The notes under the pieces were generated by a model that saw nothing but the letters and a program-made list of their open reading frames with translations, was not told where the DNA came from and searched no databases. Of a stretch of DNA of 64,000 nucleotides, positions 1-64,000 are shown piece after piece (the first letter of the stretch is position 1; each line of letters opens with the position of its first letter). A program made the position numbers and the translations under genes. Where the stretch lies: assembly GCA_903873915.1 (NCBI GenBank), contig CAIQQH010000008.1, forward strand, positions 1-64,000, given 5' to 3'. Source of the stretch: an uncultured Flavobacteriia bacterium. GTDB taxonomy: Bacteria > Bacteroidota > Bacteroidia > Flavobacteriales_D > Crocinitomicaceae.

Positions 1-357
1 AGAATTTTCAGCCATTGCTTCTGCAAAGCGTTCATTGCCATTTACTCCATCGAGTGTTGTATCATCCTCAAAAAAATAGCGGTAAACGGGGTCGAGTCGT
101 TCGTAACGAAAATAATCTCTCGGATTCTTGCCTGAAAGTGTAAACAATTCATCGGCAAATTGAGGCATCGTAAAAACAGAAGGCCCCATATCGAACCTAT
201 ACCCTTGATTGCTTTCACTCGACAATTTTCCGCCTGGAAAAGAATTGGCTTCAAAAACGCTTACTCGATACCCCTTGTTTCGCATGCGAATCGAAGCCGC
301 TAAGCCAGAAACTCCTGAACCAATTACAGCACAACTTTTTCCATTTTCCTTTATCAT
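1..357 (-). CDS. Phytoene desaturase-like FAD-dependent oxidoreductase, N-terminal part (truncated by window edge)
   Basis: Reverse-strand translation from ATG at 357: MIKENGKSCAVIGSGVSGLAASIRMRNKGYRVSVFEANSFPGGKLSSESNQGYRFDMGPSVFTMP; dinucleotide-binding GxGxxG and CrtI-like FDxGPSxFTMP. Confidence 0.85.
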   Translation of the reverse strand, partial: MIKENGKSCAVIGSGVSGLAASIRMRNKGYRVSVFEANSFPGGKLSSESNQGYRFDMGPSVFTMPQFADELFTLSGKNPRDYFRYERLDPVYRYFFEDDTTLDGVNGNERFAEAMAENS

Positions 358-424
358 CTTTTACACTTTACACTTATCACTATAAAAAATGAATGTGAAA
401 AAAGTTCCTCAAAAGGACTAAATT

Positions 425-2476
425 CTATTTGGATTGATCTAATTTTCGCACCATAGTTAAGATGGTCGCTAGGGCCACAGTCTCCCCCGTCTCGTCGTAG
501 ACATCGACCAAGAACTTCACTATACCTTTGGCGATATCGTCTTCAGAGCGTTTTTCTTGGTCCACTTTTTCTTTCACGGTAAATCGAACACCAAGTGTTG
601 CTCCAGGATATACAGGCTTCGTAAAACGTGCTTCGTCTAGGCCATAGTTCAACAAAACGGGGCCTTTCTTCGGGTCAACAAACAATCCAGCCGCCTTAGA
701 CAAAACGAAATATCCATGTGCCACGCGGCGTTCAAAAATGGTTCCTTCCAAAGAGGTGGCATCCATGTGGGCATAGAAATTATCTCCGGAAACATTGGCG
801 AAATTGACAATGTCTGCATCTGTCACTGTATGTTTGTGAGTAAACACGGTCTCACCAATAAGCAACTCTTCGAAGTGCTTTCTAAACACATGAGGATTTG
901 CCTCAGGCATTTCTGCGCCCACTTGAAATTGCTGTGTAATCATTGTAATTGTTGTTGGATGTCCTTGAATTGCTGTACGTTGCAAGTAATGGAGAACACC
1001 ACGCTTTCCACCCATTTCTTCACCTCCGCCTGCACGACCTGGACCACCATGTGTTAACAATGGCATCGGCGAACCGTGTCCCGTACTTTCTTTGGCGCAA
1101 TCTTTATTGAGCACCAAAATGCGTCCATGCATACTAGCGGCGTTCACGACATATTCCATTGCTTCCTCATCACTTGGCGTCACGATAGATGATACCAAAG
1201 ACCCTTTCCCCATTTTTGCTAATAAAATCGCCTCATCCAAATTCTTATACGGCATTACCGTTGCCACAGGTCCGAATGCTTCTATTTCGTGCACATCCGT
1301 TTGATTGAATGGATCATTGTTTCGGAATAAAATTGGAGAGAAAAATGCACCTGCATTCGCATCTGCTCCAATGACTTCGCACTGATTGACATCACCATAA
1401 ACAATGGATTGCGATTTAGCTAAAAGCTCAACACTTGCACGTACACGTTCCACTTGAAGTTTAGAGATCAAGGCACCCATTCTCACACCTTCTACCGAAG
1501 GGTCGCCAATTTTCGTGCTTGCCAATCGCGCTGCAATCGCTTTTTCAACTTCATCGATTCGGTCTTCAGGGACAATGATTCTTCGAATAGCAGTACATTT
1601 CTGGCCTGCTTTGATTGTAATTTCTTTAACGGTTTCTTTAATGAACAAATCAAATTCCACTGTTCCAAGAACAGCTTTTTCACCTAAAATCGTAGCATTC
1701 AAAGAGTCTGCTTCTAAATTAAAGGAAACACTTTCCGCTGCTATTCTTGGATGAGCCTTCAGCATCTTTCCCGTTACCGCACTGCCCGTAAAGGTAACCA
1801 CATCCTCCGACGATACATGGTCGATAATTCCACGGCCAAGACCACAAATCAATTGCAAGGAACCTTCCGGCAAGATTTTAGAATCAATGATGTCGCGCAC
1901 AACAACCTCAGTCAAGAAGCAGGTAAATTCAGATGGCTTAACGATGGCTGGAACCCCAGCCATTAAGTTCACTGCAATTTTCTCCAACATCCCCCAAACA
2001 GGAAAATTGAAGGCATTTATGTGAATGGCTACACCCTCACGAGGGACCATGATGTGGTGACCGATAAAAGTTCCATTCTTCGACAAAGGTGCAGCAACAC
2101 CATCTACATAATAGGGAAGATCTGGAAATTGTCGACGCAAAGAAGCGTTTGAGAACAAGTTCCCTATTCCACCTTCAATATCAATCCATGAATCAACCCG
2201 AGTGGCGCCTGTCCAAGCACTAACCTGGTAGTATTTTTCCTTTTTTTCCATCAGGTACAGAGCAAGTGCTTTCAACATTCTTCCCCTTTCCTGAAATGTC
2301 ATTTTACGCAACGTAAAACCTCCTGTTCGCTTCGCATAGTCAGAAATGTCCGAAAAATCAAGCCCTGCGCTCGATACATCACCTATTTTCTGACCATTGA
2401 TTGCATTGAACAATTCAGTTTCTACTCCTGTCCCGTCAGTCCATTGACCTAAGACATAATTTTGATAGCGTTGCAT
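425..2476 (-). CDS. paaZ: Bifunctional aldehyde dehydrogenase / MaoC-like enoyl-CoA hydratase (PaaZ-like, phenylacetate degradation)
   Basis: 683 aa; ALDH domain (VTFTGSAVTGK, GQKCTAIRRI) followed by C-terminal MaoC hotdog (NFANVSGDNFYAHMD, RVAHGYF). Confidence 0.9.
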   Translation of the reverse strand: MQRYQNYVLGQWTDGTGVETELFNAINGQKIGDVSSAGLDFSDISDYAKRTGGFTLRKMTFQERGRMLKALALYLMEKKEKYYQVSAWTGATRVDSWIDIEGGIGNLFSNASLRRQFPDLPYYVDGVAAPLSKNGTFIGHHIMVPREGVAIHINAFNFPVWGMLEKIAVNLMAGVPAIVKPSEFTCFLTEVVVRDIIDSKILPEGSLQLICGLGRGIIDHVSSEDVVTFTGSAVTGKMLKAHPRIAAESVSFNLEADSLNATILGEKAVLGTVEFDLFIKETVKEITIKAGQKCTAIRRIIVPEDRIDEVEKAIAARLASTKIGDPSVEGVRMGALISKLQVERVRASVELLAKSQSIVYGDVNQCEVIGADANAGAFFSPILFRNNDPFNQTDVHEIEAFGPVATVMPYKNLDEAILLAKMGKGSLVSSIVTPSDEEAMEYVVNAASMHGRILVLNKDCAKESTGHGSPMPLLTHGGPGRAGGGEEMGGKRGVLHYLQRTAIQGHPTTITMITQQFQVGAEMPEANPHVFRKHFEELLIGETVFTHKHTVTDADIVNFANVSGDNFYAHMDATSLEGTIFERRVAHGYFVLSKAAGLFVDPKKGPVLLNYGLDEARFTKPVYPGATLGVRFTVKEKVDQEKRSEDDIAKGIVKFLVDVYDETGETVALATILTMVRKLDQSK

Positions 2477-2636
2477 GTTCTAAAATTTAAAGGTTAAAAA
2501 TAAAGAATGTAGGGGAATAAGAGCGCATAAAAGATAAGGAATAAACGCAGAATTAAACAATTCAACAAATCAACTTTCAGCAAAAATTAAATCCATTTAT
2601 CTCAAGTAAAGTGACTAATTTAAGGCCATTAATTAA

Positions 2637-4460
2637 TTGATAATGAATCGGATTGTCTTACTACTCCTGTGCTTGTTAAGCATGGTGGCCCAAAGTCAGG
2701 ATGACCTAGGACAATTGATTGATGATGGATCTAATGTTCGCCTTTCAACCAAAACAAGGATAAACGCCTTACACAGAGCGGCAGATTTGATGACAAACTC
2801 AAATCCAGACAGCTCTTACATTCTCTTAGACTCAGCATTATCATTAATTACTAGAGCTACAAGCAGTGAGTTTCGACAAGCCAACCATTTGATTCGAGCG
2901 AAAATCTTTCTCATCCAAGGTGTTTACCCCAAGGCATTGGATTACGCCCAAAAGTCATTGAAATTATCCGAAAAGTTGAAAAATAAACGACTTGTTTCGG
3001 ACTGCTACAGTGTAATTGGTCAAATTTTCGAACGTAAAGAAAACAATACAAAAGCCGCCGAATACCATAAAAAAGGCTTGCGAATTAATCGAGAACTTGG
3101 AGATTCAATACGCATTTCCAACTCTCTAAGTTTGCTTGGAAACATTTATGGCGCGACAAAACAATTTAAGGTCGCACTTCGGTTTTACCGCGAAAGTTTA
3201 AGCTACATCGATAGCAAAAAGAATGCTGAACAAGCTGGAATTGCTTATGGAAACATTGGATATGTCAATTATCAACAAGGTCTTGAAGCACTCAAGAAAA
3301 AAAAGGATGCATCGAATTATTTCGCACAAGCTCTAGACGCATCACATCAAGCCAAATCTATTTTTCAATCCATTCATAACCGTCGATTTCAAATTATTGC
3401 AGAACTAAATATAGGACTTATTTACAATGAACTTAAGGATTTCACTACGGCAAAAAAATGGTGCATTTCAGCGTACAACACAGCAGCTGAGTTAAAGATT
3501 CCACCGCTAGAAAGAGATGCATGTGATTGCCTTTACAAGAGCAATAAAGCACTTAACAAGTACAATGAGGCATTGAACTATTTCGAAATTTACAAAACCT
3601 TGAGCGACTCCATTGAGAATCTAGACAATGAGCGTTCAATGGTAGAAAAAGAGTTGAACTTCAATTATGAAAAGGAGCAATTGGCGGATAGTTTACAATA
3701 TGCTCAAAAGGAAATCGTCGCTGAATCGCGTATTCAAAGACAGCAAATTGGACTCATCTCATCAGCCGGGATATTGTTGCTTATTATCGTGCTGATGGTT
3801 GTTGTAATACGCGGAAAGAAAAGGTCTGACGAGTTATTGTTGAACATATTACCTTATGAAACAGCTCAAGAACTCAAGAAAAAAGGGCAGGCAGAAACAA
3901 AGAATTTCGAGAATGTAACGGTACTTTTTACTGACTTCAAAGGATTTACTACCATTTCTGAAATACTTACACCAAAGGAATTGATCACTGAAATAGATAC
4001 CTGTTTTAAAGGAATAGACCGCATCATGTCAAAATATGCTATTGAAAAAATTAAAACCATTGGAGATGCTTACATGGCTGCGGGTGGACTTCCAAAAGAA
4101 AATACGACTCACCCAATTGATGTCGTGATGGCTGCCGAGGAGATTCTACTATTAATGGCTGAACTCAAGCGAGAGCGCATTGAAAAGAACTTGCCCTATT
4201 TTGACATTCGCATTGGTATTCATTCAGGACCTGTAATTGCAGGTATTGTTGGCATCAAGAAATTCTCATATGACATATGGGGAGACACGGTGAACACTGC
4301 TTCGCGCATGGAGAGTAGCGGAGAAGTGAATCGAATCAATCTCTCGGGAGCCACACATGAATTGATAAAGGACCTTTATGAATGTGAATACCGCGGGAAA
4401 GTCGAAGCAAAAAACAAAGGGAAAATTGACATGTACTTTCTCAAAAAGAGAATCAGTTAG
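2637..4460 (+). CDS. TPR-repeat, membrane-anchored class III adenylate cyclase
   Basis: Signal peptide, multiple TPRs, TM helix (GLISSAGILLLIIVLMVVVI), cyclase domain VTVLFTDFKGFT...EKIKTIGDAYMAAGGL...YDIWGDTVNTASRMES. Confidence 0.9.
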   Translation: MIMNRIVLLLLCLLSMVAQSQDDLGQLIDDGSNVRLSTKTRINALHRAADLMTNSNPDSSYILLDSALSLITRATSSEFRQANHLIRAKIFLIQGVYPKALDYAQKSLKLSEKLKNKRLVSDCYSVIGQIFERKENNTKAAEYHKKGLRINRELGDSIRISNSLSLLGNIYGATKQFKVALRFYRESLSYIDSKKNAEQAGIAYGNIGYVNYQQGLEALKKKKDASNYFAQALDASHQAKSIFQSIHNRRFQIIAELNIGLIYNELKDFTTAKKWCISAYNTAAELKIPPLERDACDCLYKSNKALNKYNEALNYFEIYKTLSDSIENLDNERSMVEKELNFNYEKEQLADSLQYAQKEIVAESRIQRQQIGLISSAGILLLIIVLMVVVIRGKKRSDELLLNILPYETAQELKKKGQAETKNFENVTVLFTDFKGFTTISEILTPKELITEIDTCFKGIDRIMSKYAIEKIKTIGDAYMAAGGLPKENTTHPIDVVMAAEEILLLMAELKRERIEKNLPYFDIRIGIHSGPVIAGIVGIKKFSYDIWGDTVNTASRMESSGEVNRINLSGATHELIKDLYECEYRGKVEAKNKGKIDMYFLKKRIS

Positions 4461-4469
4461 CTCCCTAAT

Positions 4470-5462
4470 CTACACAAAAACAAACTCCTCCTCATGCCTA
4501 CTGATGTAGTCGAGCAACTCCATTACTTCTTGAAAATCTGTTGAGGTAACCAACTTCATGCGGAAATCTTTAAAATGTGAGATCCCTTTAAAGTAATTGG
4601 TATAATGTCGCTTCATCTCAGCTATACCTAGCACCTCACCTTTCCAGTTCACTGACATTTGAAGGTGGTCACGTGCTGCATCTACACGTTCTTTCAGCCC
4701 TGGTGCGGCTAAGTGTGTGCCTGTGGCCATAAAATGTTTGATTTCATTGAAGACCCAAGGGTAACCGATGCTCGCGCGACCAATCATGATTCCGTCTACA
4801 CCATAGCGCTGTCTGTATTCAACTGCTTTTTCCGGAGTATCTATATCTCCATTTCCAAAAACAGGAATGCGCATACGCTGATTGTTCTTTACCTCTCCAA
4901 TCAAGGTCCAATCTGCATCGCCCTTATACATTTGTTTGCGCGTGCGTCCATGAATTGAAATTGCCTCAATACCAACATCTTGCAAGCGTTCAGCAGTTTC
5001 CAAAATGTATTTGGTGTCATCGTCCCAACCGAGTCGAGTTTTAACAGTGACGGGCAGATTGGTAGCGTTCACAATTTCTTGTGTCATCCTTACCATCTTT
5101 GGAATATCTTGTAAAATTCCAGCACCGGCACCTTTACATGCGACCTTCTTGACAGGACAGCCGTAGTTGATATCGATAATGTCAGGATTGACCTTTTCGA
5201 TAATCTCGGCCGCTTGCCTCATGCTTTCTATCTCTGATCCAAAAATTTGAATGCCAACAGGACGTTCATATTCAAAAATATCCAGCTTTTGCACACTCTT
5301 CACCGCATCTCGGATGAGACCCTCTGAAGAAATAAATTCCGTGTACATCAAATCCGCGCCATTCTTTTTGCACAAAGCACGAAATGGTGGATCACTCACA
5401 TCCTCCATCGGCGCAAGCAACAAAGGAAATTCTCCCAATTCTATGTTACGGATTTTTACCAC
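4470..5462 (-). CDS. dusB: tRNA-dihydrouridine synthase, DusB-type
   Basis: 330 aa; LLAPMEDVSDPPFRALCKKNGADLMYTEF, DINYGCPVKKV, PVTVKTRLGWDD; GTG start. Confidence 0.93.
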   Translation of the reverse strand: MVKIRNIELGEFPLLLAPMEDVSDPPFRALCKKNGADLMYTEFISSEGLIRDAVKSVQKLDIFEYERPVGIQIFGSEIESMRQAAEIIEKVNPDIIDINYGCPVKKVACKGAGAGILQDIPKMVRMTQEIVNATNLPVTVKTRLGWDDDTKYILETAERLQDVGIEAISIHGRTRKQMYKGDADWTLIGEVKNNQRMRIPVFGNGDIDTPEKAVEYRQRYGVDGIMIGRASIGYPWVFNEIKHFMATGTHLAAPGLKERVDAARDHLQMSVNWKGEVLGIAEMKRHYTNYFKGISHFKDFRMKLVTSTDFQEVMELLDYISRHEEEFVFV

Positions 5463-5466
5463 GGTG

Positions 5467-5474
5467 CAAAGATA
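5467..5474 (-). promoter_or_regulatory. Bacteroidota -7 box (TATCTTTG) for dusB
   Basis: TATCTTTG on minus strand 4 nt before the GTG start. Confidence 0.5.
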
Positions 5475-5497
5475 CGGTTTGGATTTCAGGACATCAA

Positions 5498-5670
5498 GAT
5501 TTTAAGACAAAAGACTCGTCAGCCGCAGCTGACTGAAAGACGAAGGACAAAAGACCTTAACCATACTTCGGTGGCTGAGGTTCCGAAGGAAGTCTCGAAG
5601 TCACCGGTTGGATTTTAAGACAAAAGACTCGTCAGCCGCAGCTGACTGAAAGACAAAGGACAAAAGACTC
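5498..5670. repeat. Two direct copies (period 113 bp) of a ~57-bp intergenic repeat GATTTTAAGACAAAAGACTCGTCAGCCGCAGCTGACTGAAAGAC(G/A)AAGGACAAAAGAC
   Basis: Copies start at 5498 and 5611, nearly identical; each contains the inverted motif GTCAGC-cgca-GCTGAC. Confidence 0.85.
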
Positions 5671-5693
5671 AATTATGTTTCGGTGACTAAAGC

Positions 5694-5795
5694 AAAAAAG
5701 GAGCACTCAATTGTACTCCTTCTCGTTACCTAACCTAAACCTAACTAAACTACTGCTGTCTATGAATTCCGGGAACCACCCCGGGTGTTTTATGA
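5694..5795 (-). ncRNA. Candidate small RNA, copy 1
   Basis: Upstream TATCTTTG (5805-5798); hairpin CCGGG-GTGGTT-CCCGG; linker AGCAGTAGTTTAGTTAGGTTTAGGTTAGGTAAC; terminator GGAGTAC-AATTGA-GTGCTCC-TTTTTT; homologous to copy at 8790-8886. Confidence 0.7.
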
Positions 5796-5928
5796 TTCAA
5801 AGATATCGTCAGGTTTAGAGTGTGGGAAAGAAATAGTTGTGCGACTGAAGCAGTTTCAGTAAAAGCGCTTAGTTCTTCTACGTAGTTCTACTTATCAGAA
5901 GTCACCTTAAGTGGTTTCTTGGGATTGA

Positions 5929-6897
5929 TTAATGGTAGGAAACAAGATTTTTAGACTTTTCATCCCAAAGTTTTAGCGACAAACATCGGCGGATTTCTTT
6001 CCATTGGAGCGACGTTGTTTTGGGATTTTGAAGAATTGGAACATCACGCATCACTTCAGGTAAACGATAGAAGGGTATTCGCGCGTTGATGTGATGAATA
6101 TGATGGTAACCGATATTCCCCGTAAACCAATGCATGATGCGATTTGTCTTCATAAAACTTGACGATTCCATGGCTGCATCAATGTAGCTCCATTGCTCAT
6201 CGGACATATACCTTGCTGTTGGAAAATTGTGCTGGGCATAGAAAAGATATGCACCCAAGCCACCGGAGATAAAATGAGGAATCAAGGTAAAAAAGATACT
6301 TGTAGACCACCCGAAATGAATGAAAATAAATACATGAAGAGTGAAATAGAAACTCAAGGCAAAAATGGCTTCTTTGTTTTTAGAAAAACTTACAATCAAT
6401 GGGTGAATGCACATCCCGACGAGAAAAGAAAAGATGAACCCATTAACAATCACGAAAGGATGTCGGATAAACATATACTGACGCTGCTGTTGTGCATTGA
6501 GTTCTTGGAAACGACCTAAGGTAAACATCGGATAGGATCCAATTCCTGATTTAAACAACTTTGAATTGTGATCATGGTGATAATTGTGGGACCTGCGCCA
6601 AACAACTTTCGGACACAACACATAGTACCCAAAAATAGAAAATAGAACTGTCGCGATTCTATTTTCTTTTAAAATTGCGAGATGTAAATAATCGTGGTAA
6701 ATGACAAACATGCGAACGATCAGTAAACCACAGAGTATACTTAGTGGAAGTTTAATACTCCAATGTAAATGCATGGTTAATGCGACTAAATTCGCAATCA
6801 AGAGCAACAAGGTGGAGAGCGTTAGCCACCAACTTTTCAATCGATTTTCGTGCGCGTATGCTGCGGTTATAGCCAACAGGTCTTCGTTCGTTTTCAT
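5929..6897 (-). CDS. Membrane fatty acid desaturase
   Basis: 322 aa; His boxes HDYLH, HNYHH, HHIHH; multiple TM helices. Confidence 0.85.
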   Translation of the reverse strand: MKTNEDLLAITAAYAHENRLKSWWLTLSTLLLLIANLVALTMHLHWSIKLPLSILCGLLIVRMFVIYHDYLHLAILKENRIATVLFSIFGYYVLCPKVVWRRSHNYHHDHNSKLFKSGIGSYPMFTLGRFQELNAQQQRQYMFIRHPFVIVNGFIFSFLVGMCIHPLIVSFSKNKEAIFALSFYFTLHVFIFIHFGWSTSIFFTLIPHFISGGLGAYLFYAQHNFPTARYMSDEQWSYIDAAMESSSFMKTNRIMHWFTGNIGYHHIHHINARIPFYRLPEVMRDVPILQNPKTTSLQWKEIRRCLSLKLWDEKSKNLVSYH

Positions 6898-7982
6898 TGT
6901 ACAGTAATTGCAGTTTTTGAATTTTTGCTGAGCAATCGAAAATGCGAAATGACAGCAGAGATTAAATACTTTTTACTTCGGTATGGGTAATTGTATTTTT
7001 GACAGGTTTCAACCAAGATCTTGGTTAGCTCGGGATAATGGATATGGCAAATATGTGGGCACAAATGATGGATTACATGAAAATTAAACCCACCAAAAAG
7101 AGTCAAAATAAAAGGATTTGATTTACCAAAATCTGAAGCAGTCAAGACCTGATGGTAAGACCAACTGTGCGGCAGTTCATTGTTTTCATTCGGTTCTGGA
7201 AACTGAGCATCTTCACCAACATGTGTGCTTAAGAGTACAAAAGTGATGACCAAACTTCCAAGCACGGTTAAAAGAAAAAATGCAGAGAGTGCAAAAAGCC
7301 AACTCAACTTTAATACTAGGACAGGTAAAACAATAAATTGAAACAAATAGAACAATTTAAAAAAGATCATTTGTACCAATTGTTTTTTGGGATAATTGCT
7401 ATTGTCGAATACGCCAATTCTTTTGGAAAAAGCATCTTTGAAATCCCGGTATAATACCCATCGGAAAATATAGAGCATATACACCACTGGCATGTATAGG
7501 TGCTGAAACCGATGGTATATACGATGCCTATCTTTGGGGAAAATTTTTACAACACTGGTCTGCTGAATATCAGAATCGTAATTCATAATGTTCGGATACA
7601 CATGGTGAGCACCCAAATGCCTATTGACCCAGTTGTATGAATTTGTTCCAAGGAGATCAAACACCATTAACAATGTTTGATTGTCTTTTCTTCGTTTGAA
7701 GATGGCATTGTGCGCGGCATCATGGCCTATGTTAAGACCTAAAAAGACAGACCATGCCCCAAGGAAGGCATAGAGTAAATAAATGAAAAAATGATTTCCA
7801 TCCACCCAAAAAATGGATAAATACCCTAAAATGTATAATAGCGTCATTAGCACTAGTTTCATTTTCATGGCATTGTTGGCGTAATGGGTGAGATTGTTTG
7901 ACTTGAAATAGTCGTCAATCCTTTCTTTTAGCTCATTCAGAAAATTCGAGTTCTCGCGAGAGAATGAAATGTTTTCTATCAT
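6894..7982 (-). CDS. Membrane fatty acid desaturase (acyl-CoA/lipid desaturase type)
   Basis: 362 aa; His boxes GHDAAH, HLGAHH, HVIHH; 4-bp overlap with downstream desaturase. Confidence 0.88.
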   Translation of the reverse strand: MIENISFSRENSNFLNELKERIDDYFKSNNLTHYANNAMKMKLVLMTLLYILGYLSIFWVDGNHFFIYLLYAFLGAWSVFLGLNIGHDAAHNAIFKRRKDNQTLLMVFDLLGTNSYNWVNRHLGAHHVYPNIMNYDSDIQQTSVVKIFPKDRHRIYHRFQHLYMPVVYMLYIFRWVLYRDFKDAFSKRIGVFDNSNYPKKQLVQMIFFKLFYLFQFIVLPVLVLKLSWLFALSAFFLLTVLGSLVITFVLLSTHVGEDAQFPEPNENNELPHSWSYHQVLTASDFGKSNPFILTLFGGFNFHVIHHLCPHICHIHYPELTKILVETCQKYNYPYRSKKYLISAVISHFRLLSKNSKTAITVQ

Positions 7983-8578
7983 AGTAATGTGCTTTTTGAT
8001 GCCGGTTCCCGTTTAAAAAACCAAACCGTTAAATCTGTGAATGGATGTTTCATTTCCGCATATTCGACATAGCCACTGGACTGGTACAACTTTCGTACAC
8101 GAGGAACTGTTGTTTCAATAAAGATGCACAAATCGGACTCGTCACTTGAAGCAAACATTTTGTGTTTGATTTCAAAAGCCGTTTTTGACGTTCGACGTTC
8201 CTTATCCGTTGCTACCAAAAGACCTAACAACCCATTTTTATGTCGGACAGATGCAATAATTTTCTGGTATTGAATGGCCTTTAATCCATTTCTGACGCCC
8301 GTGATAAATAAAAGAACATAGAGACGAAGAAAGATTAATCGCAGTGAAGTAACTTTTTGATTGACTTGAAAAAATAAGACTGCCCCATTTTGGTCACTTG
8401 TAATAAATGCACCTTTCTTGGCTTGAGATTCATAAAACAACAAACGGATAATCCATTTTCGTTGCTTTAGATTTGTAGGATCCTTTACCATCCAATAAAC
8501 GCCAAGTGAATCGATGAAGGCATCTTCTAAGATCTCAATCGCCCTTTGTGCATCATCCCGTGTCTGAACTAATTTCAT
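7979..8578 (-). CDS. GNAT-like N-acetyltransferase
   Basis: 199 aa; GLLVATDKERRTSKTAFEIKHKMF ... LCIFIETTVPRVRKLYQSSGYVEY; overlaps downstream desaturase by 4 bp. Confidence 0.65.
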   Translation of the reverse strand: MKLVQTRDDAQRAIEILEDAFIDSLGVYWMVKDPTNLKQRKWIIRLLFYESQAKKGAFITSDQNGAVLFFQVNQKVTSLRLIFLRLYVLLFITGVRNGLKAIQYQKIIASVRHKNGLLGLLVATDKERRTSKTAFEIKHKMFASSDESDLCIFIETTVPRVRKLYQSSGYVEYAEMKHPFTDLTVWFFKREPASKSTLL

Positions 8579-8789
8579 TTCAATGGTTTAAGTAATCAAT
8601 AGTACAGAGAATATAGTCCCCCGCATTACTGAATTGCGCCAACACAAAAATGACACTTGCGAATTACGCAACTAAATTTTCCAATGTTTTAATGATTTCA
8701 AAAAATTCAATCATGAAGGAAAAAACTACTTTCAACGAATTTGATTTTGAACCCATTGTCCTCAAGGCTGAATAAAATAGTTTAAAACT

Positions 8790-8886
8790 AAAAAAGGAGC
8801 ACTTGATGTACCCCTTTTTGTTACCTAACCTAAACCTAACTAAAACTACTGCTATGAAAAACGGGAACCACCCCGTTGTTCTGTGT
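8790..8886 (-). ncRNA. Candidate small RNA, copy 2
   Basis: Promoter TTG-N21-TATATTTG (8920-8889); hairpin ACGGG-GTGGTT-CCCGT; same linker; terminator GGGGTAC-ATCAA-GTGCTCC-TTTTTT. Confidence 0.72.
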
Positions 8887-9002
8887 ATCAAATATAGGGT
8901 GTGGAATGACGACATGTCAAGGATTTGACGTCGAAGCAGCTCACTTTCAGTAATCCTGCGTAATAGAACTACTTAGAACTACTTAGCATGGTGGATAAAA
9001 AC

Positions 9003-9034
9003 AAAAAAAGCGATAAAATCAATTTTACCGCTTC
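9003..9034 (-). terminator. Rho-independent terminator downstream of phnA-like gene
   Basis: AAGCGGTAAAATTGATTTTATCGCTTTTTTT on minus strand. Confidence 0.65.
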
Positions 9035-9093
9035 ACCATTCTTTTAGAAATTCTATTGTGGCATCTCGTTCAACAGTCTAAGGAATCACCGAA

Positions 9094-9663
9094 TTATTTT
9101 TTCACATATTGTGTCAAGATCACAATTCCTTGGCCATTGATTTTTCCTTCAATTTGCTCCGTATTGTCTTTCACCAAGCGAATATTGCGCACAGACGTCC
9201 CACGTTTTGCTGTAAAGCCAGCACCTTTCACTTCAAGATCTTTAATCAGTACGATTGTATCGCCATTCTCCAATACAGTTCCATTGCTATCCACATGCAG
9301 AGCTGCCGCTTCAACTTCGCGATGATCTCCAGATGCCTCTGCCCAAGTCAATGTTTCATCGTTCAAATACATCATGTCAATTAAATCTTGTGGCCAGTCT
9401 TCCGCTTTGAGACGGTGTAACATTCGCCACGAAAGCACCTGAACAGCTGGCACTTCGCTCCACATAGAATCTGTTAAACAGCGCCAATGGTTCGATTCCA
9501 TTGTATTTTTTGTCATCTGTTCAACACAAATCGAACAGGCGTTTACATGCTGATCTGGGTTTGTACTGTTTCCTGGTTCAACAAGAAATGCGGTCAATCC
9601 ATCAGCGCCTCCACACAATTCACAAATCCCCTTGCTGCGCGAACGCAATTGTCCTTCTACCAT
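9094..9663 (-). CDS. PhnA/YjdM family protein
   Basis: 189 aa; zinc-ribbon CELCGGADGL...CSICVEQM and C-terminal VDSNGTVLENGDTIVLIKDLEVKGAGFTAKRGTSVRNIRLV. Confidence 0.88.
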   Translation of the reverse strand: MVEGQLRSRSKGICELCGGADGLTAFLVEPGNSTNPDQHVNACSICVEQMTKNTMESNHWRCLTDSMWSEVPAVQVLSWRMLHRLKAEDWPQDLIDMMYLNDETLTWAEASGDHREVEAAALHVDSNGTVLENGDTIVLIKDLEVKGAGFTAKRGTSVRNIRLVKDNTEQIEGKINGQGIVILTQYVKK

Positions 9664-9665
9664 GT

Positions 9666-10184
9666 TTATTTTTTCAATTGATTGTCCAAAGCCATGTGGA
9701 GTCCAAGTCCACGAAGCTCTTGACCTTGAGCGATGATGGTTCCGTCACCATCGATTAAAAATGCCGAAGGAATGGAATATACCTTGTACAAGGTCGCGAC
9801 AACATTGTCTTTGTCCCAACCGTGGTATTTCCATGTTAACTTATCCTGAGCAATTGCTGCTTTCCACGCGTCTTCATTGCGGTCTAAAGAAATGCTGAAC
9901 ACCTCAAATCCTTTGGCATTTTTAAACTTTGCCGTTTTGTATTTGGCGTACGCTTCTACCACATTTGGATTTTCCTTGCGGCAGGGTCCACACCAAGAAG
10001 CCCAAAAATCAACCAAGACCATTTTCCCCTTCAACTTTGACAATTGAACAGTTTTTCCGGCTGGAGTAACTAAGGCAATATCTGGAGCTTTTTCTGTCGG
10101 CAAAGCTTTTTTTTCATCCTTTGACGGAGAAAAAAGCGAAAGTGAAAGTGCACCAATCGCAATAAAAATCAGTAAATATTTCAT
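9666..10184 (-). CDS. TlpA-like thioredoxin-family protein
   Basis: 172 aa; signal peptide, DFWASWCGPCRKENP. Confidence 0.9.
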   Translation of the reverse strand: MKYLLIFIAIGALSLSLFSPSKDEKKALPTEKAPDIALVTPAGKTVQLSKLKGKMVLVDFWASWCGPCRKENPNVVEAYAKYKTAKFKNAKGFEVFSISLDRNEDAWKAAIAQDKLTWKYHGWDKDNVVATLYKVYSIPSAFLIDGDGTIIAQGQELRGLGLHMALDNQLKK

Positions 10185-11491
10185 TATCCTATTCTTCTAA
10201 TGTCAGCGCCGATGTTATTCAATCGGAGCTCAATGTCTTGGTATCCTCGGTCGATTTGTTCAATGTTGTGAATTACACTTTTACCTTCTGCGGACAAAGC
10301 AGCAATTAGTAAGGAAACACCCGCACGAATATCCGGTGATGTCATTTGAATTCCTCTCAAATCGTAATTGCGGTCCAAACCGATTACCGTAGCACGATGT
10401 GGGTCACATAAAATGATTTGCGCACCCATATCAATCAACTTATCCACGAAGAACAGACGTGATTCAAACATTTTCTGATGAATGAGTACAGAACCTTTTG
10501 CTTGGGTTGCAACAACCAGAATGATCGACAATAAATCTGGAGTAAATCCTGGCCATGGTGCATCCGCGATGGTTAAAATTGAACCATCAATAAATGTATC
10601 AATTTCATAATGGTCTTGAGCTGGAATAAAAATATCATCGCCACGGCGCTCCAATTTTATCCCCAAGCGACGAAACACATTTGGAATTACTCCAAGGTTT
10701 TCATAGCTCACATCTTTGATCGTAATCTCCGATTTTGTCATTGCTGCCAAACCGATGAAGCTTCCGATTTCAATCATATCTGGGAGGATCCTGTGGAAAC
10801 AACCATTGAGTTCTTTCACTCCTTCAATCGTCAATAAATTCGATCCAATACCAGAAATTTTCGCCCCCATGGCATTTAACATTTTACACAGCTGCTGTAA
10901 ATACGGTTCGCATGCGGCATTGTAGAATGTTGTTGTTCCCTCCGCCATAACGGCAGCCATCAGAATATTTGCTGTACCAGTCACGGATGCTTCATCGAGA
11001 TGGATGTATGCTCCTTTCAGTTTTTTGGCTTCAACCGAATAGAAATGCTCACCCGCATCGTAATTGAATTTTGCTCCTAAAACGGCGAAACCTTCAAAAT
11101 GGGTGTCTAAGCGACGTCGACCAATTTTGTCCCCACCTGGTTTTGGAATAAATCCTTTGCCAAAGCGAGCGAGAAGTGGCCCAACAATCATGATTGACCC
11201 ACGCAGTGATCCTGCACGTTTTTTAAAATCTTCTGACTCTAAGTATTTTAAGTCGATGTCCTTCGCTTGAAAAATAAATGTTCCCTTTTCTACCTTTTCT
11301 ACACGCACACCCATGGTCTGCAAAAGGTTGATGAGTTTGTTGACATCGACAATGTCAGGGACATTTGAAATAGTCACTTTCTCTGCTGTCAAAAGCGGCG
11401 CACACAGCACTTGTAGTGCCTCATTTTTTGCGCCTTGAGGGATAATCTCTCCTTTCAAGGGCTTTCCACCGTAGATCTCAAAAGATGCCAT
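10184..11491 (-). CDS. murA: UDP-N-acetylglucosamine 1-carboxyvinyltransferase
   Basis: 435 aa; GGKPLKGEIIPQGAKNEALQVL, PGGDKIGRRRLDTH, PDIRAGVSLLIAAL. Confidence 0.95.
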   Translation of the reverse strand: MASFEIYGGKPLKGEIIPQGAKNEALQVLCAPLLTAEKVTISNVPDIVDVNKLINLLQTMGVRVEKVEKGTFIFQAKDIDLKYLESEDFKKRAGSLRGSIMIVGPLLARFGKGFIPKPGGDKIGRRRLDTHFEGFAVLGAKFNYDAGEHFYSVEAKKLKGAYIHLDEASVTGTANILMAAVMAEGTTTFYNAACEPYLQQLCKMLNAMGAKISGIGSNLLTIEGVKELNGCFHRILPDMIEIGSFIGLAAMTKSEITIKDVSYENLGVIPNVFRRLGIKLERRGDDIFIPAQDHYEIDTFIDGSILTIADAPWPGFTPDLLSIILVVATQAKGSVLIHQKMFESRLFFVDKLIDMGAQIILCDPHRATVIGLDRNYDLRGIQMTSPDIRAGVSLLIAALSAEGKSVIHNIEQIDRGYQDIELRLNNIGADIRRIG

Positions 11492-11497
11492 GGATAA

Positions 11498-12184
11498 TTA
11501 TTTTTTAATGAATTTCTTCTTGTTGTTGTTATTGTTGGCATTGTTGTTTTTCTTGAAATTCCCTTTTGGTCGTGGCTTTTGATTCAAGCCCATTTCGCGA
11601 AGAATTGTATTTGTATTTGTCAATTCATCCGGATTTTCAAGAATCAATCTCCCTTTCGAAAGTTCTTTCAATTGCTGTGCGATAACATGATTTTCCACCG
11701 CATCGTTGTTGTAGGCAAGAAACTGTTTTTTCATGAAATTCGCCATGGTATTTTTCAAGTACTCTGTTTCCTTTTCATCGGTAATTTCTTCCGATTTCTC
11801 AAGGATACGCTGCGTGTACTTCCCGTAATGCCCGTATCGAATAGAACCTTTCGGATAGTCCATGATCGCTGGCTTTTCATTCAACACCTCTTGTTTTGGG
11901 ATCTCATAAGGAGAATCTACATCGAGTGTAAAATCAGACATCACAAAAAGATGGGTCCATAATTTATGGCGAAAATCATCGACATCTCTCAAATGCGGGT
12001 TGAGCTGGCCCATAACCTCAATGATGGCTTGAGCGGCTCTATTTCGTTCGGTGCGGTCAGCGATTTCCATGGCATGAGCAATCATGTTTTGCACATTGCG
12101 TCCATACTCTGGCAATATCAACCTTCCACGTGTTGTATTGTATTCCATTGAATTATCTTCTTCACTAAGCAATTTGTCGCTCAT
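11498..12184 (-). CDS. DUF4290-like protein, conserved in Bacteroidota
   Basis: 228 aa; MEYNTTRGRLILPEYGRNVQNMIAHAMEIADRTERNRAAQAIIEVMGQLNP. Confidence 0.75.
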   Translation of the reverse strand: MSDKLLSEEDNSMEYNTTRGRLILPEYGRNVQNMIAHAMEIADRTERNRAAQAIIEVMGQLNPHLRDVDDFRHKLWTHLFVMSDFTLDVDSPYEIPKQEVLNEKPAIMDYPKGSIRYGHYGKYTQRILEKSEEITDEKETEYLKNTMANFMKKQFLAYNNDAVENHVIAQQLKELSKGRLILENPDELTNTNTILREMGLNQKPRPKGNFKKNNNANNNNNKKKFIKK

Positions 12185-12190
12185 TTTTTT

Positions 12191-14446
12191 TTAGTTTTCT
12201 AACTGTTTTGCGAGGGCATTGTCATATACCTCTTTGGCCTCGGTGATAAATCCAAAATGTTCATCATCGACCATTAACTTCCCTTTGGTTACATGGCCAA
12301 GCAAGGTGCAAGTTACGCCAGAATCCATTATAAACTCAATAAATTGCTCTTCTTGTTCTTCTGTCACCGAAACAACTACTCTACCTTGACCTTCACCAAA
12401 CAAAAACGCATCTTCTCGGGAACCTGACTCATCGCGCACTTCAGAGTCCGTAACAACATCAAATCCCAACTCACGAGGCATGGCCATTTCTGTCAAAGCC
12501 ACAAACAATCCACCGTCGGAAACATCATGCGCCGAATTAATCAATTCACTCTGAATCAAACCTTTGATGGCCTGATGCATCTCGTATTCCTTTTCTAGGT
12601 CGAAATAAGGTGCTGGCGAAGCTTTTACCCCATGGTAAGTGGCCAAATACTCAGAGGATGCAATATCCGCATTGTACTCGCCAATCAAGAAAATCAAATC
12701 TCCTTTTTGTTTAAAATCCAAGGTCATGATGCGGTCTTTGTCTTCCACGATTCCAATCATACCGATTGTTGGCGTTGGAAACACAGGCACCTCTACTCCG
12801 TTGGACACTGTTTGATTATAAAAGGACACATTACCTCCCGTAACCGGTGTGTTAAACTTGAGGCAAGCCGCAGACATTCCTTTGATTGCACCAACAAATT
12901 GCCAGTATGATTCAGGATTGTATGGGTTTCCAAAATTCAAGCAGTTTGTAATCGCACTTGGCTCACCACCCGCGCACGTTATGTTTCTCGCCGCTTCTGC
13001 AACCGCAATCATGGTCCCAATTTCAGGGTCTGCATTTACATAACGTGAGTTGCAATCCACTGTCATCGCCAACGCTTTGTTTGTGCCTTTGATGTTTACC
13101 ACACCTGCATCCGATGGGCGATTCGTTGTCATGGTGCGCGTACCTACCATTGAATCATACTGCTCATAAATCCAACGCTTTGACGCAATGTTCGGCAGCC
13201 CTAAAAGCGCATAAGCCACGGCTTTTAAATCCGCTGGCTTCTCCACTTGATCGATTGAAAACTTTTTGTATTCAGCATAATATGCCGGTTCTTTGTATTC
13301 TCTTTTATACTGAGGAGCGCCGCCGCCAAGCACCAATGACTCAGCAGGCACATCGCCCACCAGCTCACCATGCATGTAGTAACGAACACGTCCACCTTCA
13401 GTTACCACACCGATTTCTTCAGCATGCAAATCCCACTTATCGAAGATTTGTTTGACCAAAGACTCTTGGCCTTTAGCCACAACAACGAGCATACGCTCCT
13501 GGGATTCAGAAAGAAGTATTTCGTAGGGCAACATATTTTCTTGACGGGTGGGAACGCGATCGAGATGGATGTCCATTCCTACACCACCCCCTGCAGACAT
13601 TTCACAAGTAGAACATGTAATTCCTGCAGCGCCCATATCCTGCATGCCACGAATCGCATCTGTTTTCGCCAATTCCATCGTCGCTTCAAGAAGTAATTTT
13701 TCCATAAAAGGATCACCCACTTGAACAGAGGGTAGGTCGTTTGCCGAATCTTCTGTGATATCTTTTGACGCAAAAGCAGCTCCTGCAATACCATCTTTAC
13801 CTGTGGAAGAACCAACAATAAAAACTGGATTTCCTGGGCCAGTCGCTTTCGCTGAAACGATGCGTTTCGTATCTATAATACCCGCAGAGAATGCATTTAC
13901 CAATGGGTTAGTATTGTAGGAATCATCAAAAAACACTTCACCACCGACAATTGGAATACCGAAAGCATTGCCATAATCACCAATTCCCTTGGTCACCCCT
14001 TTTACCAACCATTTCGTTCGCGCGTTTTCAATATTTCCAAAACGCAATGAATTCAACTGAGCAATTGGGCGCGCACCCATCGTGAAAATGTCGCGGTTAA
14101 TGCCACCAACACCCGTTGCTGCACCTTGATAAGGTTCTAGGGCACTTGGATGGTTGTGGGATTCTATTTTAAAAACGCAGCCCAATCCATCACCGATATC
14201 AACAAGACCTGCATTTTCTTCACCCGCCTTTACAAGCATGTGATGGCCATCCTTTGGCAATGTTTTTAACCAAAGAATTGAATTCTTGTACGAACAATGC
14301 TCAGACCACATTACCGAGTAAACGGCTGTTTCAGTAAAATTCGGTGTACGACCAAGAATTTCACATATCATTTCAAATTCATCCGAGCGTAAACCAAGAT
14401 CTATCGCCTGTTCTATCGTTGCTGCCTGTTGAAGGGTACTTTCCAT
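12191..14446 (-). CDS. purL: Phosphoribosylformylglycinamidine synthase subunit PurL
   Basis: 751 aa; [62 protein letters not shown]. Confidence 0.96.
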
Positions 14447-14608
14447 AAAATCTTTTGTTGTACAAATATAAATAAAATTTTGGGGCGAATCCCCTTAGTT
14501 GCAAGTGGTCAAAACTGAAATTATTTTTTTGAATGCTGTAAAATTTGTTTGTTTTTGAAATTATTTTTTATCTTTCGAGCGCTTAACTACATTACTTAAC
14601 TAATTGCC

Positions 14609-15946
14609 ATGCTTAAATTATTTGATTTAAGGTTTTTAACGTTTCTCACGGTATTATCATTCTCCAATTGCAGAGCACAAATTATTGCTTCCAACAATGT
14701 TTTGATTCAAGTAAATTCAGGTGGTTTAATCCATTGTAATGGTGGTTTTGAATTAAATGGTGCAGCTCAACTCACAAACCAAGGAACAATTTACACCACC
14801 AAAAACTCAACCTTTACGCAGAACGGAAACTTTACCATAAACGGCACATCTATAAGTGATGGAAATGGCGAGTACTTCGTCGAACAAGATTGGAAAAACA
14901 ATTCGGTATTCGCAGGAGGATCAAGTACAGTTCACCTTTACGGCAACACAGAACAATTCATTACAAGCGACAATTCAACAGAGACCATTTTTAACAACCT
15001 TATTCTCACAGGTTCAGGCAGTGGGGTAGATAAAAGAAAAACCCTCTTAAACACCAATGCTTCGTGCGGAAATCTAGGTAATTTAACACTAAACAATCGT
15101 GAATTAGCGACCGAAGGGAACACCTTTAGCGTCTTGAATCCTTCTCTTTCTGCAATTGCCTTCGACAACACTTTTTTGGCTGAAGGTTTTGTAAGTAGCA
15201 TTCTTTCTGGTTCGCTCGTGCGTACTACAAATACTACACAGAACTATATTTTTCCTGTTGGATCAAGCAATGGAACTGAGCGTTTTAGAGCAGTAACTAT
15301 CCAACCAGAAGCGAATACTTCTCAAACCTATGCTGTCCGTCTCAATAACTACAGCGCGGACCTTGATTCGTATTTTTTGAGCCAACACGAAACCTTAATC
15401 GACAATGGAAATTCACTTTTCTATCACTCGATCGAACGCATTTCAGGAAATGCCAATGCCAACGTCAGCGTTCAATACCTTCCTACTTCCGATGGTGATT
15501 GGAAGGGGCTTGCACATTGGTTTCTGCCCATTCAACAATGGAACTCACTTGGCGACTTGCCGCAATTAATCAACGGGAATTACAGCGAGATTTTGCGCAG
15601 TGGATGGAATTTTCCTGATGCGTCGAATGCTTATGTACTTATGAATCCCGCTGATATCATTATTATTCCAACAGCATTTACGCCTGATGGAGATGGCACA
15701 AATGAACTTTGGGAAATTCCTAACTTAGATAAACAATATCCAAAAAATGTCGTGCGCATCTACAACCGTTGGGGAAGTTTATTGTATGAACATGACTCCT
15801 CTACCGATGGTTTATATTCTACAAAGCCTTGGGACGGTACTGTTAAAGGCGATTTAATGCCTGTAGGTTCTTATTACTACATCATCGACTTCAACAATTT
15901 AGACAATAAGTCTGTCAAAGGAATAGTGACCATTGTCAATCAATAA
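14609..15946 (+). CDS. Secreted protein with gliding motility-associated (T9SS type B) C-terminal domain
   Basis: 445 aa; signal peptide; C-term [43 protein letters not shown]...[20 protein letters not shown]. Confidence 0.9.
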
Positions 15947-15965
15947 AAACTACAGCTCAAAAACT

Positions 15966-18773
15966 ATGAAAATGAATTCATTTTACCACACCGTATTTAT
16001 TGCAACTTGTTTTGTTGTATCCCAATCAACTAGTGCACAGAACAATGTAGGGATCGGCACGAACACACCAGACCCAAGTGCTATTGTTGACATGTCAGCA
16101 TCTGACAAAGGGATGCTCGTGCCTCGCATGACAAGTGTCCAGCGAACAGCAATTGTTAGCCCTGCTGAAGCCTTGATGGTGTACGATACAGATGTCGAAT
16201 GCTACTTCTATTTTAAACTTTCCACCGGTTGGTTAAACCTCTGTGGAGCAATGACTGGTGCACAGGGACCTCAAGGAATCCAAGGGCCAATTGGATTAAC
16301 AGGTGCTGTTGGAGCCACAGGACCACAGGGACCTATTGGTTTGACAGGCGCTATAGGACCGCAGGGACCGATTGGTTTGACGGGTGCTGTTGGAGCTACA
16401 GGAGCAACAGGACCGCAAGGTCCGATTGGATTAACAGGTGCTGTTGGAGCCACAGGACCACAGGGACCTATTGGTTTGACAGGCGCTACAGGACCGCAAG
16501 GTCCGATTGGATTAACAGGTGCTGTTGGTGCTACTGGAGCTACAGGACCGCAAGGTCCGATTGGATTAACAGGTGCTACTGGTGCCGTTGGTGCTACGGG
16601 TCCTCAAGGTCCGATTGGATTAACAGGTGCTACTGGTGCCGTTGGTGCTACAGGTCCTCAAGGTCCGATTGGTTTAACAGGTGCTGTTGGACCGCAAGGG
16701 ATAGCCGGTGTTGATGGTGCTGTAGGTGCTACGGGACCTCAAGGTCCTACTGGTTTGACAGGACCGCAGGGTCCGATTGGTTTGACAGGTGCTACCGGCC
16801 TTCAAGGTCCGGCCGGCGTAGCAGGACCGCAAGGGATAGCTGGTGTTGATGGTGCTGTGGGTGCAACTGGGCCTCAAGGTCCGGCCGGCGTAGCAGGACC
16901 ACAAGGGCCTCAAGGTCCGGCTGGAGCAAATGGTCAAGGGGGAGTTTCCATTTCAGGAACTGGAGTCACTTTGACAGGAACAGGAACGGTTGCCGATCCT
17001 TATGTCATCAATGAGAATGACGACGATTGGAAAATACTTGGTAATGCAGGGACGGTTGCAGGCACAAATTTCATTGGAACGACCGATGCCCAAGCCTTTA
17101 TAACAAAAACAGGTGGGAACGGTGCAGCGAACGAGCGCATGCGTATTCTTGCAACAGGACCAGGAATATATAACGCAACTACTCCAGTTGTTGGGGATGT
17201 GTTCTCTGTGTATTCCACTGGAGCGACAGGTGCAATTAACCCACTGGGAACATTTGCCGTGAATGGCTATTCAGCCGGCAACGGAACGGGCGTATATGGC
17301 GAAACCAACGGCGGAGCTTCCACAAATGGAACAGCTGTTTGGGGTACTATTTATGGAACAGCCACTACCGCTTCATCAACGAGTGAAGGAATCTGGGGAT
17401 TGAATACAACTGCTCCTGCGGGAACAGGAGCTACGGCTGCCGTTGCAGTTGGAGTACGCGGAGAAGCTACAGGGACTGCAGGTACTGCCTTTACAATGGG
17501 TGTCTTAGGGATTTCGACAGCAACTGCTGGTGGAGCATATGGTGTTTACGGACAATCATCTTCACCCGCTGCTATGGGAGTTTTTGGAGTTAATCTTGAC
17601 GTGAGTGCTAACCCAGCACATGGTGTTCAAGGTCAAACTGGTGCCGTTGGAAGTGCCGCGGGAATACGCGGATTCAATACTGCGGCAGCGATTGGTGCTG
17701 GACAAAACGGTTTCGGTGTGAGAGGTAGTGCCAATGCGGCTCCAACGGGTACTGGTTTCGTGATGGGTGTTCGCGGTGATTGCAGTGGTGCAACTGGATC
17801 CACATATGGAGTTTATGGCCAATCAGCCTCTGCTACTGGGTTTGGAGTAGATGGAGTTAATACGAATGCATCTGGAACTGGCTTGTTCGCAATAGGAAAT
17901 AATGCTGCCGGAACCTATCTAACAGGTGGCTCAGGAGCAGCGATAAATGGTTCAGGCATTGGAACTTTTTCAATTGCAAGAACTGCAGCAAGTGGAAATG
18001 GTGTTGTCGGTATTGGGAACAACCTTACAGGATCAATTTATACTCCTGGTTCGGGTAGCGGTGTTACGGGAGTTGGAGCTCAATATGGAATTGTGGGATT
18101 TGCAACAACGACGGTAAATACAAACCCATTGAACAACTCTGTGTCGAATGGAGCTGGAGCAAGTGCTGGTGGGTACTTCGAAGTGTTAACTGCTGGTATT
18201 GCGCAAACATGGGCTTATGTTGGTGCACGAGACAATACGGGTACGCTTCGTAAAATCATCGGTTCAGGAACCGTAAACACAATTGTAAAAGACCTTGATG
18301 AAAAATATGTGGCACTTTCTTGTCCAGAAGCACCTGAAAACTTGTTCCAAGATTATGGTGTAGGACAGTTGGTCAATGGCAAAGTACACATCACGATTGA
18401 TCCAATTTTCGCTAAAAATATTGTGGTAAACGAAAACCATCCTTTGCGCGTATTTGTGCAACTGGAAGGCGATTGCAAGGGAGTTTATGTGACAAACAAG
18501 ACAAAGGATGGATTTGATGTCATCGAGTTGAATGCTGGATCTTCCAATACCTCATTCTCTTGGTCGATTGTTGCCAACCGTGCTGATGAAATATTGCCTG
18601 ATGGAACGATTTCTAAGTACTCTAATGAGCGTTTCGCTCCGGCTCCAGGACCACAAGAGAAATTAACACAAGAAATCAGTGAAGAAAATTCAGCAGTGCG
18701 CAACGTTCAGTCAGAGGAGCCTGTATCACCCGCTAAAGTTGGAACGAAGGAAAATCCACGAAAGAAATTATGA
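15966..18773 (+). CDS. Secreted collagen-like (Gly-X-Y) repeat protein with glycine-rich C-terminal repeats
   Basis: ORF track starts at 15933 but the signal peptide begins at [16 protein letters not shown] (15966); ~225-residue [16 protein letters not shown] tract. Confidence 0.88.
16257..16940 (+). repeat. Tandem collagen-like minisatellite inside CDS
   Basis: Repeated units such as ggtgctgttggagccacaggaccacagggacctattggtttgaca. Confidence 0.9.
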
Positions 18774-18795
18774 TAGGTGAGTTTTAATCTCATTT

Positions 18796-18832
18796 AAAAA
18801 AAAGCTTGCATGTCGAATGCAAGCTTTTTTTT
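18796..18832 (+). terminator. Strong bidirectional-looking Rho-independent terminator
   Basis: AAAAAAAAGCTTGCATgtcgaATGCAAGCTTTTTTTT. Confidence 0.85.
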
Positions 18833-18956
18833 GTTCGCTCTAATCAATCGTGCGCATGCGTAGGGATAGACACTAGGTACAAATCATTGAAATGTAAAAC
18901 AATAAGGTGCTGCTGATTTTTTAGATTAAACCAACGGGGATTCCAAAGCTTAAAAA

Positions 18957-20033
18957 CTACTTCTGTGCGAAGCGGTACAAGATGTAAGCGATACCTCCAA
19001 ACAAGATATTCGGCACCCATACCGCTAATTCTGCAGGGAAACCAACCTTCATAGCGGCAACTGTTGTCACCTTCATGGCGAAGATGTAAATGAAAATAAT
19101 GCCCAATCCCAACGCTATACTAATCCCAATACCTCCGCGTTTTTTCCGCGAAGAAACAGAAACGCCAATGATTGTCAACACATAGGAGGCAAATGGGTAT
19201 GAGGTACGTTGGTTGAGCTCAATTTCGTACATCGGCACATTTCCTGAGCCCTTCTCCTTTTCCCTTTTGATGAATCCATTGAGTTCTGAATAGGTCATGG
19301 CTTCCGCAATATTATCTCGTTGCGCCATTTCCTCTATTCTAAACTTAAAAATTGTGTCTTTTTTCTGCCCTTCGTGGACCACATCATTTGGATAGCCAAC
19401 TCTTCGTTCAAAATAATCCGTCAACACCCATGTATCGGTGCCTTGCTTATTTTGTGCAGAACGCGCCTTGATAAAATACTTGAGCTTTTTGTCTTCACCC
19501 CATTGCTCGAGCACAAAGTCATTGACCATATTTTGTTCGGAGGAAAAACTCGAGAAATATACCACTTGGTTTCCAGGGTATTCTGCGTGGTAATCTTCCA
19601 CATACATGGCATCACGGTAATATTTCTCCTCAAATGCCAAGCGCACTTTATTCGCTTTAGGCAAGACGAAATGATTCATAAATAAGGAAATGATCATCAG
19701 TATTGTTGCGGAAATCATGTAAGGTCTCAAAAACCGGTGAAAGGGCCTACCACTGTTGAGCATCGGTATAATTTCAGAGTCTTGTGCCATTTTTGCGGTA
19801 AACCAAATCACTGAAACGAAAATAATCATCGAAGAAAACATATTCCCATAGAAGAGAATGAAGTTTAGGTAATACTCGAAAATGATTCCTGATAGTGGCG
19901 CCTGATTGTCGATAAATTCGCTCAAACGTTCCGCTAAATCAAAGACCATCGCTAGAAGCATGATGATCCCCAGCATGAAGAAGAAGGTCGTTAGGAACTT
20001 CCGAATGATATATTTATCGAGGATAGACAGCAC
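18957..20033 (-). CDS. LptF/LptG family permease
   Basis: 358 aa; MLSILDKYIIRKFLTTFFFMLGIIMLLAMVFDLAERLSEF; C-terminal TM helices. Confidence 0.88.
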   Translation of the reverse strand: MLSILDKYIIRKFLTTFFFMLGIIMLLAMVFDLAERLSEFIDNQAPLSGIIFEYYLNFILFYGNMFSSMIIFVSVIWFTAKMAQDSEIIPMLNSGRPFHRFLRPYMISATILMIISLFMNHFVLPKANKVRLAFEEKYYRDAMYVEDYHAEYPGNQVVYFSSFSSEQNMVNDFVLEQWGEDKKLKYFIKARSAQNKQGTDTWVLTDYFERRVGYPNDVVHEGQKKDTIFKFRIEEMAQRDNIAEAMTYSELNGFIKREKEKGSGNVPMYEIELNQRTSYPFASYVLTIIGVSVSSRKKRGGIGISIALGLGIIFIYIFAMKVTTVAAMKVGFPAELAVWVPNILFGGIAYILYRFAQK

Positions 20034-20034
20034 C

Positions 20035-21165
20035 TTATAATCGTTGTCCTAGTTTTGGCGTAATCGCATTTTTCCATTCCACAAACGAACCATTTAAGAT
20101 TCTCTGGCGTGCTTCTTTCATCAAATCAAGATAGAATGCCAAATTATGAATTGTCGCAATTTGAATCCCTAGATTTTCACCTGTTTTTATCAAATGACGC
20201 AAATAGGCCTTCGTATACACTTGATCCACAAATGCTTTTCCAGAAGCGTCAATAGGAGAAAAATCCATTTCCCATTTCTTATTTTTAATGTTGATTGTTC
20301 CTTCCCAGGTAAATAGCATACCGTGTCGTGCATTTCGCGAAGGCATCACGCAATCAAACATATCAATTCCCAAGGCAATGCATTCCAATAAATTTACTGG
20401 TGTACCTACCCCCATTAAATACCTTGGTTTTTCCTTAGGTAATATTTGGCAGACATGATCTGTCATTTCATACAACTCTTCATCTGGTTCACCAACTGAA
20501 AGTCCTCCGATGGCATTTCCTACGGCATCAAAGGATGCGATAGTCTCCGCCGATTCAGTCCTTAAATCCTTGTATACGCTTCCTTGTATGATTGGAAAAA
20601 GTGCTTGCTTGTAGCCGTATTTTGGTTCTGTTTGTTCCATTCGATCCATGCAGCGTTTCAACCAGCGGTGGGTCATGTGCATCGAACGTTTGGCATACTG
20701 ATAATCGCAGGGATAAGGTGTACATTCATCAAAAGCCATGATGATATCGGCACCTATAGAACGTTGAATGTCTATCGCTCGTTCGGGGGTGAAAAAATGA
20801 TAACTCCCATCGATGTGCGACTGGAACTTTACCCCCTCTTCATTTATTTTTCTTGAGCCGGACAACGAATACACCTGATATCCGCCACTGTCAGTAAGCA
20901 TAGGGCGTTCCCAGCCCATAAATTGATGAAGTCCACCAGCTGCTTCCAACACCTCAATGCCTGGTCGTAAAAACAAATGATAGGTGTTTCCAAGGATGAT
21001 TTGCGCATTGATGTCATCGCGCAATTCCTGCTGATGAACACCTTTTACCGAGCCAACTGTTCCTACAGGCATGAATATCGGAGTTTCAATTGTGCCGTGA
21101 TCGGTGTGCAATAATCCTACCCTTGCGCGGGATTTTGTATCGGTATGAAGAAGGTCAAAGTGCAT
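20035..21165 (-). CDS. tgt: tRNA-guanine transglycosylase
   Basis: 376 aa; TPIFMPVGTVGSVKG, MLTDSGGYQVYSLS, GGLSVGEPDEELYEM, RYLMGVGTP. Confidence 0.95.
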   Translation of the reverse strand: MHFDLLHTDTKSRARVGLLHTDHGTIETPIFMPVGTVGSVKGVHQQELRDDINAQIILGNTYHLFLRPGIEVLEAAGGLHQFMGWERPMLTDSGGYQVYSLSGSRKINEEGVKFQSHIDGSYHFFTPERAIDIQRSIGADIIMAFDECTPYPCDYQYAKRSMHMTHRWLKRCMDRMEQTEPKYGYKQALFPIIQGSVYKDLRTESAETIASFDAVGNAIGGLSVGEPDEELYEMTDHVCQILPKEKPRYLMGVGTPVNLLECIALGIDMFDCVMPSRNARHGMLFTWEGTINIKNKKWEMDFSPIDASGKAFVDQVYTKAYLRHLIKTGENLGIQIATIHNLAFYLDLMKEARQRILNGSFVEWKNAITPKLGQRL

Positions 21166-21188
21166 AAAATGTTGAAAACTAAACGGCG

Positions 21189-21196
21189 CAAAGATA
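21189..21196 (-). promoter_or_regulatory. -7 box TATCTTTG upstream of tgt
   Basis: caaagata on plus strand, 24 nt before tgt start. Confidence 0.45.
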
Positions 21197-21227
21197 AAGC
21201 TATTTCATTAGTCCCCCCATCTTTGCA

Positions 21228-22385
21228 ATGAAGCTTTACGACGACATGCATTTTATACCATCTTTCGAGCCATCTGCATTTTTTTATGTCTTCCTAACGT
21301 TTGGGATTACTGCGCTCGTTCATCTTACATATGTGCTTGTTATTCAGGGTAGATTCGCGTTTTACACGCAAAAAAAATCAGTGAGTCCAGACTCAACTCT
21401 TCCCCCTATTTCGCTCATCATTGCCGCACGAAACGAGTCGGACAATCTGTATGAAAACCTTCCTTTTATACTAGACCAAGACTACCCCTTGTTTGAGGTC
21501 ATTGTCATTAACAACCAATCTGTAGATGATTCGAGTCAACTGTTGCGATCATTTCAGCATGAATATCCAAACCTACATGTGATCGAAGTTGAGCGCAACC
21601 CACACCTTCGGCCTGGAAAGAAACTCTCGATAACCATAGGCATTAAAGGGGCGCAGTATGACCATTTCATATTGACGGATGCAGATTGTCGTCCGGCTTC
21701 GCGCTTATGGCTTCAGTTGATGGCAACATCGTTCTCCGAAGAGAAAGAATTGGTAATCGGCTATGGGCCCTATACAAAGTCTGAGGGATTTTTAAACAGT
21801 CTTATTCGCTTCGACACCGCCTCTATAGGCATCAGCTATTTTTCGATGGCACTATCCGGATTGACGTATATGGGGGTTGGCAGAAACATTGGCTATACCA
21901 AAAACCTATTTGAATCAGTCAAGGGATTTCGATCACACTATGAGCTGGCCTCTGGGGACGATGATCTTTTTGTTCAGGAAGCAGCAACTAAGAAGAATGT
22001 TAGGATCAATGTCGATAAAAACACCTTCTGCTATTCTGCCCCTTGCGCTGACTGGGATTCATGGATTAGACAAAAAACAAGACACTACACGACTACAGAT
22101 CGCTATGAGGTTATTAAAAAATGGATGTTAGGAATATATCCATTGACCATGTTGATCTTGCTTATATCCTTTGTTATTTTGATGCTGAGTAATGATTTTC
22201 GATGGTTAAGTGCCTCGGTCTTCATTTTCGTTACAGGTGTTAAATGGTGGATACAAGGCCGTTGTTTCAATAAATTGAACGAGGGCAGCTTAGTAAAGTA
22301 CCTGCCATTGTGGGATATCATGTATACGATTTTGATGCCGATCATTTATTATTCATCTGAAAAAAAGGCAGCAAACAAATGGTAG
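21228..22385 (+). CDS. Membrane glycosyltransferase family 2
   Basis: 385 aa; PPISLIIAARNESDNLYENLPFILDQDYPLFEVIVINNQSVDDS; ILTDADC; C-terminal TM helices. Confidence 0.88.
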   Translation: MKLYDDMHFIPSFEPSAFFYVFLTFGITALVHLTYVLVIQGRFAFYTQKKSVSPDSTLPPISLIIAARNESDNLYENLPFILDQDYPLFEVIVINNQSVDDSSQLLRSFQHEYPNLHVIEVERNPHLRPGKKLSITIGIKGAQYDHFILTDADCRPASRLWLQLMATSFSEEKELVIGYGPYTKSEGFLNSLIRFDTASIGISYFSMALSGLTYMGVGRNIGYTKNLFESVKGFRSHYELASGDDDLFVQEAATKKNVRINVDKNTFCYSAPCADWDSWIRQKTRHYTTTDRYEVIKKWMLGIYPLTMLILLISFVILMLSNDFRWLSASVFIFVTGVKWWIQGRCFNKLNEGSLVKYLPLWDIMYTILMPIIYYSSEKKAANKW

Positions 22386-22984
22386 AAGGCGAACACTTAT
22401 CCGACAAAGCACGACATGATCTCATTCTTGTAGAAGCGGCGAAGGCAGGCAATCAAGCGGCATATGCTGAATTGATGGACAGGTATAGAGAATCGATTTA
22501 TTACATGATGCTGAAAATGGTGAAAAACCAAGATGATGCCGACGATTTAACGATTGAGGCATTTGGAAAAGCATTTAATCGCCTAGAACAATACTCTCCA
22601 AGTTATGCCTTTAGCACATGGCTTTTTAAAATAGCTTCCAACAATTGCATTGACTTTATTCGCAAGAAACGCATCAGATTCACTTCAATGGATACCGGAT
22701 TCACCTCGAGCGATGGTGAAGTAGTCTATATTGAAGCAAAAGCTTCGGTTATGAATCCAGAGGAAACGATCATTCATGGGCAAAAAGTATCGCACATGCG
22801 CGTCCTTGTGAGCAAATTAAAGCCGCGATATCGCGAGCTTGTTGAAAAGCGCTATTTTGAAGAATTGAGTTATGAGGAAATTGCGGATGAATTGAATCTT
22901 CCTTTAGGCACAGTTAAGGCACAGTTGTTCCGCGCGCGTGACTTCTTGGCAGGAATGATGGAAAAAACAAAAGACACGATTTAA
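22379..22984 (+). CDS. ECF-type RNA polymerase sigma factor
   Basis: 201 aa; sigma70 region 2 (DADDLTIEAFGKAFNRLEQYSPSYAFSTWLFKIASNNCIDFIRKK) and region 4 (RYFEELSYEEIADELNLPLGTVKAQLFRARDFL). Confidence 0.9.
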   Translation: MVEGEHLSDKARHDLILVEAAKAGNQAAYAELMDRYRESIYYMMLKMVKNQDDADDLTIEAFGKAFNRLEQYSPSYAFSTWLFKIASNNCIDFIRKKRIRFTSMDTGFTSSDGEVVYIEAKASVMNPEETIIHGQKVSHMRVLVSKLKPRYRELVEKRYFEELSYEEIADELNLPLGTVKAQLFRARDFLAGMMEKTKDTI

Positions 22985-23034
22985 TCTGCGCATTCGATCA
23001 CCTCAATTTCATCGGCAAACCGTGCCTTTTCATC

Positions 23035-23655
23035 ATGAAGCAAATTGAACATTATTTCCCCAATCTTACTGAAATTCAAAAGCATCAATTTGATCAATTG
23101 GGAAATCTTTACGCGCAATGGAACGAACAGATCAATGTGATTTCCCGTAAAGACACTGAAAATTTTTATGAGCGGCATGTGCTACATTCACTCGGCATTG
23201 CCAAGGTGATCGAATTTTCAGAAGGATCTAAAATTCTTGATATAGGCACTGGTGGAGGATTTCCTGGAGTCCCACTGGCCATCCTCTTTCCTGATTGCCA
23301 ATTCACCTTGGTAGATTCCATTGGAAAGAAGATTCGGGTAGTCAACGAAGTGAAAAATGAGTTGGGACTGATGAATGTCGTTGCTATACATGAACGAGCG
23401 GAAAACATTGTAGACAAATTTGACTTTATTGTAAGTCGAGCAGTAACAGCTATGCCAGATTTTATCCTATGGACAAAGGGTAAAATATCGAAAAACAACC
23501 GAAACACATTGAAAAATGGGATTTTGTACCTGAAAGGTGGCGACTTAAGCGAAGAACTTTCAACCGTTCAACAAAAATTGAAAATTTTCAACTTGAGTGA
23601 AATTTACTCAGAAGAGTTTTTCGAGACAAAAAAGATCGTTCACGTCAGTCTCTAA
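23035..23655 (+). CDS. rsmG: 16S rRNA (guanine(527)-N(7))-methyltransferase RsmG
   Basis: 206 aa; YAQWNEQINVISRKDTENFYERHVLHSL, KILDIGTGGGFPGVPLAI. Confidence 0.95.
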   Translation: MKQIEHYFPNLTEIQKHQFDQLGNLYAQWNEQINVISRKDTENFYERHVLHSLGIAKVIEFSEGSKILDIGTGGGFPGVPLAILFPDCQFTLVDSIGKKIRVVNEVKNELGLMNVVAIHERAENIVDKFDFIVSRAVTAMPDFILWTKGKISKNNRNTLKNGILYLKGGDLSEELSTVQQKLKIFNLSEIYSEEFFETKKIVHVSL

Positions 23656-23667
23656 CTGACAAAAGAA

Positions 23668-24207
23668 TTAGGACAGTTTATATTTTTTGAAGAACACATC
23701 CCAGTCCCAGATAAAATTCGCCATTACCTCATCCAGTCGCTTTAAAAATAATGGGTTTGGAGCCTGCATGCGTTTGAAGTAATCATCCTGAAATTCATTC
23801 AAGCCATATTTATGAAACATTGCTTTAGACATGCCATAAATCATGTTTTTTGAAGGATGATTTACACGTGTGATAAACGACTGATAATCGCGAACAAGCT
23901 TTTCAAAATCAGCTTCTTTCATGTCATAAATACGCGCTAATTTTTCAAAAATCAACTTTTCAACACGACCTGCTTGTTCCGCTTCAAAAGTGCTTTCCAA
24001 AAAAGATAAATTACCCACGATAACGATCATTCCAAACTCACCGCTTTCTGTACTCGACATTTCGGGAGATTTCATAAAAGCAGCATCTTCATTAATGAGA
24101 GATGCTACCTCTTTAAAACCATTATCCACCGAATCAAAAATCGCGTTTATGAACAGGTTTGCAACTTGGTTGTCCGAAAGTCTGCGCTTAATCAATGTTC
24201 CCAGCAT
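23668..24207 (-). CDS. Hypothetical protein
   Basis: 179 aa intact ORF with no recognised motif. Confidence 0.7.
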   Translation of the reverse strand: MLGTLIKRRLSDNQVANLFINAIFDSVDNGFKEVASLINEDAAFMKSPEMSSTESGEFGMIVIVGNLSFLESTFEAEQAGRVEKLIFEKLARIYDMKEADFEKLVRDYQSFITRVNHPSKNMIYGMSKAMFHKYGLNEFQDDYFKRMQAPNPLFLKRLDEVMANFIWDWDVFFKKYKLS

Positions 24208-24421
24208 AATGTCCTGTGTTGATAATACTTACTACTTACAAATTTAACGATGTAGTGAAGGGCATGACGGCTGTGTCCCTTAAGGTTTTCAACCAAGTTT
24301 TCAACACTATTCAACAGATTTCACCACTTTTCGTGAAAGTATCAGTCAAAAAACCATTCTTGTCTTACCATTTCGCCAAAAAGACAGCAACGCAAAGTCC
24401 CCCTGTTAAGTGCAAAAAGAG

Positions 24422-26077
24422 TCATTTATCCCCACTTAAAACCTCTAAGATGGGCGAGCCAGTCATAGCGCCACTGCGCTGAAGCTGAAGGATATGAGAC
24501 AATGTCGCCGCGATATCTGTAATTTCAATGGTACGAAACACATCCTGAGCGGGAATTGATGCGCCGTACCAAAGCAGTGGGACATGCGTATCATAGTTGA
24601 AGGCTGAACCATGACTAGTCCCTTTATGTGCTGCCGCATTATCAATTTCTTTCATTAAATAGCCAGGCTCAAGGATAAACACCACATCACCACTTTCTTT
24701 CGGATGAACCCCTTTCAAGACCATTGCTTGCCATTCATCTCTTGCAGCAGTGCTCAAATCTGTTGGTGTGTAAACAGCTTTAACCTCTGACCACCTGCGA
24801 ATTTGATCCGCTACGAATTCAGCCACTTGATCAATGGTCAAATGAAGTTCTGCTATTTTTTTGTGGTCCAAATAAATGTTTTGATTCTCTTCACACAAAA
24901 CCAATGGAGCACCAAATTTTTCAGCACTCGCCTTTTTCAACAATTCAAGTGGCTCTTTGACGAACATGTAACCGCCAGGCAACTTTTTATCGACCAAATA
25001 TTGAGGCACAGGAACCACCGCATGGTCAGCCGTTAAGAACAATACAAATCCATCTTTGCCATATTGTTTTTCTAAGCTACAAATCAATCGTGCAATCTCA
25101 ATGTCCAATCGCAAGTACATATCTTCCAATTCAACTGAGCGCAAACCAAACGAATGTCCGGCAATGTCGGGGGTAGAATAGGAAATACAGAGCATGTCGG
25201 TTTGGTTATCCGCACCAAGATTCTCTGAAGACATGGCTTGTAAGGCGAAATTTGTTAGGTAAGTATTGGCAAAAGGTGTTGCCGTAAAAAGGGAGAAGTT
25301 GTTTTTTCCAGCAGCGAGTGAAGAAGCATTCATTTGCCCTAAATCATAGGGAAATGTAGGGGTTGTCTTCCCTGAAAGAACTTGTTCGTAGGGAGAATCA
25401 TCGGGCCCTGACGCCGTGTAACTTGAGATATCGTAGAGTGTATTCCACGACTGTTTCATGTACTTTTCCGCGTTGTCACTGGCATTAAAGTCCTGCACCC
25501 ATTTGGGCAATTCACTTTTAAAAAACGTACTTGTGATGAATTTCCCTGTCGCATAATCAAACCAATACGAGCCATCGCTCAAATGTCCACCTGGCAAAAT
25601 GGCACTGCGGTCCTTGATGGAAATGGAAACCACTTTTGCACTTGGATACGTCATTTTGAGTTGATCCGTTATGGTGTAAGTTTTTAAATTTTTTGGTGAA
25701 CACATGCCGCCAGAAGCACTTGTTCCTACAGACTTCTCTGTTGAGTCATAGACACAATTCAATACTTTTCCTGAGTTGCGGTCATACCATTCATTCCCAA
25801 CAATCCCATGATTCGCTGGTGTAGTACCTGTGTAAATACTGGCATGCCCAGGTCCAGTAAATGTTGGAACATAATTGTATAGCGTTGTGCGGCAGTTGGT
25901 GCCATTTTTCATAATTTTCCTGAACCCATTTTCTCCAAAGCGCTCTTGATAGCGATAGAGGTATTCGTAACACATTTGGTCCACTACGATTCCAACAACA
26001 AGTTTGGGTTGTTCTGATTTTTGATTGAAGGCAAAAAGTGGTAAACTAAGTGCTATATAAACGAGCAGATTTTTCAT
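24422..26077 (-). CDS. Alkaline phosphatase family (PafA/nucleotide pyrophosphatase-like) protein
   Basis: 551 aa; signal peptide; VVGIVVDQMCYEYLYRY, FTGPGHASIYTGTTPANHGIVGNEWYDR, SYSTPDIAGHSFG, TADHAVVPVP. Confidence 0.88.
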   Translation of the reverse strand: MKNLLVYIALSLPLFAFNQKSEQPKLVVGIVVDQMCYEYLYRYQERFGENGFRKIMKNGTNCRTTLYNYVPTFTGPGHASIYTGTTPANHGIVGNEWYDRNSGKVLNCVYDSTEKSVGTSASGGMCSPKNLKTYTITDQLKMTYPSAKVVSISIKDRSAILPGGHLSDGSYWFDYATGKFITSTFFKSELPKWVQDFNASDNAEKYMKQSWNTLYDISSYTASGPDDSPYEQVLSGKTTPTFPYDLGQMNASSLAAGKNNFSLFTATPFANTYLTNFALQAMSSENLGADNQTDMLCISYSTPDIAGHSFGLRSVELEDMYLRLDIEIARLICSLEKQYGKDGFVLFLTADHAVVPVPQYLVDKKLPGGYMFVKEPLELLKKASAEKFGAPLVLCEENQNIYLDHKKIAELHLTIDQVAEFVADQIRRWSEVKAVYTPTDLSTAARDEWQAMVLKGVHPKESGDVVFILEPGYLMKEIDNAAAHKGTSHGSAFNYDTHVPLLWYGASIPAQDVFRTIEITDIAATLSHILQLQRSGAMTGSPILEVLSGDK

Positions 26078-26156
26078 GCGATAAAATTTGATGTTTAAAA
26101 TTAGTCAAAGCAATACATTCGCGTTCAATTCACCATTAACTTTGCAATAAAAAAAG

Positions 26157-26747
26157 ATGCTCGGATTGAAAATGGCAACTGATCCTCGATGGGTAAATCT
26201 CGTCGAAAAGAACATTCAAGAAATTCTCATTGACCATGCGTTTTGTGAGCAAAAGGCTGCAAGCAATGCTATTTCGATGATTGTGCAATACCCGCAATAC
26301 CCAGATTTAGTAGATGCCATGACGGCCATTTGCCAAGAAGAGATGGAGCATTTCCACATGGTACATCAAAAACTTCAAGAACGAGGATTCACCCTAGGGT
26401 TTGAGCGCAAAGACCCCTATGTACATGATTTATCTGATTATTTAAAAAAGTCCAAAAATACGGGGTCACGCGCCAGCCATTTTGTCAATCAGATGTTGTT
26501 TGCTGCAATGATTGAGGCGCGCAGCTGCGAGCGGTTTAAAATACTCTCAGAAGAAATAAACGATGAGGACTTGCGAGCATTCTATCGATCACTGATGGAA
26601 AGTGAAGCAAGGCATTATACAACCTTCTTGGGGTTTGCACGAAAATATGGCGAAGGAATTCCTGTGGAAGAGCGTTGGAACGACTTCTTAGAATTTGAAT
26701 CTTCTCTGATGGAGAAGTATGGTAAAAATGAAACGATGCACGGATAA
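26157..26747 (+). CDS. miaE: tRNA-(ms2io6A)-hydroxylase MiaE-like
   Basis: 196 aa; WVNLVEKNIQEILIDHAFCEQKAASNA, EEMEHFHMV, EARSCERFKIL, ESEARHYTTFLGFA di-iron pattern. Confidence 0.88.
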   Translation: MLGLKMATDPRWVNLVEKNIQEILIDHAFCEQKAASNAISMIVQYPQYPDLVDAMTAICQEEMEHFHMVHQKLQERGFTLGFERKDPYVHDLSDYLKKSKNTGSRASHFVNQMLFAAMIEARSCERFKILSEEINDEDLRAFYRSLMESEARHYTTFLGFARKYGEGIPVEERWNDFLEFESSLMEKYGKNETMHG

Positions 26748-26776
26748 AAAAAGGGCGAATGTATATCCGCCCTTCC
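26747..26776 (-). terminator. Rho-independent terminator after M14 peptidase gene
   Basis: AAGGGCGGATATACATTCGCCCTTTTTTT. Confidence 0.7.
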
Positions 26777-26797
26777 AATATTATTTGTTGTATTTCC

Positions 26798-29644
26798 TTA
26801 GAGCACTGCAAATTTGAGTTGTCCTACTTTTCCGTTTTTCACCGTTTGAAGGTAGAATACTCCGCTACTTACATGCTCGAGTTCAATCAAATGAGTGCTT
26901 GTCACAATATTCTGCGACAAAACAACCTTCCCATTCATATCGTATACTTTTAATTCTTGTCCAATTTCTAAACCTGAAACAATAAACTGACCATTGTTCG
27001 GGTTAGGCATCATTTTCACTCCATTGTAAATCAAATTGTCGATCGACGCACAATCTTGAACAGAAAGCACCAATGTAGATGTTCCGACACAACCGTTAGC
27101 ATCAGTGAATGTCGCTGTTAATGTTTGATTGCCCAATCCCGAAATTATTGGATCAAATGATGCACCTGAAACACCTACCCCAGTAACGATCGTGTTCGCA
27201 GGCGATACTGTCAATTGAATTGTTCCATCATTGATACAAACAATGTTGTTTGCTGCAGAACTTACAATTGTCACAACAGGTAAGGCATTCACTGTGATGT
27301 AGTTCGTCAATGTTGACGTGTTTGATCCTGCAGCATTCGTTACAGTCAATGTTACAGTATATGTACCTGGAGTGGCGTAAACATGCGAGGGTGACTGATT
27401 GGTAGCAGTAGTACCGTCACCAAAATCCCAAGCCCATGTTGTTGGTTGATTCGCTGAAAGGTCATTGAATAATACTGTGCTATTGATACAAACAGAAGCA
27501 GACGACGTATTGAACGATGCCGTTGGTGCTACGACTTGTCCCGCATCATTAAACATAATTTTGAAGTCGTCGAAATAGAAGCCATCCCCAGTTGTACCAT
27601 TGTCAGACCCCAATTTGAATCGCACTTTAATCACCTGTCCGATGTAATCGCTTAAGCTAATCTCCTCAAGCACCCAATTCGACTGCACACCTTCGTAGAC
27701 AGGTTGATTGTTGGGTTGAACGCTTCCGTTTGCGTTTGTGCCAGGCACTGTATAGTTTCCACATTGACCAATCCATGTTGTTCCACCGTCTGTCGATACT
27801 TGAAATTGCACGTAATCGTAATCTGCTTCAATGTTCCATTTTGCGAAATACGAAATCCCTGCAGAAATGGCATTGGTCAAATCGATATTGGGAACATACG
27901 AATATGTTTTTGATGCGACGTTATTCGCATAGTTACCTGTTGGGCTGTCTGTGTAAGATGTTGAGGCAGAAACGAAGGTGGAAGTCGTTGTTCCCCATGT
28001 TCCCGTCCAGTTGGCATTCGAACCGTCTTCAATCACCTGAACAGTAAGTGCACCATAGGTTTTAACAATGGTATCTTTCTTTACCCACATTCCATTGTCG
28101 GTTTTCAAAATGTACTTGATTTGATCGCCATATTGTATTGCCGGATTCAACACGTAAGATATTGCACCTGAAGTATTCGTCATCAAAGGAACATTGTACA
28201 CCATTGGCGCACCGACAGACTGGACGTTCAACAAGGGTTGAATGGATACCGTAATTGCACCATTTTCACGCCCTAAGCGTTGTGCAGTGTGAGAAAAATT
28301 ACCTGTTAATGTTGCCACCGTTGAAGGATCGGCATCTTTCACAACCAAGTACTTTCGGCTGATGTGTGCAAGCACTAAATTCGGGAACATCATGTCTTTG
28401 CAGGTAGCATCGATTTCAGATGAAGGTTGCCAAAACGCAGTTCCCACCTCTGGGGTATGCACAAACATGGTGTCTTTTACACCGACACCAATGTCCAATT
28501 TGTACATGTAATCGTCTGAATCACCCGATGCTGGGTAGAGCGCTGAACTTTTCATTGCCGTATATCCGTTGTACTGCACCATGTGGTTTGTTTCCGCTTG
28601 GAAATAGTTGTGGTGTGGTGCAAATTCGGCAGTTGTTGTTCCGATTGGGAACAAGATGTCTTTGGCATAAGTGTGAGCATTGAAGGCAGAAATAAAGTGG
28701 TTGTTTTGTACCAACCATCTGATTGCTTGTACTTCAGGCTCAGAATAAGCCGCAGTTCCGCAATAGGTATCATTGCTTGTGGTTGTGCTCGTCCCTGTTG
28801 TCCCCCAGCCATAGCCGTAATTACGATTTAAGTCAACTCCATAAACTCCACCACCATTGTTGCGGCGATTCTTTCGCCACATACCTCCTCCGTTCGCATT
28901 GGTTGATTCATTGTAGAGGTATCCATCCACGTTTATGCATGGCACAAAGTACAACTGCATGTTGTCAACGATGTATTTCACCTCATCATTGGTGTTGTAG
29001 TTTTCGAGCATGTACCACATGAAGAAAACCGTTTCCATCAAACTCATTGGTTCACGTGCATGGTGAATTGCCGTGTAAAGCACCTTGGTCTCTGTACTTT
29101 CGTCAGTGTTTGGATTGTCAGAAATTCGCACATAATAAATTGGGCGATTCTCACGGGAGAGAAACGTTGAGATAGGCGCTTTTGTGGTAATTAAATTTGG
29201 ATAAAGCGTTGCCATTTGATCCAATTCGGCAAGCATCTCGTTGTATTTGAGATAGCCTCCCATTGTTCCTTGGTTGAAGTTTGTTGGGGTCGCAGGATTA
29301 AATCCAGTGCTTCCACCATTTCCTCCTGCACAAGTTGCATTTTTGGGTACATACCCACTTGGGTCTGACATGTGTTCAATGTAATAGGCTTGAACATCCT
29401 CAATCAACACTTCATAATCGAAGTTGTTTTCATTCATAATTGCTATTTCCAGATTGGAGAAATCGGAAATAAAGAATACACCTTCCTTGTAGGTGCCATG
29501 GTCTACTGTAACACCAAGATCACCCAAGCGCTTCAATTCTAGCGCATCGGCAAAAACTTTGATGCGTGAATAAGAAGATTGAGAAAAGCTGATTGTACTT
29601 AAAACAGTAAAAAGGAGAGTTATTAGTTTTTTCATTTCTGGCAA
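26798..29644 (-). CDS. Secreted M14 zinc carboxypeptidase with PKD domain and T9SS type A C-terminal sorting domain
   Basis: 948 aa; TAIHHAREPMSLME, FVPCINVDGY, GVDLNRNYGYGW; PKD WAWDFGDGTTATNQSPSHVYATPGTYTVTLTVTN; C-term MMPNPNNGQFIVSGL...LKVYDMNGKVV. Confidence 0.93.
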   Translation of the reverse strand: MPEMKKLITLLFTVLSTISFSQSSYSRIKVFADALELKRLGDLGVTVDHGTYKEGVFFISDFSNLEIAIMNENNFDYEVLIEDVQAYYIEHMSDPSGYVPKNATCAGGNGGSTGFNPATPTNFNQGTMGGYLKYNEMLAELDQMATLYPNLITTKAPISTFLSRENRPIYYVRISDNPNTDESTETKVLYTAIHHAREPMSLMETVFFMWYMLENYNTNDEVKYIVDNMQLYFVPCINVDGYLYNESTNANGGGMWRKNRRNNGGGVYGVDLNRNYGYGWGTTGTSTTTSNDTYCGTAAYSEPEVQAIRWLVQNNHFISAFNAHTYAKDILFPIGTTTAEFAPHHNYFQAETNHMVQYNGYTAMKSSALYPASGDSDDYMYKLDIGVGVKDTMFVHTPEVGTAFWQPSSEIDATCKDMMFPNLVLAHISRKYLVVKDADPSTVATLTGNFSHTAQRLGRENGAITVSIQPLLNVQSVGAPMVYNVPLMTNTSGAISYVLNPAIQYGDQIKYILKTDNGMWVKKDTIVKTYGALTVQVIEDGSNANWTGTWGTTTSTFVSASTSYTDSPTGNYANNVASKTYSYVPNIDLTNAISAGISYFAKWNIEADYDYVQFQVSTDGGTTWIGQCGNYTVPGTNANGSVQPNNQPVYEGVQSNWVLEEISLSDYIGQVIKVRFKLGSDNGTTGDGFYFDDFKIMFNDAGQVVAPTASFNTSSASVCINSTVLFNDLSANQPTTWAWDFGDGTTATNQSPSHVYATPGTYTVTLTVTNAAGSNTSTLTNYITVNALPVVTIVSSAANNIVCINDGTIQLTVSPANTIVTGVGVSGASFDPIISGLGNQTLTATFTDANGCVGTSTLVLSVQDCASIDNLIYNGVKMMPNPNNGQFIVSGLEIGQELKVYDMNGKVVLSQNIVTSTHLIELEHVSSGVFYLQTVKNGKVGQLKFAVL

Positions 29645-29872
29645 AGTTTGCAGCCAATTTACTGCTTTTTTTATCCATACAGCACTAGTTTTTTATTTAC
29701 TTACCAAGCCATTTAAAAGCCTTTAAACTAAACACCTAATAAACAGGAATTAAAACACTTAAATTGATGCCGACATGATCAATAAATTACTTTTCAATGA
29801 TACATTTCACAATGACTGAGAAGACAAGATTATGTCAACATAAAAGTCTATTTTTGATAAAAATTCTAAGCT

Positions 29873-31669
29873 ATGACTGAAAATAAAATCACCTTCGGAA
29901 AAATCTTTTGGCCGAGTTTATTGGCCATATTCATCATGTCCATCATTGGGTTGTTCATTTTTGTATTGATCATCGGCGGAATCATTGGGAGTTTTGGTGA
30001 ATTCGGTCCAAAACCATTGTCCATTAAAAACAACACCGTATTGCACATGACCTTAAACGGTGAGATTGCAGAAAAGTCAAGTAGTACGTTTGATCCAACT
30101 TCATTTAACTTGAACCGTACGATTGGCTTGAGCGACCTGCTTTTTGGCATTGAAACAGCAAAAAACGACGAGAAGGTAAAGGGAATTTTCCTTGAAGTAG
30201 GTGATTTAAATTGCGGGTATTCCAGCACGCGCGAGATTCGTCAAGCACTCATTGATTTTAAATCATCTGGAAAATTTATCGTTGCCTATAATGCGGGGGA
30301 GGTCATTACGCAAAAAGAGTATTATTTAAGTTCTGTTGCCAACGAAGTGTATGCGTTTCCATCCTCAGCAATGGAGTTTTTTGGACTCGGTGCTGAGCTC
30401 ATGTATTTCAAAAACACCTTGGATAAATTGGATGTTGAAGTGGAAATTATCCGCGGAAGCAACAATGATTTTAAAAGTGCAGTGGAGCCGTTTTTTCGCA
30501 CGGACATGAGTGATTCTAGTCGTGTTCAAATTGAGCGTTATCTGACATCTATGTGGGAAGATATTCGACAGGACATTTCAACGGAGCGACAAGTATCCAT
30601 TCTAAAGTTGAACGATATTGCAGAAAATGCTAGCATAAGAAGAGCCAACGATGCTGTTAAACTCAAGCTCATTGATGGTGTAATGTACAGAGATGAGGTC
30701 ATCGATTTGATATCGAAGAAAATTGGCTTAGACCAAGGTGAGGAACCAGAATTTCAAGCATTTGAAAAGTATGCGCGCAAAAAATTCTATTCGGAGCAAA
30801 CATTGACCAAAAAAGATGACCCCAATATTGCTGTCATTTTAGCAGAAGGTGAAATCTCTACCGATGGTGATGGCTTAAGCTCCAAAGAAATCTGTAAGTT
30901 ATTTCAAGCGGTACGTAAAAACAGTTCAATTAAAACCGTTGTTTTCCGTGTCAATAGTCCAGGTGGAAGCGCATTGGCAAGTGATGAAATTTGGCGGGAA
31001 GTGGTCTTGACAAATAAAACAAAGAAAGTCATTGTATCCATGGGTGATGTCGCTGCTTCTGGCGGGTATTACGTTTCGGCTCCAGGAACATTGATCTTTG
31101 CTGAACCGACGACAATCACGGGATCCATCGGTGTTTTTGGAATGATTCCCTACGTTGGGAAAATGCTTGAAAACAAATTGGGCATCACCTTCGATCGAGC
31201 TGGAACAAACGCCCATTCGATCATGTCACTCATGAAGAAACTGACACCTGAAGAGTTGAAAATGATTCAAAAAGAAGTTGACTACACCTATATGGAATTC
31301 CTAAATCGTGTTTCTGTCGGGCGAAATTTATCTGTTGAACAAGTGAACATGATTGCGCGAGGACGTGTGTGGACAGGCAGAGATGCACTTGAAATAGGCC
31401 TTGTCGACCGCTTAGGAGGTCTTTATGATGCGATTCAATTTGCCTCTAAAAAAGCGGGTATCAAAGACAAAAAAGTATTGTATTATCCCTTGAAAGAAGA
31501 AGACATGTGGCAAGAATTACTTGAGGACTATGAAGAAGACAATGGAAATCTGGTGATGACACGAAGCAAGCTACCGGAGGTTCTTAGCTCTTCGTACGAA
31601 TCATTGTTGCGTATGAGCAATCGATTTGGAATTCAAATGCGTTTACCTTACGAAATTACTATCCATTAA
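29873..31669 (+). CDS. sppA: Signal peptide peptidase SppA, 67K type
   Basis: 598 aa; FRVNSPGGSALASDEIWREV, VSMGDVAASGGYYVSAP, TGSIGVFGM. Confidence 0.93.
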   Translation: MTENKITFGKIFWPSLLAIFIMSIIGLFIFVLIIGGIIGSFGEFGPKPLSIKNNTVLHMTLNGEIAEKSSSTFDPTSFNLNRTIGLSDLLFGIETAKNDEKVKGIFLEVGDLNCGYSSTREIRQALIDFKSSGKFIVAYNAGEVITQKEYYLSSVANEVYAFPSSAMEFFGLGAELMYFKNTLDKLDVEVEIIRGSNNDFKSAVEPFFRTDMSDSSRVQIERYLTSMWEDIRQDISTERQVSILKLNDIAENASIRRANDAVKLKLIDGVMYRDEVIDLISKKIGLDQGEEPEFQAFEKYARKKFYSEQTLTKKDDPNIAVILAEGEISTDGDGLSSKEICKLFQAVRKNSSIKTVVFRVNSPGGSALASDEIWREVVLTNKTKKVIVSMGDVAASGGYYVSAPGTLIFAEPTTITGSIGVFGMIPYVGKMLENKLGITFDRAGTNAHSIMSLMKKLTPEELKMIQKEVDYTYMEFLNRVSVGRNLSVEQVNMIARGRVWTGRDALEIGLVDRLGGLYDAIQFASKKAGIKDKKVLYYPLKEEDMWQELLEDYEEDNGNLVMTRSKLPEVLSSSYESLLRMSNRFGIQMRLPYEITIH

Positions 31670-32409
31670 CCATTGTTTCTACGGCGATAATTCCGTTTTT
31701 TACTGGTCCAATTGTACTGACGTTTTTTGCTAAAATTACTCTTGTAAACGGGTTTTATTCGATAAACCAATCCTACCGTATGTTGTACATAATCCGTTTT
31801 GGATGTCCAAATGTTACTTACCAAACCAAGTTTCCCTGCTGTTTGAAAGCGCAAGCCCCAACTTTTGGAAAACCATAAATTTACACCCAAGCTTAGACTG
31901 ACCATTGGTGTCAGTGGTGCTGACATTGTTTGTCGGTAGGTCATTCCAGCTCCAAAAGCAAAATACAGATCCAACCATTGGGCATAATAAGCCATACGCG
32001 GCAAAAAACTGTATTTAAACGAAGCATCTGCAGCGGCAAAAACTCCTTTTACCCCAGTTGAGTCATTGATCAACTTTGAAGTCGAGTAGCGGTTGTAGGA
32101 AAGAGCTCCATCAAAACTCCACCCTTTCTTTAAGTACTTATCCATTGACAAGGTCGTTGGATAATAAAGATAATTCCACGAGTTTTTATAATCGAGCAGT
32201 TTAGAAAATGCCAGTCCATCATCATCGACGACGTTCCATCCAAGGCCAATCATCCATCGATATGGATCATTTTTTCGACGAAGATATTGCGATTGAGCAT
32301 TTGCAGGAGCCATCCACCCACACAGACAAAGTGTGACAAGAAGGAAAGCAAATTTTCTTGTGTTCAATCTCGACATAAATTCTTGTTCTCGATGATTTAA
32401 TGATTGCAA
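31666..32409 (-). CDS. Outer-membrane beta-barrel-like protein
   Basis: 247 aa ORF; likely start at 32376 (MSRLNTRKFAFLLVTLCLCGWMAPANAQ signal peptide); alternating beta-strand pattern. Confidence 0.7.
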   Translation of the reverse strand: MQSLNHREQEFMSRLNTRKFAFLLVTLCLCGWMAPANAQSQYLRRKNDPYRWMIGLGWNVVDDDGLAFSKLLDYKNSWNYLYYPTTLSMDKYLKKGWSFDGALSYNRYSTSKLINDSTGVKGVFAAADASFKYSFLPRMAYYAQWLDLYFAFGAGMTYRQTMSAPLTPMVSLSLGVNLWFSKSWGLRFQTAGKLGLVSNIWTSKTDYVQHTVGLVYRIKPVYKSNFSKKRQYNWTSKKRNYRRRNNG

Positions 32410-32426
32410 AGGTAAGGAAGTCCATG

Positions 32427-32460
32427 AAAAAAAGAAGCCCCCGAAAATTCGAGGGCTTGC
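32427..32460 (-). terminator. Rho-independent terminator after tig
   Basis: GCAAGCCCTCGAATTTTCGGGGGCTTCTTTTTTTC. Confidence 0.75.
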
Positions 32461-32474
32461 ACTACATATTTTAA

Positions 32475-33827
32475 TTATTTCGAAGCGAGCTCAACGAAGT
32501 CATCGTAAGAAATTTCTTTCTCCGACAATTTCACGGTGCTTTTAAAATAATCTGTTAATTTTTGCTCTGCGAGCATGTCGTAAATTCGAGTTGCTTCCTC
32601 TTTGTTTCCAAGAACTTGAAGAGCTGATTGCGTCAATTCGTTATCGTCAGGCGCAGGAATTCCGTACTGCGCATAATTGCTCACCAACAATCCTTTTGTG
32701 AACTGGATTACCTCTTGATTATCCAACTTGATTTCGTTGTTTTTGAAGATACTTGTTTGTATCAATTGCCATTTTAAGCTTTTCGCATAGCCCTCGTATT
32801 CTGCAGTCAATTGTTCGTCAGAAATTGGTTTATCATTGGACAATTTAATCCAGCGCTTCAAGAATGCATCCGGCAATTGAATGGCCGTTTTCTCCAACAA
32901 CTCATCATAAATCGTGCGTGTCAACAAGCGATCTGAATCATTTGCAAACATATTCCGAAGATCAGCAGCAATGCGTTCTTTCAATTCTTTTTCAGACGAA
33001 ATAGCACCTTCACCAAACAAACGGTCAAAAAGTTCTTGATTGAGTTCAGCCGCTTCCATGTGTTTGATCTCATTGATGGTCATTTGGAATTGATCAGAGA
33101 TAGTATCCAATGCAGATTCTTGGATACCAAGCATTGATGCCGTATCGCTTCCACCGCGAGAAACATGCGCTGGATTTACACGAACTTTGTCTCCAATTGC
33201 TTTGCCCTCTAATCCTTTTTTCGTCTCAGCATCCTTCACAAATTCCATGGAGATGGTTGAAGAATGAAGAATTCCTCCTTCTTTAATTTCTCCCTCTGCA
33301 TTTAGTTCAACGAATTGTGCCAAGATCATGTCTTTTTCCCCAACAGTATCTGATGAGATTAGCTTACCATAGCGACGCGAAAGATCTTCGATTTGTTTTG
33401 AAATGAGCGCATCATCAATTTTCACTTTCACATGGTCGAATTTGCTTTTCGAAGACAAGGGAAGTTCAAATTTCGGGCTCAAGCCAATTTCAAACTGAAA
33501 AGTGAAATTTTCTGGTTTTTCAAAATTACCATCCACATCAGCTCCAGCTTTTGGAATAGGATTACCAAGAATATCGATTTTGTTCTCTGCGATAAACTTG
33601 TATAGACCATCGTTGACAATTTTATTCAACTCATCTGCAAGGACGCCTTTTCCGTATTGCTTTTGCACAATTCCGAAAGGCACATGACCCGGACGGAAAC
33701 CAGGAATCTTTGCCGTTTTTCGGTGTTTTTCCAATGTTGATTTCACCTTGTCCTGATAATCTCCAGGCACGATTTCAACTTTCAACAATGCATTCAATGC
33801 ATCGACATCTTGACGAGTTACATTCAT
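32475..33827 (-). CDS. tig: Trigger factor
   Basis: 450 aa; MNVTRQDVDALNALLKVEI, KTAKIPGFRPGHVPFGIVQKQYGKGVLADELNK. Confidence 0.92.
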   Translation of the reverse strand: MNVTRQDVDALNALLKVEIVPGDYQDKVKSTLEKHRKTAKIPGFRPGHVPFGIVQKQYGKGVLADELNKIVNDGLYKFIAENKIDILGNPIPKAGADVDGNFEKPENFTFQFEIGLSPKFELPLSSKSKFDHVKVKIDDALISKQIEDLSRRYGKLISSDTVGEKDMILAQFVELNAEGEIKEGGILHSSTISMEFVKDAETKKGLEGKAIGDKVRVNPAHVSRGGSDTASMLGIQESALDTISDQFQMTINEIKHMEAAELNQELFDRLFGEGAISSEKELKERIAADLRNMFANDSDRLLTRTIYDELLEKTAIQLPDAFLKRWIKLSNDKPISDEQLTAEYEGYAKSLKWQLIQTSIFKNNEIKLDNQEVIQFTKGLLVSNYAQYGIPAPDDNELTQSALQVLGNKEEATRIYDMLAEQKLTDYFKSTVKLSEKEISYDDFVELASK

Positions 33828-33851
33828 TTTAATCTCATTTATAGCTTAAAC

Positions 33852-33884
33852 AAAAATGGTCTCGCTTTTCAACGAGACCATTTT
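33852..33884 (-). terminator. Terminator between tRNA-Leu and tig
   Basis: AAAATGGTCTCGttgaaaagCGAGACCATTTTTG. Confidence 0.65.
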
Positions 33885-33887
33885 CAG

Positions 33888-33969
33888 TGCGGATGGAGGG
33901 ACTCGAACCCGCATACCTCTCGGCACCAGATCCTAAGTCTGGCGTGTCTACCAATTTCACCACATCCGC
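33888..33969 (-). tRNA. tRNA-Leu(TAG)
   Basis: GCGGATGTGGTGAAATTGGTAGACACGCCAGACTTAGGATCTGGTGCCGAGAGGTATGCGGGTTCGAGTCCCTCCATCCGCA; anticodon loop CTTAGGA; CCA not encoded. Confidence 0.96.
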
Positions 33970-34023
33970 AAATTTATTTCAAATTAGGAGGTCCGACTGA
34001 CGCTACCTACCCTTTCGGGATTG

Positions 34024-34031
34024 CAAAGATA
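34024..34031 (-). promoter_or_regulatory. -7 box TATCTTTG upstream of tRNA-Leu
   Basis: caaagata on plus strand; no convincing -33 box. Confidence 0.45.
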
Positions 34032-34178
34032 ATGGTTTTATTTAGAGAATGAAAAATCAACGCTGGAAAAAATGAATTTTGCCGTGAACACTTCTTTGTT
34101 TTTTTGTGGAAAAGTCGTGATAACTGAATTCACAGCGCATCGGTGTTCGATGTAAATTTGTAGAATTCAATTTTATCA

Positions 34179-35075
34179 ATGATTACATTAGACCCTAAAA
34201 CGCTTCCTGTACCCAAATTCCACCAGTATCTATTAGGTGCTATTGGACCACGACCAATTGCGTTTGCCTCTACTGTAGATGCAGAAGGGAATCAGAACCT
34301 TGCGCCATTCAGCTTTTTCAATGTGTTTAGTGCCAATCCACCTATACTGATTTTCTCTCCTGCACGGGCGGGACGAAGTAATACCACCAAAGACACCTAC
34401 AACAATGTGAAAGTTGTTTCTGAAGTGGTCATCAATGTGGTAAATTTTGACATGGTGCATCAGATGAGTTTGGCCAGTTCACCTTATCCATCCGGAACAA
34501 GTGAATTTACGAAGGCAGGATTTACAGCTTTAGCCTCCGAGACGATTAAACCAATGCGCGTAGCAGAAGCACCTGTTCAATTTGAATGCAAGGTCAATCA
34601 AGTGATTGAGCTTGGTACAGAAGGTGGCGCTGGAAATTTGATTATTTGCGAAGTAACGCGCATACACATTCGTGAAGAAGTGTTGGATGAAAACGGCATG
34701 ATTGACCAGAAAAAAATAGATTTGGTGGCCCGCATGGGCGGCAATTGGTATTGTCGCGCCGATGAACAATCCATGTTTGAAATCACAAAGCCGATAACAA
34801 CATGTGGGATTGGATTCGACCATTTGCCTTCAGATCTTCTCGCAAGTAGTGTTTTAAGCCGAAATGACCTTGGTCAGCTTGCCGGCATCGAAGCACTTCC
34901 AGATGAGACCGATGTAAATGAATACAAATTGTTAGAACTAAGCGAATTGTTCGTATCTTTAGAAGACGACGCAACGGCCTTGGAAAACGCCCTTCATGAG
35001 CGTGCGAAAGGTTTGCTTAAGGAAAATAAATTGAATGAAGCGTGGATGACGCTTTTGGCTTTTAATAATGGATGA
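34179..35075 (+). CDS. Flavin reductase family protein (FMN-binding)
   Basis: 298 aa; YLLGAIGPRPIAFASTVDAEGNQNLAPFSFFNVFSANPP. Confidence 0.9.
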   Translation: MITLDPKTLPVPKFHQYLLGAIGPRPIAFASTVDAEGNQNLAPFSFFNVFSANPPILIFSPARAGRSNTTKDTYNNVKVVSEVVINVVNFDMVHQMSLASSPYPSGTSEFTKAGFTALASETIKPMRVAEAPVQFECKVNQVIELGTEGGAGNLIICEVTRIHIREEVLDENGMIDQKKIDLVARMGGNWYCRADEQSMFEITKPITTCGIGFDHLPSDLLASSVLSRNDLGQLAGIEALPDETDVNEYKLLELSELFVSLEDDATALENALHERAKGLLKENKLNEAWMTLLAFNNG

Positions 35076-35101
35076 AACAATAACAATTAAAATAAATCAA
35101 C

Positions 35102-35518
35102 ATGTTTAAACTCACGGGATCCGTAAAAATGGTGGGCAATACCGTTCAAGTATCGGAAAAATTTTCAAAGCGCGAATTTGTGGTAACAGATGCTTCTGGC
35201 ATGTATCCGCAGGACATTATGTTTCAAGCAACACAAGATAAATGTGTTTTGCTAGAAGGGTTTCAAGCCGGCGATCAAGTAGATGTTTCGTTTAACTTGC
35301 GTGGACGCGAATGGACGAGCCCAACAGGTGAAGTGAAATATTTCAACACACTTGAGGCATGGCGAATTGAACGTTCCAACCAAGGAGCTACTGCTGGTCA
35401 AATGGGTGGACAAATGGGTGGAATGGCACCAGTAAATTTGAATCCTATTGCCGCTCCAGCAGCATCAGCCCCTGCCGCAATTTCTGAAAGCGTTGCAGAT
35501 GATGATCTTCCTTTCTAA
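35102..35518 (+). CDS. DUF3127-like OB-fold protein
   Basis: 138 aa; KLTGSVKMVGNTVQVSEKFSKREFVVTD...FNLRGREWTSPTGEVKYFNTLEAWRIER, acidic C-term DDDLPF. Confidence 0.85.
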   Translation: MFKLTGSVKMVGNTVQVSEKFSKREFVVTDASGMYPQDIMFQATQDKCVLLEGFQAGDQVDVSFNLRGREWTSPTGEVKYFNTLEAWRIERSNQGATAGQMGGQMGGMAPVNLNPIAAPAASAPAAISESVADDDLPF

Positions 35519-35540
35519 GGAATAGTAAATAGATAATTTA

Positions 35541-35566
35541 AAAGCCGGTGCTCCCGGCTTTTTTTT
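35541..35566 (+). terminator. Rho-independent terminator
   Basis: AAAGCCGGtgctCCCGGCTTTTTTTT. Confidence 0.85.
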
Positions 35567-35595
35567 GTGCTTAAAAATGATTGTATTATACGGGC

Positions 35596-35955
35596 CTAAA
35601 GAATAGTGATATACCCTGTCACGTCGATGTATTCCTGTGAATTGTATTTGCGGTAGCGAATTTTGTACACATAAGTACCTTCACCAAACACCTGAACTTC
35701 CTGGTTTTTCTTTCCCGTTCGTGCATTCAAATCCAAATCAAAGGGTGTTATGAATGTTTTTGCTTCGTAGACCAACTGTCCCCAACGGGAGTAGATTTGA
35801 ATTGAAAATTCAGCCAAATCACACGAACAAGCAATTACCAATTTGTCCGCATTCACTTTTGAAAGGGATGAGGGCAGTGTCATGCAAGTGTCCTTTTGCT
35901 GCGCAGAAGCAGAAAATCCAAGGAAGAACAAGCAAGCGAAAAGAAAAAGTCTCAT
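35596..35955 (-). CDS. Small secreted protein consisting essentially of a gliding-motility C-terminal-like domain
   Basis: 119 aa; signal peptide + FSIQIYSRWGQLVYEAKTF...GEGTYVYKIRYRKYNSQEYIDVTGYITIL. Confidence 0.7.
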   Translation of the reverse strand: MRLFLFACLFFLGFSASAQQKDTCMTLPSSLSKVNADKLVIACSCDLAEFSIQIYSRWGQLVYEAKTFITPFDLDLNARTGKKNQEVQVFGEGTYVYKIRYRKYNSQEYIDVTGYITIL

Positions 35956-36006
35956 CTTTTTTTTCTCAAAAATAACTATAAACCAACTTCACACGCACCA
36001 AGGGAC

Positions 36007-36014
36007 TATCTTTG
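36007..36014 (+). promoter_or_regulatory. -7 box TATCTTTG of ABC-F gene
   Basis: TATCTTTGCG 20 nt upstream of ATG. Confidence 0.5.
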
Positions 36015-36033
36015 CGCCCTTAAATAATAAGTT

Positions 36034-37665
36034 ATGGTTTCAGTTGATGGTCTTTCCGTAGAGTTCAGTGGAAAAATCCTGTTTAGTGATGTAAACTTTG
36101 TCATCAATGACAATGATAAGATTGCACTAATGGGAAAAAATGGTGCAGGAAAATCTACCCTACTGAAAATTCTTGCAGGTCAAAGCAAGCCAACAAAAGG
36201 AGGAGTTTCTTCACCAAAAGGTACCGTCATCGCATACTTACCGCAGCATTTGCTTACCGCAGACGATTGTACCGTATTCGAAGAAACCTCAAAGGCTTTT
36301 CAAGAAATTTTTGCCATGAAAGCAGAAATGGATGAAATTAATCATCAGCTAACTGTTCGCACTGACTACGATTCTGATGATTACATGAAGTTGATAGAGC
36401 AGGTTTCAGAACTCAGCGAAAAATACTATTCAATAGAAGAAATCAATTACGACGGTGAAGTCGAAAAAACACTCAAAGGCCTTGGATTTGAACGTGAAGA
36501 TTTTGACCGCTCGACCTCAGAATTTAGTGGCGGATGGAGAATGCGTATAGAATTGGCGAAAATCCTACTGCGCCAACCCGACCTCATCCTGTTGGATGAG
36601 CCAACCAATCACCTAGATATTGAATCCATTCAGTGGTTGGAAAACTTCCTCACCGAACAAGCCAAAGCAGTGGTTGTGATTTCCCACGACCGCGCCTTTG
36701 TGGACAACATTACGACCCGTACGATTGAAGTGACAATGGGGCGAATTTACGACTACAAAGCAAAATACTCCCATTACCTCGAATTGCGCAAAGAACGGCG
36801 CGAGCAACAACAAAAGCAATACGACGAGCAGCAAAAATTCATCGCTGAGACAACAGAATTTATTGAACGTTTCAAGGGTACCTATTCAAAAACATTGCAA
36901 GTGCAATCGCGCGTAAAAATGATTGAGAAACTCGACATCATTGAAGTCGACGAGGTCGATACATCTGCATTACGTCTTCGCTTTCCCCCTGCCCCACGTT
37001 CGGGGAATTATCCCGTAATTGTTGAAGATTTAGGTAAAAAATACGGCAATCATGTGGTCTTCAACAATGCCTCAATGAGCATCGAACGTGGTCAGAAATT
37101 GGCGTTTGTTGGCAAGAACGGTGAAGGAAAATCGACCATGATCAAAGCCATCATGAACGAAATCGACTTCACGGGAACACTTCAACTTGGACACAACATT
37201 AAAATTGGATATTTCGCTCAAAACCAGGCCGCACTGCTTGATGAGGAACTGTCTATTTTTGAAACCATAGACTACATTGCCGTTGGCGATATTCGCACCA
37301 AAATCAAGGATATCTTGGGTGCATTTATGTTCGGTGGAGAAACGAGCGCAAAGAAAGTAAAGGTTCTTTCTGGTGGAGAACGCACACGGTTGGCGATGAT
37401 CAAACTCCTTTTAGAGCCAGTGAACCTGTTGATTCTCGATGAGCCCACCAATCACCTCGACATGAAAACCAAAGACATCATCAAAGATGCTTTGCGCAAT
37501 TTCGATGGTACACTGATCATCGTTTCACACGACCGCGATTTCTTGGATGGTTTAGTCACGAAAGTGTTTGAATTTGGTCAAAAGCGCGTGAAAGAGCATT
37601 TCGAAGACATCAAAGGATTCTTGGAAAAGAAAAAGATGGAGTCGCTTCGAGAAATTGAAAAGTAA
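36034..37665 (+). CDS. ABC-F family ATPase (ribosome-associated type)
   Basis: 543 aa; two Walker A (GKNGAGKSTLL, GKNGEGKSTMI), two signature motifs (FSGGWRMRIELA, LSGGERTRLAMI), DEPTNHLD twice. Confidence 0.95.
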   Translation: MVSVDGLSVEFSGKILFSDVNFVINDNDKIALMGKNGAGKSTLLKILAGQSKPTKGGVSSPKGTVIAYLPQHLLTADDCTVFEETSKAFQEIFAMKAEMDEINHQLTVRTDYDSDDYMKLIEQVSELSEKYYSIEEINYDGEVEKTLKGLGFEREDFDRSTSEFSGGWRMRIELAKILLRQPDLILLDEPTNHLDIESIQWLENFLTEQAKAVVVISHDRAFVDNITTRTIEVTMGRIYDYKAKYSHYLELRKERREQQQKQYDEQQKFIAETTEFIERFKGTYSKTLQVQSRVKMIEKLDIIEVDEVDTSALRLRFPPAPRSGNYPVIVEDLGKKYGNHVVFNNASMSIERGQKLAFVGKNGEGKSTMIKAIMNEIDFTGTLQLGHNIKIGYFAQNQAALLDEELSIFETIDYIAVGDIRTKIKDILGAFMFGGETSAKKVKVLSGGERTRLAMIKLLLEPVNLLILDEPTNHLDMKTKDIIKDALRNFDGTLIIVSHDRDFLDGLVTKVFEFGQKRVKEHFEDIKGFLEKKKMESLREIEK

Positions 37666-37671
37666 GGCCTC

Positions 37672-38781
37672 TTAGAAATTTCGGTTCAATTTTCTACCCT
37701 TCCATTTCGGTTTAAACCAGTACATCATACTCAAAATAAGCAGGGTGTAAAACGGAAACAGAAACTCATAAATAGGAATAAAACACCAGGAAGTCAATCG
37801 TTTAATGCGATGGAAATAGGGATAGAAGAGGAGCATATCAATGGCCGTCTTGACTGCGAAAATTGAACAAAAAGATCGCCATTCTCTGGCCATTCCTTTT
37901 GAAACGAGGAGTGCCACAAATGCGAAAGTCAATACTGCTTGAATGATGGCCAAGGAAGTGCTCAAATGATCTTTTACATCACCTGTCTTTGCCAACCATC
38001 TTAAGCGTTGATGAATGAATTCCGAAAATGACTGAGGCGTTTCAGTGTGAATGGCCAGCGCTGGATCCGTCATTAATCGCACGTCTGCCGCACCTTCCCG
38101 AAAGTCCCTTAACAGATAAATATCATCCCCACTTGGCATGTGCTTGTGACGTTCAATGCGATCAAGACGTACAAATGTCTCTCTGCTGTATAAGAGATTC
38201 GCACCACTCGCCATGATTGGACGTTTCCACCCTGCCAATCCACAATTTGCGGCGTTGACCAAAATCAAATCCACTTCATACAGATGCTCGTACCAACGTT
38301 GGGCAACCATAACGGCTGGAAGAATGTACATATCTGTGTGTTCCAAGGTTGAAAGTGTCGAGAAATAGTCATTGGAAAAAGACACATCGGCATCCATCGA
38401 CAAAATCCATTGGCCTTCACTTTCTTGAATGCCGCGACGGATGGCCACCTTCTTCCCTTGTTCATTCGCCTCCAATACAATTGCCTTCCAATTTGAGCCT
38501 GAAAGATTTTTTCGAAGAATAGCCATCGAATCGTCTTCGGAATGATCATCCACAAAAACATAACTCTTCGCTTGGATTTTAGCTCCACGAATGGAATCTA
38601 ACAATTGAAATAGGCGCTGCGCTTCATTTCGAAATGGAATAATAACTGAGAGTTCTTCGCTCGAAACCAGTTGCTTTCCGCTCGTGTACGACCTTTCCTT
38701 TTTGCGCTGCTTGAAGTATCCTATTCCTACAATACCGGCCATGATGGCGCCATAAACGATGAAAAATAGGCACTCCATCAT
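37672..38781 (-). CDS. Membrane glycosyltransferase family 2
   Basis: LSVIIPFRNEAQRLFQLLDSIRG, FVDDHSEDDS, SMDADVSF, QRLRW; likely start MMECLFF at 38781 overlapping the upstream stop. Confidence 0.88.
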   Translation of the reverse strand: MMECLFFIVYGAIMAGIVGIGYFKQRKKERSYTSGKQLVSSEELSVIIPFRNEAQRLFQLLDSIRGAKIQAKSYVFVDDHSEDDSMAILRKNLSGSNWKAIVLEANEQGKKVAIRRGIQESEGQWILSMDADVSFSNDYFSTLSTLEHTDMYILPAVMVAQRWYEHLYEVDLILVNAANCGLAGWKRPIMASGANLLYSRETFVRLDRIERHKHMPSGDDIYLLRDFREGAADVRLMTDPALAIHTETPQSFSEFIHQRLRWLAKTGDVKDHLSTSLAIIQAVLTFAFVALLVSKGMAREWRSFCSIFAVKTAIDMLLFYPYFHRIKRLTSWCFIPIYEFLFPFYTLLILSMMYWFKPKWKGRKLNRNF

Positions 38782-39701
38782 GCTTTCGCCCGTTTTAAAA
38801 TGAACAAAGAAACAAGTGTTGGAAGAAACAAATTCATCACCCAAATTGAAAATGCAGCGAGAACGACGCTGATTTCAGCCATTCCTGCAGCAGCAAAAAC
38901 CCATACCGCAATAGATTCCCGAACGCCCAATTTCCCTAAAAATAAAGATGGCGCCAAAGTAATCCAGAAGTAGAATTGCCAAATCCACAAGATGCTCGTT
39001 GCATTTATTTCACTGCCAAAAGCATAAAGTACACAGCCGAATTGAAGCGTAAACACGACATGCCTGAAAAAGGCCAAAGTCAACATCCGAAGTCGTATGA
39101 ATTTATGGGCAATTAGAATTGCGAGCAAGCCATTCGCGAAAGTGCGTTTCTTAAGAAATTTGAGCAGCCATTCCAAACGAAAATAAAAGACCAAGGACAG
39201 CAAAGAGATCAAAGAGATCATGATGTAGGTAAGAAGCCCAAGATCGTTCGCGAAAGGCATTTTTTGGAGTAGTGTAATTCCAATTGCACCTACAAGCATG
39301 GTAATAACAAACTGCGACATGCTTCCGACGAACGTCAATAAGGTGAGTTGGACTCGGTATCTCCGCTCGAAATAAAGCACTCTGCCGATAAAATTTCCGA
39401 GCATATTTGGTGTCAGCATACCAGTGACCATTCCAGCCAAAAAACTATGAAAGGTGGTTGATTTTTCACTCTTAACATCTGCACAATGCAGAGACAAGGT
39501 CCATTTTCTCCATTCCGCCCACCAATTAAGCGGCATCAATAGTAAGCCAAGGAATAAAAATGCCGGATGCTTTAGATTCAAAATCTGATGATCCAAATCC
39601 TGATTTTTAAAGCGTTGAATCAAGAAAAAAAGGAGCGTGACAAGCGCAAGCAATTTGAGGAAATTGAAGATTGTCTGCCTATTTTTTATAGCTTTAGCCA
39701 A
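38778..39701 (-). CDS. Lysylphosphatidylglycerol synthase TM region-like/flippase-like membrane protein
   Basis: 307 aa multi-TM; NWWAEWRKW, TGMLTPNMLGNFIGRVLYF, LFLGKLGVRESIAVWVF. Confidence 0.75.
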   Translation of the reverse strand: MAKAIKNRQTIFNFLKLLALVTLLFFLIQRFKNQDLDHQILNLKHPAFLFLGLLLMPLNWWAEWRKWTLSLHCADVKSEKSTTFHSFLAGMVTGMLTPNMLGNFIGRVLYFERRYRVQLTLLTFVGSMSQFVITMLVGAIGITLLQKMPFANDLGLLTYIMISLISLLSLVFYFRLEWLLKFLKKRTFANGLLAILIAHKFIRLRMLTLAFFRHVVFTLQFGCVLYAFGSEINATSILWIWQFYFWITLAPSLFLGKLGVRESIAVWVFAAAGMAEISVVLAAFSIWVMNLFLPTLVSLFILKRAKA

Positions 39702-39715
39702 CGAAGAAATTTTGA

Positions 39716-40273
39716 ATGGTTGAAGATAAGATTATTCTCGGAATTGACCCCGGAACCACGATTATGGGATATGGACTTGTTCATGTAAAAAAAAATGAAT
39801 TGACCATGCTCAACTTCGGCATTGTGCGACTCAACAAGTTGCCCACGCACCCCGACAAGCTCAAACGGATCTTCGACCGAGTGTCGGAAATCATTCTAGA
39901 ATATCATCCCGATGAATTGGCCATTGAAGCACCATTCTTTGGGAAAAATGTACAATCCATGTTAAAGCTTGGACGGGCTCAAGGAGTAGCAATCGCTGCA
40001 GGACTGAGTCACAACATTCCTTTCGAAGAGTATTCGCCAAAGCGCGTAAAGCAGGCCATTACAGGCAGCGGTAGCGCTTCAAAGGAACAAGTAGCGGCCA
40101 TGTTGCAAAAGTTGCTCAAATTTGAAGAGATGCCCAAGTACCTCGATGCAACGGACGGATTGGCCGTAGCTGTATGTCACCATTTCTCGAAAGGCATTGG
40201 TGAACACAATAAGTCGAAGGGTGGTGGATGGGATTCATTCATTCGCCAAAATCCCGACCGTAAAAAGGAATAG
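39716..40273 (+). CDS. ruvC: Crossover junction endodeoxyribonuclease RuvC
   Basis: 185 aa; ILGIDPGTTIMGYGLV, LAIEAPFFGKNVQSMLKLGRAQGVAIAA, DATDGLAVAVCH. Confidence 0.95.
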   Translation: MVEDKIILGIDPGTTIMGYGLVHVKKNELTMLNFGIVRLNKLPTHPDKLKRIFDRVSEIILEYHPDELAIEAPFFGKNVQSMLKLGRAQGVAIAAGLSHNIPFEEYSPKRVKQAITGSGSASKEQVAAMLQKLLKFEEMPKYLDATDGLAVAVCHHFSKGIGEHNKSKGGGWDSFIRQNPDRKKE

Positions 40274-40274
40274 C

Positions 40275-40919
40275 ATGAGCGGGGAACAGCAATCCAAATT
40301 TATGCTTTGGTCCCTTTTCTCAATCGGAGGGATCTTTTTATTTGTGGTGTTCTTTCTATTGGCAGCATTTCATTATCCAGGTGGTTCAAATGCACACGTG
40401 CAAGAAGTTGGATTCAGTTGGGCTAACAATTATTGGTGCGAATTATTGGGTGAAAACGCGAAAAATGGCCTTAAAAATCTTGCGCGTCCATACGCTATGG
40501 CCGGTATGATCATACTATCTCTTTCGGTTTCCATCTTTTGGTGGAACATTCCTGCAATGGTCTATGAAAAAAGCCAAAATATCCGCGGTATGACGCGTTA
40601 TTGTGGCCTATTATCTATGCTTTTCTCTGCATTAATTTTTACAGATTGGCATGATGGAATCATCTACGTCGCAGTCATTACAGGCGCTGTTTCTTTCACA
40701 CTTTTATTCTATGAACTATTCCGCAACAAGCGCGACTTCCTCTCCTACTTTGGTATTGTTTGCTTGGCCTTTATTTTCGCGAATTGCATCATCTATGTGA
40801 GTAATTTCGGCATTGACTACCTACCAATTCTTCAAAAAATCACCTTCGGAATTACTTTAATTTGGATCGTCCTTGTCATTTTACAATTCAAAAAACACCC
40901 CTATTTGCAAAAGCCATGA
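40275..40919 (+). CDS. Multi-pass membrane protein (DUF998-like)
   Basis: MSGEQQSKFMLWSLFSIGGIFLFVVFFLLAAFHYPGGS...GFSWANNYWCELLGENAKNG..NLARPYAMAGM. Confidence 0.7.
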   Translation: MSGEQQSKFMLWSLFSIGGIFLFVVFFLLAAFHYPGGSNAHVQEVGFSWANNYWCELLGENAKNGLKNLARPYAMAGMIILSLSVSIFWWNIPAMVYEKSQNIRGMTRYCGLLSMLFSALIFTDWHDGIIYVAVITGAVSFTLLFYELFRNKRDFLSYFGIVCLAFIFANCIIYVSNFGIDYLPILQKITFGITLIWIVLVILQFKKHPYLQKP

Positions 40920-41281
40920 TAAAAAAGCGCAAACCCAACAAGAATATTCTTTCTCCGAAAGACTTTACAATAAGACTGATCAAATTCTTTTTGATTTCCA
41001 TGATTTTCATGGGTATTTCTTTATTCATTGGAGTTATTGGCTACCGGCATTATGCCAATCTTTCATGGATTGACAGTTTCTACAATGCATCAATGATCCT
41101 TACGGGTATGGGGCCTGGGAATGTGCTAACGACGACAGGGGGCAAAGTGTTTTCATCCCTCTATGCCCTATTCAGTGGTATTGTTTTCTTAACGACGGCA
41201 GCTATTTTCATTTCGCCAATTGCGCATCGACTGCTGCATTTGATGCACGTAGATGATGAAGATGCAACAGTAGAAAATTAG
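40916..41281 (+). CDS. Two-TM membrane protein with ion-channel-like pore-loop region
   Basis: MIKKRKPNKN...FFLISMIFMGISLFIGVIGYRHYANLSWIDSFYNASMILTGMGPGNVLTTTGGKVFSSLYALFSGIVFLTTAAIFISP. Confidence 0.65.
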   Translation: MIKKRKPNKNILSPKDFTIRLIKFFLISMIFMGISLFIGVIGYRHYANLSWIDSFYNASMILTGMGPGNVLTTTGGKVFSSLYALFSGIVFLTTAAIFISPIAHRLLHLMHVDDEDATVEN

Positions 41282-41319
41282 AGGAAATGCATTTGATTTT
41301 TCAAGCCAAAACAACCTTT

Positions 41320-44300
41320 TTATTTAAAGGAAAAAGCTGATTTGACATTGTTTTTCACTTCCAACACTTCCTTTTCGATCCATTCAGGAAAGTCGAGAAG
41401 CACTTGATCATTTAAAGGTAGCCATTTCGATGCACTTATTGAATAGTCGGGTGCATCACCATAAAGCACATCTGCGCGCATGCTAATCCACTGGTGCCAA
41501 GATGTCGGTTGAAAACGAACGAAACGCGTTAATTGAGGTGCGTCGAAAAGGAATTCTGACAAGCCATCTCGGTCAAAATTGGCAACTATATTTTCTCCGA
41601 CACAATCCCAGTTTTTACCATCACTCGAAATCAAAAGACCGTATGACTTCACCCATTGATCACTATTGTAACTGCCTTGCGTACAAACGCCCCAAATTGT
41701 TTTAACTTCACCTAAATCAATTTGAACCCATTGATTTTCATCACATTTCTTACTTGACCAATTTGCGTACTTCGGCTCACTGTTCAAACGCGCTAATTTC
41801 GCGGAATGATTTTTATTGAACTCACTAGAAGCTGAAAAAGCATCATCACTCAACACTCCTCTTCCCCATTGTGCATCAGCGAGCTCAGGTTTATTTCCGT
41901 TTTCAGTCAACTCCCAACCCTCGTACTCGGATACAAACCGTTGAAAATCGTTGGCCAATTCAGGTCCCTTTTTTACACTTACCATTTTCATGATTAAGCC
42001 TAGTGAAAGGGCAGTTGGTTCGGTTGCATTTACCCCCCAACCTATCCAATGATATCCTTGTTTTTTATTCGAAGCGGCAACATAATCGAGGTAATAAAGT
42101 CCTTTTGCATTCTCCCGTTCTACTTTTATGGCGTTAGAAAACGTATTTTTCAATTCAGAATTTAACACGTTATCCATGACCTCATCCACCCTAGCCTGAA
42201 TGTTATTGAAGTTATCCAAAACAGGCGATAAACCTAAATAATCGAGATAATTCCTTGAAGTGACTATTGAAAATTCAGCGATGAAAAGCTGAGCGATTTG
42301 CGCCAAATTTGTTTCTATTTCTTCCGAACTGACTGCTTTTCTAAACACCAGATGTCCTGGACGATGGTTTCGTTCAAAATCGGTATTGGAAAAATGAAAT
42401 TGTTGGAGGACATCATCAATAGACGAGTGATAGTCATTCGTTCGTCCAGCACTGCTTAAAGTCAAGTGCAAATAGACCTCATTGGTGATGTAATCCGAAA
42501 TAAAATCAAAAGAAAGCCGAACAATGTAACCATCCACAGTAGAAACTATCCTGTAACACATTTTTCCACCTTGAGGGGTACCTGCAATATCTTTCGTTAC
42601 CTTACCGGATTGTTTAAAATAGCGCTCTACACCTGTTTCAATTTCCTTGAGACATGAACGAATTGCCTCCTCGTTGTTTGCAAGCGGATCAATGATGTCA
42701 ATTAAGCTATTTTCATAATCCTGAATAATTTCAGGGATTAGCACGTTGAATAAATTGAACGTAATATCGAAGGATTCAACGATTAATTCTGGATTATGAA
42801 TGGTTTGTTGCACGTCAAAAATGAACTGAATTTGCTCAAATTCATAGTCAAAATGAAAGGTCCATGGGTATTTTTCCATCACCTCACTTATTGTCCCGTA
42901 ACTGGCGTTTCCATTGCTATTCCAAAGCACAAGATTTTTATATTTTTTGAACTCTTTTTCATATTTCAACAAGAACTGAAATAGATTTCTTCGGGTGATC
43001 GCGAGCAATAAACCGAAGTGTTCAATCGATTTTTGGTCCTTCCAATCAGGTAAAAAGCCTACTGCCATCGATCCTGAGCCATACAAGGAAAGATGCAATG
43101 ACAGCGCTGCTTTTGTAACTGCATTTTTCGGAAAAATACTGCACCATGCATAGCTTGCCATGTTTCCAATTTGCCATTGATTTTGCTTTGTTCCCCACTC
43201 TAAGCCACCTTCTGTTTGAAGTGTTTGAAGTCGCAACTTTACAAATTGTTCCAAACTGGTAAAGGCGAATTTGTGCCAATATTCTTTCGACCCCGCATTC
43301 GATGAATCACCAACAATTTTGTAATTGCTCGTTCCTCCTCCACTGTTCAAGCGCTCCATACTCATGATCCAAGTACGTGCAATCGTTAAAGAATGAAAGG
43401 CTGATAATTCTTCTTTCGAAAAGGAGACCGTTTCAGATTTTCTGGCTTCCATAGAATCCACTCCTAGAGCATAAGCCCTTGAATCCACTATTTTATCGAA
43501 TTCATTTGGATGAACGCCGTATTGTTCTCCCATTAATTTTAGCACCAACTCATTGAATGTCTTGTTTCGAATTGCACTATCGATTGCCTCAACAAACCGT
43601 GTATCTATCTCAGGAAAAGGATCTTCTATCCCTAGTTCATTAGCAGTTTCGAGAATAATTTCTTTCACCTGCGCTGAGTTCAATCCCAACTTTGTCCTAG
43701 AGACAGACTCCAAAAAACGAAATTCCTCCATACTGATCTGCTTATCCTCCAAAGCAACAATGACATGCTCTTTAAATTCAGATAGTGACGTCATTTTTCT
43801 CAGTTCCTCTTGCTCCAACTTGATGCGTTCAACAGCCATTGGGTCGGGTTGAAGCAAGACCTTCCAATCAGCAGGCAATAAATGCTCGTTGGAATTCAAT
43901 AAAACACGCACACCTTCGGGCAGTTCAAGATTTATATTGATCCGCTTTAATTGGTCACCATCTTCAATGTTGAGCACAATGACATTCATTTCGTTCTCAG
44001 AAACGATGTACTGATCGTAATCCCAGAGTGGATTTAATTGATCGAGAACGCCCTGTATAGCCAACTCTAATGGCTCCAAAATGAAACGGTAACAATCGTC
44101 AGTAAATGGCCAATTGATGGTTTTTCCTTTGACTTCATAAATGGGATGAGCAATTTTATTTCGAAGTTCCACGAACTTGCTAAAAAACTGATTTAAATTA
44201 CACTTCTTTAAGCTTACGCCCTTCCTTGCCTGAATACATCTGTCATAAAGATTGTCTTTGTCATCAGACTCAACAACCTTCTTCAGGATATCCATGCAGG

Positions 44301-44631
44301 CGATGAAGTTGGCCAAGACCTCATTTTGTTGCTCTTTGCGAATTAAATCATCCAGCAAAGAAGGCTTTTGACTATCCGCGAGGTATTGACTGGTATTTCT
44401 GACCCAACCCACATAGGTTCCGACGGAAAGCGACTTTTTGCTGTTGATGATCTCTTTTTCAAGCGACATAAGATGCGTACCTGTCTCTTTATATTCCGCC
44501 AAGACGAAGGAGCACACATGCATGATTAAACTCTCACCTAGATGCAAAAGGTAACGCTGACGTGCTTCGTAAAACTTTGCTTTGGCAATGTCATCCAAGG
44601 ATTTGATGAATGATTGAGGGAGTCTAGACAT
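41320..44631 (-). CDS. Large multidomain protein: HEPN-like N-terminal region, helical middle, C-terminal F5/8 type C (discoidin)-like domain
   Basis: ORF track 41320..44679; likely start MSRLPQSF (44631). ELRNKIAHP motif; C-term NWSSKKCDENQWVQIDLGEVKTIWGVCTQGSYNSDQWVKSYGLLISSDGKNWDCVGE...TRFVRFQPTSWHQWISMRADVLYG. Confidence 0.75.
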   Translation of the reverse strand: MSRLPQSFIKSLDDIAKAKFYEARQRYLLHLGESLIMHVCSFVLAEYKETGTHLMSLEKEIINSKKSLSVGTYVGWVRNTSQYLADSQKPSLLDDLIRKEQQNEVLANFIACMDILKKVVESDDKDNLYDRCIQARKGVSLKKCNLNQFFSKFVELRNKIAHPIYEVKGKTINWPFTDDCYRFILEPLELAIQGVLDQLNPLWDYDQYIVSENEMNVIVLNIEDGDQLKRININLELPEGVRVLLNSNEHLLPADWKVLLQPDPMAVERIKLEQEELRKMTSLSEFKEHVIVALEDKQISMEEFRFLESVSRTKLGLNSAQVKEIILETANELGIEDPFPEIDTRFVEAIDSAIRNKTFNELVLKLMGEQYGVHPNEFDKIVDSRAYALGVDSMEARKSETVSFSKEELSAFHSLTIARTWIMSMERLNSGGGTSNYKIVGDSSNAGSKEYWHKFAFTSLEQFVKLRLQTLQTEGGLEWGTKQNQWQIGNMASYAWCSIFPKNAVTKAALSLHLSLYGSGSMAVGFLPDWKDQKSIEHFGLLLAITRRNLFQFLLKYEKEFKKYKNLVLWNSNGNASYGTISEVMEKYPWTFHFDYEFEQIQFIFDVQQTIHNPELIVESFDITFNLFNVLIPEIIQDYENSLIDIIDPLANNEEAIRSCLKEIETGVERYFKQSGKVTKDIAGTPQGGKMCYRIVSTVDGYIVRLSFDFISDYITNEVYLHLTLSSAGRTNDYHSSIDDVLQQFHFSNTDFERNHRPGHLVFRKAVSSEEIETNLAQIAQLFIAEFSIVTSRNYLDYLGLSPVLDNFNNIQARVDEVMDNVLNSELKNTFSNAIKVERENAKGLYYLDYVAASNKKQGYHWIGWGVNATEPTALSLGLIMKMVSVKKGPELANDFQRFVSEYEGWELTENGNKPELADAQWGRGVLSDDAFSASSEFNKNHSAKLARLNSEPKYANWSSKKCDENQWVQIDLGEVKTIWGVCTQGSYNSDQWVKSYGLLISSDGKNWDCVGENIVANFDRDGLSEFLFDAPQLTRFVRFQPTSWHQWISMRADVLYGDAPDYSISASKWLPLNDQVLLDFPEWIEKEVLEVKNNVKSAFSFK

Positions 44632-44685
44632 GTATTGTAAATTGAAAGGTATTTTGAAAATTCCTTTAAAAATAAGCACATTAAA

Positions 44686-44940
44686 TCAATCTAGCACTTC
44701 AGTCACGAACTGCGCACTCACTTCTGTTTTCAGCAAGGCCCAAATGGCAAAGCGGCGTAAGAGCTTTTGTCTATCTACTGCTGAGCTGCGGTCATAGAAA
44801 GCATCTTCGTACAATCCAATTAAACCTTGAGGAAGTTCTGATATATTTTCGGGCTGTTTGCTTCCCTTGAATAAGTCAATCGTAGATGTAACGCAGGTAG
44901 GTGAGATCGAGGTGGGGCATGGTTTATTTGTCAATTGCAC
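44686..44940 (-). CDS. Small hypothetical protein
   Basis: 84 aa; QLLRRFAIWALLKTEVSAQFVTEVLD; directly upstream of and co-oriented with the HEPN/discoidin gene. Confidence 0.5.
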   Translation of the reverse strand: MQLTNKPCPTSISPTCVTSTIDLFKGSKQPENISELPQGLIGLYEDAFYDRSSAVDRQKLLRRFAIWALLKTEVSAQFVTEVLD

Positions 44941-45053
44941 ATTACTTATTTCAATAATAACTTAGTGGATAGCTAAGTTTTTATCGACGGCAAAATAGCA
45001 TTAAAACAGGAAGATCATCGACTAATCCACATACAAGATTTCGGCTCAACCTT

Positions 45054-45272
45054 TTAGATCATTGGGTAACCACAAAAATACAATCCAATTAAAAAGACAA
45101 TGACTTTCGTTAATTCCGTCATGAATGTTGGAAATTCCTCTATGCCTTTCATTTGTCGTTCTATGCCAGTTCCCACTGAAAGGTGGTGCAAACAACGAAA
45201 AAACTTTTCTTCATGATTGCCAAGAATTAAGGTAACTATGTATTCCTTTTTCAATTGCACGTAGTGCCTTAC
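45054..45272 (-). pseudogene. Internal fragment of PPP-family phosphatase gene (paralog of 48903..49658)
   Basis: 45104-45272 aligns ungapped to 49346-49514 with 8 mismatches in 169 bp; lacks GDVHG N-terminus and C-terminus. Confidence 0.85.
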
Positions 45273-45369
45273 TAATCTCTACATTCAAAATCAAGTAAAA
45301 TCACAATTTGAATATTTCAGTTTAATCTTTTGTTAGCATTTTAACAAAATGATAAATTGAATGTTGTCA

Positions 45370-46245
45370 CTACACATCCCTAGGGTCTTCATTCTTGTTC
45401 AATAATAATTTTGATGTTTTAGAAATCACTGTTTTTTTGTCATTTCGAAGTGCAAATCCTTGTTTTATTTCATCGGCTGAAACCCATATTATTCGCTCAT
45501 CATTTGTTGTTTTTAAAATTTGAATCGCTTCTAAATGGATTTTGTTTGACCAATTCATCTCATAAACATGAAAAACTTTTAATGATTCTTGACCATCTCT
45601 ATATTGATCTTTATAAATACCCGTATTACAAATCCACTTTTTTGAATAGTCTATATAATAGAATTGATTTCCATCCAATATTCCTGAAGATACTAATTCT
45701 TCATGAAATTCTCTCCATGGATCAGACTCTCTATCTTCATCCATATCAAACCAAGACAAAAACTTTCGTAACTTAAATCGATCATAAATAAAAAGTCTAA
45801 GGTCATACAAACCATTTTCTACTTTTGTATTTGTATCTCGCTCAATTGACCAAGTTGCAAACCGATCAGACATTTTTTGCTGGTCATACTTAAAAACACC
45901 ACCCACTGGTTGATATTGGTTTCGCAGACTATTATAAATTAATAAATAGTTTTCATCATGAATTTTAAGTAAATATGAAAATGACAGCCTCAATTTTTGA
46001 CGTCTCTTATGAGGAAGGTAAGAAACAACAATCGTAATGAAACGTTTTCGATTATCAATGAAGAAAATAACAAAATCTAACAACAAAAGTAAACCAGAGG
46101 TTATTCCGGTAAACTTCAATTCATTGTCCAAACCATCTAAAAAAGTCAAATCAAAATTCTTGAACCAAATAAGTCCGAAACATCCAGTTAATGTAACTAA
46201 CTTTATATAAACACCTACAGATTGTTTAGAATTTTCCATGTTCAA
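45370..46245 (-). CDS. Membrane-anchored SMODS-associated NUDIX (S-NUDIX) domain protein
   Basis: 291 aa; two N-terminal TM helices; LRLSFSYLLKIHDENYLLIYN..RNQYQPVGGVFKY ... RKFLSWFDMDEDRESDPWREFHEELVSSGIL ... IIWVSADEIKQG. Confidence 0.85.
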   Translation of the reverse strand: MNMENSKQSVGVYIKLVTLTGCFGLIWFKNFDLTFLDGLDNELKFTGITSGLLLLLDFVIFFIDNRKRFITIVVSYLPHKRRQKLRLSFSYLLKIHDENYLLIYNSLRNQYQPVGGVFKYDQQKMSDRFATWSIERDTNTKVENGLYDLRLFIYDRFKLRKFLSWFDMDEDRESDPWREFHEELVSSGILDGNQFYYIDYSKKWICNTGIYKDQYRDGQESLKVFHVYEMNWSNKIHLEAIQILKTTNDERIIWVSADEIKQGFALRNDKKTVISKTSKLLLNKNEDPRDV

Positions 46246-46259
46246 ATTTAATTAATTCC

Positions 46260-46646
46260 ATGTATACAAAAAAAATATGTCGCACTTATGTTCTTTTAGA
46301 CGAGCAATCAAAAAAAGCAGTTTATTCGCTCATAACAGAATTTGATTTGGAAGAATGGAAGTTCTATGGTGAACACATGACAGTTGTTTATGGTAGACAA
46401 TATAATACGTTAAATCTTGATTACCAATTAGGAGATGAAGTACAACTTACTGGGACACATTTAGGCAAAAGTGAAAATTGTGTGGCGCTCAAAGTAAATG
46501 GGTTTTATTCCTTTAATGAAATTCCCCATGTTACACTTCTCGTCAATCAAACGAACAATAGTACCCCTGTAATGTCGAATAAAATTAAAAATTGGGACGA
46601 GCTAAAAAACCAAATTATTTTAACGGGTAAATTGATTGAATTGTAG
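46260..46646 (+). CDS. 2H phosphoesterase-like protein (tRNA-ligase-type phosphodiesterase fold)
   Basis: 128 aa; two HxT motifs (GEHMTVVYG, IPHVTLLVN) and C-term PVMSNKIKNWDELKNQIILTGKLIEL. Confidence 0.72.
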   Translation: MYTKKICRTYVLLDEQSKKAVYSLITEFDLEEWKFYGEHMTVVYGRQYNTLNLDYQLGDEVQLTGTHLGKSENCVALKVNGFYSFNEIPHVTLLVNQTNNSTPVMSNKIKNWDELKNQIILTGKLIEL

Positions 46647-46703
46647 TTGTTTAATTCGTATTCATTATTACTTGAATCACTGTCATTTGTTAATTGAAAT
46701 CAT

Positions 46704-46954
46704 TGTTGTCCGACTACATCCACCTTCATGTTTTATCTAATCGCTACTAGTCTGGTTTATGTACCCCATCGGGGTCAAACCTCTGTAACCATAAGCCCTC
46801 CCGAAAGACCAATGACCCCATCGGGGTCAAACAGTTTAAATACTAAATGACTAAATCACATAAAATAAAAACCACCCCCTTACTTTAAAATCACTTCTTA
46901 AAACCAATGATTTCAATGGCTTCAAGAAGTGTAGTTAATTTTTATCGGACAACA
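46704..46954. mobile_element. MITE/IS-remnant-like element
   Basis: 10-bp perfect inverted ends TGTTGTCCGA (46704-46713) / TCGGACAACA (46945-46954), internal palindromes, no ORF. Confidence 0.4.
46763..46832. repeat. Two REP-like palindromic units ACCCCATCGGGGTCAAAC
   Basis: Identical 18-mers at 46763-46780 and 46815-46832; ccccatcgggg can form hairpins. Confidence 0.8.
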
Positions 46955-46976
46955 GTAAATTAAAGTTCTGACCTAA

Positions 46977-48890
46977 TCAAATATCTGTTTTTTTCTTAAG
47001 ATAATTCAATATTTTCTGTAAAAGGCTCTTTTCATTAAACAAAGCATCTAGCGAAAGAATCAAAACGAGTGTCACTAAACTCAAGAACACGATTTTAAAG
47101 TCATCAACAATTGCAAAATATATCGCGATCACCTGAGCAAAAGTCAGGAGAATAACAGCATTATCAATTCTCTCGCTGCGCAGTTTTTCCCTGTCCTCTG
47201 ACTCTAATTTTTCCTTTTTTTCTTTTTTCTCAGCCTCCAAGGACGCCAATTTTTCCAAGCCATTGATGCTGTCCAAGTATTCTTCTTTCAATTCTTTGAT
47301 ATTGAATTTTGCTCTTAAATTTTGAAAGAAAGAATCGATTTCATTGTAATTACTTATTAGTGTAAACACTTGATAAAATTCACCTTTGATCATCATTGCT
47401 TTCATTGATTTTAGCGATTCTGCTTCAAAATCTTCTCCGTTCACCTTTAGATCTCCGATTTTTCCTTGAAAATGATGAAATAAGTATTTTTGATTTAGCG
47501 CGAACAATACCGCTGGATAATATTTATTAATTAACTCTTTACTTCGACTTTTTGGGTTTTCGTCGTTCTTGCCTTCTAAAATAAAAGCACCTTCGTTCAA
47601 AGTATACATAGAAACGTAAGCATCCGGGGTATCAGGTATAAATTCCCAATTATTGATGACTTCATTTTTTAAGTCTGGAATGCGCAAAACATCAAAAATA
47701 AGTTGTTTATCCAACTTATTTTCTAATGAATTTTTCTGTTGAATTGAAAGATGAAGAAAATGCGGTTTTACATATCCAGCATCATGAGAAAAATTCAAAA
47801 ATGATTTCGGATCTTTTTGTTTAAAGAGTGTTCGCAAAAGCTCTTCGATGAGTGTATTAAACCTCAGTCCAAAAATTTCCTTTATAGATTTTGTGGAATT
47901 CGTCAAATCATCATGCCCTTCTAATCCCTTATCCGTCCGCAACGGTTTGAAATCCAGCTTTAAATTTCCCATTGATTCAACCCTTAATAATTTATCACTT
48001 TCGGAAAGTTTAAAATACTTCTCTTCGTCACCGGGATAAAAAGGACTAGTTGTTAAAAGCTCTGAATTTAATTGAAGTTTGTTTTCGTTCGATCTGTAAA
48101 ATTCAAATGTACTTCCTTTTAATTGATTCTTAATAGTGACATTTTTCTTAGAAATCGTGCAGTTGAATGACTCGCACTTATCCTCCATTTCAATGGGCGT
48201 ATCGACCAAAGAGAAAGCGTATCGTTTCAAATGATCATTAAACAAATCATTGGTGCTTAAGTAAAAATTAAAACTCGACTCTTTTTTGTTGGCAAAATAT
48301 CTTAAATTATTTTTGACTTTTGATAAAGTCTTGAGCATGTCATAGGCATTGTCCGCATCCCATTCTAAAACAATAGACGCGAAACCAAAGCCCACCTGAG
48401 GATTGAACGCTGAGCGATTGAAAAAAAGTTTAATTGAATCAATTTTAAACATATCCGCGACAGCCTCATCGTCAGGTCTATCAAACGAAAACTTAATTTT
48501 TCTACTCAATAACCTGCCGGCAATAGACCCAACACTATCCGTCTTGTCGGGTTGGGTTTTCTGATCTTTCAGAACAAGACTATCCGTAAAATCAATAATA
48601 TGGTCCAAATACTTTTGATCCCTAAAAGAGCTATCTTTAAAAACAACCTTATGGTTATCGTTTATAAAATCAGGTGTTTGCGTAAGGTCAAGTGCATTCG
48701 GTTTTGCAATATTTTTTAAAAAAACACACACTAAAGCCCTAGCTATTTCCGTTGTATCAAATTCCCCATGATGAAGAAAAGCGCTGCTTTTGGACTTCTG
48801 GCTCTTCTCAAAATCAAAAAACTCATCTATTGCAAATTTCCCATTTGTTTCCTCAAGATTAAAGGGAATCGTCAAAATCGTATAACTCAT
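46977..48890 (-). CDS. Hypothetical protein with C-terminal coiled coil and two TM helices
   Basis: 637 aa; KEKKEKLESEDREKLRSERIDNAVILLTFAQVIAIYFAIVDDFKIVFLSLVTLVLILSLDALFNEKSLLQK. Confidence 0.75.
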   Translation of the reverse strand: MSYTILTIPFNLEETNGKFAIDEFFDFEKSQKSKSSAFLHHGEFDTTEIARALVCVFLKNIAKPNALDLTQTPDFINDNHKVVFKDSSFRDQKYLDHIIDFTDSLVLKDQKTQPDKTDSVGSIAGRLLSRKIKFSFDRPDDEAVADMFKIDSIKLFFNRSAFNPQVGFGFASIVLEWDADNAYDMLKTLSKVKNNLRYFANKKESSFNFYLSTNDLFNDHLKRYAFSLVDTPIEMEDKCESFNCTISKKNVTIKNQLKGSTFEFYRSNENKLQLNSELLTTSPFYPGDEEKYFKLSESDKLLRVESMGNLKLDFKPLRTDKGLEGHDDLTNSTKSIKEIFGLRFNTLIEELLRTLFKQKDPKSFLNFSHDAGYVKPHFLHLSIQQKNSLENKLDKQLIFDVLRIPDLKNEVINNWEFIPDTPDAYVSMYTLNEGAFILEGKNDENPKSRSKELINKYYPAVLFALNQKYLFHHFQGKIGDLKVNGEDFEAESLKSMKAMMIKGEFYQVFTLISNYNEIDSFFQNLRAKFNIKELKEEYLDSINGLEKLASLEAEKKEKKEKLESEDREKLRSERIDNAVILLTFAQVIAIYFAIVDDFKIVFLSLVTLVLILSLDALFNEKSLLQKILNYLKKKTDI

Positions 48891-48902
48891 AAATCTTTGT
48901 AT

Positions 48903-49658
48903 TTAATGCACAGAGGCATATGTTTTCAATGCTTTGATGCTGCAAAAAGAGTCTTTTCCATTTTCCAAAACGACTGCTGTTAACCATCCACCGAAAACAC
49001 AGCCTGTATCGAGTCCTGTGGCAAATGGGAATCTTTTCGGCTCTGGCTGTATAAACGGTTGGTGACCAAAATACACATGTCCAAATTTTCCAGTGTAGCG
49101 CTCTGCCCAATAGGTGTCCTCGGGGCCCTCCTCTCCTAGCCCAACAAATTTATCATTGGGGTTCAAAAACCTGATTTTGGTGATCAATTCCAATCCTTTA
49201 AATTGTTTGGCCGCTTTTTCATTGTACGGATAATTTTCTGGGAAAGGAAATTTAACCACATTTGAAATTCCACCATGCAAAAGTACAATCCCCAAATTTT
49301 CAACCTTGAACGTATAAAAGGCTTCCTTTAATTTATCAATTTCCTCTTTCGTTAATTCCGTCATGAATGTTGGAAATTCCTCTATGCCTTTCATTTGTCG
49401 TTCTATGCCAGTTCCCGCTGAAACGTGGTGCAGATAACGAAAAAACTTTTCTTCATGATTGCCAAGAATTAAGGTAACGATGTATTCCTTTGTCAATTGC
49501 ACGTATCGCCTTACAACATCAACGGAATGAGGTCCCTTGTCAATGAGATCTCCAATAAAACAAATGTGATCATCAGATCGAAGAATGAGCTTTTCGAGTA
49601 ACAAATCGAGTTCCTCAATGCATCCATGCACATCACCAATAATGATTACTCTCCCCAT
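48903..49658 (-). CDS. PPP-family metallophosphoesterase (serine/threonine phosphatase or ApaH-like)
   Basis: 251 aa; GDVHGC, GDLIDKGPHSVDVV, LILGNHEEKF, LLHGGIS, YFGHQPF. Confidence 0.92.
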   Translation of the reverse strand: MGRVIIIGDVHGCIEELDLLLEKLILRSDDHICFIGDLIDKGPHSVDVVRRYVQLTKEYIVTLILGNHEEKFFRYLHHVSAGTGIERQMKGIEEFPTFMTELTKEEIDKLKEAFYTFKVENLGIVLLHGGISNVVKFPFPENYPYNEKAAKQFKGLELITKIRFLNPNDKFVGLGEEGPEDTYWAERYTGKFGHVYFGHQPFIQPEPKRFPFATGLDTGCVFGGWLTAVVLENGKDSFCSIKALKTYASVH

Positions 49659-49783
49659 GCTTCTTCAGAAATTTTAAGAGTCTTTAAGTACTTGAAATTA
49701 AAGCGTAAATAGTTGTAAATATAAATCTTCATGAGCATATATTTATTTCCTATGATTACATTTATCCAACTAAACTGAACAGT

Positions 49784-50833
49784 ATGATGTTTTTATGGAA
49801 TGTTTTGGCGTGGTTGGGAATAATCTTTTTAATTGTCATCGCACTGGCTACAATTGGAATTGTGCTAAACAAACAGTCGAAAAGTAAAAAAGCCAATTTA
49901 AATGGAATAGAATCAGATGATCAAGACAATCCAAATAATCAGCTAAATTTAGATACGAATCGCTTTAATCAAGAAATCCTAGACGAAGCCCTTTCAAAAT
50001 TGAATGCTCTAGAAGGACTTGTTATTCTCAAAAATGAAGTGAATGAATTGGTCAAATTGGTCAAATACGAAATGGAAGAAGGTGAATTTGACCATAAAAC
50101 CAATGCATTTCACATGGTTTTTCTAGGAAACCCCGGTACTGGAAAAACCACTGTTGCTCGTTTACTAGCAGACATATTGAAAGGGCTTGGCCTACTAGGT
50201 AGTGGTCATCTTGTAGAAGTTGACCGCACTGCGCTCGTTGCGGGTTATATTGGACAAACCGCAGATAAAACAAAAAGTAAAGTGAATGAGGCAATGGGAG
50301 GCGTCCTATTTATTGATGAAGCGTATTCATTGGCAGGAAGAGGATCTCAAGATTTTGGAAATGAAGCTATTGAAGCCTTACTCACCGAAATGGAAAATCA
50401 ACGCGGAAAATTTATTGTCATCGTCGCGGGATATGAAAAACCAATGCAACAATTTTTAAAATCCAATATTGGTTTAAAATCGCGCTTTGATAAGTTTTTC
50501 ACCTTTGAAGATTACAACGCCAAAGAACTTTGGACTATTTTCAACAATCTAATCGATCAAAACAAGAAAGAACTCGCGCCAAAAGCGAAAGACATCCTTG
50601 AATCTTATATTAAAAACATTTCTGAAAATAGATATGAAGGATTTGGTAATGCGCGTGAAATCCGAAAGGTCATCGCTGAAACCTTGAAAAATCAGAAACT
50701 GCGACTTGCTGATGTGGAAAAATCAGAACGTTCCGAAGACATGAAACGTCTCATTATTGAGAAAGATGTTGAGGAATTTAAAGACTTTGAAAAGAAATAT
50801 AAGCCAATGTTGGGTTACGTTCAAGTTGATTGA
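49784..50833 (+). CDS. Membrane-anchored CbxX/CfxQ-family AAA ATPase
   Basis: 349 aa; N-terminal TM; VFLGNPGTGKTTVARLLADILKGLGLL, GGVLFIDEAYSLAGRG, FIVIVAGYEKPM, FGNAREIRKV. Confidence 0.93.
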   Translation: MMFLWNVLAWLGIIFLIVIALATIGIVLNKQSKSKKANLNGIESDDQDNPNNQLNLDTNRFNQEILDEALSKLNALEGLVILKNEVNELVKLVKYEMEEGEFDHKTNAFHMVFLGNPGTGKTTVARLLADILKGLGLLGSGHLVEVDRTALVAGYIGQTADKTKSKVNEAMGGVLFIDEAYSLAGRGSQDFGNEAIEALLTEMENQRGKFIVIVAGYEKPMQQFLKSNIGLKSRFDKFFTFEDYNAKELWTIFNNLIDQNKKELAPKAKDILESYIKNISENRYEGFGNAREIRKVIAETLKNQKLRLADVEKSERSEDMKRLIIEKDVEEFKDFEKKYKPMLGYVQVD

Positions 50834-51107
50834 TCGAATTTGACAAACATTAGCTTTGGTAGACTATTGAATCTAGGGAAATTATACTATTCTTCTCTGA
50901 GTCTTTGCAGTAAAAAGGGTTGAGCATTGCACCGTTTAAGTCATTTAACCTCAGAGCCACAGAGGACAAAAAACTTATTCGTTCCTATTATTGTCGGGTA
51001 GAATATTGAATGAAGGGGGTTTATTCTTTACCATTCTGCTGCTCTGCTGCAAAAAAAGAGGGGTGCCAATTTCAACAATTAACCACAGATCCACGAAGGA
51101 CATGGTG

Positions 51108-51509
51108 TTACCTTACATTCAACACAACAGGCAGAGCTGTATCTTGTTGTACGACAGCTGCACTACCGTCGAGTTTGCCTGATTCCTGATTGAGTAGCTC
51201 GAGTACCTCCGCATAGATTTCTTGCATTTGCGTTTGATGAGAGGCATAGTAATCCATGCTCATTTCAAATTGCTTTGGCGTTACCTTGTACTTCTTGAAA
51301 ATCGCCTTCCCAGACAGGATCATTGTTTCTTGAAAACGTGAAACATGACCATACTTGAGCTGAACATGCGATTCGACCAAGCTCAACTCTTTGATGATGT
51401 TTACAAATTTGTCTTTTTCAATCAGATTATTCGGTACAGGTTTTGAACCGATTTGATCCGTGCAAGAAAATAGCACAACCCACAAAAATATCCCTAGGTA
51501 CTTTTTCAT
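51108..51509 (-). CDS. DUF4296-like lipoprotein
   Basis: 133 aa; lipobox VLFSCTD; LIEKDKFVNIIKELSLVESHVQLKYG...KYKVTPKQFEMSMDYYASH. Confidence 0.82.
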   Translation of the reverse strand: MKKYLGIFLWVVLFSCTDQIGSKPVPNNLIEKDKFVNIIKELSLVESHVQLKYGHVSRFQETMILSGKAIFKKYKVTPKQFEMSMDYYASHQTQMQEIYAEVLELLNQESGKLDGSAAVVQQDTALPVVLNVR

Positions 51510-52852
51510 CCTGGATACTCAAACATAAGTCGATCACCCAATGAGTGTTCAATGAGCTTTCCATTGCTGTAGACCAAGTTTCCATTGACAAAGGTTTTAC
51601 TTATTCGATAAGGAAAAGTATGTCCTTCAAATGGTGACCAGCCACATTGGTACAAAATATTTTCTTTGGTAACTGTGAAAGCACTGTTCTCGACAACCAC
51701 TAAATCCGCGAAATATCCTTCACGAATATAGCCACGCTCTTTGATTCGGAATAATTCGGCTGGCGAATGGGCCATTTTCTCTACTATTTTCTCGATCGAA
51801 ATCTTTCCTTGCTCCATTTTATCGAGCATGGCCATCAGTGCATGCTGAACCAAAGGCCCGCCGGATGGAGCATCAAGGTATTTACGCGATTTTTCTTCGA
51901 GCGTATGCGGTGCATGGTCTGTAGCAATGACGTCAATTCGGTTGTCCAATACCGCTTGAAAAATGGCCTCTCGGTCAATTGCTGTTTTTACCGCTGGATT
52001 CCACTTTATGGAGTTTCCTTTTTCAGCATAGTCTGCATCGGAAAACCACAAGTGGTGAATACATGCTTCCGCTGTAATTTTCTTTTGAGCAAGTGGGATC
52101 GTGTTATCAAAAAGCGACAATTCCTTCGCTGTAGAAATGTGTAGGACATGCAAGCGTGCACCGTGTTTTTTCGCCAAGCGCACCGCCAATTCCGACGAAC
52201 GGTAACACGCCTCTTCACTGCGAATCAAGGGATGCATTTCTATAGGAATATCTTCACCGTATTTTTCTTTAGAGGCTGCCAAATTTGCACGCACTGTCGC
52301 TTCGTCTTCGCAATGCGTTGCAATCAAAATGGGCGGAACGCGTTCGAACAAACCGCGCAAAGTGTCTTCATTGTCGACGAGCATGTTTCCAGTTGATGAC
52401 CCCATAAACACCTTTACCCCGCATACTTTTGTTCCATCCGTTTTAAGTACTTCCTCCAGGTTGTCGTTGGACGCACCCATGAAGAACGAAAAATTCGCAA
52501 TGGACGATCGTGCTGCAATTTGATATTTATCTTCAAGCAATCCCTGTGTCAAGGCATTCGGAACAGTATTCGGCATCTCCATAAAGGAAGTGATTCCGCC
52601 TGCAACTGCAGCGCGAGCTTCAGAAGCAATTGTTGCTTTGTGGGTTAAGCCAGGCTCACGGAAATGCACCTGATCATCGATACATCCTGGCAATAAGTAG
52701 TTTCCATTTAACTCAATATCGATAGCTCTGCCATCGTAAGAAATTTGGGGAGAGATACGCTCTATCCGACCATTTTTGACCAATACATCAGCAATTGTAT
52801 CTGTACCTTCGTTAATTATGCGTGCGTTTCGTAGAATGGTTGTAGTGCTCAT
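51506..52852 (-). CDS. pyrC: Dihydroorotase
   Basis: 448 aa; GCIDDQVHFREPGLTHKATI, SFMEMPNTVPNALT, RLHVLHISTAKE, VIATDHAPHTLEEK. Confidence 0.93.
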   Translation of the reverse strand: MSTTTILRNARIINEGTDTIADVLVKNGRIERISPQISYDGRAIDIELNGNYLLPGCIDDQVHFREPGLTHKATIASEARAAVAGGITSFMEMPNTVPNALTQGLLEDKYQIAARSSIANFSFFMGASNDNLEEVLKTDGTKVCGVKVFMGSSTGNMLVDNEDTLRGLFERVPPILIATHCEDEATVRANLAASKEKYGEDIPIEMHPLIRSEEACYRSSELAVRLAKKHGARLHVLHISTAKELSLFDNTIPLAQKKITAEACIHHLWFSDADYAEKGNSIKWNPAVKTAIDREAIFQAVLDNRIDVIATDHAPHTLEEKSRKYLDAPSGGPLVQHALMAMLDKMEQGKISIEKIVEKMAHSPAELFRIKERGYIREGYFADLVVVENSAFTVTKENILYQCGWSPFEGHTFPYRISKTFVNGNLVYSNGKLIEHSLGDRLMFEYPG

Positions 52853-53559
52853 ATTTTCATTTTGCGCATTTTCCAGACACCAAAAAATGCTTCTTTAAAG
52901 ATCCCTGAACTCATTTTCGATTCACCGTATTGGCGATCGATAAAGGTAATTGGAACCTCTTTGACTTTGAATCCATGTTTTACCGCAGCGTATTTCATGC
53001 AAATTTGAAATGCATAACCTACAAATGGAATGGAGTCAAGGTGAATCGTTTCCAATACTTTTCTTCTGTAGCATTTAAATCCGGCAGTGGTATCACGAAT
53101 ACCAATCCACAAGATCAATCGGACGTAAACACTGGCGAAGTAAGACATCAAGATGCGCTTTAAAGGCCAATTCGACACTTTTCCACCCTTACAGTAACGC
53201 GATCCGATACTCACATCTGCACCATCCACACAGGCCTGATATAAGCGAATCAAATCTTCGGGGTTGTGCGAAAAATCACAATCCATCTCAAACAAGAAAT
53301 CGTATCCCTTGGAGATGCCCCATTTGAATCCATGAATATACGCTGTCCCAAGACCTAGTTTTCCTTGACGTTCCTCGATGAACACACGACCTGGAAATTC
53401 TTCTTGGAGCGATTTAATTTTTTGAGCCGTACCATCCGGTGAATTGTCATCTACGTATAAAATATGGAAGTCTTTTTCAAAAGCCATAACTACACGTGTC
53501 ATTCGTTCGACATTATCGATTTCGTTGTATGTTGGAATTATAACGAGTGCGTCAGACAT
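52849..53559 (-). CDS. Polyprenol monophosphomannose synthase-like glycosyltransferase
   Basis: 236 aa; ALVIIPTYNEIDNVERM, ILYVDDNSPDGTAQKI, FEMDCDFSHNPEDL. Confidence 0.92.
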   Translation of the reverse strand: MSDALVIIPTYNEIDNVERMTRVVMAFEKDFHILYVDDNSPDGTAQKIKSLQEEFPGRVFIEERQGKLGLGTAYIHGFKWGISKGYDFLFEMDCDFSHNPEDLIRLYQACVDGADVSIGSRYCKGGKVSNWPLKRILMSYFASVYVRLILWIGIRDTTAGFKCYRRKVLETIHLDSIPFVGYAFQICMKYAAVKHGFKVKEVPITFIDRQYGESKMSSGIFKEAFFGVWKMRKMKI

Positions 53560-53661
53560 GGTAAATTAAATGCGCAACTAAAATACGGATTATTGACTGA
53601 ATCAATGTTAATTTATGTCAAATGCCGTGAGATTTGTACTTTTACAAGAACGGCAAACCAC

Positions 53662-55050
53662 ATGAAATCTATCCTGACGGTCCTACTTTCTTTTTATACC
53701 CTCGTTGCCATCACGCAGGAGCAAAAGAACATTGAATTACTGGATCATTGGTTCACGGATACCCTGGTCACCTCATCCACTTCCGTTAGGTATAGTGGCT
53801 GTTGGGGGTTCACACGAAATGGGATCGAATATGCCATAATTGGTTCTACGGAAGGTACTCATTTCTTTCGATTAAGTTCCTCAAACACCTTGGTTCCTTG
53901 TGGTTTTATCGAAGGGAGATTTTCTTCGCCACAAGTTATCCACCGCGAATTTAAAACCTATGGCAACTATGCCTATTCCGTTTGTGATGAAGGCAATAGC
54001 TCTCTGCAAATCATCGACTTGAATTATTTACCTGATTCTGTTGTGAAGGTTGCTGACCTGCAAGATGCTCGTTTTGGAAAAACACACAACCTCACTATGG
54101 ATACCGCAAATGCGCTTCTTTATGCCTGTCTTGTTACGCCGATCAGCAGCGGAATAAATTTATCACTGGTTCCCTTGCGCGTATTTTCTCTTCAAGACCC
54201 TTTGAATCCGGTTTTACTATGGGAAGGTCCTGGAGACATCCCAGAAGTGCACGACTGTTACGTGCGCAATAATATGGCCATATTGAATTGCGGAATGGAT
54301 GGGCTTCGCGTATATGATTTTGCCAATCCTAGTGCACCCATCTACAAAAGCAATCTCACCTTCTATCAAGACCAAGGTTACAATCACCAAGGGTGCTTAA
54401 GTCCTGATGGTTTAACGTATGTTTTTGCCGATGAAACCAATGGCAAACGCATAAAGAAATGTAGCGTATCTGCTAACTTTGACATAGAAGTCAATGGCTA
54501 TTTCGGAACAAAATGGCAAGAAGGAAGCGTGCCTCACAACTTAATGATTACAAATGAATTTGCCTTTGTTGCTCACTACAATGAAGGGCTTCGTATTTAC
54601 GACATTCGCGCTACGTTTCCGCGTGAAATAGGTTCTTACGACACCTATACGACGGAGTCAACATTCAAAATGAATGGCGCTTGGGGTGTTTACTCGGACT
54701 ATCCATCTCAACGTATTGTGGTATCAGACCGTCAAAATGGATTGTTTCTATTTCAATTCAATCGTGCACTCTTTGAAGTACCCTCTGACACCACATTCAT
54801 CCTCTACCCCAATCCAATTCGAACAGGAGAGAGTTTTACCGTGCGAACGCCGGGAGACCAACTGTCAGAATTTAGTGTTCAGGTATATGATCAATTGGGG
54901 CAGATTCTTGCGGAACAAGCGGTGAGCAAGGCCAGTTTTTTAGCCTTCGATGCTCCAGCTACAGCGGGGATTTATTGCATTAAAATTGCCTACACCAATT
55001 ACCTAGGAGAAGCTGATTGTGCCGTTCGATGGCTTACCGTAACGAATTAA
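53662..55050 (+). CDS. Secreted LVIVD-repeat/choice-of-anchor-like protein with T9SS type A C-terminal domain
   Basis: Signal peptide MKSILTVLLSFYTLVAITQEQ (ORF track starts upstream at 53464); beta-propeller-like repeats; FILYPNPIRTGESFTV...QVYDQLGQIL...AGIYCIKI. Confidence 0.82.
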   Translation: MKSILTVLLSFYTLVAITQEQKNIELLDHWFTDTLVTSSTSVRYSGCWGFTRNGIEYAIIGSTEGTHFFRLSSSNTLVPCGFIEGRFSSPQVIHREFKTYGNYAYSVCDEGNSSLQIIDLNYLPDSVVKVADLQDARFGKTHNLTMDTANALLYACLVTPISSGINLSLVPLRVFSLQDPLNPVLLWEGPGDIPEVHDCYVRNNMAILNCGMDGLRVYDFANPSAPIYKSNLTFYQDQGYNHQGCLSPDGLTYVFADETNGKRIKKCSVSANFDIEVNGYFGTKWQEGSVPHNLMITNEFAFVAHYNEGLRIYDIRATFPREIGSYDTYTTESTFKMNGAWGVYSDYPSQRIVVSDRQNGLFLFQFNRALFEVPSDTTFILYPNPIRTGESFTVRTPGDQLSEFSVQVYDQLGQILAEQAVSKASFLAFDAPATAGIYCIKIAYTNYLGEADCAVRWLTVTN

Positions 55051-55540
55051 ATGCGGAGTTAACAGCATCCATGATTAAATCCTGCTCAAATCCACGTGAG
55101 CTCAAAAAGCGAATAATCTTTGCTTTGCGTTTCCACACATCGTTTTCACGTTCTGTTTCTCGAAATTTTCTCTCGGCCAAGGCAATGATGGTCTGTCCAT
55201 AAACATCCAAATCAATCGATTGAATGGCATCTTTGATTAACTCATCATTGATTCTTCGCAGACGCAGCTCCATTCGTATGCGGATGCGTCCCCACTGATT
55301 GAAACGAAATTTACCCGATACAAAGGAATGTGCGAAGCGAACATCATCCAAGAATTGGCTGCTGCGCAACTCCTCAATAATTTCCGACGACTGAACATCC
55401 GTAAGTACATATTCACGGAGTTTGGCTTCGACCTCGGAGGTACAACGATCTCTGTAGGCGCAATACACTTCCATTCGGACCTTGATTTCCGGGACAGTAA
55501 AAGTTGATTTATCCTTTGGTTCAGATCGAGATTTCCTCAT
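55034..55540 (-). CDS. recX: RecX-family regulatory protein
   Basis: YCAYRDRCTSEVEAKLREY, FLDDVRFAHSFVSGKFRFNQWGRIRIRMELRLRRI, KRAKIIRFLSSRGFEQDLI-like C-term. Confidence 0.9.
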   Translation of the reverse strand: MRKSRSEPKDKSTFTVPEIKVRMEVYCAYRDRCTSEVEAKLREYVLTDVQSSEIIEELRSSQFLDDVRFAHSFVSGKFRFNQWGRIRIRMELRLRRINDELIKDAIQSIDLDVYGQTIIALAERKFRETERENDVWKRKAKIIRFLSSRGFEQDLIMDAVNSAFNSLR

Positions 55541-57068
55541 TCTGCTTATCCACAAAAGTGTATTGGAGCAAGTGATTGTTGGTTACTCCGCGCACAGGAA
55601 TCCACTTCTTGTAGGCAAAGAACCATTTCAATTGACGTGAGAACAATCCCTTTTTGAAATATGCTTCCAAGTAGGGGTGCACATGAAGGGTCAAATGAGG
55701 TACTTTTCGGTCTGAAATCAAGTACTTCAAGTTCGACTCAATTTCTTCGGCGAACAAAATACTTGCTTGAACCTCACCCGTTCCGTTGCATGTTGGACAT
55801 TTTTCAGACGTTTTGATGTCAGTTTCTGGACGAACACGTTGACGCGTAATTTCAATCACCCCGAATTTTGATGGAGGAAGGATGTTGTGTTTCGCTCGAT
55901 CAGAAAGCATCAATGACTTAAGTTTGTCAAACAAGGCCTTGTTGTTTTCACGGTCGTGCATATCGATAAAGTCGATGCAGATGATGCCGCCCATATCCCG
56001 CAATTGCAGTACGCGAGCGATTTCTTCCGCAGCTTCCAAATTCGTTAGTACGGCATTGTTTTCCTGACCTTCAGCACCTTTTCTGTTCCCACTATTGACA
56101 TCGATTACATGCATTGCCTCCGTGTGCTCAATAATGAGGTAACCTCCACTTGGAAGTGGCACCTTCTTGCCGAACAAGGCTTTGATTTGCTTGTTGATTC
56201 CGAAACGCTCAAAAATCTTTATTTTGCTGTCGTAAAAGCGAATAATATTCTCCCTTCCCGGAGCAATTCCAGCCACATAATCCTTTAAGTCGGCAAACAG
56301 CTTCTCATCGTTGACATGAATGTTGGAGAAATCGGCATTCAACAAGTCCCTAAGGATAGATGACGTTTTATTGATTTCGCCCAATACTCTGCGAGGAGGA
56401 GTCGCATCTTTTAGCGTTGCATGCATGGTTTTCCACTTCTCGAGCAAGTTTTTTAAATCTTGATCGAGTTGTTCAACCTTTTTATTCTCTGCCACCGTGC
56501 GAATAATCACCCCAAAGTTTTTTGGTTTGATCGATTCCATCAAATCTTTTAAGCGATCTTTTTCATCTGCTTCTTTGATTTTCTGTGACACAGAAATTTT
56601 ATCCGAAAATGGCACAAGTACAAGGTACCTTCCTGCAAGAGTTATTTCCGCACAGAGGCGCGGGCCTTTGCTGGAGATAGGCTCCTTAGCGATTTGTACA
56701 AGAATAGGTTGTGAAGATGAAATAATTTGATCAATTTTTCCATCTTTAGGAATGTCCTTTTCACCTTTAAAATAAAGGAGATCAGAGACATTCTGCTTGC
56801 CATGCAAGGTGTCTTTTGTAAATTTATTGAGCGAGCTGAATTGAGGACCTAAATCGAGGTAATGCAAGAATGCATCCTTTTCGTATCCGACATCAACAAA
56901 CGCCGCGTTGAGACTGGGAACAACCTTTCTTACCTTACCTAGGTATATATCGCCAACGGCGAAATCGGTATTTCCCTGTTCTTCGTGTAATTCAATAAGC
57001 TTACCGTCCCGTAACAAAGCAAGCCAAATACCTCCAGGTCGGGCATCGACTACCAGTTCTAAACTCAC
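55521..57068 (-). CDS. rng: Rne/Rng family ribonuclease
   Basis: 515 aa; GDIYLGKVRKVVPSLNAAFVDVGYEKDAFLHYLDL, IEHTEAMHVIDVNSG, DMGGIICIDFIDM, CPTCNGTG. Confidence 0.94.
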   Translation of the reverse strand: MSLELVVDARPGGIWLALLRDGKLIELHEEQGNTDFAVGDIYLGKVRKVVPSLNAAFVDVGYEKDAFLHYLDLGPQFSSLNKFTKDTLHGKQNVSDLLYFKGEKDIPKDGKIDQIISSSQPILVQIAKEPISSKGPRLCAEITLAGRYLVLVPFSDKISVSQKIKEADEKDRLKDLMESIKPKNFGVIIRTVAENKKVEQLDQDLKNLLEKWKTMHATLKDATPPRRVLGEINKTSSILRDLLNADFSNIHVNDEKLFADLKDYVAGIAPGRENIIRFYDSKIKIFERFGINKQIKALFGKKVPLPSGGYLIIEHTEAMHVIDVNSGNRKGAEGQENNAVLTNLEAAEEIARVLQLRDMGGIICIDFIDMHDRENNKALFDKLKSLMLSDRAKHNILPPSKFGVIEITRQRVRPETDIKTSEKCPTCNGTGEVQASILFAEEIESNLKYLISDRKVPHLTLHVHPYLEAYFKKGLFSRQLKWFFAYKKWIPVRGVTNNHLLQYTFVDKQNEEISI

Positions 57069-57156
57069 GAAAGCTGTTTTAAGTTAATGAAATAGGAAAA
57101 ACTTAGCGGGCACCTCCCGCTAAGCTCCTAAAAAAATATGAATGTCGTAACAGGTG

Positions 57157-57246
57157 TTACTTCTTCTTGTGACGATTCTTCCGCAATCTTTTCTTGCGTT
57201 TGTGCGTCGCCATCTTATGTCTTTTTCTCTTTTTACCGCTTGGCAT
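57157..57246 (-). CDS. AURKAIP1/COX24-like tiny basic ribosome-associated protein (29 aa, missing from ORF track)
   Basis: MPSGKKRKRHKMATHKRKKRLRKNRHKKK; Lys/Arg-rich, located between rng and HU. Confidence 0.8.
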   Translation of the reverse strand: MPSGKKRKRHKMATHKRKKRLRKNRHKKK

Positions 57247-57297
57247 AATCTTATATTTAAGTTATTATATTCGAATGTATTCGGTGCTTTTCACTTA

Positions 57298-57331
57298 AAA
57301 AAAACACTCCCGCTAGTTAAAACGGGAGTGC
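57298..57331 (-). terminator. Rho-independent terminator of HU gene
   Basis: GCACTCCCGTTTTAACTAGCGGGAGTGTTTTTTTT. Confidence 0.8.
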
Positions 57332-57360
57332 AAAGATAAGGATTTCATCCGAATTTCAAA
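57331..57360 (-). promoter_or_regulatory. TTTG-N-TATCTTTG promoter for the 29-aa gene
   Basis: TATCTTTG (57338-57331) and TTTG (57360-57357) on minus strand. Confidence 0.55.
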
Positions 57361-57381
57361 CAACTCGAACAAAGAACATTT

Positions 57382-57672
57382 TTATTTCACAACAACTTTA
57401 CTTTTCACTTCCTCAACAAAAGTTTTTGCTGGCTTGAATGATGGGATGTTGTGTGCGGGAATAATGATGGTCGTGTTTTTCGAAATGTTACGGCCAGTTT
57501 TTTCAGCACGCTCTTTCACGATAAAACTACCGAAACCTCTCAAGTACACATTTTGACCATCTGCTAAAGATGATTTGATGGATGTCATAAACGCTTCCAC
57601 AGCCTTTAAGGCCTCTGCTCTTTCAAGCCCAGTAGTGTCAGCAATATCCGCTACGATGTCTGCTTTAGTCAT
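57382..57672 (-). CDS. HU family DNA-binding protein
   Basis: 96 aa; MTKADIVADIADTTGLERAEALKAVEAFMTSIKSSLADGQNVYLRGFGSFIVKERAEKTGRN. Confidence 0.95.
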   Translation of the reverse strand: MTKADIVADIADTTGLERAEALKAVEAFMTSIKSSLADGQNVYLRGFGSFIVKERAEKTGRNISKNTTIIIPAHNIPSFKPAKTFVEEVKSKVVVK

Positions 57673-57785
57673 GTTGTTTTAATTTTAGTTTTTATTTTTT
57701 TGTTTATTGCAGTTATGCTACAAATGTAACTTACTTAAAGATTATACCTTTGTTATGACTCGTTTAAATTTAGATTTTTCCCCTA

Positions 57786-58808
57786 ATGACTGATTTTCAT
57801 CTACTAATAGCCGATTGGTATAGACAAACAAAACGAGACTTGCCTTGGAGAGAGACAAATGACCCCTATTTCATCTGGTTATCGGAGGTTATTTTACAGC
57901 AAACACGTGTTGATCAAGGTATTTCCTATTACTACCGCTTCATTGAACGCTTTCCCACCTTAAAAGATTTGGCAGATGCGGATTTACAAACCATTCTGAA
58001 TCATTGGCAAGGCTTGGGCTATTACAGTAGAGCGCGAAACTTGCATCAAACGGCAAAATTTATTTCCTCCGAACTCAATGGTGTTTTCCCGGAATCTTAC
58101 GCCGAACTCATCAAGCTTAAAGGAATAGGTCCGTATACAGCAGCAGCGGTTGCCTCATTTGCCTTTAATGAAAATGTGCCTGTTGTCGATGGCAATGTGT
58201 ACCGCGTCCTTTCTAGACATTTTGACATTGAGGCAGCTATAAATTCTACAACAGGCGTAAAACTGTTTAAATCATTGGCGGAAACCTTGATTGACCCAAA
58301 GCGGCCTGCACTGCACAACCAAGCCATTATGGAGTTTGGTGCACTCCATTGCACCCCGAAAAAACCAAAATGCTCCACGTGCGTATTGCAAGGAAGCTGC
58401 CTCACCTTTGCCAACAAAACCATCAACGAACGTCCAGTGAAAACAAAGAAACAAGCCGTAAGAAATCGCTTTTTTCACTACCTAATTTTCAACATAGAAG
58501 GAAATACATACCTTCAGCAACGCAAAGGACGCGATATCTGGGAGGAACTTTATCAATTTCCATTGGTTGAAACGGAAAGCGACGGCCCTTTAGACGTTTC
58601 GCACAGTGCGCACCTCGACCATATTGTTGAGATTTCATCCCCCCTCACCCACTTGCTCTCACACCAACGCATTACTGCCCGGTTTTACCACATCGTTCCT
58701 TCCGAAGTCAAACCCGAAACCGACTGGATATTGATTCAAAATTCTGCCATTCAAGATTTTCCAATTCCTCGTCTCATCGACAAATACCTCGAAGCACATC
58801 CGCTGTGA
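57786..58808 (+). CDS. mutY: A/G-specific adenine glycosylase
   Basis: 340 aa; LPWRETNDPYFIWLSEVILQQTRVDQGISYYYRF, LKGIGPYTAAAVASFAF, VVDGNVYRVLSR, C-x6-C-x2-C-x5-C. Confidence 0.95.
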   Translation: MTDFHLLIADWYRQTKRDLPWRETNDPYFIWLSEVILQQTRVDQGISYYYRFIERFPTLKDLADADLQTILNHWQGLGYYSRARNLHQTAKFISSELNGVFPESYAELIKLKGIGPYTAAAVASFAFNENVPVVDGNVYRVLSRHFDIEAAINSTTGVKLFKSLAETLIDPKRPALHNQAIMEFGALHCTPKKPKCSTCVLQGSCLTFANKTINERPVKTKKQAVRNRFFHYLIFNIEGNTYLQQRKGRDIWEELYQFPLVETESDGPLDVSHSAHLDHIVEISSPLTHLLSHQRITARFYHIVPSEVKPETDWILIQNSAIQDFPIPRLIDKYLEAHPL

Positions 58809-58896
58809 TCACCAACAAATCTGTGTGTTGAATTATTCATGATACGCCAAAAAACTCTCAGTGATTAATGTATATTTGTGATTCAAAGCAAATCTT

Positions 58897-59352
58897 ATGG
58901 CAGGAAGTGTAAATAAAGTGATTTTAATTGGCAACGTTGGAAAGGATCCTGAGGTTCACCGCTTACAAAACGGAACCGTGAAGGCCACTTTTTCCATGGC
59001 CACATCTGAAACCTACACCGATAAAGAAACGGGCGAGAAAAAGGAAATCACTGATTGGCATGACATCGTATTGTGGCGTCGTCTGGCAGAAATCACAGAA
59101 AAATATGTAAAAAAGGGATATAAAATTTATGTTGAGGGCAAATTAAAAAAGAGGACGTATCAGGACAAAGAAGGAAATACAAGGTATGCCTTAGATATTG
59201 TTGCCGATGAGATGACCATACTCTCAAAGCCGGACAATGTACATACTCAAACAAGTCAAGCTCCATATTCAAATGAAGGAACACCTCCTGCACTCCCTCC
59301 AATGAGCGACAATTCGCAAAGTGAAGGTCCAGATGAGGTACTTCCTTTTTAA
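58897..59352 (+). CDS. ssb: Single-stranded DNA-binding protein
   Basis: 151 aa; VNKVILIGNVGKDPEVHRL, acidic tail DEVLPF. Confidence 0.96.
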   Translation: MAGSVNKVILIGNVGKDPEVHRLQNGTVKATFSMATSETYTDKETGEKKEITDWHDIVLWRRLAEITEKYVKKGYKIYVEGKLKKRTYQDKEGNTRYALDIVADEMTILSKPDNVHTQTSQAPYSNEGTPPALPPMSDNSQSEGPDEVLPF

Positions 59353-59413
59353 TTCTTTTACTGCACACATTGAATACCACAACACATTGGCAACCTTTCA
59401 TTTTTAACGTACA

Positions 59414-60682
59414 ATGATTTACTTAATTGTCATCATCATTGTATTGCTTTGTATGTCGGCACTGGCATCCGGATCCGAAAGCGCATTCTTTTCGCTTAGT
59501 CCAACAGAGAAAGAGGCATTGAGGCAAGATGAAAGCAAATCTGCAAAAATTGCATTGGAACTGCTGGATGACCCAAAAGAGATTTTGGCGACTTTATTAA
59601 TTGCCAACAACTTCGTCAATATTGGAATTGTCATCATCTCAACAGCGCTGTTAAATGACTTCTTTCCGAACACCAGCACAAATCCTTCGATTCGTTTTCT
59701 GATCGAAGTGGTCGGGATCACCTTGACGATCTTGTTGTTTGGCGAAGTGGTGCCAAAAATTTACTCAACGAAGAACGCCTTGTTCATGGCGCGAACCATG
59801 GCGCAACCAATCAACTTTATTCGCAGATTACCCCCCATCTCATGGTTGAAATGGCTTTTGGTGAATGGAACGAAAATCATTCAGAAACGTGCGCGCAAAC
59901 ATGGTATCAACATCTCATCCGATGAACTCGAACAGGCCATTGCCTTGACAAAAGAAGAGCATACAAGTGAGGAAGAACATAAGATCTTGGAAGGCATCAT
60001 TCGTTTTGGAAGTACCGAATGTTGTCAGATCATGTGTCCGCGTCTCGATATCATTGCATTAAAGGAAACACAACCCTTCTCGGAAGTACTCAAGGTGATC
60101 CAAGAAAATGGGTATTCTAGGGTTCCAGTTTATAAAGATTCTGTGGACAATGTGATTGGAATCCTATATATAAAAGATCTGCTTCCACATTTAGATAAAT
60201 CTGAAGAATTTGAATGGAATACGCTTTTGCGCAAACCTATGTTTGTTCCGGAAAATAAAAAAATTGACGACTTGCTAAAAGATTTTCAGGAAGTGAAAAT
60301 GCACATGGCGGTGGTTGTCGATGAATATGGGGGTGCAAGTGGTATTATTACCTTGGATGACATCTTAGAGGAAATTGTTGGAGACATCACCGACGAATAC
60401 GATGTGGCAGATGTCGTTTACACAAAAATAGATGAACAAACTTACCTGTTTGAAGGAAGGACCTCTTTGGTTGATTTCTATAAGGTAATGGACATCGACG
60501 GACGAGAATTCGATGCGCTGAAAGGCGAATCTGAAACCTTGGGAGGATTTATCGTTGAAAACGCTGAACGCATTTTGCGGAACAATGAATTCATTACGGT
60601 CGGACCAATTAAACTTATTGTTGACTCCTCCGACAAACGTCGCATAAAACTGGTTAAAGCAATCGTTCCTAAAGAAGATTAA
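59414..60682 (+). CDS. gldE: Gliding motility-associated protein GldE (CNNM/CBS-domain)
   Basis: 422 aa; SGSESAFFSLSPTEKEAL, CBS domains, VVVDEYGGASGIITLDDILEEIVGDITDEYD; next to gldD. Confidence 0.93.
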   Translation: MIYLIVIIIVLLCMSALASGSESAFFSLSPTEKEALRQDESKSAKIALELLDDPKEILATLLIANNFVNIGIVIISTALLNDFFPNTSTNPSIRFLIEVVGITLTILLFGEVVPKIYSTKNALFMARTMAQPINFIRRLPPISWLKWLLVNGTKIIQKRARKHGINISSDELEQAIALTKEEHTSEEEHKILEGIIRFGSTECCQIMCPRLDIIALKETQPFSEVLKVIQENGYSRVPVYKDSVDNVIGILYIKDLLPHLDKSEEFEWNTLLRKPMFVPENKKIDDLLKDFQEVKMHMAVVVDEYGGASGIITLDDILEEIVGDITDEYDVADVVYTKIDEQTYLFEGRTSLVDFYKVMDIDGREFDALKGESETLGGFIVENAERILRNNEFITVGPIKLIVDSSDKRRIKLVKAIVPKED

Positions 60683-60683
60683 C

Positions 60684-61262
60684 ATGAAAGTATTTGCATT
60701 AATGATGGTCATCTTGCTTTTTATTACCTCATGTGGAGACGAGTTGCTGATTCCAAAGCCCCCTACCTACTTAAGGTCAGAGCTACCTTCACATGAATAT
60801 GTACATTATACGAGTGGCTGTGGATATCACTTTGACATTTCAAAACAATATGAAGTGAAAGATGTTGCAGCGCAGCCAGGCCAAACCAACTTCACGTGCC
60901 ATAAAGACATTGATTTGGGTCCCTTAAATGGAATGATCCATTTTTCCTACATAAGCATGCAAGAACCACTTGCGAAGTATGTGAATTATGCCAATGACAA
61001 GGTAGAAGAACACAAACTCAAAGCAACGGCAATCAACGATTCGAATATCATCCGTTCAGATGCACGCGTCTTTGGGACCATTTTTGAGCTGCAGGGAGAT
61101 GTCGCATCACCCTTTCAATTTTACCTGACAGACTCAACGACAACCTTTGTGAGTGGTGTTGTCTATTTCAACACACCCCCAAACTACGATTCACTGCGGC
61201 CAAGTTTAAACTATTTAAAGACAGACTTGCTTCGCATGATCAATACCTTTGAATGGAAATGA
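60684..61262 (+). CDS. gldD: Gliding motility lipoprotein GldD
   Basis: 192 aa; lipobox LLFITSCGDE; PKPPTYLRSELPSHEY. Confidence 0.92.
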   Translation: MKVFALMMVILLFITSCGDELLIPKPPTYLRSELPSHEYVHYTSGCGYHFDISKQYEVKDVAAQPGQTNFTCHKDIDLGPLNGMIHFSYISMQEPLAKYVNYANDKVEEHKLKATAINDSNIIRSDARVFGTIFELQGDVASPFQFYLTDSTTTFVSGVVYFNTPPNYDSLRPSLNYLKTDLLRMINTFEWK

Positions 61263-61753
61263 ATAACGTAACCATTGCATTGGGTAGCAATCAAGGTAAT
61301 CGCGAACATTTTATAAAAGAAGCAATTCAAGGCATTACTGAAAAAATTGGGCAGCTCCAATTGTGTTCGCCTTTCTACGAAAACAAAGCACAAGGATTTG
61401 AATCAAAAAACCTGTTTCTAAATGGGTGCATCGTTGTTCAAACGACAATGGAACCAAAGGACATTTTGATTGCGCTTAAAGAGATTGAAAGTCATCTTGG
61501 TCGAGTAAAAAACCCAAGCCGTGCTTACGTCTCACGCCCAATAGATTTGGACATCATCCTATTTGAAAATAAAATTTTGCAGCATAGCGATTTGTGCATT
61601 CCGCATCCTCGATTTCGCGAGAGAATCTTCGTGTTAAGGCCGCTTTGCGACATTCAACCCAATGCAATTGACCCGGTTAGTTGTAAATCAGTCATGGAAC
61701 TGACCTTAGAGTGCTCAGACAAAAGCGAATTAACTATTTATGAATTAAAATAG
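61253..61753 (+). CDS. folK: 2-amino-4-hydroxy-6-hydroxymethyldihydropteridine diphosphokinase
   Basis: 166 aa; VTIALGSNQGNREHFIKEAI, YENKAQGF, FLNGCIVVQT, RPIDLDIILFEN, IPHPRFRERIFVLRPL. Confidence 0.95.
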   Translation: MEMNNVTIALGSNQGNREHFIKEAIQGITEKIGQLQLCSPFYENKAQGFESKNLFLNGCIVVQTTMEPKDILIALKEIESHLGRVKNPSRAYVSRPIDLDIILFENKILQHSDLCIPHPRFRERIFVLRPLCDIQPNAIDPVSCKSVMELTLECSDKSELTIYELK

Positions 61754-61844
61754 AACAATTAATAAATATGCTCTACAAATTATACAACATCAATTTTATT
61801 GCGTAATATTGTCCCGAAATTTAGTAAAGAACAAATAAAACACT

Positions 61845-63545
61845 ATGAAAAATCAAAGCATTAAAGTCTTGGCTTTCGCGGTGGTTGCAGGTAGCCTTCT
61901 ATCGAGCTGTGACCTTTTGAAAGACCTTCAATACAAAGTAACGCCAAGCCCACTTGAAATGCACGGAGATTCTGTCCGTGTGAGAGTTGAAGTAACTTTC
62001 CCGGAGAAAGGGATTAAGAAAAAAGCGAGTGCTGAAATCACTCCAATGTTAGGAAGTACAGCGTTAAAAACTGTTACTGTACTTGGAGAAAAAGCGACTG
62101 GTAACGGATCGGTTATTCAGTATAAGCCAGGAGGAAAAATGGTTTACGAAGATGTTACCGTTTACAAAGCAGACATGGAAAATGCTGATTTGAAAGTAAC
62201 TGGAAAAGTATATAAAGGAGGTAAAGAAAAAGAAGGTGCATTTACAGACACTAAAATTGCTGATGCAACGATTATCACTCCATACCTTGTAAACAAAGAT
62301 TTCAAAGTGATTTTCGCTAAAGACGAATTCAAGCGAGTAACTCCAGAAATTTTTGTTTCTCAATTGAACTTTGACAAAGGGAAATCTTTGGTGAAAGCGA
62401 CTGAGTTGAAAGAGAAAGACATCACTGATTACGCTGCTTGGTTGGTTGCTGCACAAGCGAATGCCCGTATTGCAATCAAAACAATTGACGTCGTGGGTTA
62501 TGCTTCACCTGAAGGAGAAGAAGATAAAAACAATTCATTGTCTACAGAGCGTGCTGAGGCAGGAAAGAAAGCAATGATTGATCTTGCGAAAAAAGCAAAG
62601 AACACAATTGCACAAGGTGAAGTATACGTATTGAATGGTAAAGGAGAAGACTTCATTGGTTTCAAAAAAGAGTTGAGTACTTCTACAATGAACGAAGACG
62701 AGAAGAACTTGGTGATCCGCGTTCTTGAAAAAGTGGCGGATCCAGCTCAACGTGAGATTGAAATGCGCAACATGGCGGTAACATTTACTTACCTAGACAA
62801 AAACATCTTCCCGAAATTGAGAAGAAGTGAAGTGATCGTAAACTACGATCTTACTGGTTATACTGACGAAGAATTGAAAGCACTTGCTGCTTCAACTCCA
62901 GATTCATTGGATCTTGAAGAATTGTTGTTCACTGCTACATTGGTGAAAGACATGAACCAGAAGTTGGCGATCTACAACGTAGCTTGTAAAAACTATCCAA
63001 ATGACAACCGCGCATACAACAATGCAGGAGCTGTATTGTACATGCAAAACAAAATGGATGAAGCAAAAGCGAAGTTTGAGAAAGCAAACAGCATCAAAGA
63101 CAATGCGATTTCTAAAAACAACTTGGCCGCAATCGCTGGAGTTAAAGGTGACCGAGCTAAAGCAAAACAATTGCTTGGACAAGCGAAAGGTGCTGGATCA
63201 GAAGTGAACTACAATATGGGGATTATTCACATCCAAAACGGAAGCTATGCTGATGCGGTTTCAAGCTTTGGTTCTGAAAAATCATTCAACTCATCACTTG
63301 CTCAACTCTTGAACGGGAACGCAGAAGGAGCAATGAAATCAATCGATGCTTCATCTGACAAAGATTCAGCTCAAGGGTACTACTTGAAAGCTGTTGCTGC
63401 TGCACGTTCTAACAATGCAGACGCAGCTGCAAGCAACTTGAAAAATGCCATCGCGAAAGACGGTTCAATGAAAGGCAAAGCAGCAAACGATCGTGAATTC
63501 TTGAAATTCGCTGACAACGCAGCATTTATGGCAGTGGTGAAATAA
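61845..63545 (+). CDS. Lipoprotein with OmpA-like and TPR regions
   Basis: 566 aa; lipobox GSLLSSCDLL; GYASPEGEEDKNNSLSTERAEAGKKAM; TPR-like ACKNYPNDNRAYNNAGAVLYMQNKMDEAKAKFEKA. Confidence 0.82.
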   Translation: MKNQSIKVLAFAVVAGSLLSSCDLLKDLQYKVTPSPLEMHGDSVRVRVEVTFPEKGIKKKASAEITPMLGSTALKTVTVLGEKATGNGSVIQYKPGGKMVYEDVTVYKADMENADLKVTGKVYKGGKEKEGAFTDTKIADATIITPYLVNKDFKVIFAKDEFKRVTPEIFVSQLNFDKGKSLVKATELKEKDITDYAAWLVAAQANARIAIKTIDVVGYASPEGEEDKNNSLSTERAEAGKKAMIDLAKKAKNTIAQGEVYVLNGKGEDFIGFKKELSTSTMNEDEKNLVIRVLEKVADPAQREIEMRNMAVTFTYLDKNIFPKLRRSEVIVNYDLTGYTDEELKALAASTPDSLDLEELLFTATLVKDMNQKLAIYNVACKNYPNDNRAYNNAGAVLYMQNKMDEAKAKFEKANSIKDNAISKNNLAAIAGVKGDRAKAKQLLGQAKGAGSEVNYNMGIIHIQNGSYADAVSSFGSEKSFNSSLAQLLNGNAEGAMKSIDASSDKDSAQGYYLKAVAAARSNNADAAASNLKNAIAKDGSMKGKAANDREFLKFADNAAFMAVVK

Positions 63546-63566
63546 TCCACTCCTCACAATACAAAA

Positions 63567-63598
63567 GAATCCCGCTGGAATAGCGGGATTTTTTTTTG
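63567..63598. terminator. Rho-independent terminator
   Basis: AATCCCGCTGGAATAGCGGGATTTTTTTTT. Confidence 0.85.
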
Positions 63599-63612
63599 TG
63601 TTCATTTTTGAA

Positions 63613-63990
63613 TTAGCGACTCACAACGTGAAGGCAGGTTTGCCAGACCTCATAGGTTACCCAACATTTTTTCTCTTTTCGAAGTTCAAACAAGGAGTGC
63701 ATGAGCATTTGTCCTAAATAATGTACTTCCCCTTCCGATAGTGGATGTTCGGCGAAAAATGTCTTATAGGACAGGTCAAATGTTGTTCCGTGAAGGTGCG
63801 GGCTATTGCGCACCGAGTTTCTATTTCTGCGTTGTAAACGACGAATGGATTCCTCTGTTCGCAGCACTGAAGTAACAGTAAAACGGGTGCATTCCAATCC
63901 CGTATTTTCCAATTTCCGCTGAAAGCGTTCCCCAATTTCTATCAACAGCTCATGAGCATCCTGAACCAAATAGGGGTATGAGTAATACAT
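63613..63990 (-). CDS. DUF5715-like (peptidase-M15-like fold) protein, probably truncated at its N-terminus by the window edge
   Basis: FTVTSVLRTEESIRRLQRRNRNSVRNSPHLHGTTFDLSYKTF; ORF runs to the window end. Confidence 0.7.
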   Translation of the reverse strand: MYYSYPYLVQDAHELLIEIGERFQRKLENTGLECTRFTVTSVLRTEESIRRLQRRNRNSVRNSPHLHGTTFDLSYKTFFAEHPLSEGEVHYLGQMLMHSLFELRKEKKCWVTYEVWQTCLHVVSR

Positions 63991-64000
63991 GGTATCAAGA

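What the first reader, a model, noticed from the sequence alone, without database searches (positions are those of the whole stretch)
5694..5805. Paralogous small-RNA candidate, copy 1 (UUAGG-linker RNA)
Minus-strand unit with TATCTTTG -7 box, hairpin CCGGG-GUGGUU-CCCGG, linker AGCAGUAGUUUAGUUAGGUUUAGGUUAGGUAAC, then a 7-bp terminator stem and U6. The second copy 3.1 kb away keeps the linker almost identical. The hairpin stem changes by compensation (C-G to A-U at the base) and the terminator keeps pairing despite A-to-G and loop changes. That is the signature of a selected RNA, not a coding or mobile sequence. The linker carries UUAGG three times (UUAGG-U-UUAGG-UUAGG), suggesting a single-stranded protein-binding or antisense surface.
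Basis: partly seen in the sequence, partly recalled or inferred. Interest (0 to 1): 0.75.

Follow-up and report, generated by a model that had tools for sequence, protein, structure and literature searches.

The report
Paralogous start-codon-blocking small RNA family
Two copies of a small RNA gene in this window belong to an undescribed family of bacterial regulatory RNAs whose single-stranded middle is complementary to the start regions of secreted-protein messages, so they probably switch off the making of surface and secreted proteins.

Summary
Two minus-strand units (5694-5809 and 8790-8904) share a TAnnTTTG promoter box, an invariant GUGGUU hairpin, a long unpaired linker and an intrinsic terminator. 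A covariance model finds a third copy elsewhere in the genome and orthologues of all three in sister species. A more distant fourth copy lies in the own genome, and distant relatives occur across the family. Between species the transcript keeps 88% identity, while flanks are near 30-36% and four-fold sites 31%. Terminator pairing is kept in 117 of 117 cells through double changes. So this is a selected RNA, not chance or a recent copy. No Rfam family reaches threshold; FopS, a Bacteroides sRNA family, is the best sub-threshold match to copy 2. The conserved linker core, UUCAUA-n-AGUAGU, is the complement of a start codon and its surroundings. Seed complementarity peaks at start codons of signal-peptide genes, replicates in one other genus and is weak in another. 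All three copies carry an upstream palindrome, CTAMKTAGWWCTAMKTAG, found elsewhere in the genome only before small SprB-repeat secreted proteins. Best explanation: trans-acting base-pairing sRNAs, FopS-like in working but not shown to be FopS members. Transcription and repression are untested.

The parts
5878..5895 (.). Upstream palindrome (UAS) of copy 1, ATAAGTAGAACTACGTAG on the minus strand, about 75-90 bases upstream of the -7 box
   Evidence: Pattern CTAMKTAGWWCTAMKTAG, five sites in the genome (two for the reversed-pattern control), three of them before the three sRNA copies
5798..5805 (-). -7 box TATCTTTG of copy 1 (Bacteroidota TAnnTTTG type)
   Evidence: 17 of 20 columns of the box region invariant in five species, while the stretch upstream of it aligns at only 29%
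5694..5787 (-). Copy 1, predicted sRNA of about 95 nt (transcription start about 5787-5791, inferred)
5769..5784 (-). 5' hairpin, invariant GUGGUU loop
   Evidence: Loop identical in 13 of 13 copies; outer pair C-G, A-U or U-A
5729..5766 (-). Single-stranded seed/linker UUCAUAGACAGCAGUAGUUUAGUUAGGUUUAGGUUAGG, complement of start-codon regions
5694..5721 (-). Intrinsic terminator of copy 1
8969..8986 (.). Upstream palindrome (UAS) of copy 2, CTAAGTAGTTCTAAGTAG
8889..8896 (-). -7 box TATATTTG of copy 2, with TTGACA at 8920-8915 upstream
8790..8880 (-). Copy 2, predicted sRNA of about 90 nt
8860..8877 (-). 5' hairpin of copy 2
8824..8861 (-). Seed/linker of copy 2, UUUUUCAUAGCAGUAGUUUUAGUUAGGUUUAGGUUAGG
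8791..8819 (-). Intrinsic terminator of copy 2
5929..8578 (-). Context: GNAT-like gene and two fatty-acid desaturase genes lying between the two copies; same order in sister species

Best explanation
The element is a trans-acting regulatory small RNA of about 90-95 nt, one of at least four paralogues in this genome. An unknown activator binds the upstream palindrome and switches on copies 1-3 from TAnnTTTG promoters. The RNA keeps a short GUGGUU hairpin at its 5' end and a terminator at its 3' end, and leaves the 40-nt middle unpaired. That middle (UUUUCAUAG-CAGUAGUUUUAGUUAGG...) pairs with mRNAs around their start codon (5'-...CCUAACUAAAACUACUGCU-AUG-AAAA), mainly mRNAs of proteins with signal peptides, and blocks translation initiation. 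Shown here: the anatomy, selection on the RNA, the paralogue family, the shared upstream palindrome, and selective complementarity to start regions of secreted-protein genes. Inferred: transcription, pairing in the cell, the sign (repression) and the inducing signal.
For: Selection: transcript 88% identical with 74 of 97 columns invariant in five species, flanks 29-36%, four-fold sites 31%; 117 of 117 terminator cells paired with four doubly changed pairs. Family: covariance model hits at 67-118 bits in five species. The fourth paralogue in the own genome, G000:C85, has orthologues in all four sister species and in further species of the genus. Core UUCAUA..AGUAGU shared by 19 members whose terminators differ. 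Seed: real seeds, not shuffled ones, show a peak of complementarity at the start codon of signal-peptide genes (copy 3: 16% of them at or below -14 kcal/mol, against about 3% in most windows elsewhere, in other genes, or with shuffled seeds). The linker alone against the 5' leader alone separates signal-peptide from other genes (difference -0.47 to -0.83 against 0.0 +/- 0.25 for shuffles; 0 to 2 of 60 as low). Replicated in another genus with its own seed (G138: -0.75, 0 of 100; the top seven of 302 start regions are all signal-peptide genes). Pattern search of the whole genome: two hits at real start codons besides the antisense of two sRNA copies, both of secreted proteins. Predicted duplexes are kept in most sister-species orthologues (-23.6 to -28.6 kcal/mol with the copy-2 seed) and weaker in two species that lack copies 1-3. 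Mechanistic precedent: GibS and FopS pair with start regions of mRNAs and repress them (PMC7366714, PMC11697453).
Against: No expression data exist for this organism. In absolute terms the linker pairs no better with start regions than composition-matched shuffles do; only the contrast between gene classes and the position of the peak stand out. The test was weak in a third genus (G106: 10 of 100 shuffles as good). Signal peptides were called by a simple rule, starts are first-ATG starts, and only 640 kb of 2.8 Mb was used. Conservation of target leaders was not compared with leaders of non-targets, and one orthologue pairs less well (-19.1).
Confidence: 0.62

Rival explanations
1. A sponge for an RNA-binding protein: the UUAGG/UUUAGG repeats bind RRM proteins (as CsrB-type RNAs bind CsrA), and any complementarity to start regions is a by-product.
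For: Every genome of the genus has RRM proteins, two in most of them; the linker is unpaired and repetitive; RbpB binds single-stranded parts of FopS sRNAs (PMC11697453).
Against: The repeat number varies freely and copy 3 nearly lacks it, while UUCAUA..AGUAGU is kept, the opposite of what a repeat-binding sponge predicts. It does not explain the start-codon peak. The two roles can coexist.
Confidence: 0.15
2. Base-pairing sRNA with another main target class, for example acting through the GUGGUU loop or on another sRNA, the anti-start linker being only part of the story.
For: The GUGGUU loop is strictly conserved in 13 copies, and UGGUU recurs in distant relatives that lack UUCAUA.
Against: The linker is as conserved as the loop among orthologues, and the anti-start signal is replicated in a genus whose sRNA has no such hairpin.
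Confidence: 0.12
3. Cis-acting leader or attenuator: copy 2 lies 5' of the GNAT-desaturase operon and its terminator would gate that operon.
For: Copy 2 sits on the same strand about 210 nt upstream of the first gene, and a copy-2 element lies upstream of it in sister species.
Against: Copies 1 and 3 have the same architecture without such a downstream operon; no alternative antiterminator pairing was seen; all three share their own promoter and upstream palindrome.
Confidence: 0.05
4. A small mobile element (MITE-like) scattered in the genome.
For: Several copies per genome, intergenic.
Against: Orthologous positions in five species, unrelated flanks, no terminal inverted repeats seen, four copies only, compensatory changes.
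Confidence: 0.02

Closest known systems
FopS (BTncRNA_FopS, Rfam RF04319; Bacteroides thetaiotaomicron, 14 paralogues)
   Same: Multicopy sRNAs ending in an intrinsic terminator; seed UUUUUCAUAGUAUUAGAUUUAAGGUUAACAAA has the same layout as UUUUUCAUAGCAGUAGUUUUAG...AGGUUAGGUAACAAA; it is the complement of start regions of secreted or outer-membrane proteins; best of 4227 Rfam models for copy 2 (24.9 bits, E 0.035).
   Different: Far below the gathering score (56) and not the top hit for copy 1 or for other family members. Has an invariant 5' GUGGUU hairpin that the FopS consensus lacks, a repeat-expanded linker, and an upstream palindrome on copies 1-3. FopS is reported as conserved within Bacteroidaceae, whereas this lies outside that family (and record title).
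GibS (RF04182) and BTnc049 (RF04179)
   Same: GibS: unstructured conserved seed pairing with start regions; BTnc049 also has a 5' hairpin.
   Different: Sub-threshold (16-17 bits against gathering scores of 115 and 82); GibS has a second seed not seen here.
Rfp18 of Flavobacterium psychrophilum
   Same: Only sRNA with a tested function that I found in flavobacteria; predicted to pair with secreted metalloprotease mRNAs (PMC9723704).
   Different: Pairing region lies in a third stem-loop; its deletion lowered target mRNA levels. No sequence comparison was made here.
Qrr sRNAs of Vibrio (from general knowledge)
   Same: Several redundant sRNAs switched on by a shared upstream site; distant relatives here seem to have TGGCAC-type (sigma-54-like) promoters.
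   Different: No sequence relation known; no Hfq or LuxO shown; copies 1-3 have TAnnTTTG promoters instead.

Membership tests
FopS (RF04319) | Covariance-model score at or above the gathering score of 56 bits | tested here: not met
   Copy 2 at 24.9 bits, E 0.035; copy 1 not listed up to E 10
FopS (RF04319) | Several paralogues per genome | tested here: met
   At least four in the own genome
FopS (RF04319) | Single-stranded 5' end carrying the R1' seed, then a terminator | tested here: inconclusive
   A similar seed layout, but preceded by a conserved hairpin in copies 1-3; copy 4 and relatives lack that hairpin
FopS (RF04319) | Seed complementary to start regions of SusC-type or secreted-protein mRNAs | tested here: met
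   Signal-peptide genes enriched at the start codon; SusC genes as such not tested
FopS (RF04319) | Binding by the RRM protein RbpB, which relieves repression | not testable with these tools
   RRM genes are present; binding unknown
GibS (RF04182) | Gathering score of 115 bits and seeds R1 and R2 | tested here: not met
   16.4 bits for copy 2
BTnc049 (RF04179) | Gathering score of 81.9 bits | tested here: not met
   17.0 bits for copy 1 and 16.6 for copy 2
Any Rfam family | Match at the gathering score | tested here: not met
   Only a tRNA in the whole window
MITE or mobile element | Terminal inverted repeats, target duplications, unstable positions | tested here: not met
   Orthologous positions in five species, flanks unrelated between copies; target-site duplications not looked for separately

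The most novel reading that the evidence does not exclude
A new sRNA family, specific to one bacterial family of the order Flavobacteriales (order inferred), acts as a master repressor of signal-peptide and type IX secretion cargo genes by masking their start codons. It is switched on through one palindromic operator together with a few small SprB-repeat surface proteins whose own start regions escape pairing, so the cell exchanges one set of surface proteins for another.
Probability: 0.33. Interest if true: 0.72.

Novelty: new variant of a known kind. Interest (0 to 1): 0.58.

Why it matters
Bacteroidota generally lack Hfq and ProQ, and only a handful of their sRNAs have known targets. This family would extend start-codon-masking, multicopy riboregulation, known from gut Bacteroides, to environmental relatives with an unrelated or strongly diverged sequence. 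It would give a concrete seed, target list and operator to test. If the two groups share ancestry, the mechanism is old in the phylum; if not, it arose twice, which would suggest that start regions of secreted-protein genes are a favoured target. It also offers a route to how type IX secretion cargo is regulated after transcription.

Tried and rejected
Known Rfam family: rejected at gathering thresholds. Coding function: GTG-initiated frames through the hairpin stop after a few codons, and the frame is not kept between copies (read directly). MITE: rejected. Simple long-match target search: TAAAACTACTGCTATGAAA with 3 mismatches is no more frequent than its reversed control (5 against 4), although the two non-sRNA ATG hits are real starts of secreted proteins. 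Covariation on the first six sequences: not better than shuffles, resolved with 13 copies. Low-scoring covariance hits (below about 30 bits) were treated as unproven unless they showed the UUCAUA core or a tandem arrangement. Exact core search in 395 genomes of the class: only four, all of the same bacterial family, none in the reversed control. Literature search for sRNAs of this group of bacteria gave nothing relevant.

Full report
What is there. On the minus strand the window holds two units of the same build: a palindrome 70-90 bases upstream, a TAnnTTTG -7 box (TATCTTTG 5805-5798; TATATTTG 8896-8889), a short G+C-rich hairpin with loop GUGGUU, a linker of about 40 bases and a terminator with six T. 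Copy 1 lies between a fatty-acid desaturase gene and a dihydrouridine synthase gene; copy 2 lies upstream of a GNAT-like gene and two desaturase genes (the GNAT label is my reading, Pfam gave no match). The long linker word occurs exactly twice in the window and never in shuffles, and both RNAs fold better than shuffles.

It is a selected RNA. A covariance model of six copies finds three strong paralogues in the clade: copies 1 and 2 at the desaturase locus, and copy 3 on another contig (G000:C88:27334). Not every copy was found in every species, but the assemblies are incomplete. Orthologues of copy 1 in five species keep 88% identity over the transcript, with 74 of 97 columns invariant. The stretches on either side are at 29% and 36%, and four-fold degenerate sites of the neighbouring desaturase gene between two of these species are at 31%, which is saturation. 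Over 13 copies the terminator pairs in 117 of 117 cells with four doubly changed pairs, the outer hairpin pair is C-G, A-U or U-A in 12 of 13, and the loop never changes. The terminator arms were set by hand in that count.

It is a family. The genus and family searches also gave many weak hits. Reading them shows that a good part are real relatives: terminated intergenic units with the core UUCAUA(AG)UAGUAGU...UUUAGGUA, some in tandem. A fourth, more distant paralogue is in the own genome (G000:C85:5298, minus strand) with orthologues in all four sister species and in further species of the genus; upstream of it lies TTGGCACACAATTTGAA-like sequence, which resembles a sigma-54 promoter (resemblance only). 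Aligned, 19 members share UUCA and AGUAGU-type sequence while their terminators differ. An exact form of the core was found in 4 of 395 genomes of the class, all in the same bacterial family, and never in the reversed control.

How it probably works. The complement of UUUUUCAUAGCAGUAGUUUUAGUUAGG is CCUAACUAAAACUACUGCU-AUG-AAAAA, that is, a leader, a start codon and a lysine codon. With 498 gene starts from 640 kb of the own genome, seed complementarity has a peak exactly at the start codon of genes with signal peptides; shuffled and reversed seeds have none there. To exclude that CAU and UUUU alone make the peak, the linker without them was tested against the 5' leader without the start codon: the difference between signal-peptide and other genes is -0.47, -0.83 and -0.71 kcal/mol for copies 2, 3 and 1, against 0.0 +/- 0.25 for shuffles. 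The linker is on average a poor binder of leaders, so the claim is selectivity, not strength. The same test with the different seed of another genus gave -0.75 (0 of 100 shuffles), its seven best start regions all being signal-peptide genes; a third genus gave a weak result (10 of 100). Three predicted targets keep strong duplexes in most sister-species orthologues, and weaker ones in two species without copies 1-3. By the precedent of GibS and FopS, pairing at the start codon would repress translation; this step is inferred.

When it is switched on. The palindrome CTAMKTAGWWCTAMKTAG has five places in the own genome against two for the reversed pattern: the three sRNA copies, and two genes for small secreted proteins with SprB repeats (the second SprB match, 27.4 bits, is just under its cut-off of 28). 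Both have counterparts of the palindrome in a sister species; the gene behind it was read there for the first one. The start regions of these two genes pair weakly with copies 1-3 (-8 to -11 kcal/mol), so they may escape. A tandem pair of distant sRNAs in another species of the genus has the same palindrome. The factor and signal are unknown.

Comparison with known families. Among 4227 Rfam models FopS is the best for copy 2 (24.9 bits, gathering 56, E 0.035), with BTnc049 and GibS also listed; copy 1 has BTnc049 first at E 1.6; other members do not point to FopS. It works like FopS on the evidence given, but membership is not shown: the score fails, a 5' hairpin is added, and protein binding could not be tested. 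I therefore call it a new variant of a known kind.

Limits. There is no expression evidence. Target statistics rest on simple gene and signal-peptide calls and on part of the genome.

Noticed in passing
G000:C132:4054 and G000:C76:24400 (L158, L164); G008:C20:25037, G008:C42:13918: The sRNA palindrome also precedes two small secreted SprB-repeat proteins (225 and 216 aa), suggesting one regulon with the sRNAs.
   Followed up: partly
L160 (G009:C35:68790): In another species the palindrome precedes a receiver-only NarL-like response regulator gene, with a short terminated unit containing GGTGGTTTC in between.
   Followed up: no
L067, L068, L070, L071, L074, L080: A second class of terminated units, partly in tandem, with GUAGAGUGGUUUCA-type hairpins, TGGCA-type promoter-like sequence and TTTTGGGAAAATATTCCAAAA-like palindromes upstream; looks like a further sRNA array, possibly sigma-54-dependent.
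   Followed up: partly
G000:C85:5264-5335 (L211): Fourth, apparently ancestral paralogue of the sRNA in the own genome, found in many species of the genus, with TGGCACnnnATTTGAA-like sequence upstream.
   Followed up: partly
L014:3258-3400: In one sister species the 3' end of the desaturase gene runs directly into the copy-1 promoter, apparently by a deletion that removed the upstream palindrome.
   Followed up: no
window 5515-5680: Two near-identical repeats TTTCAGTCAGCTGCGGCTGACGAGTCTTTTGTCTTA between copy 1 and dus; unexplained.
   Followed up: no
window 15933-18773: Long ORF with collagen-like [11 protein letters not shown] repeats, probably a surface protein.
   Followed up: no
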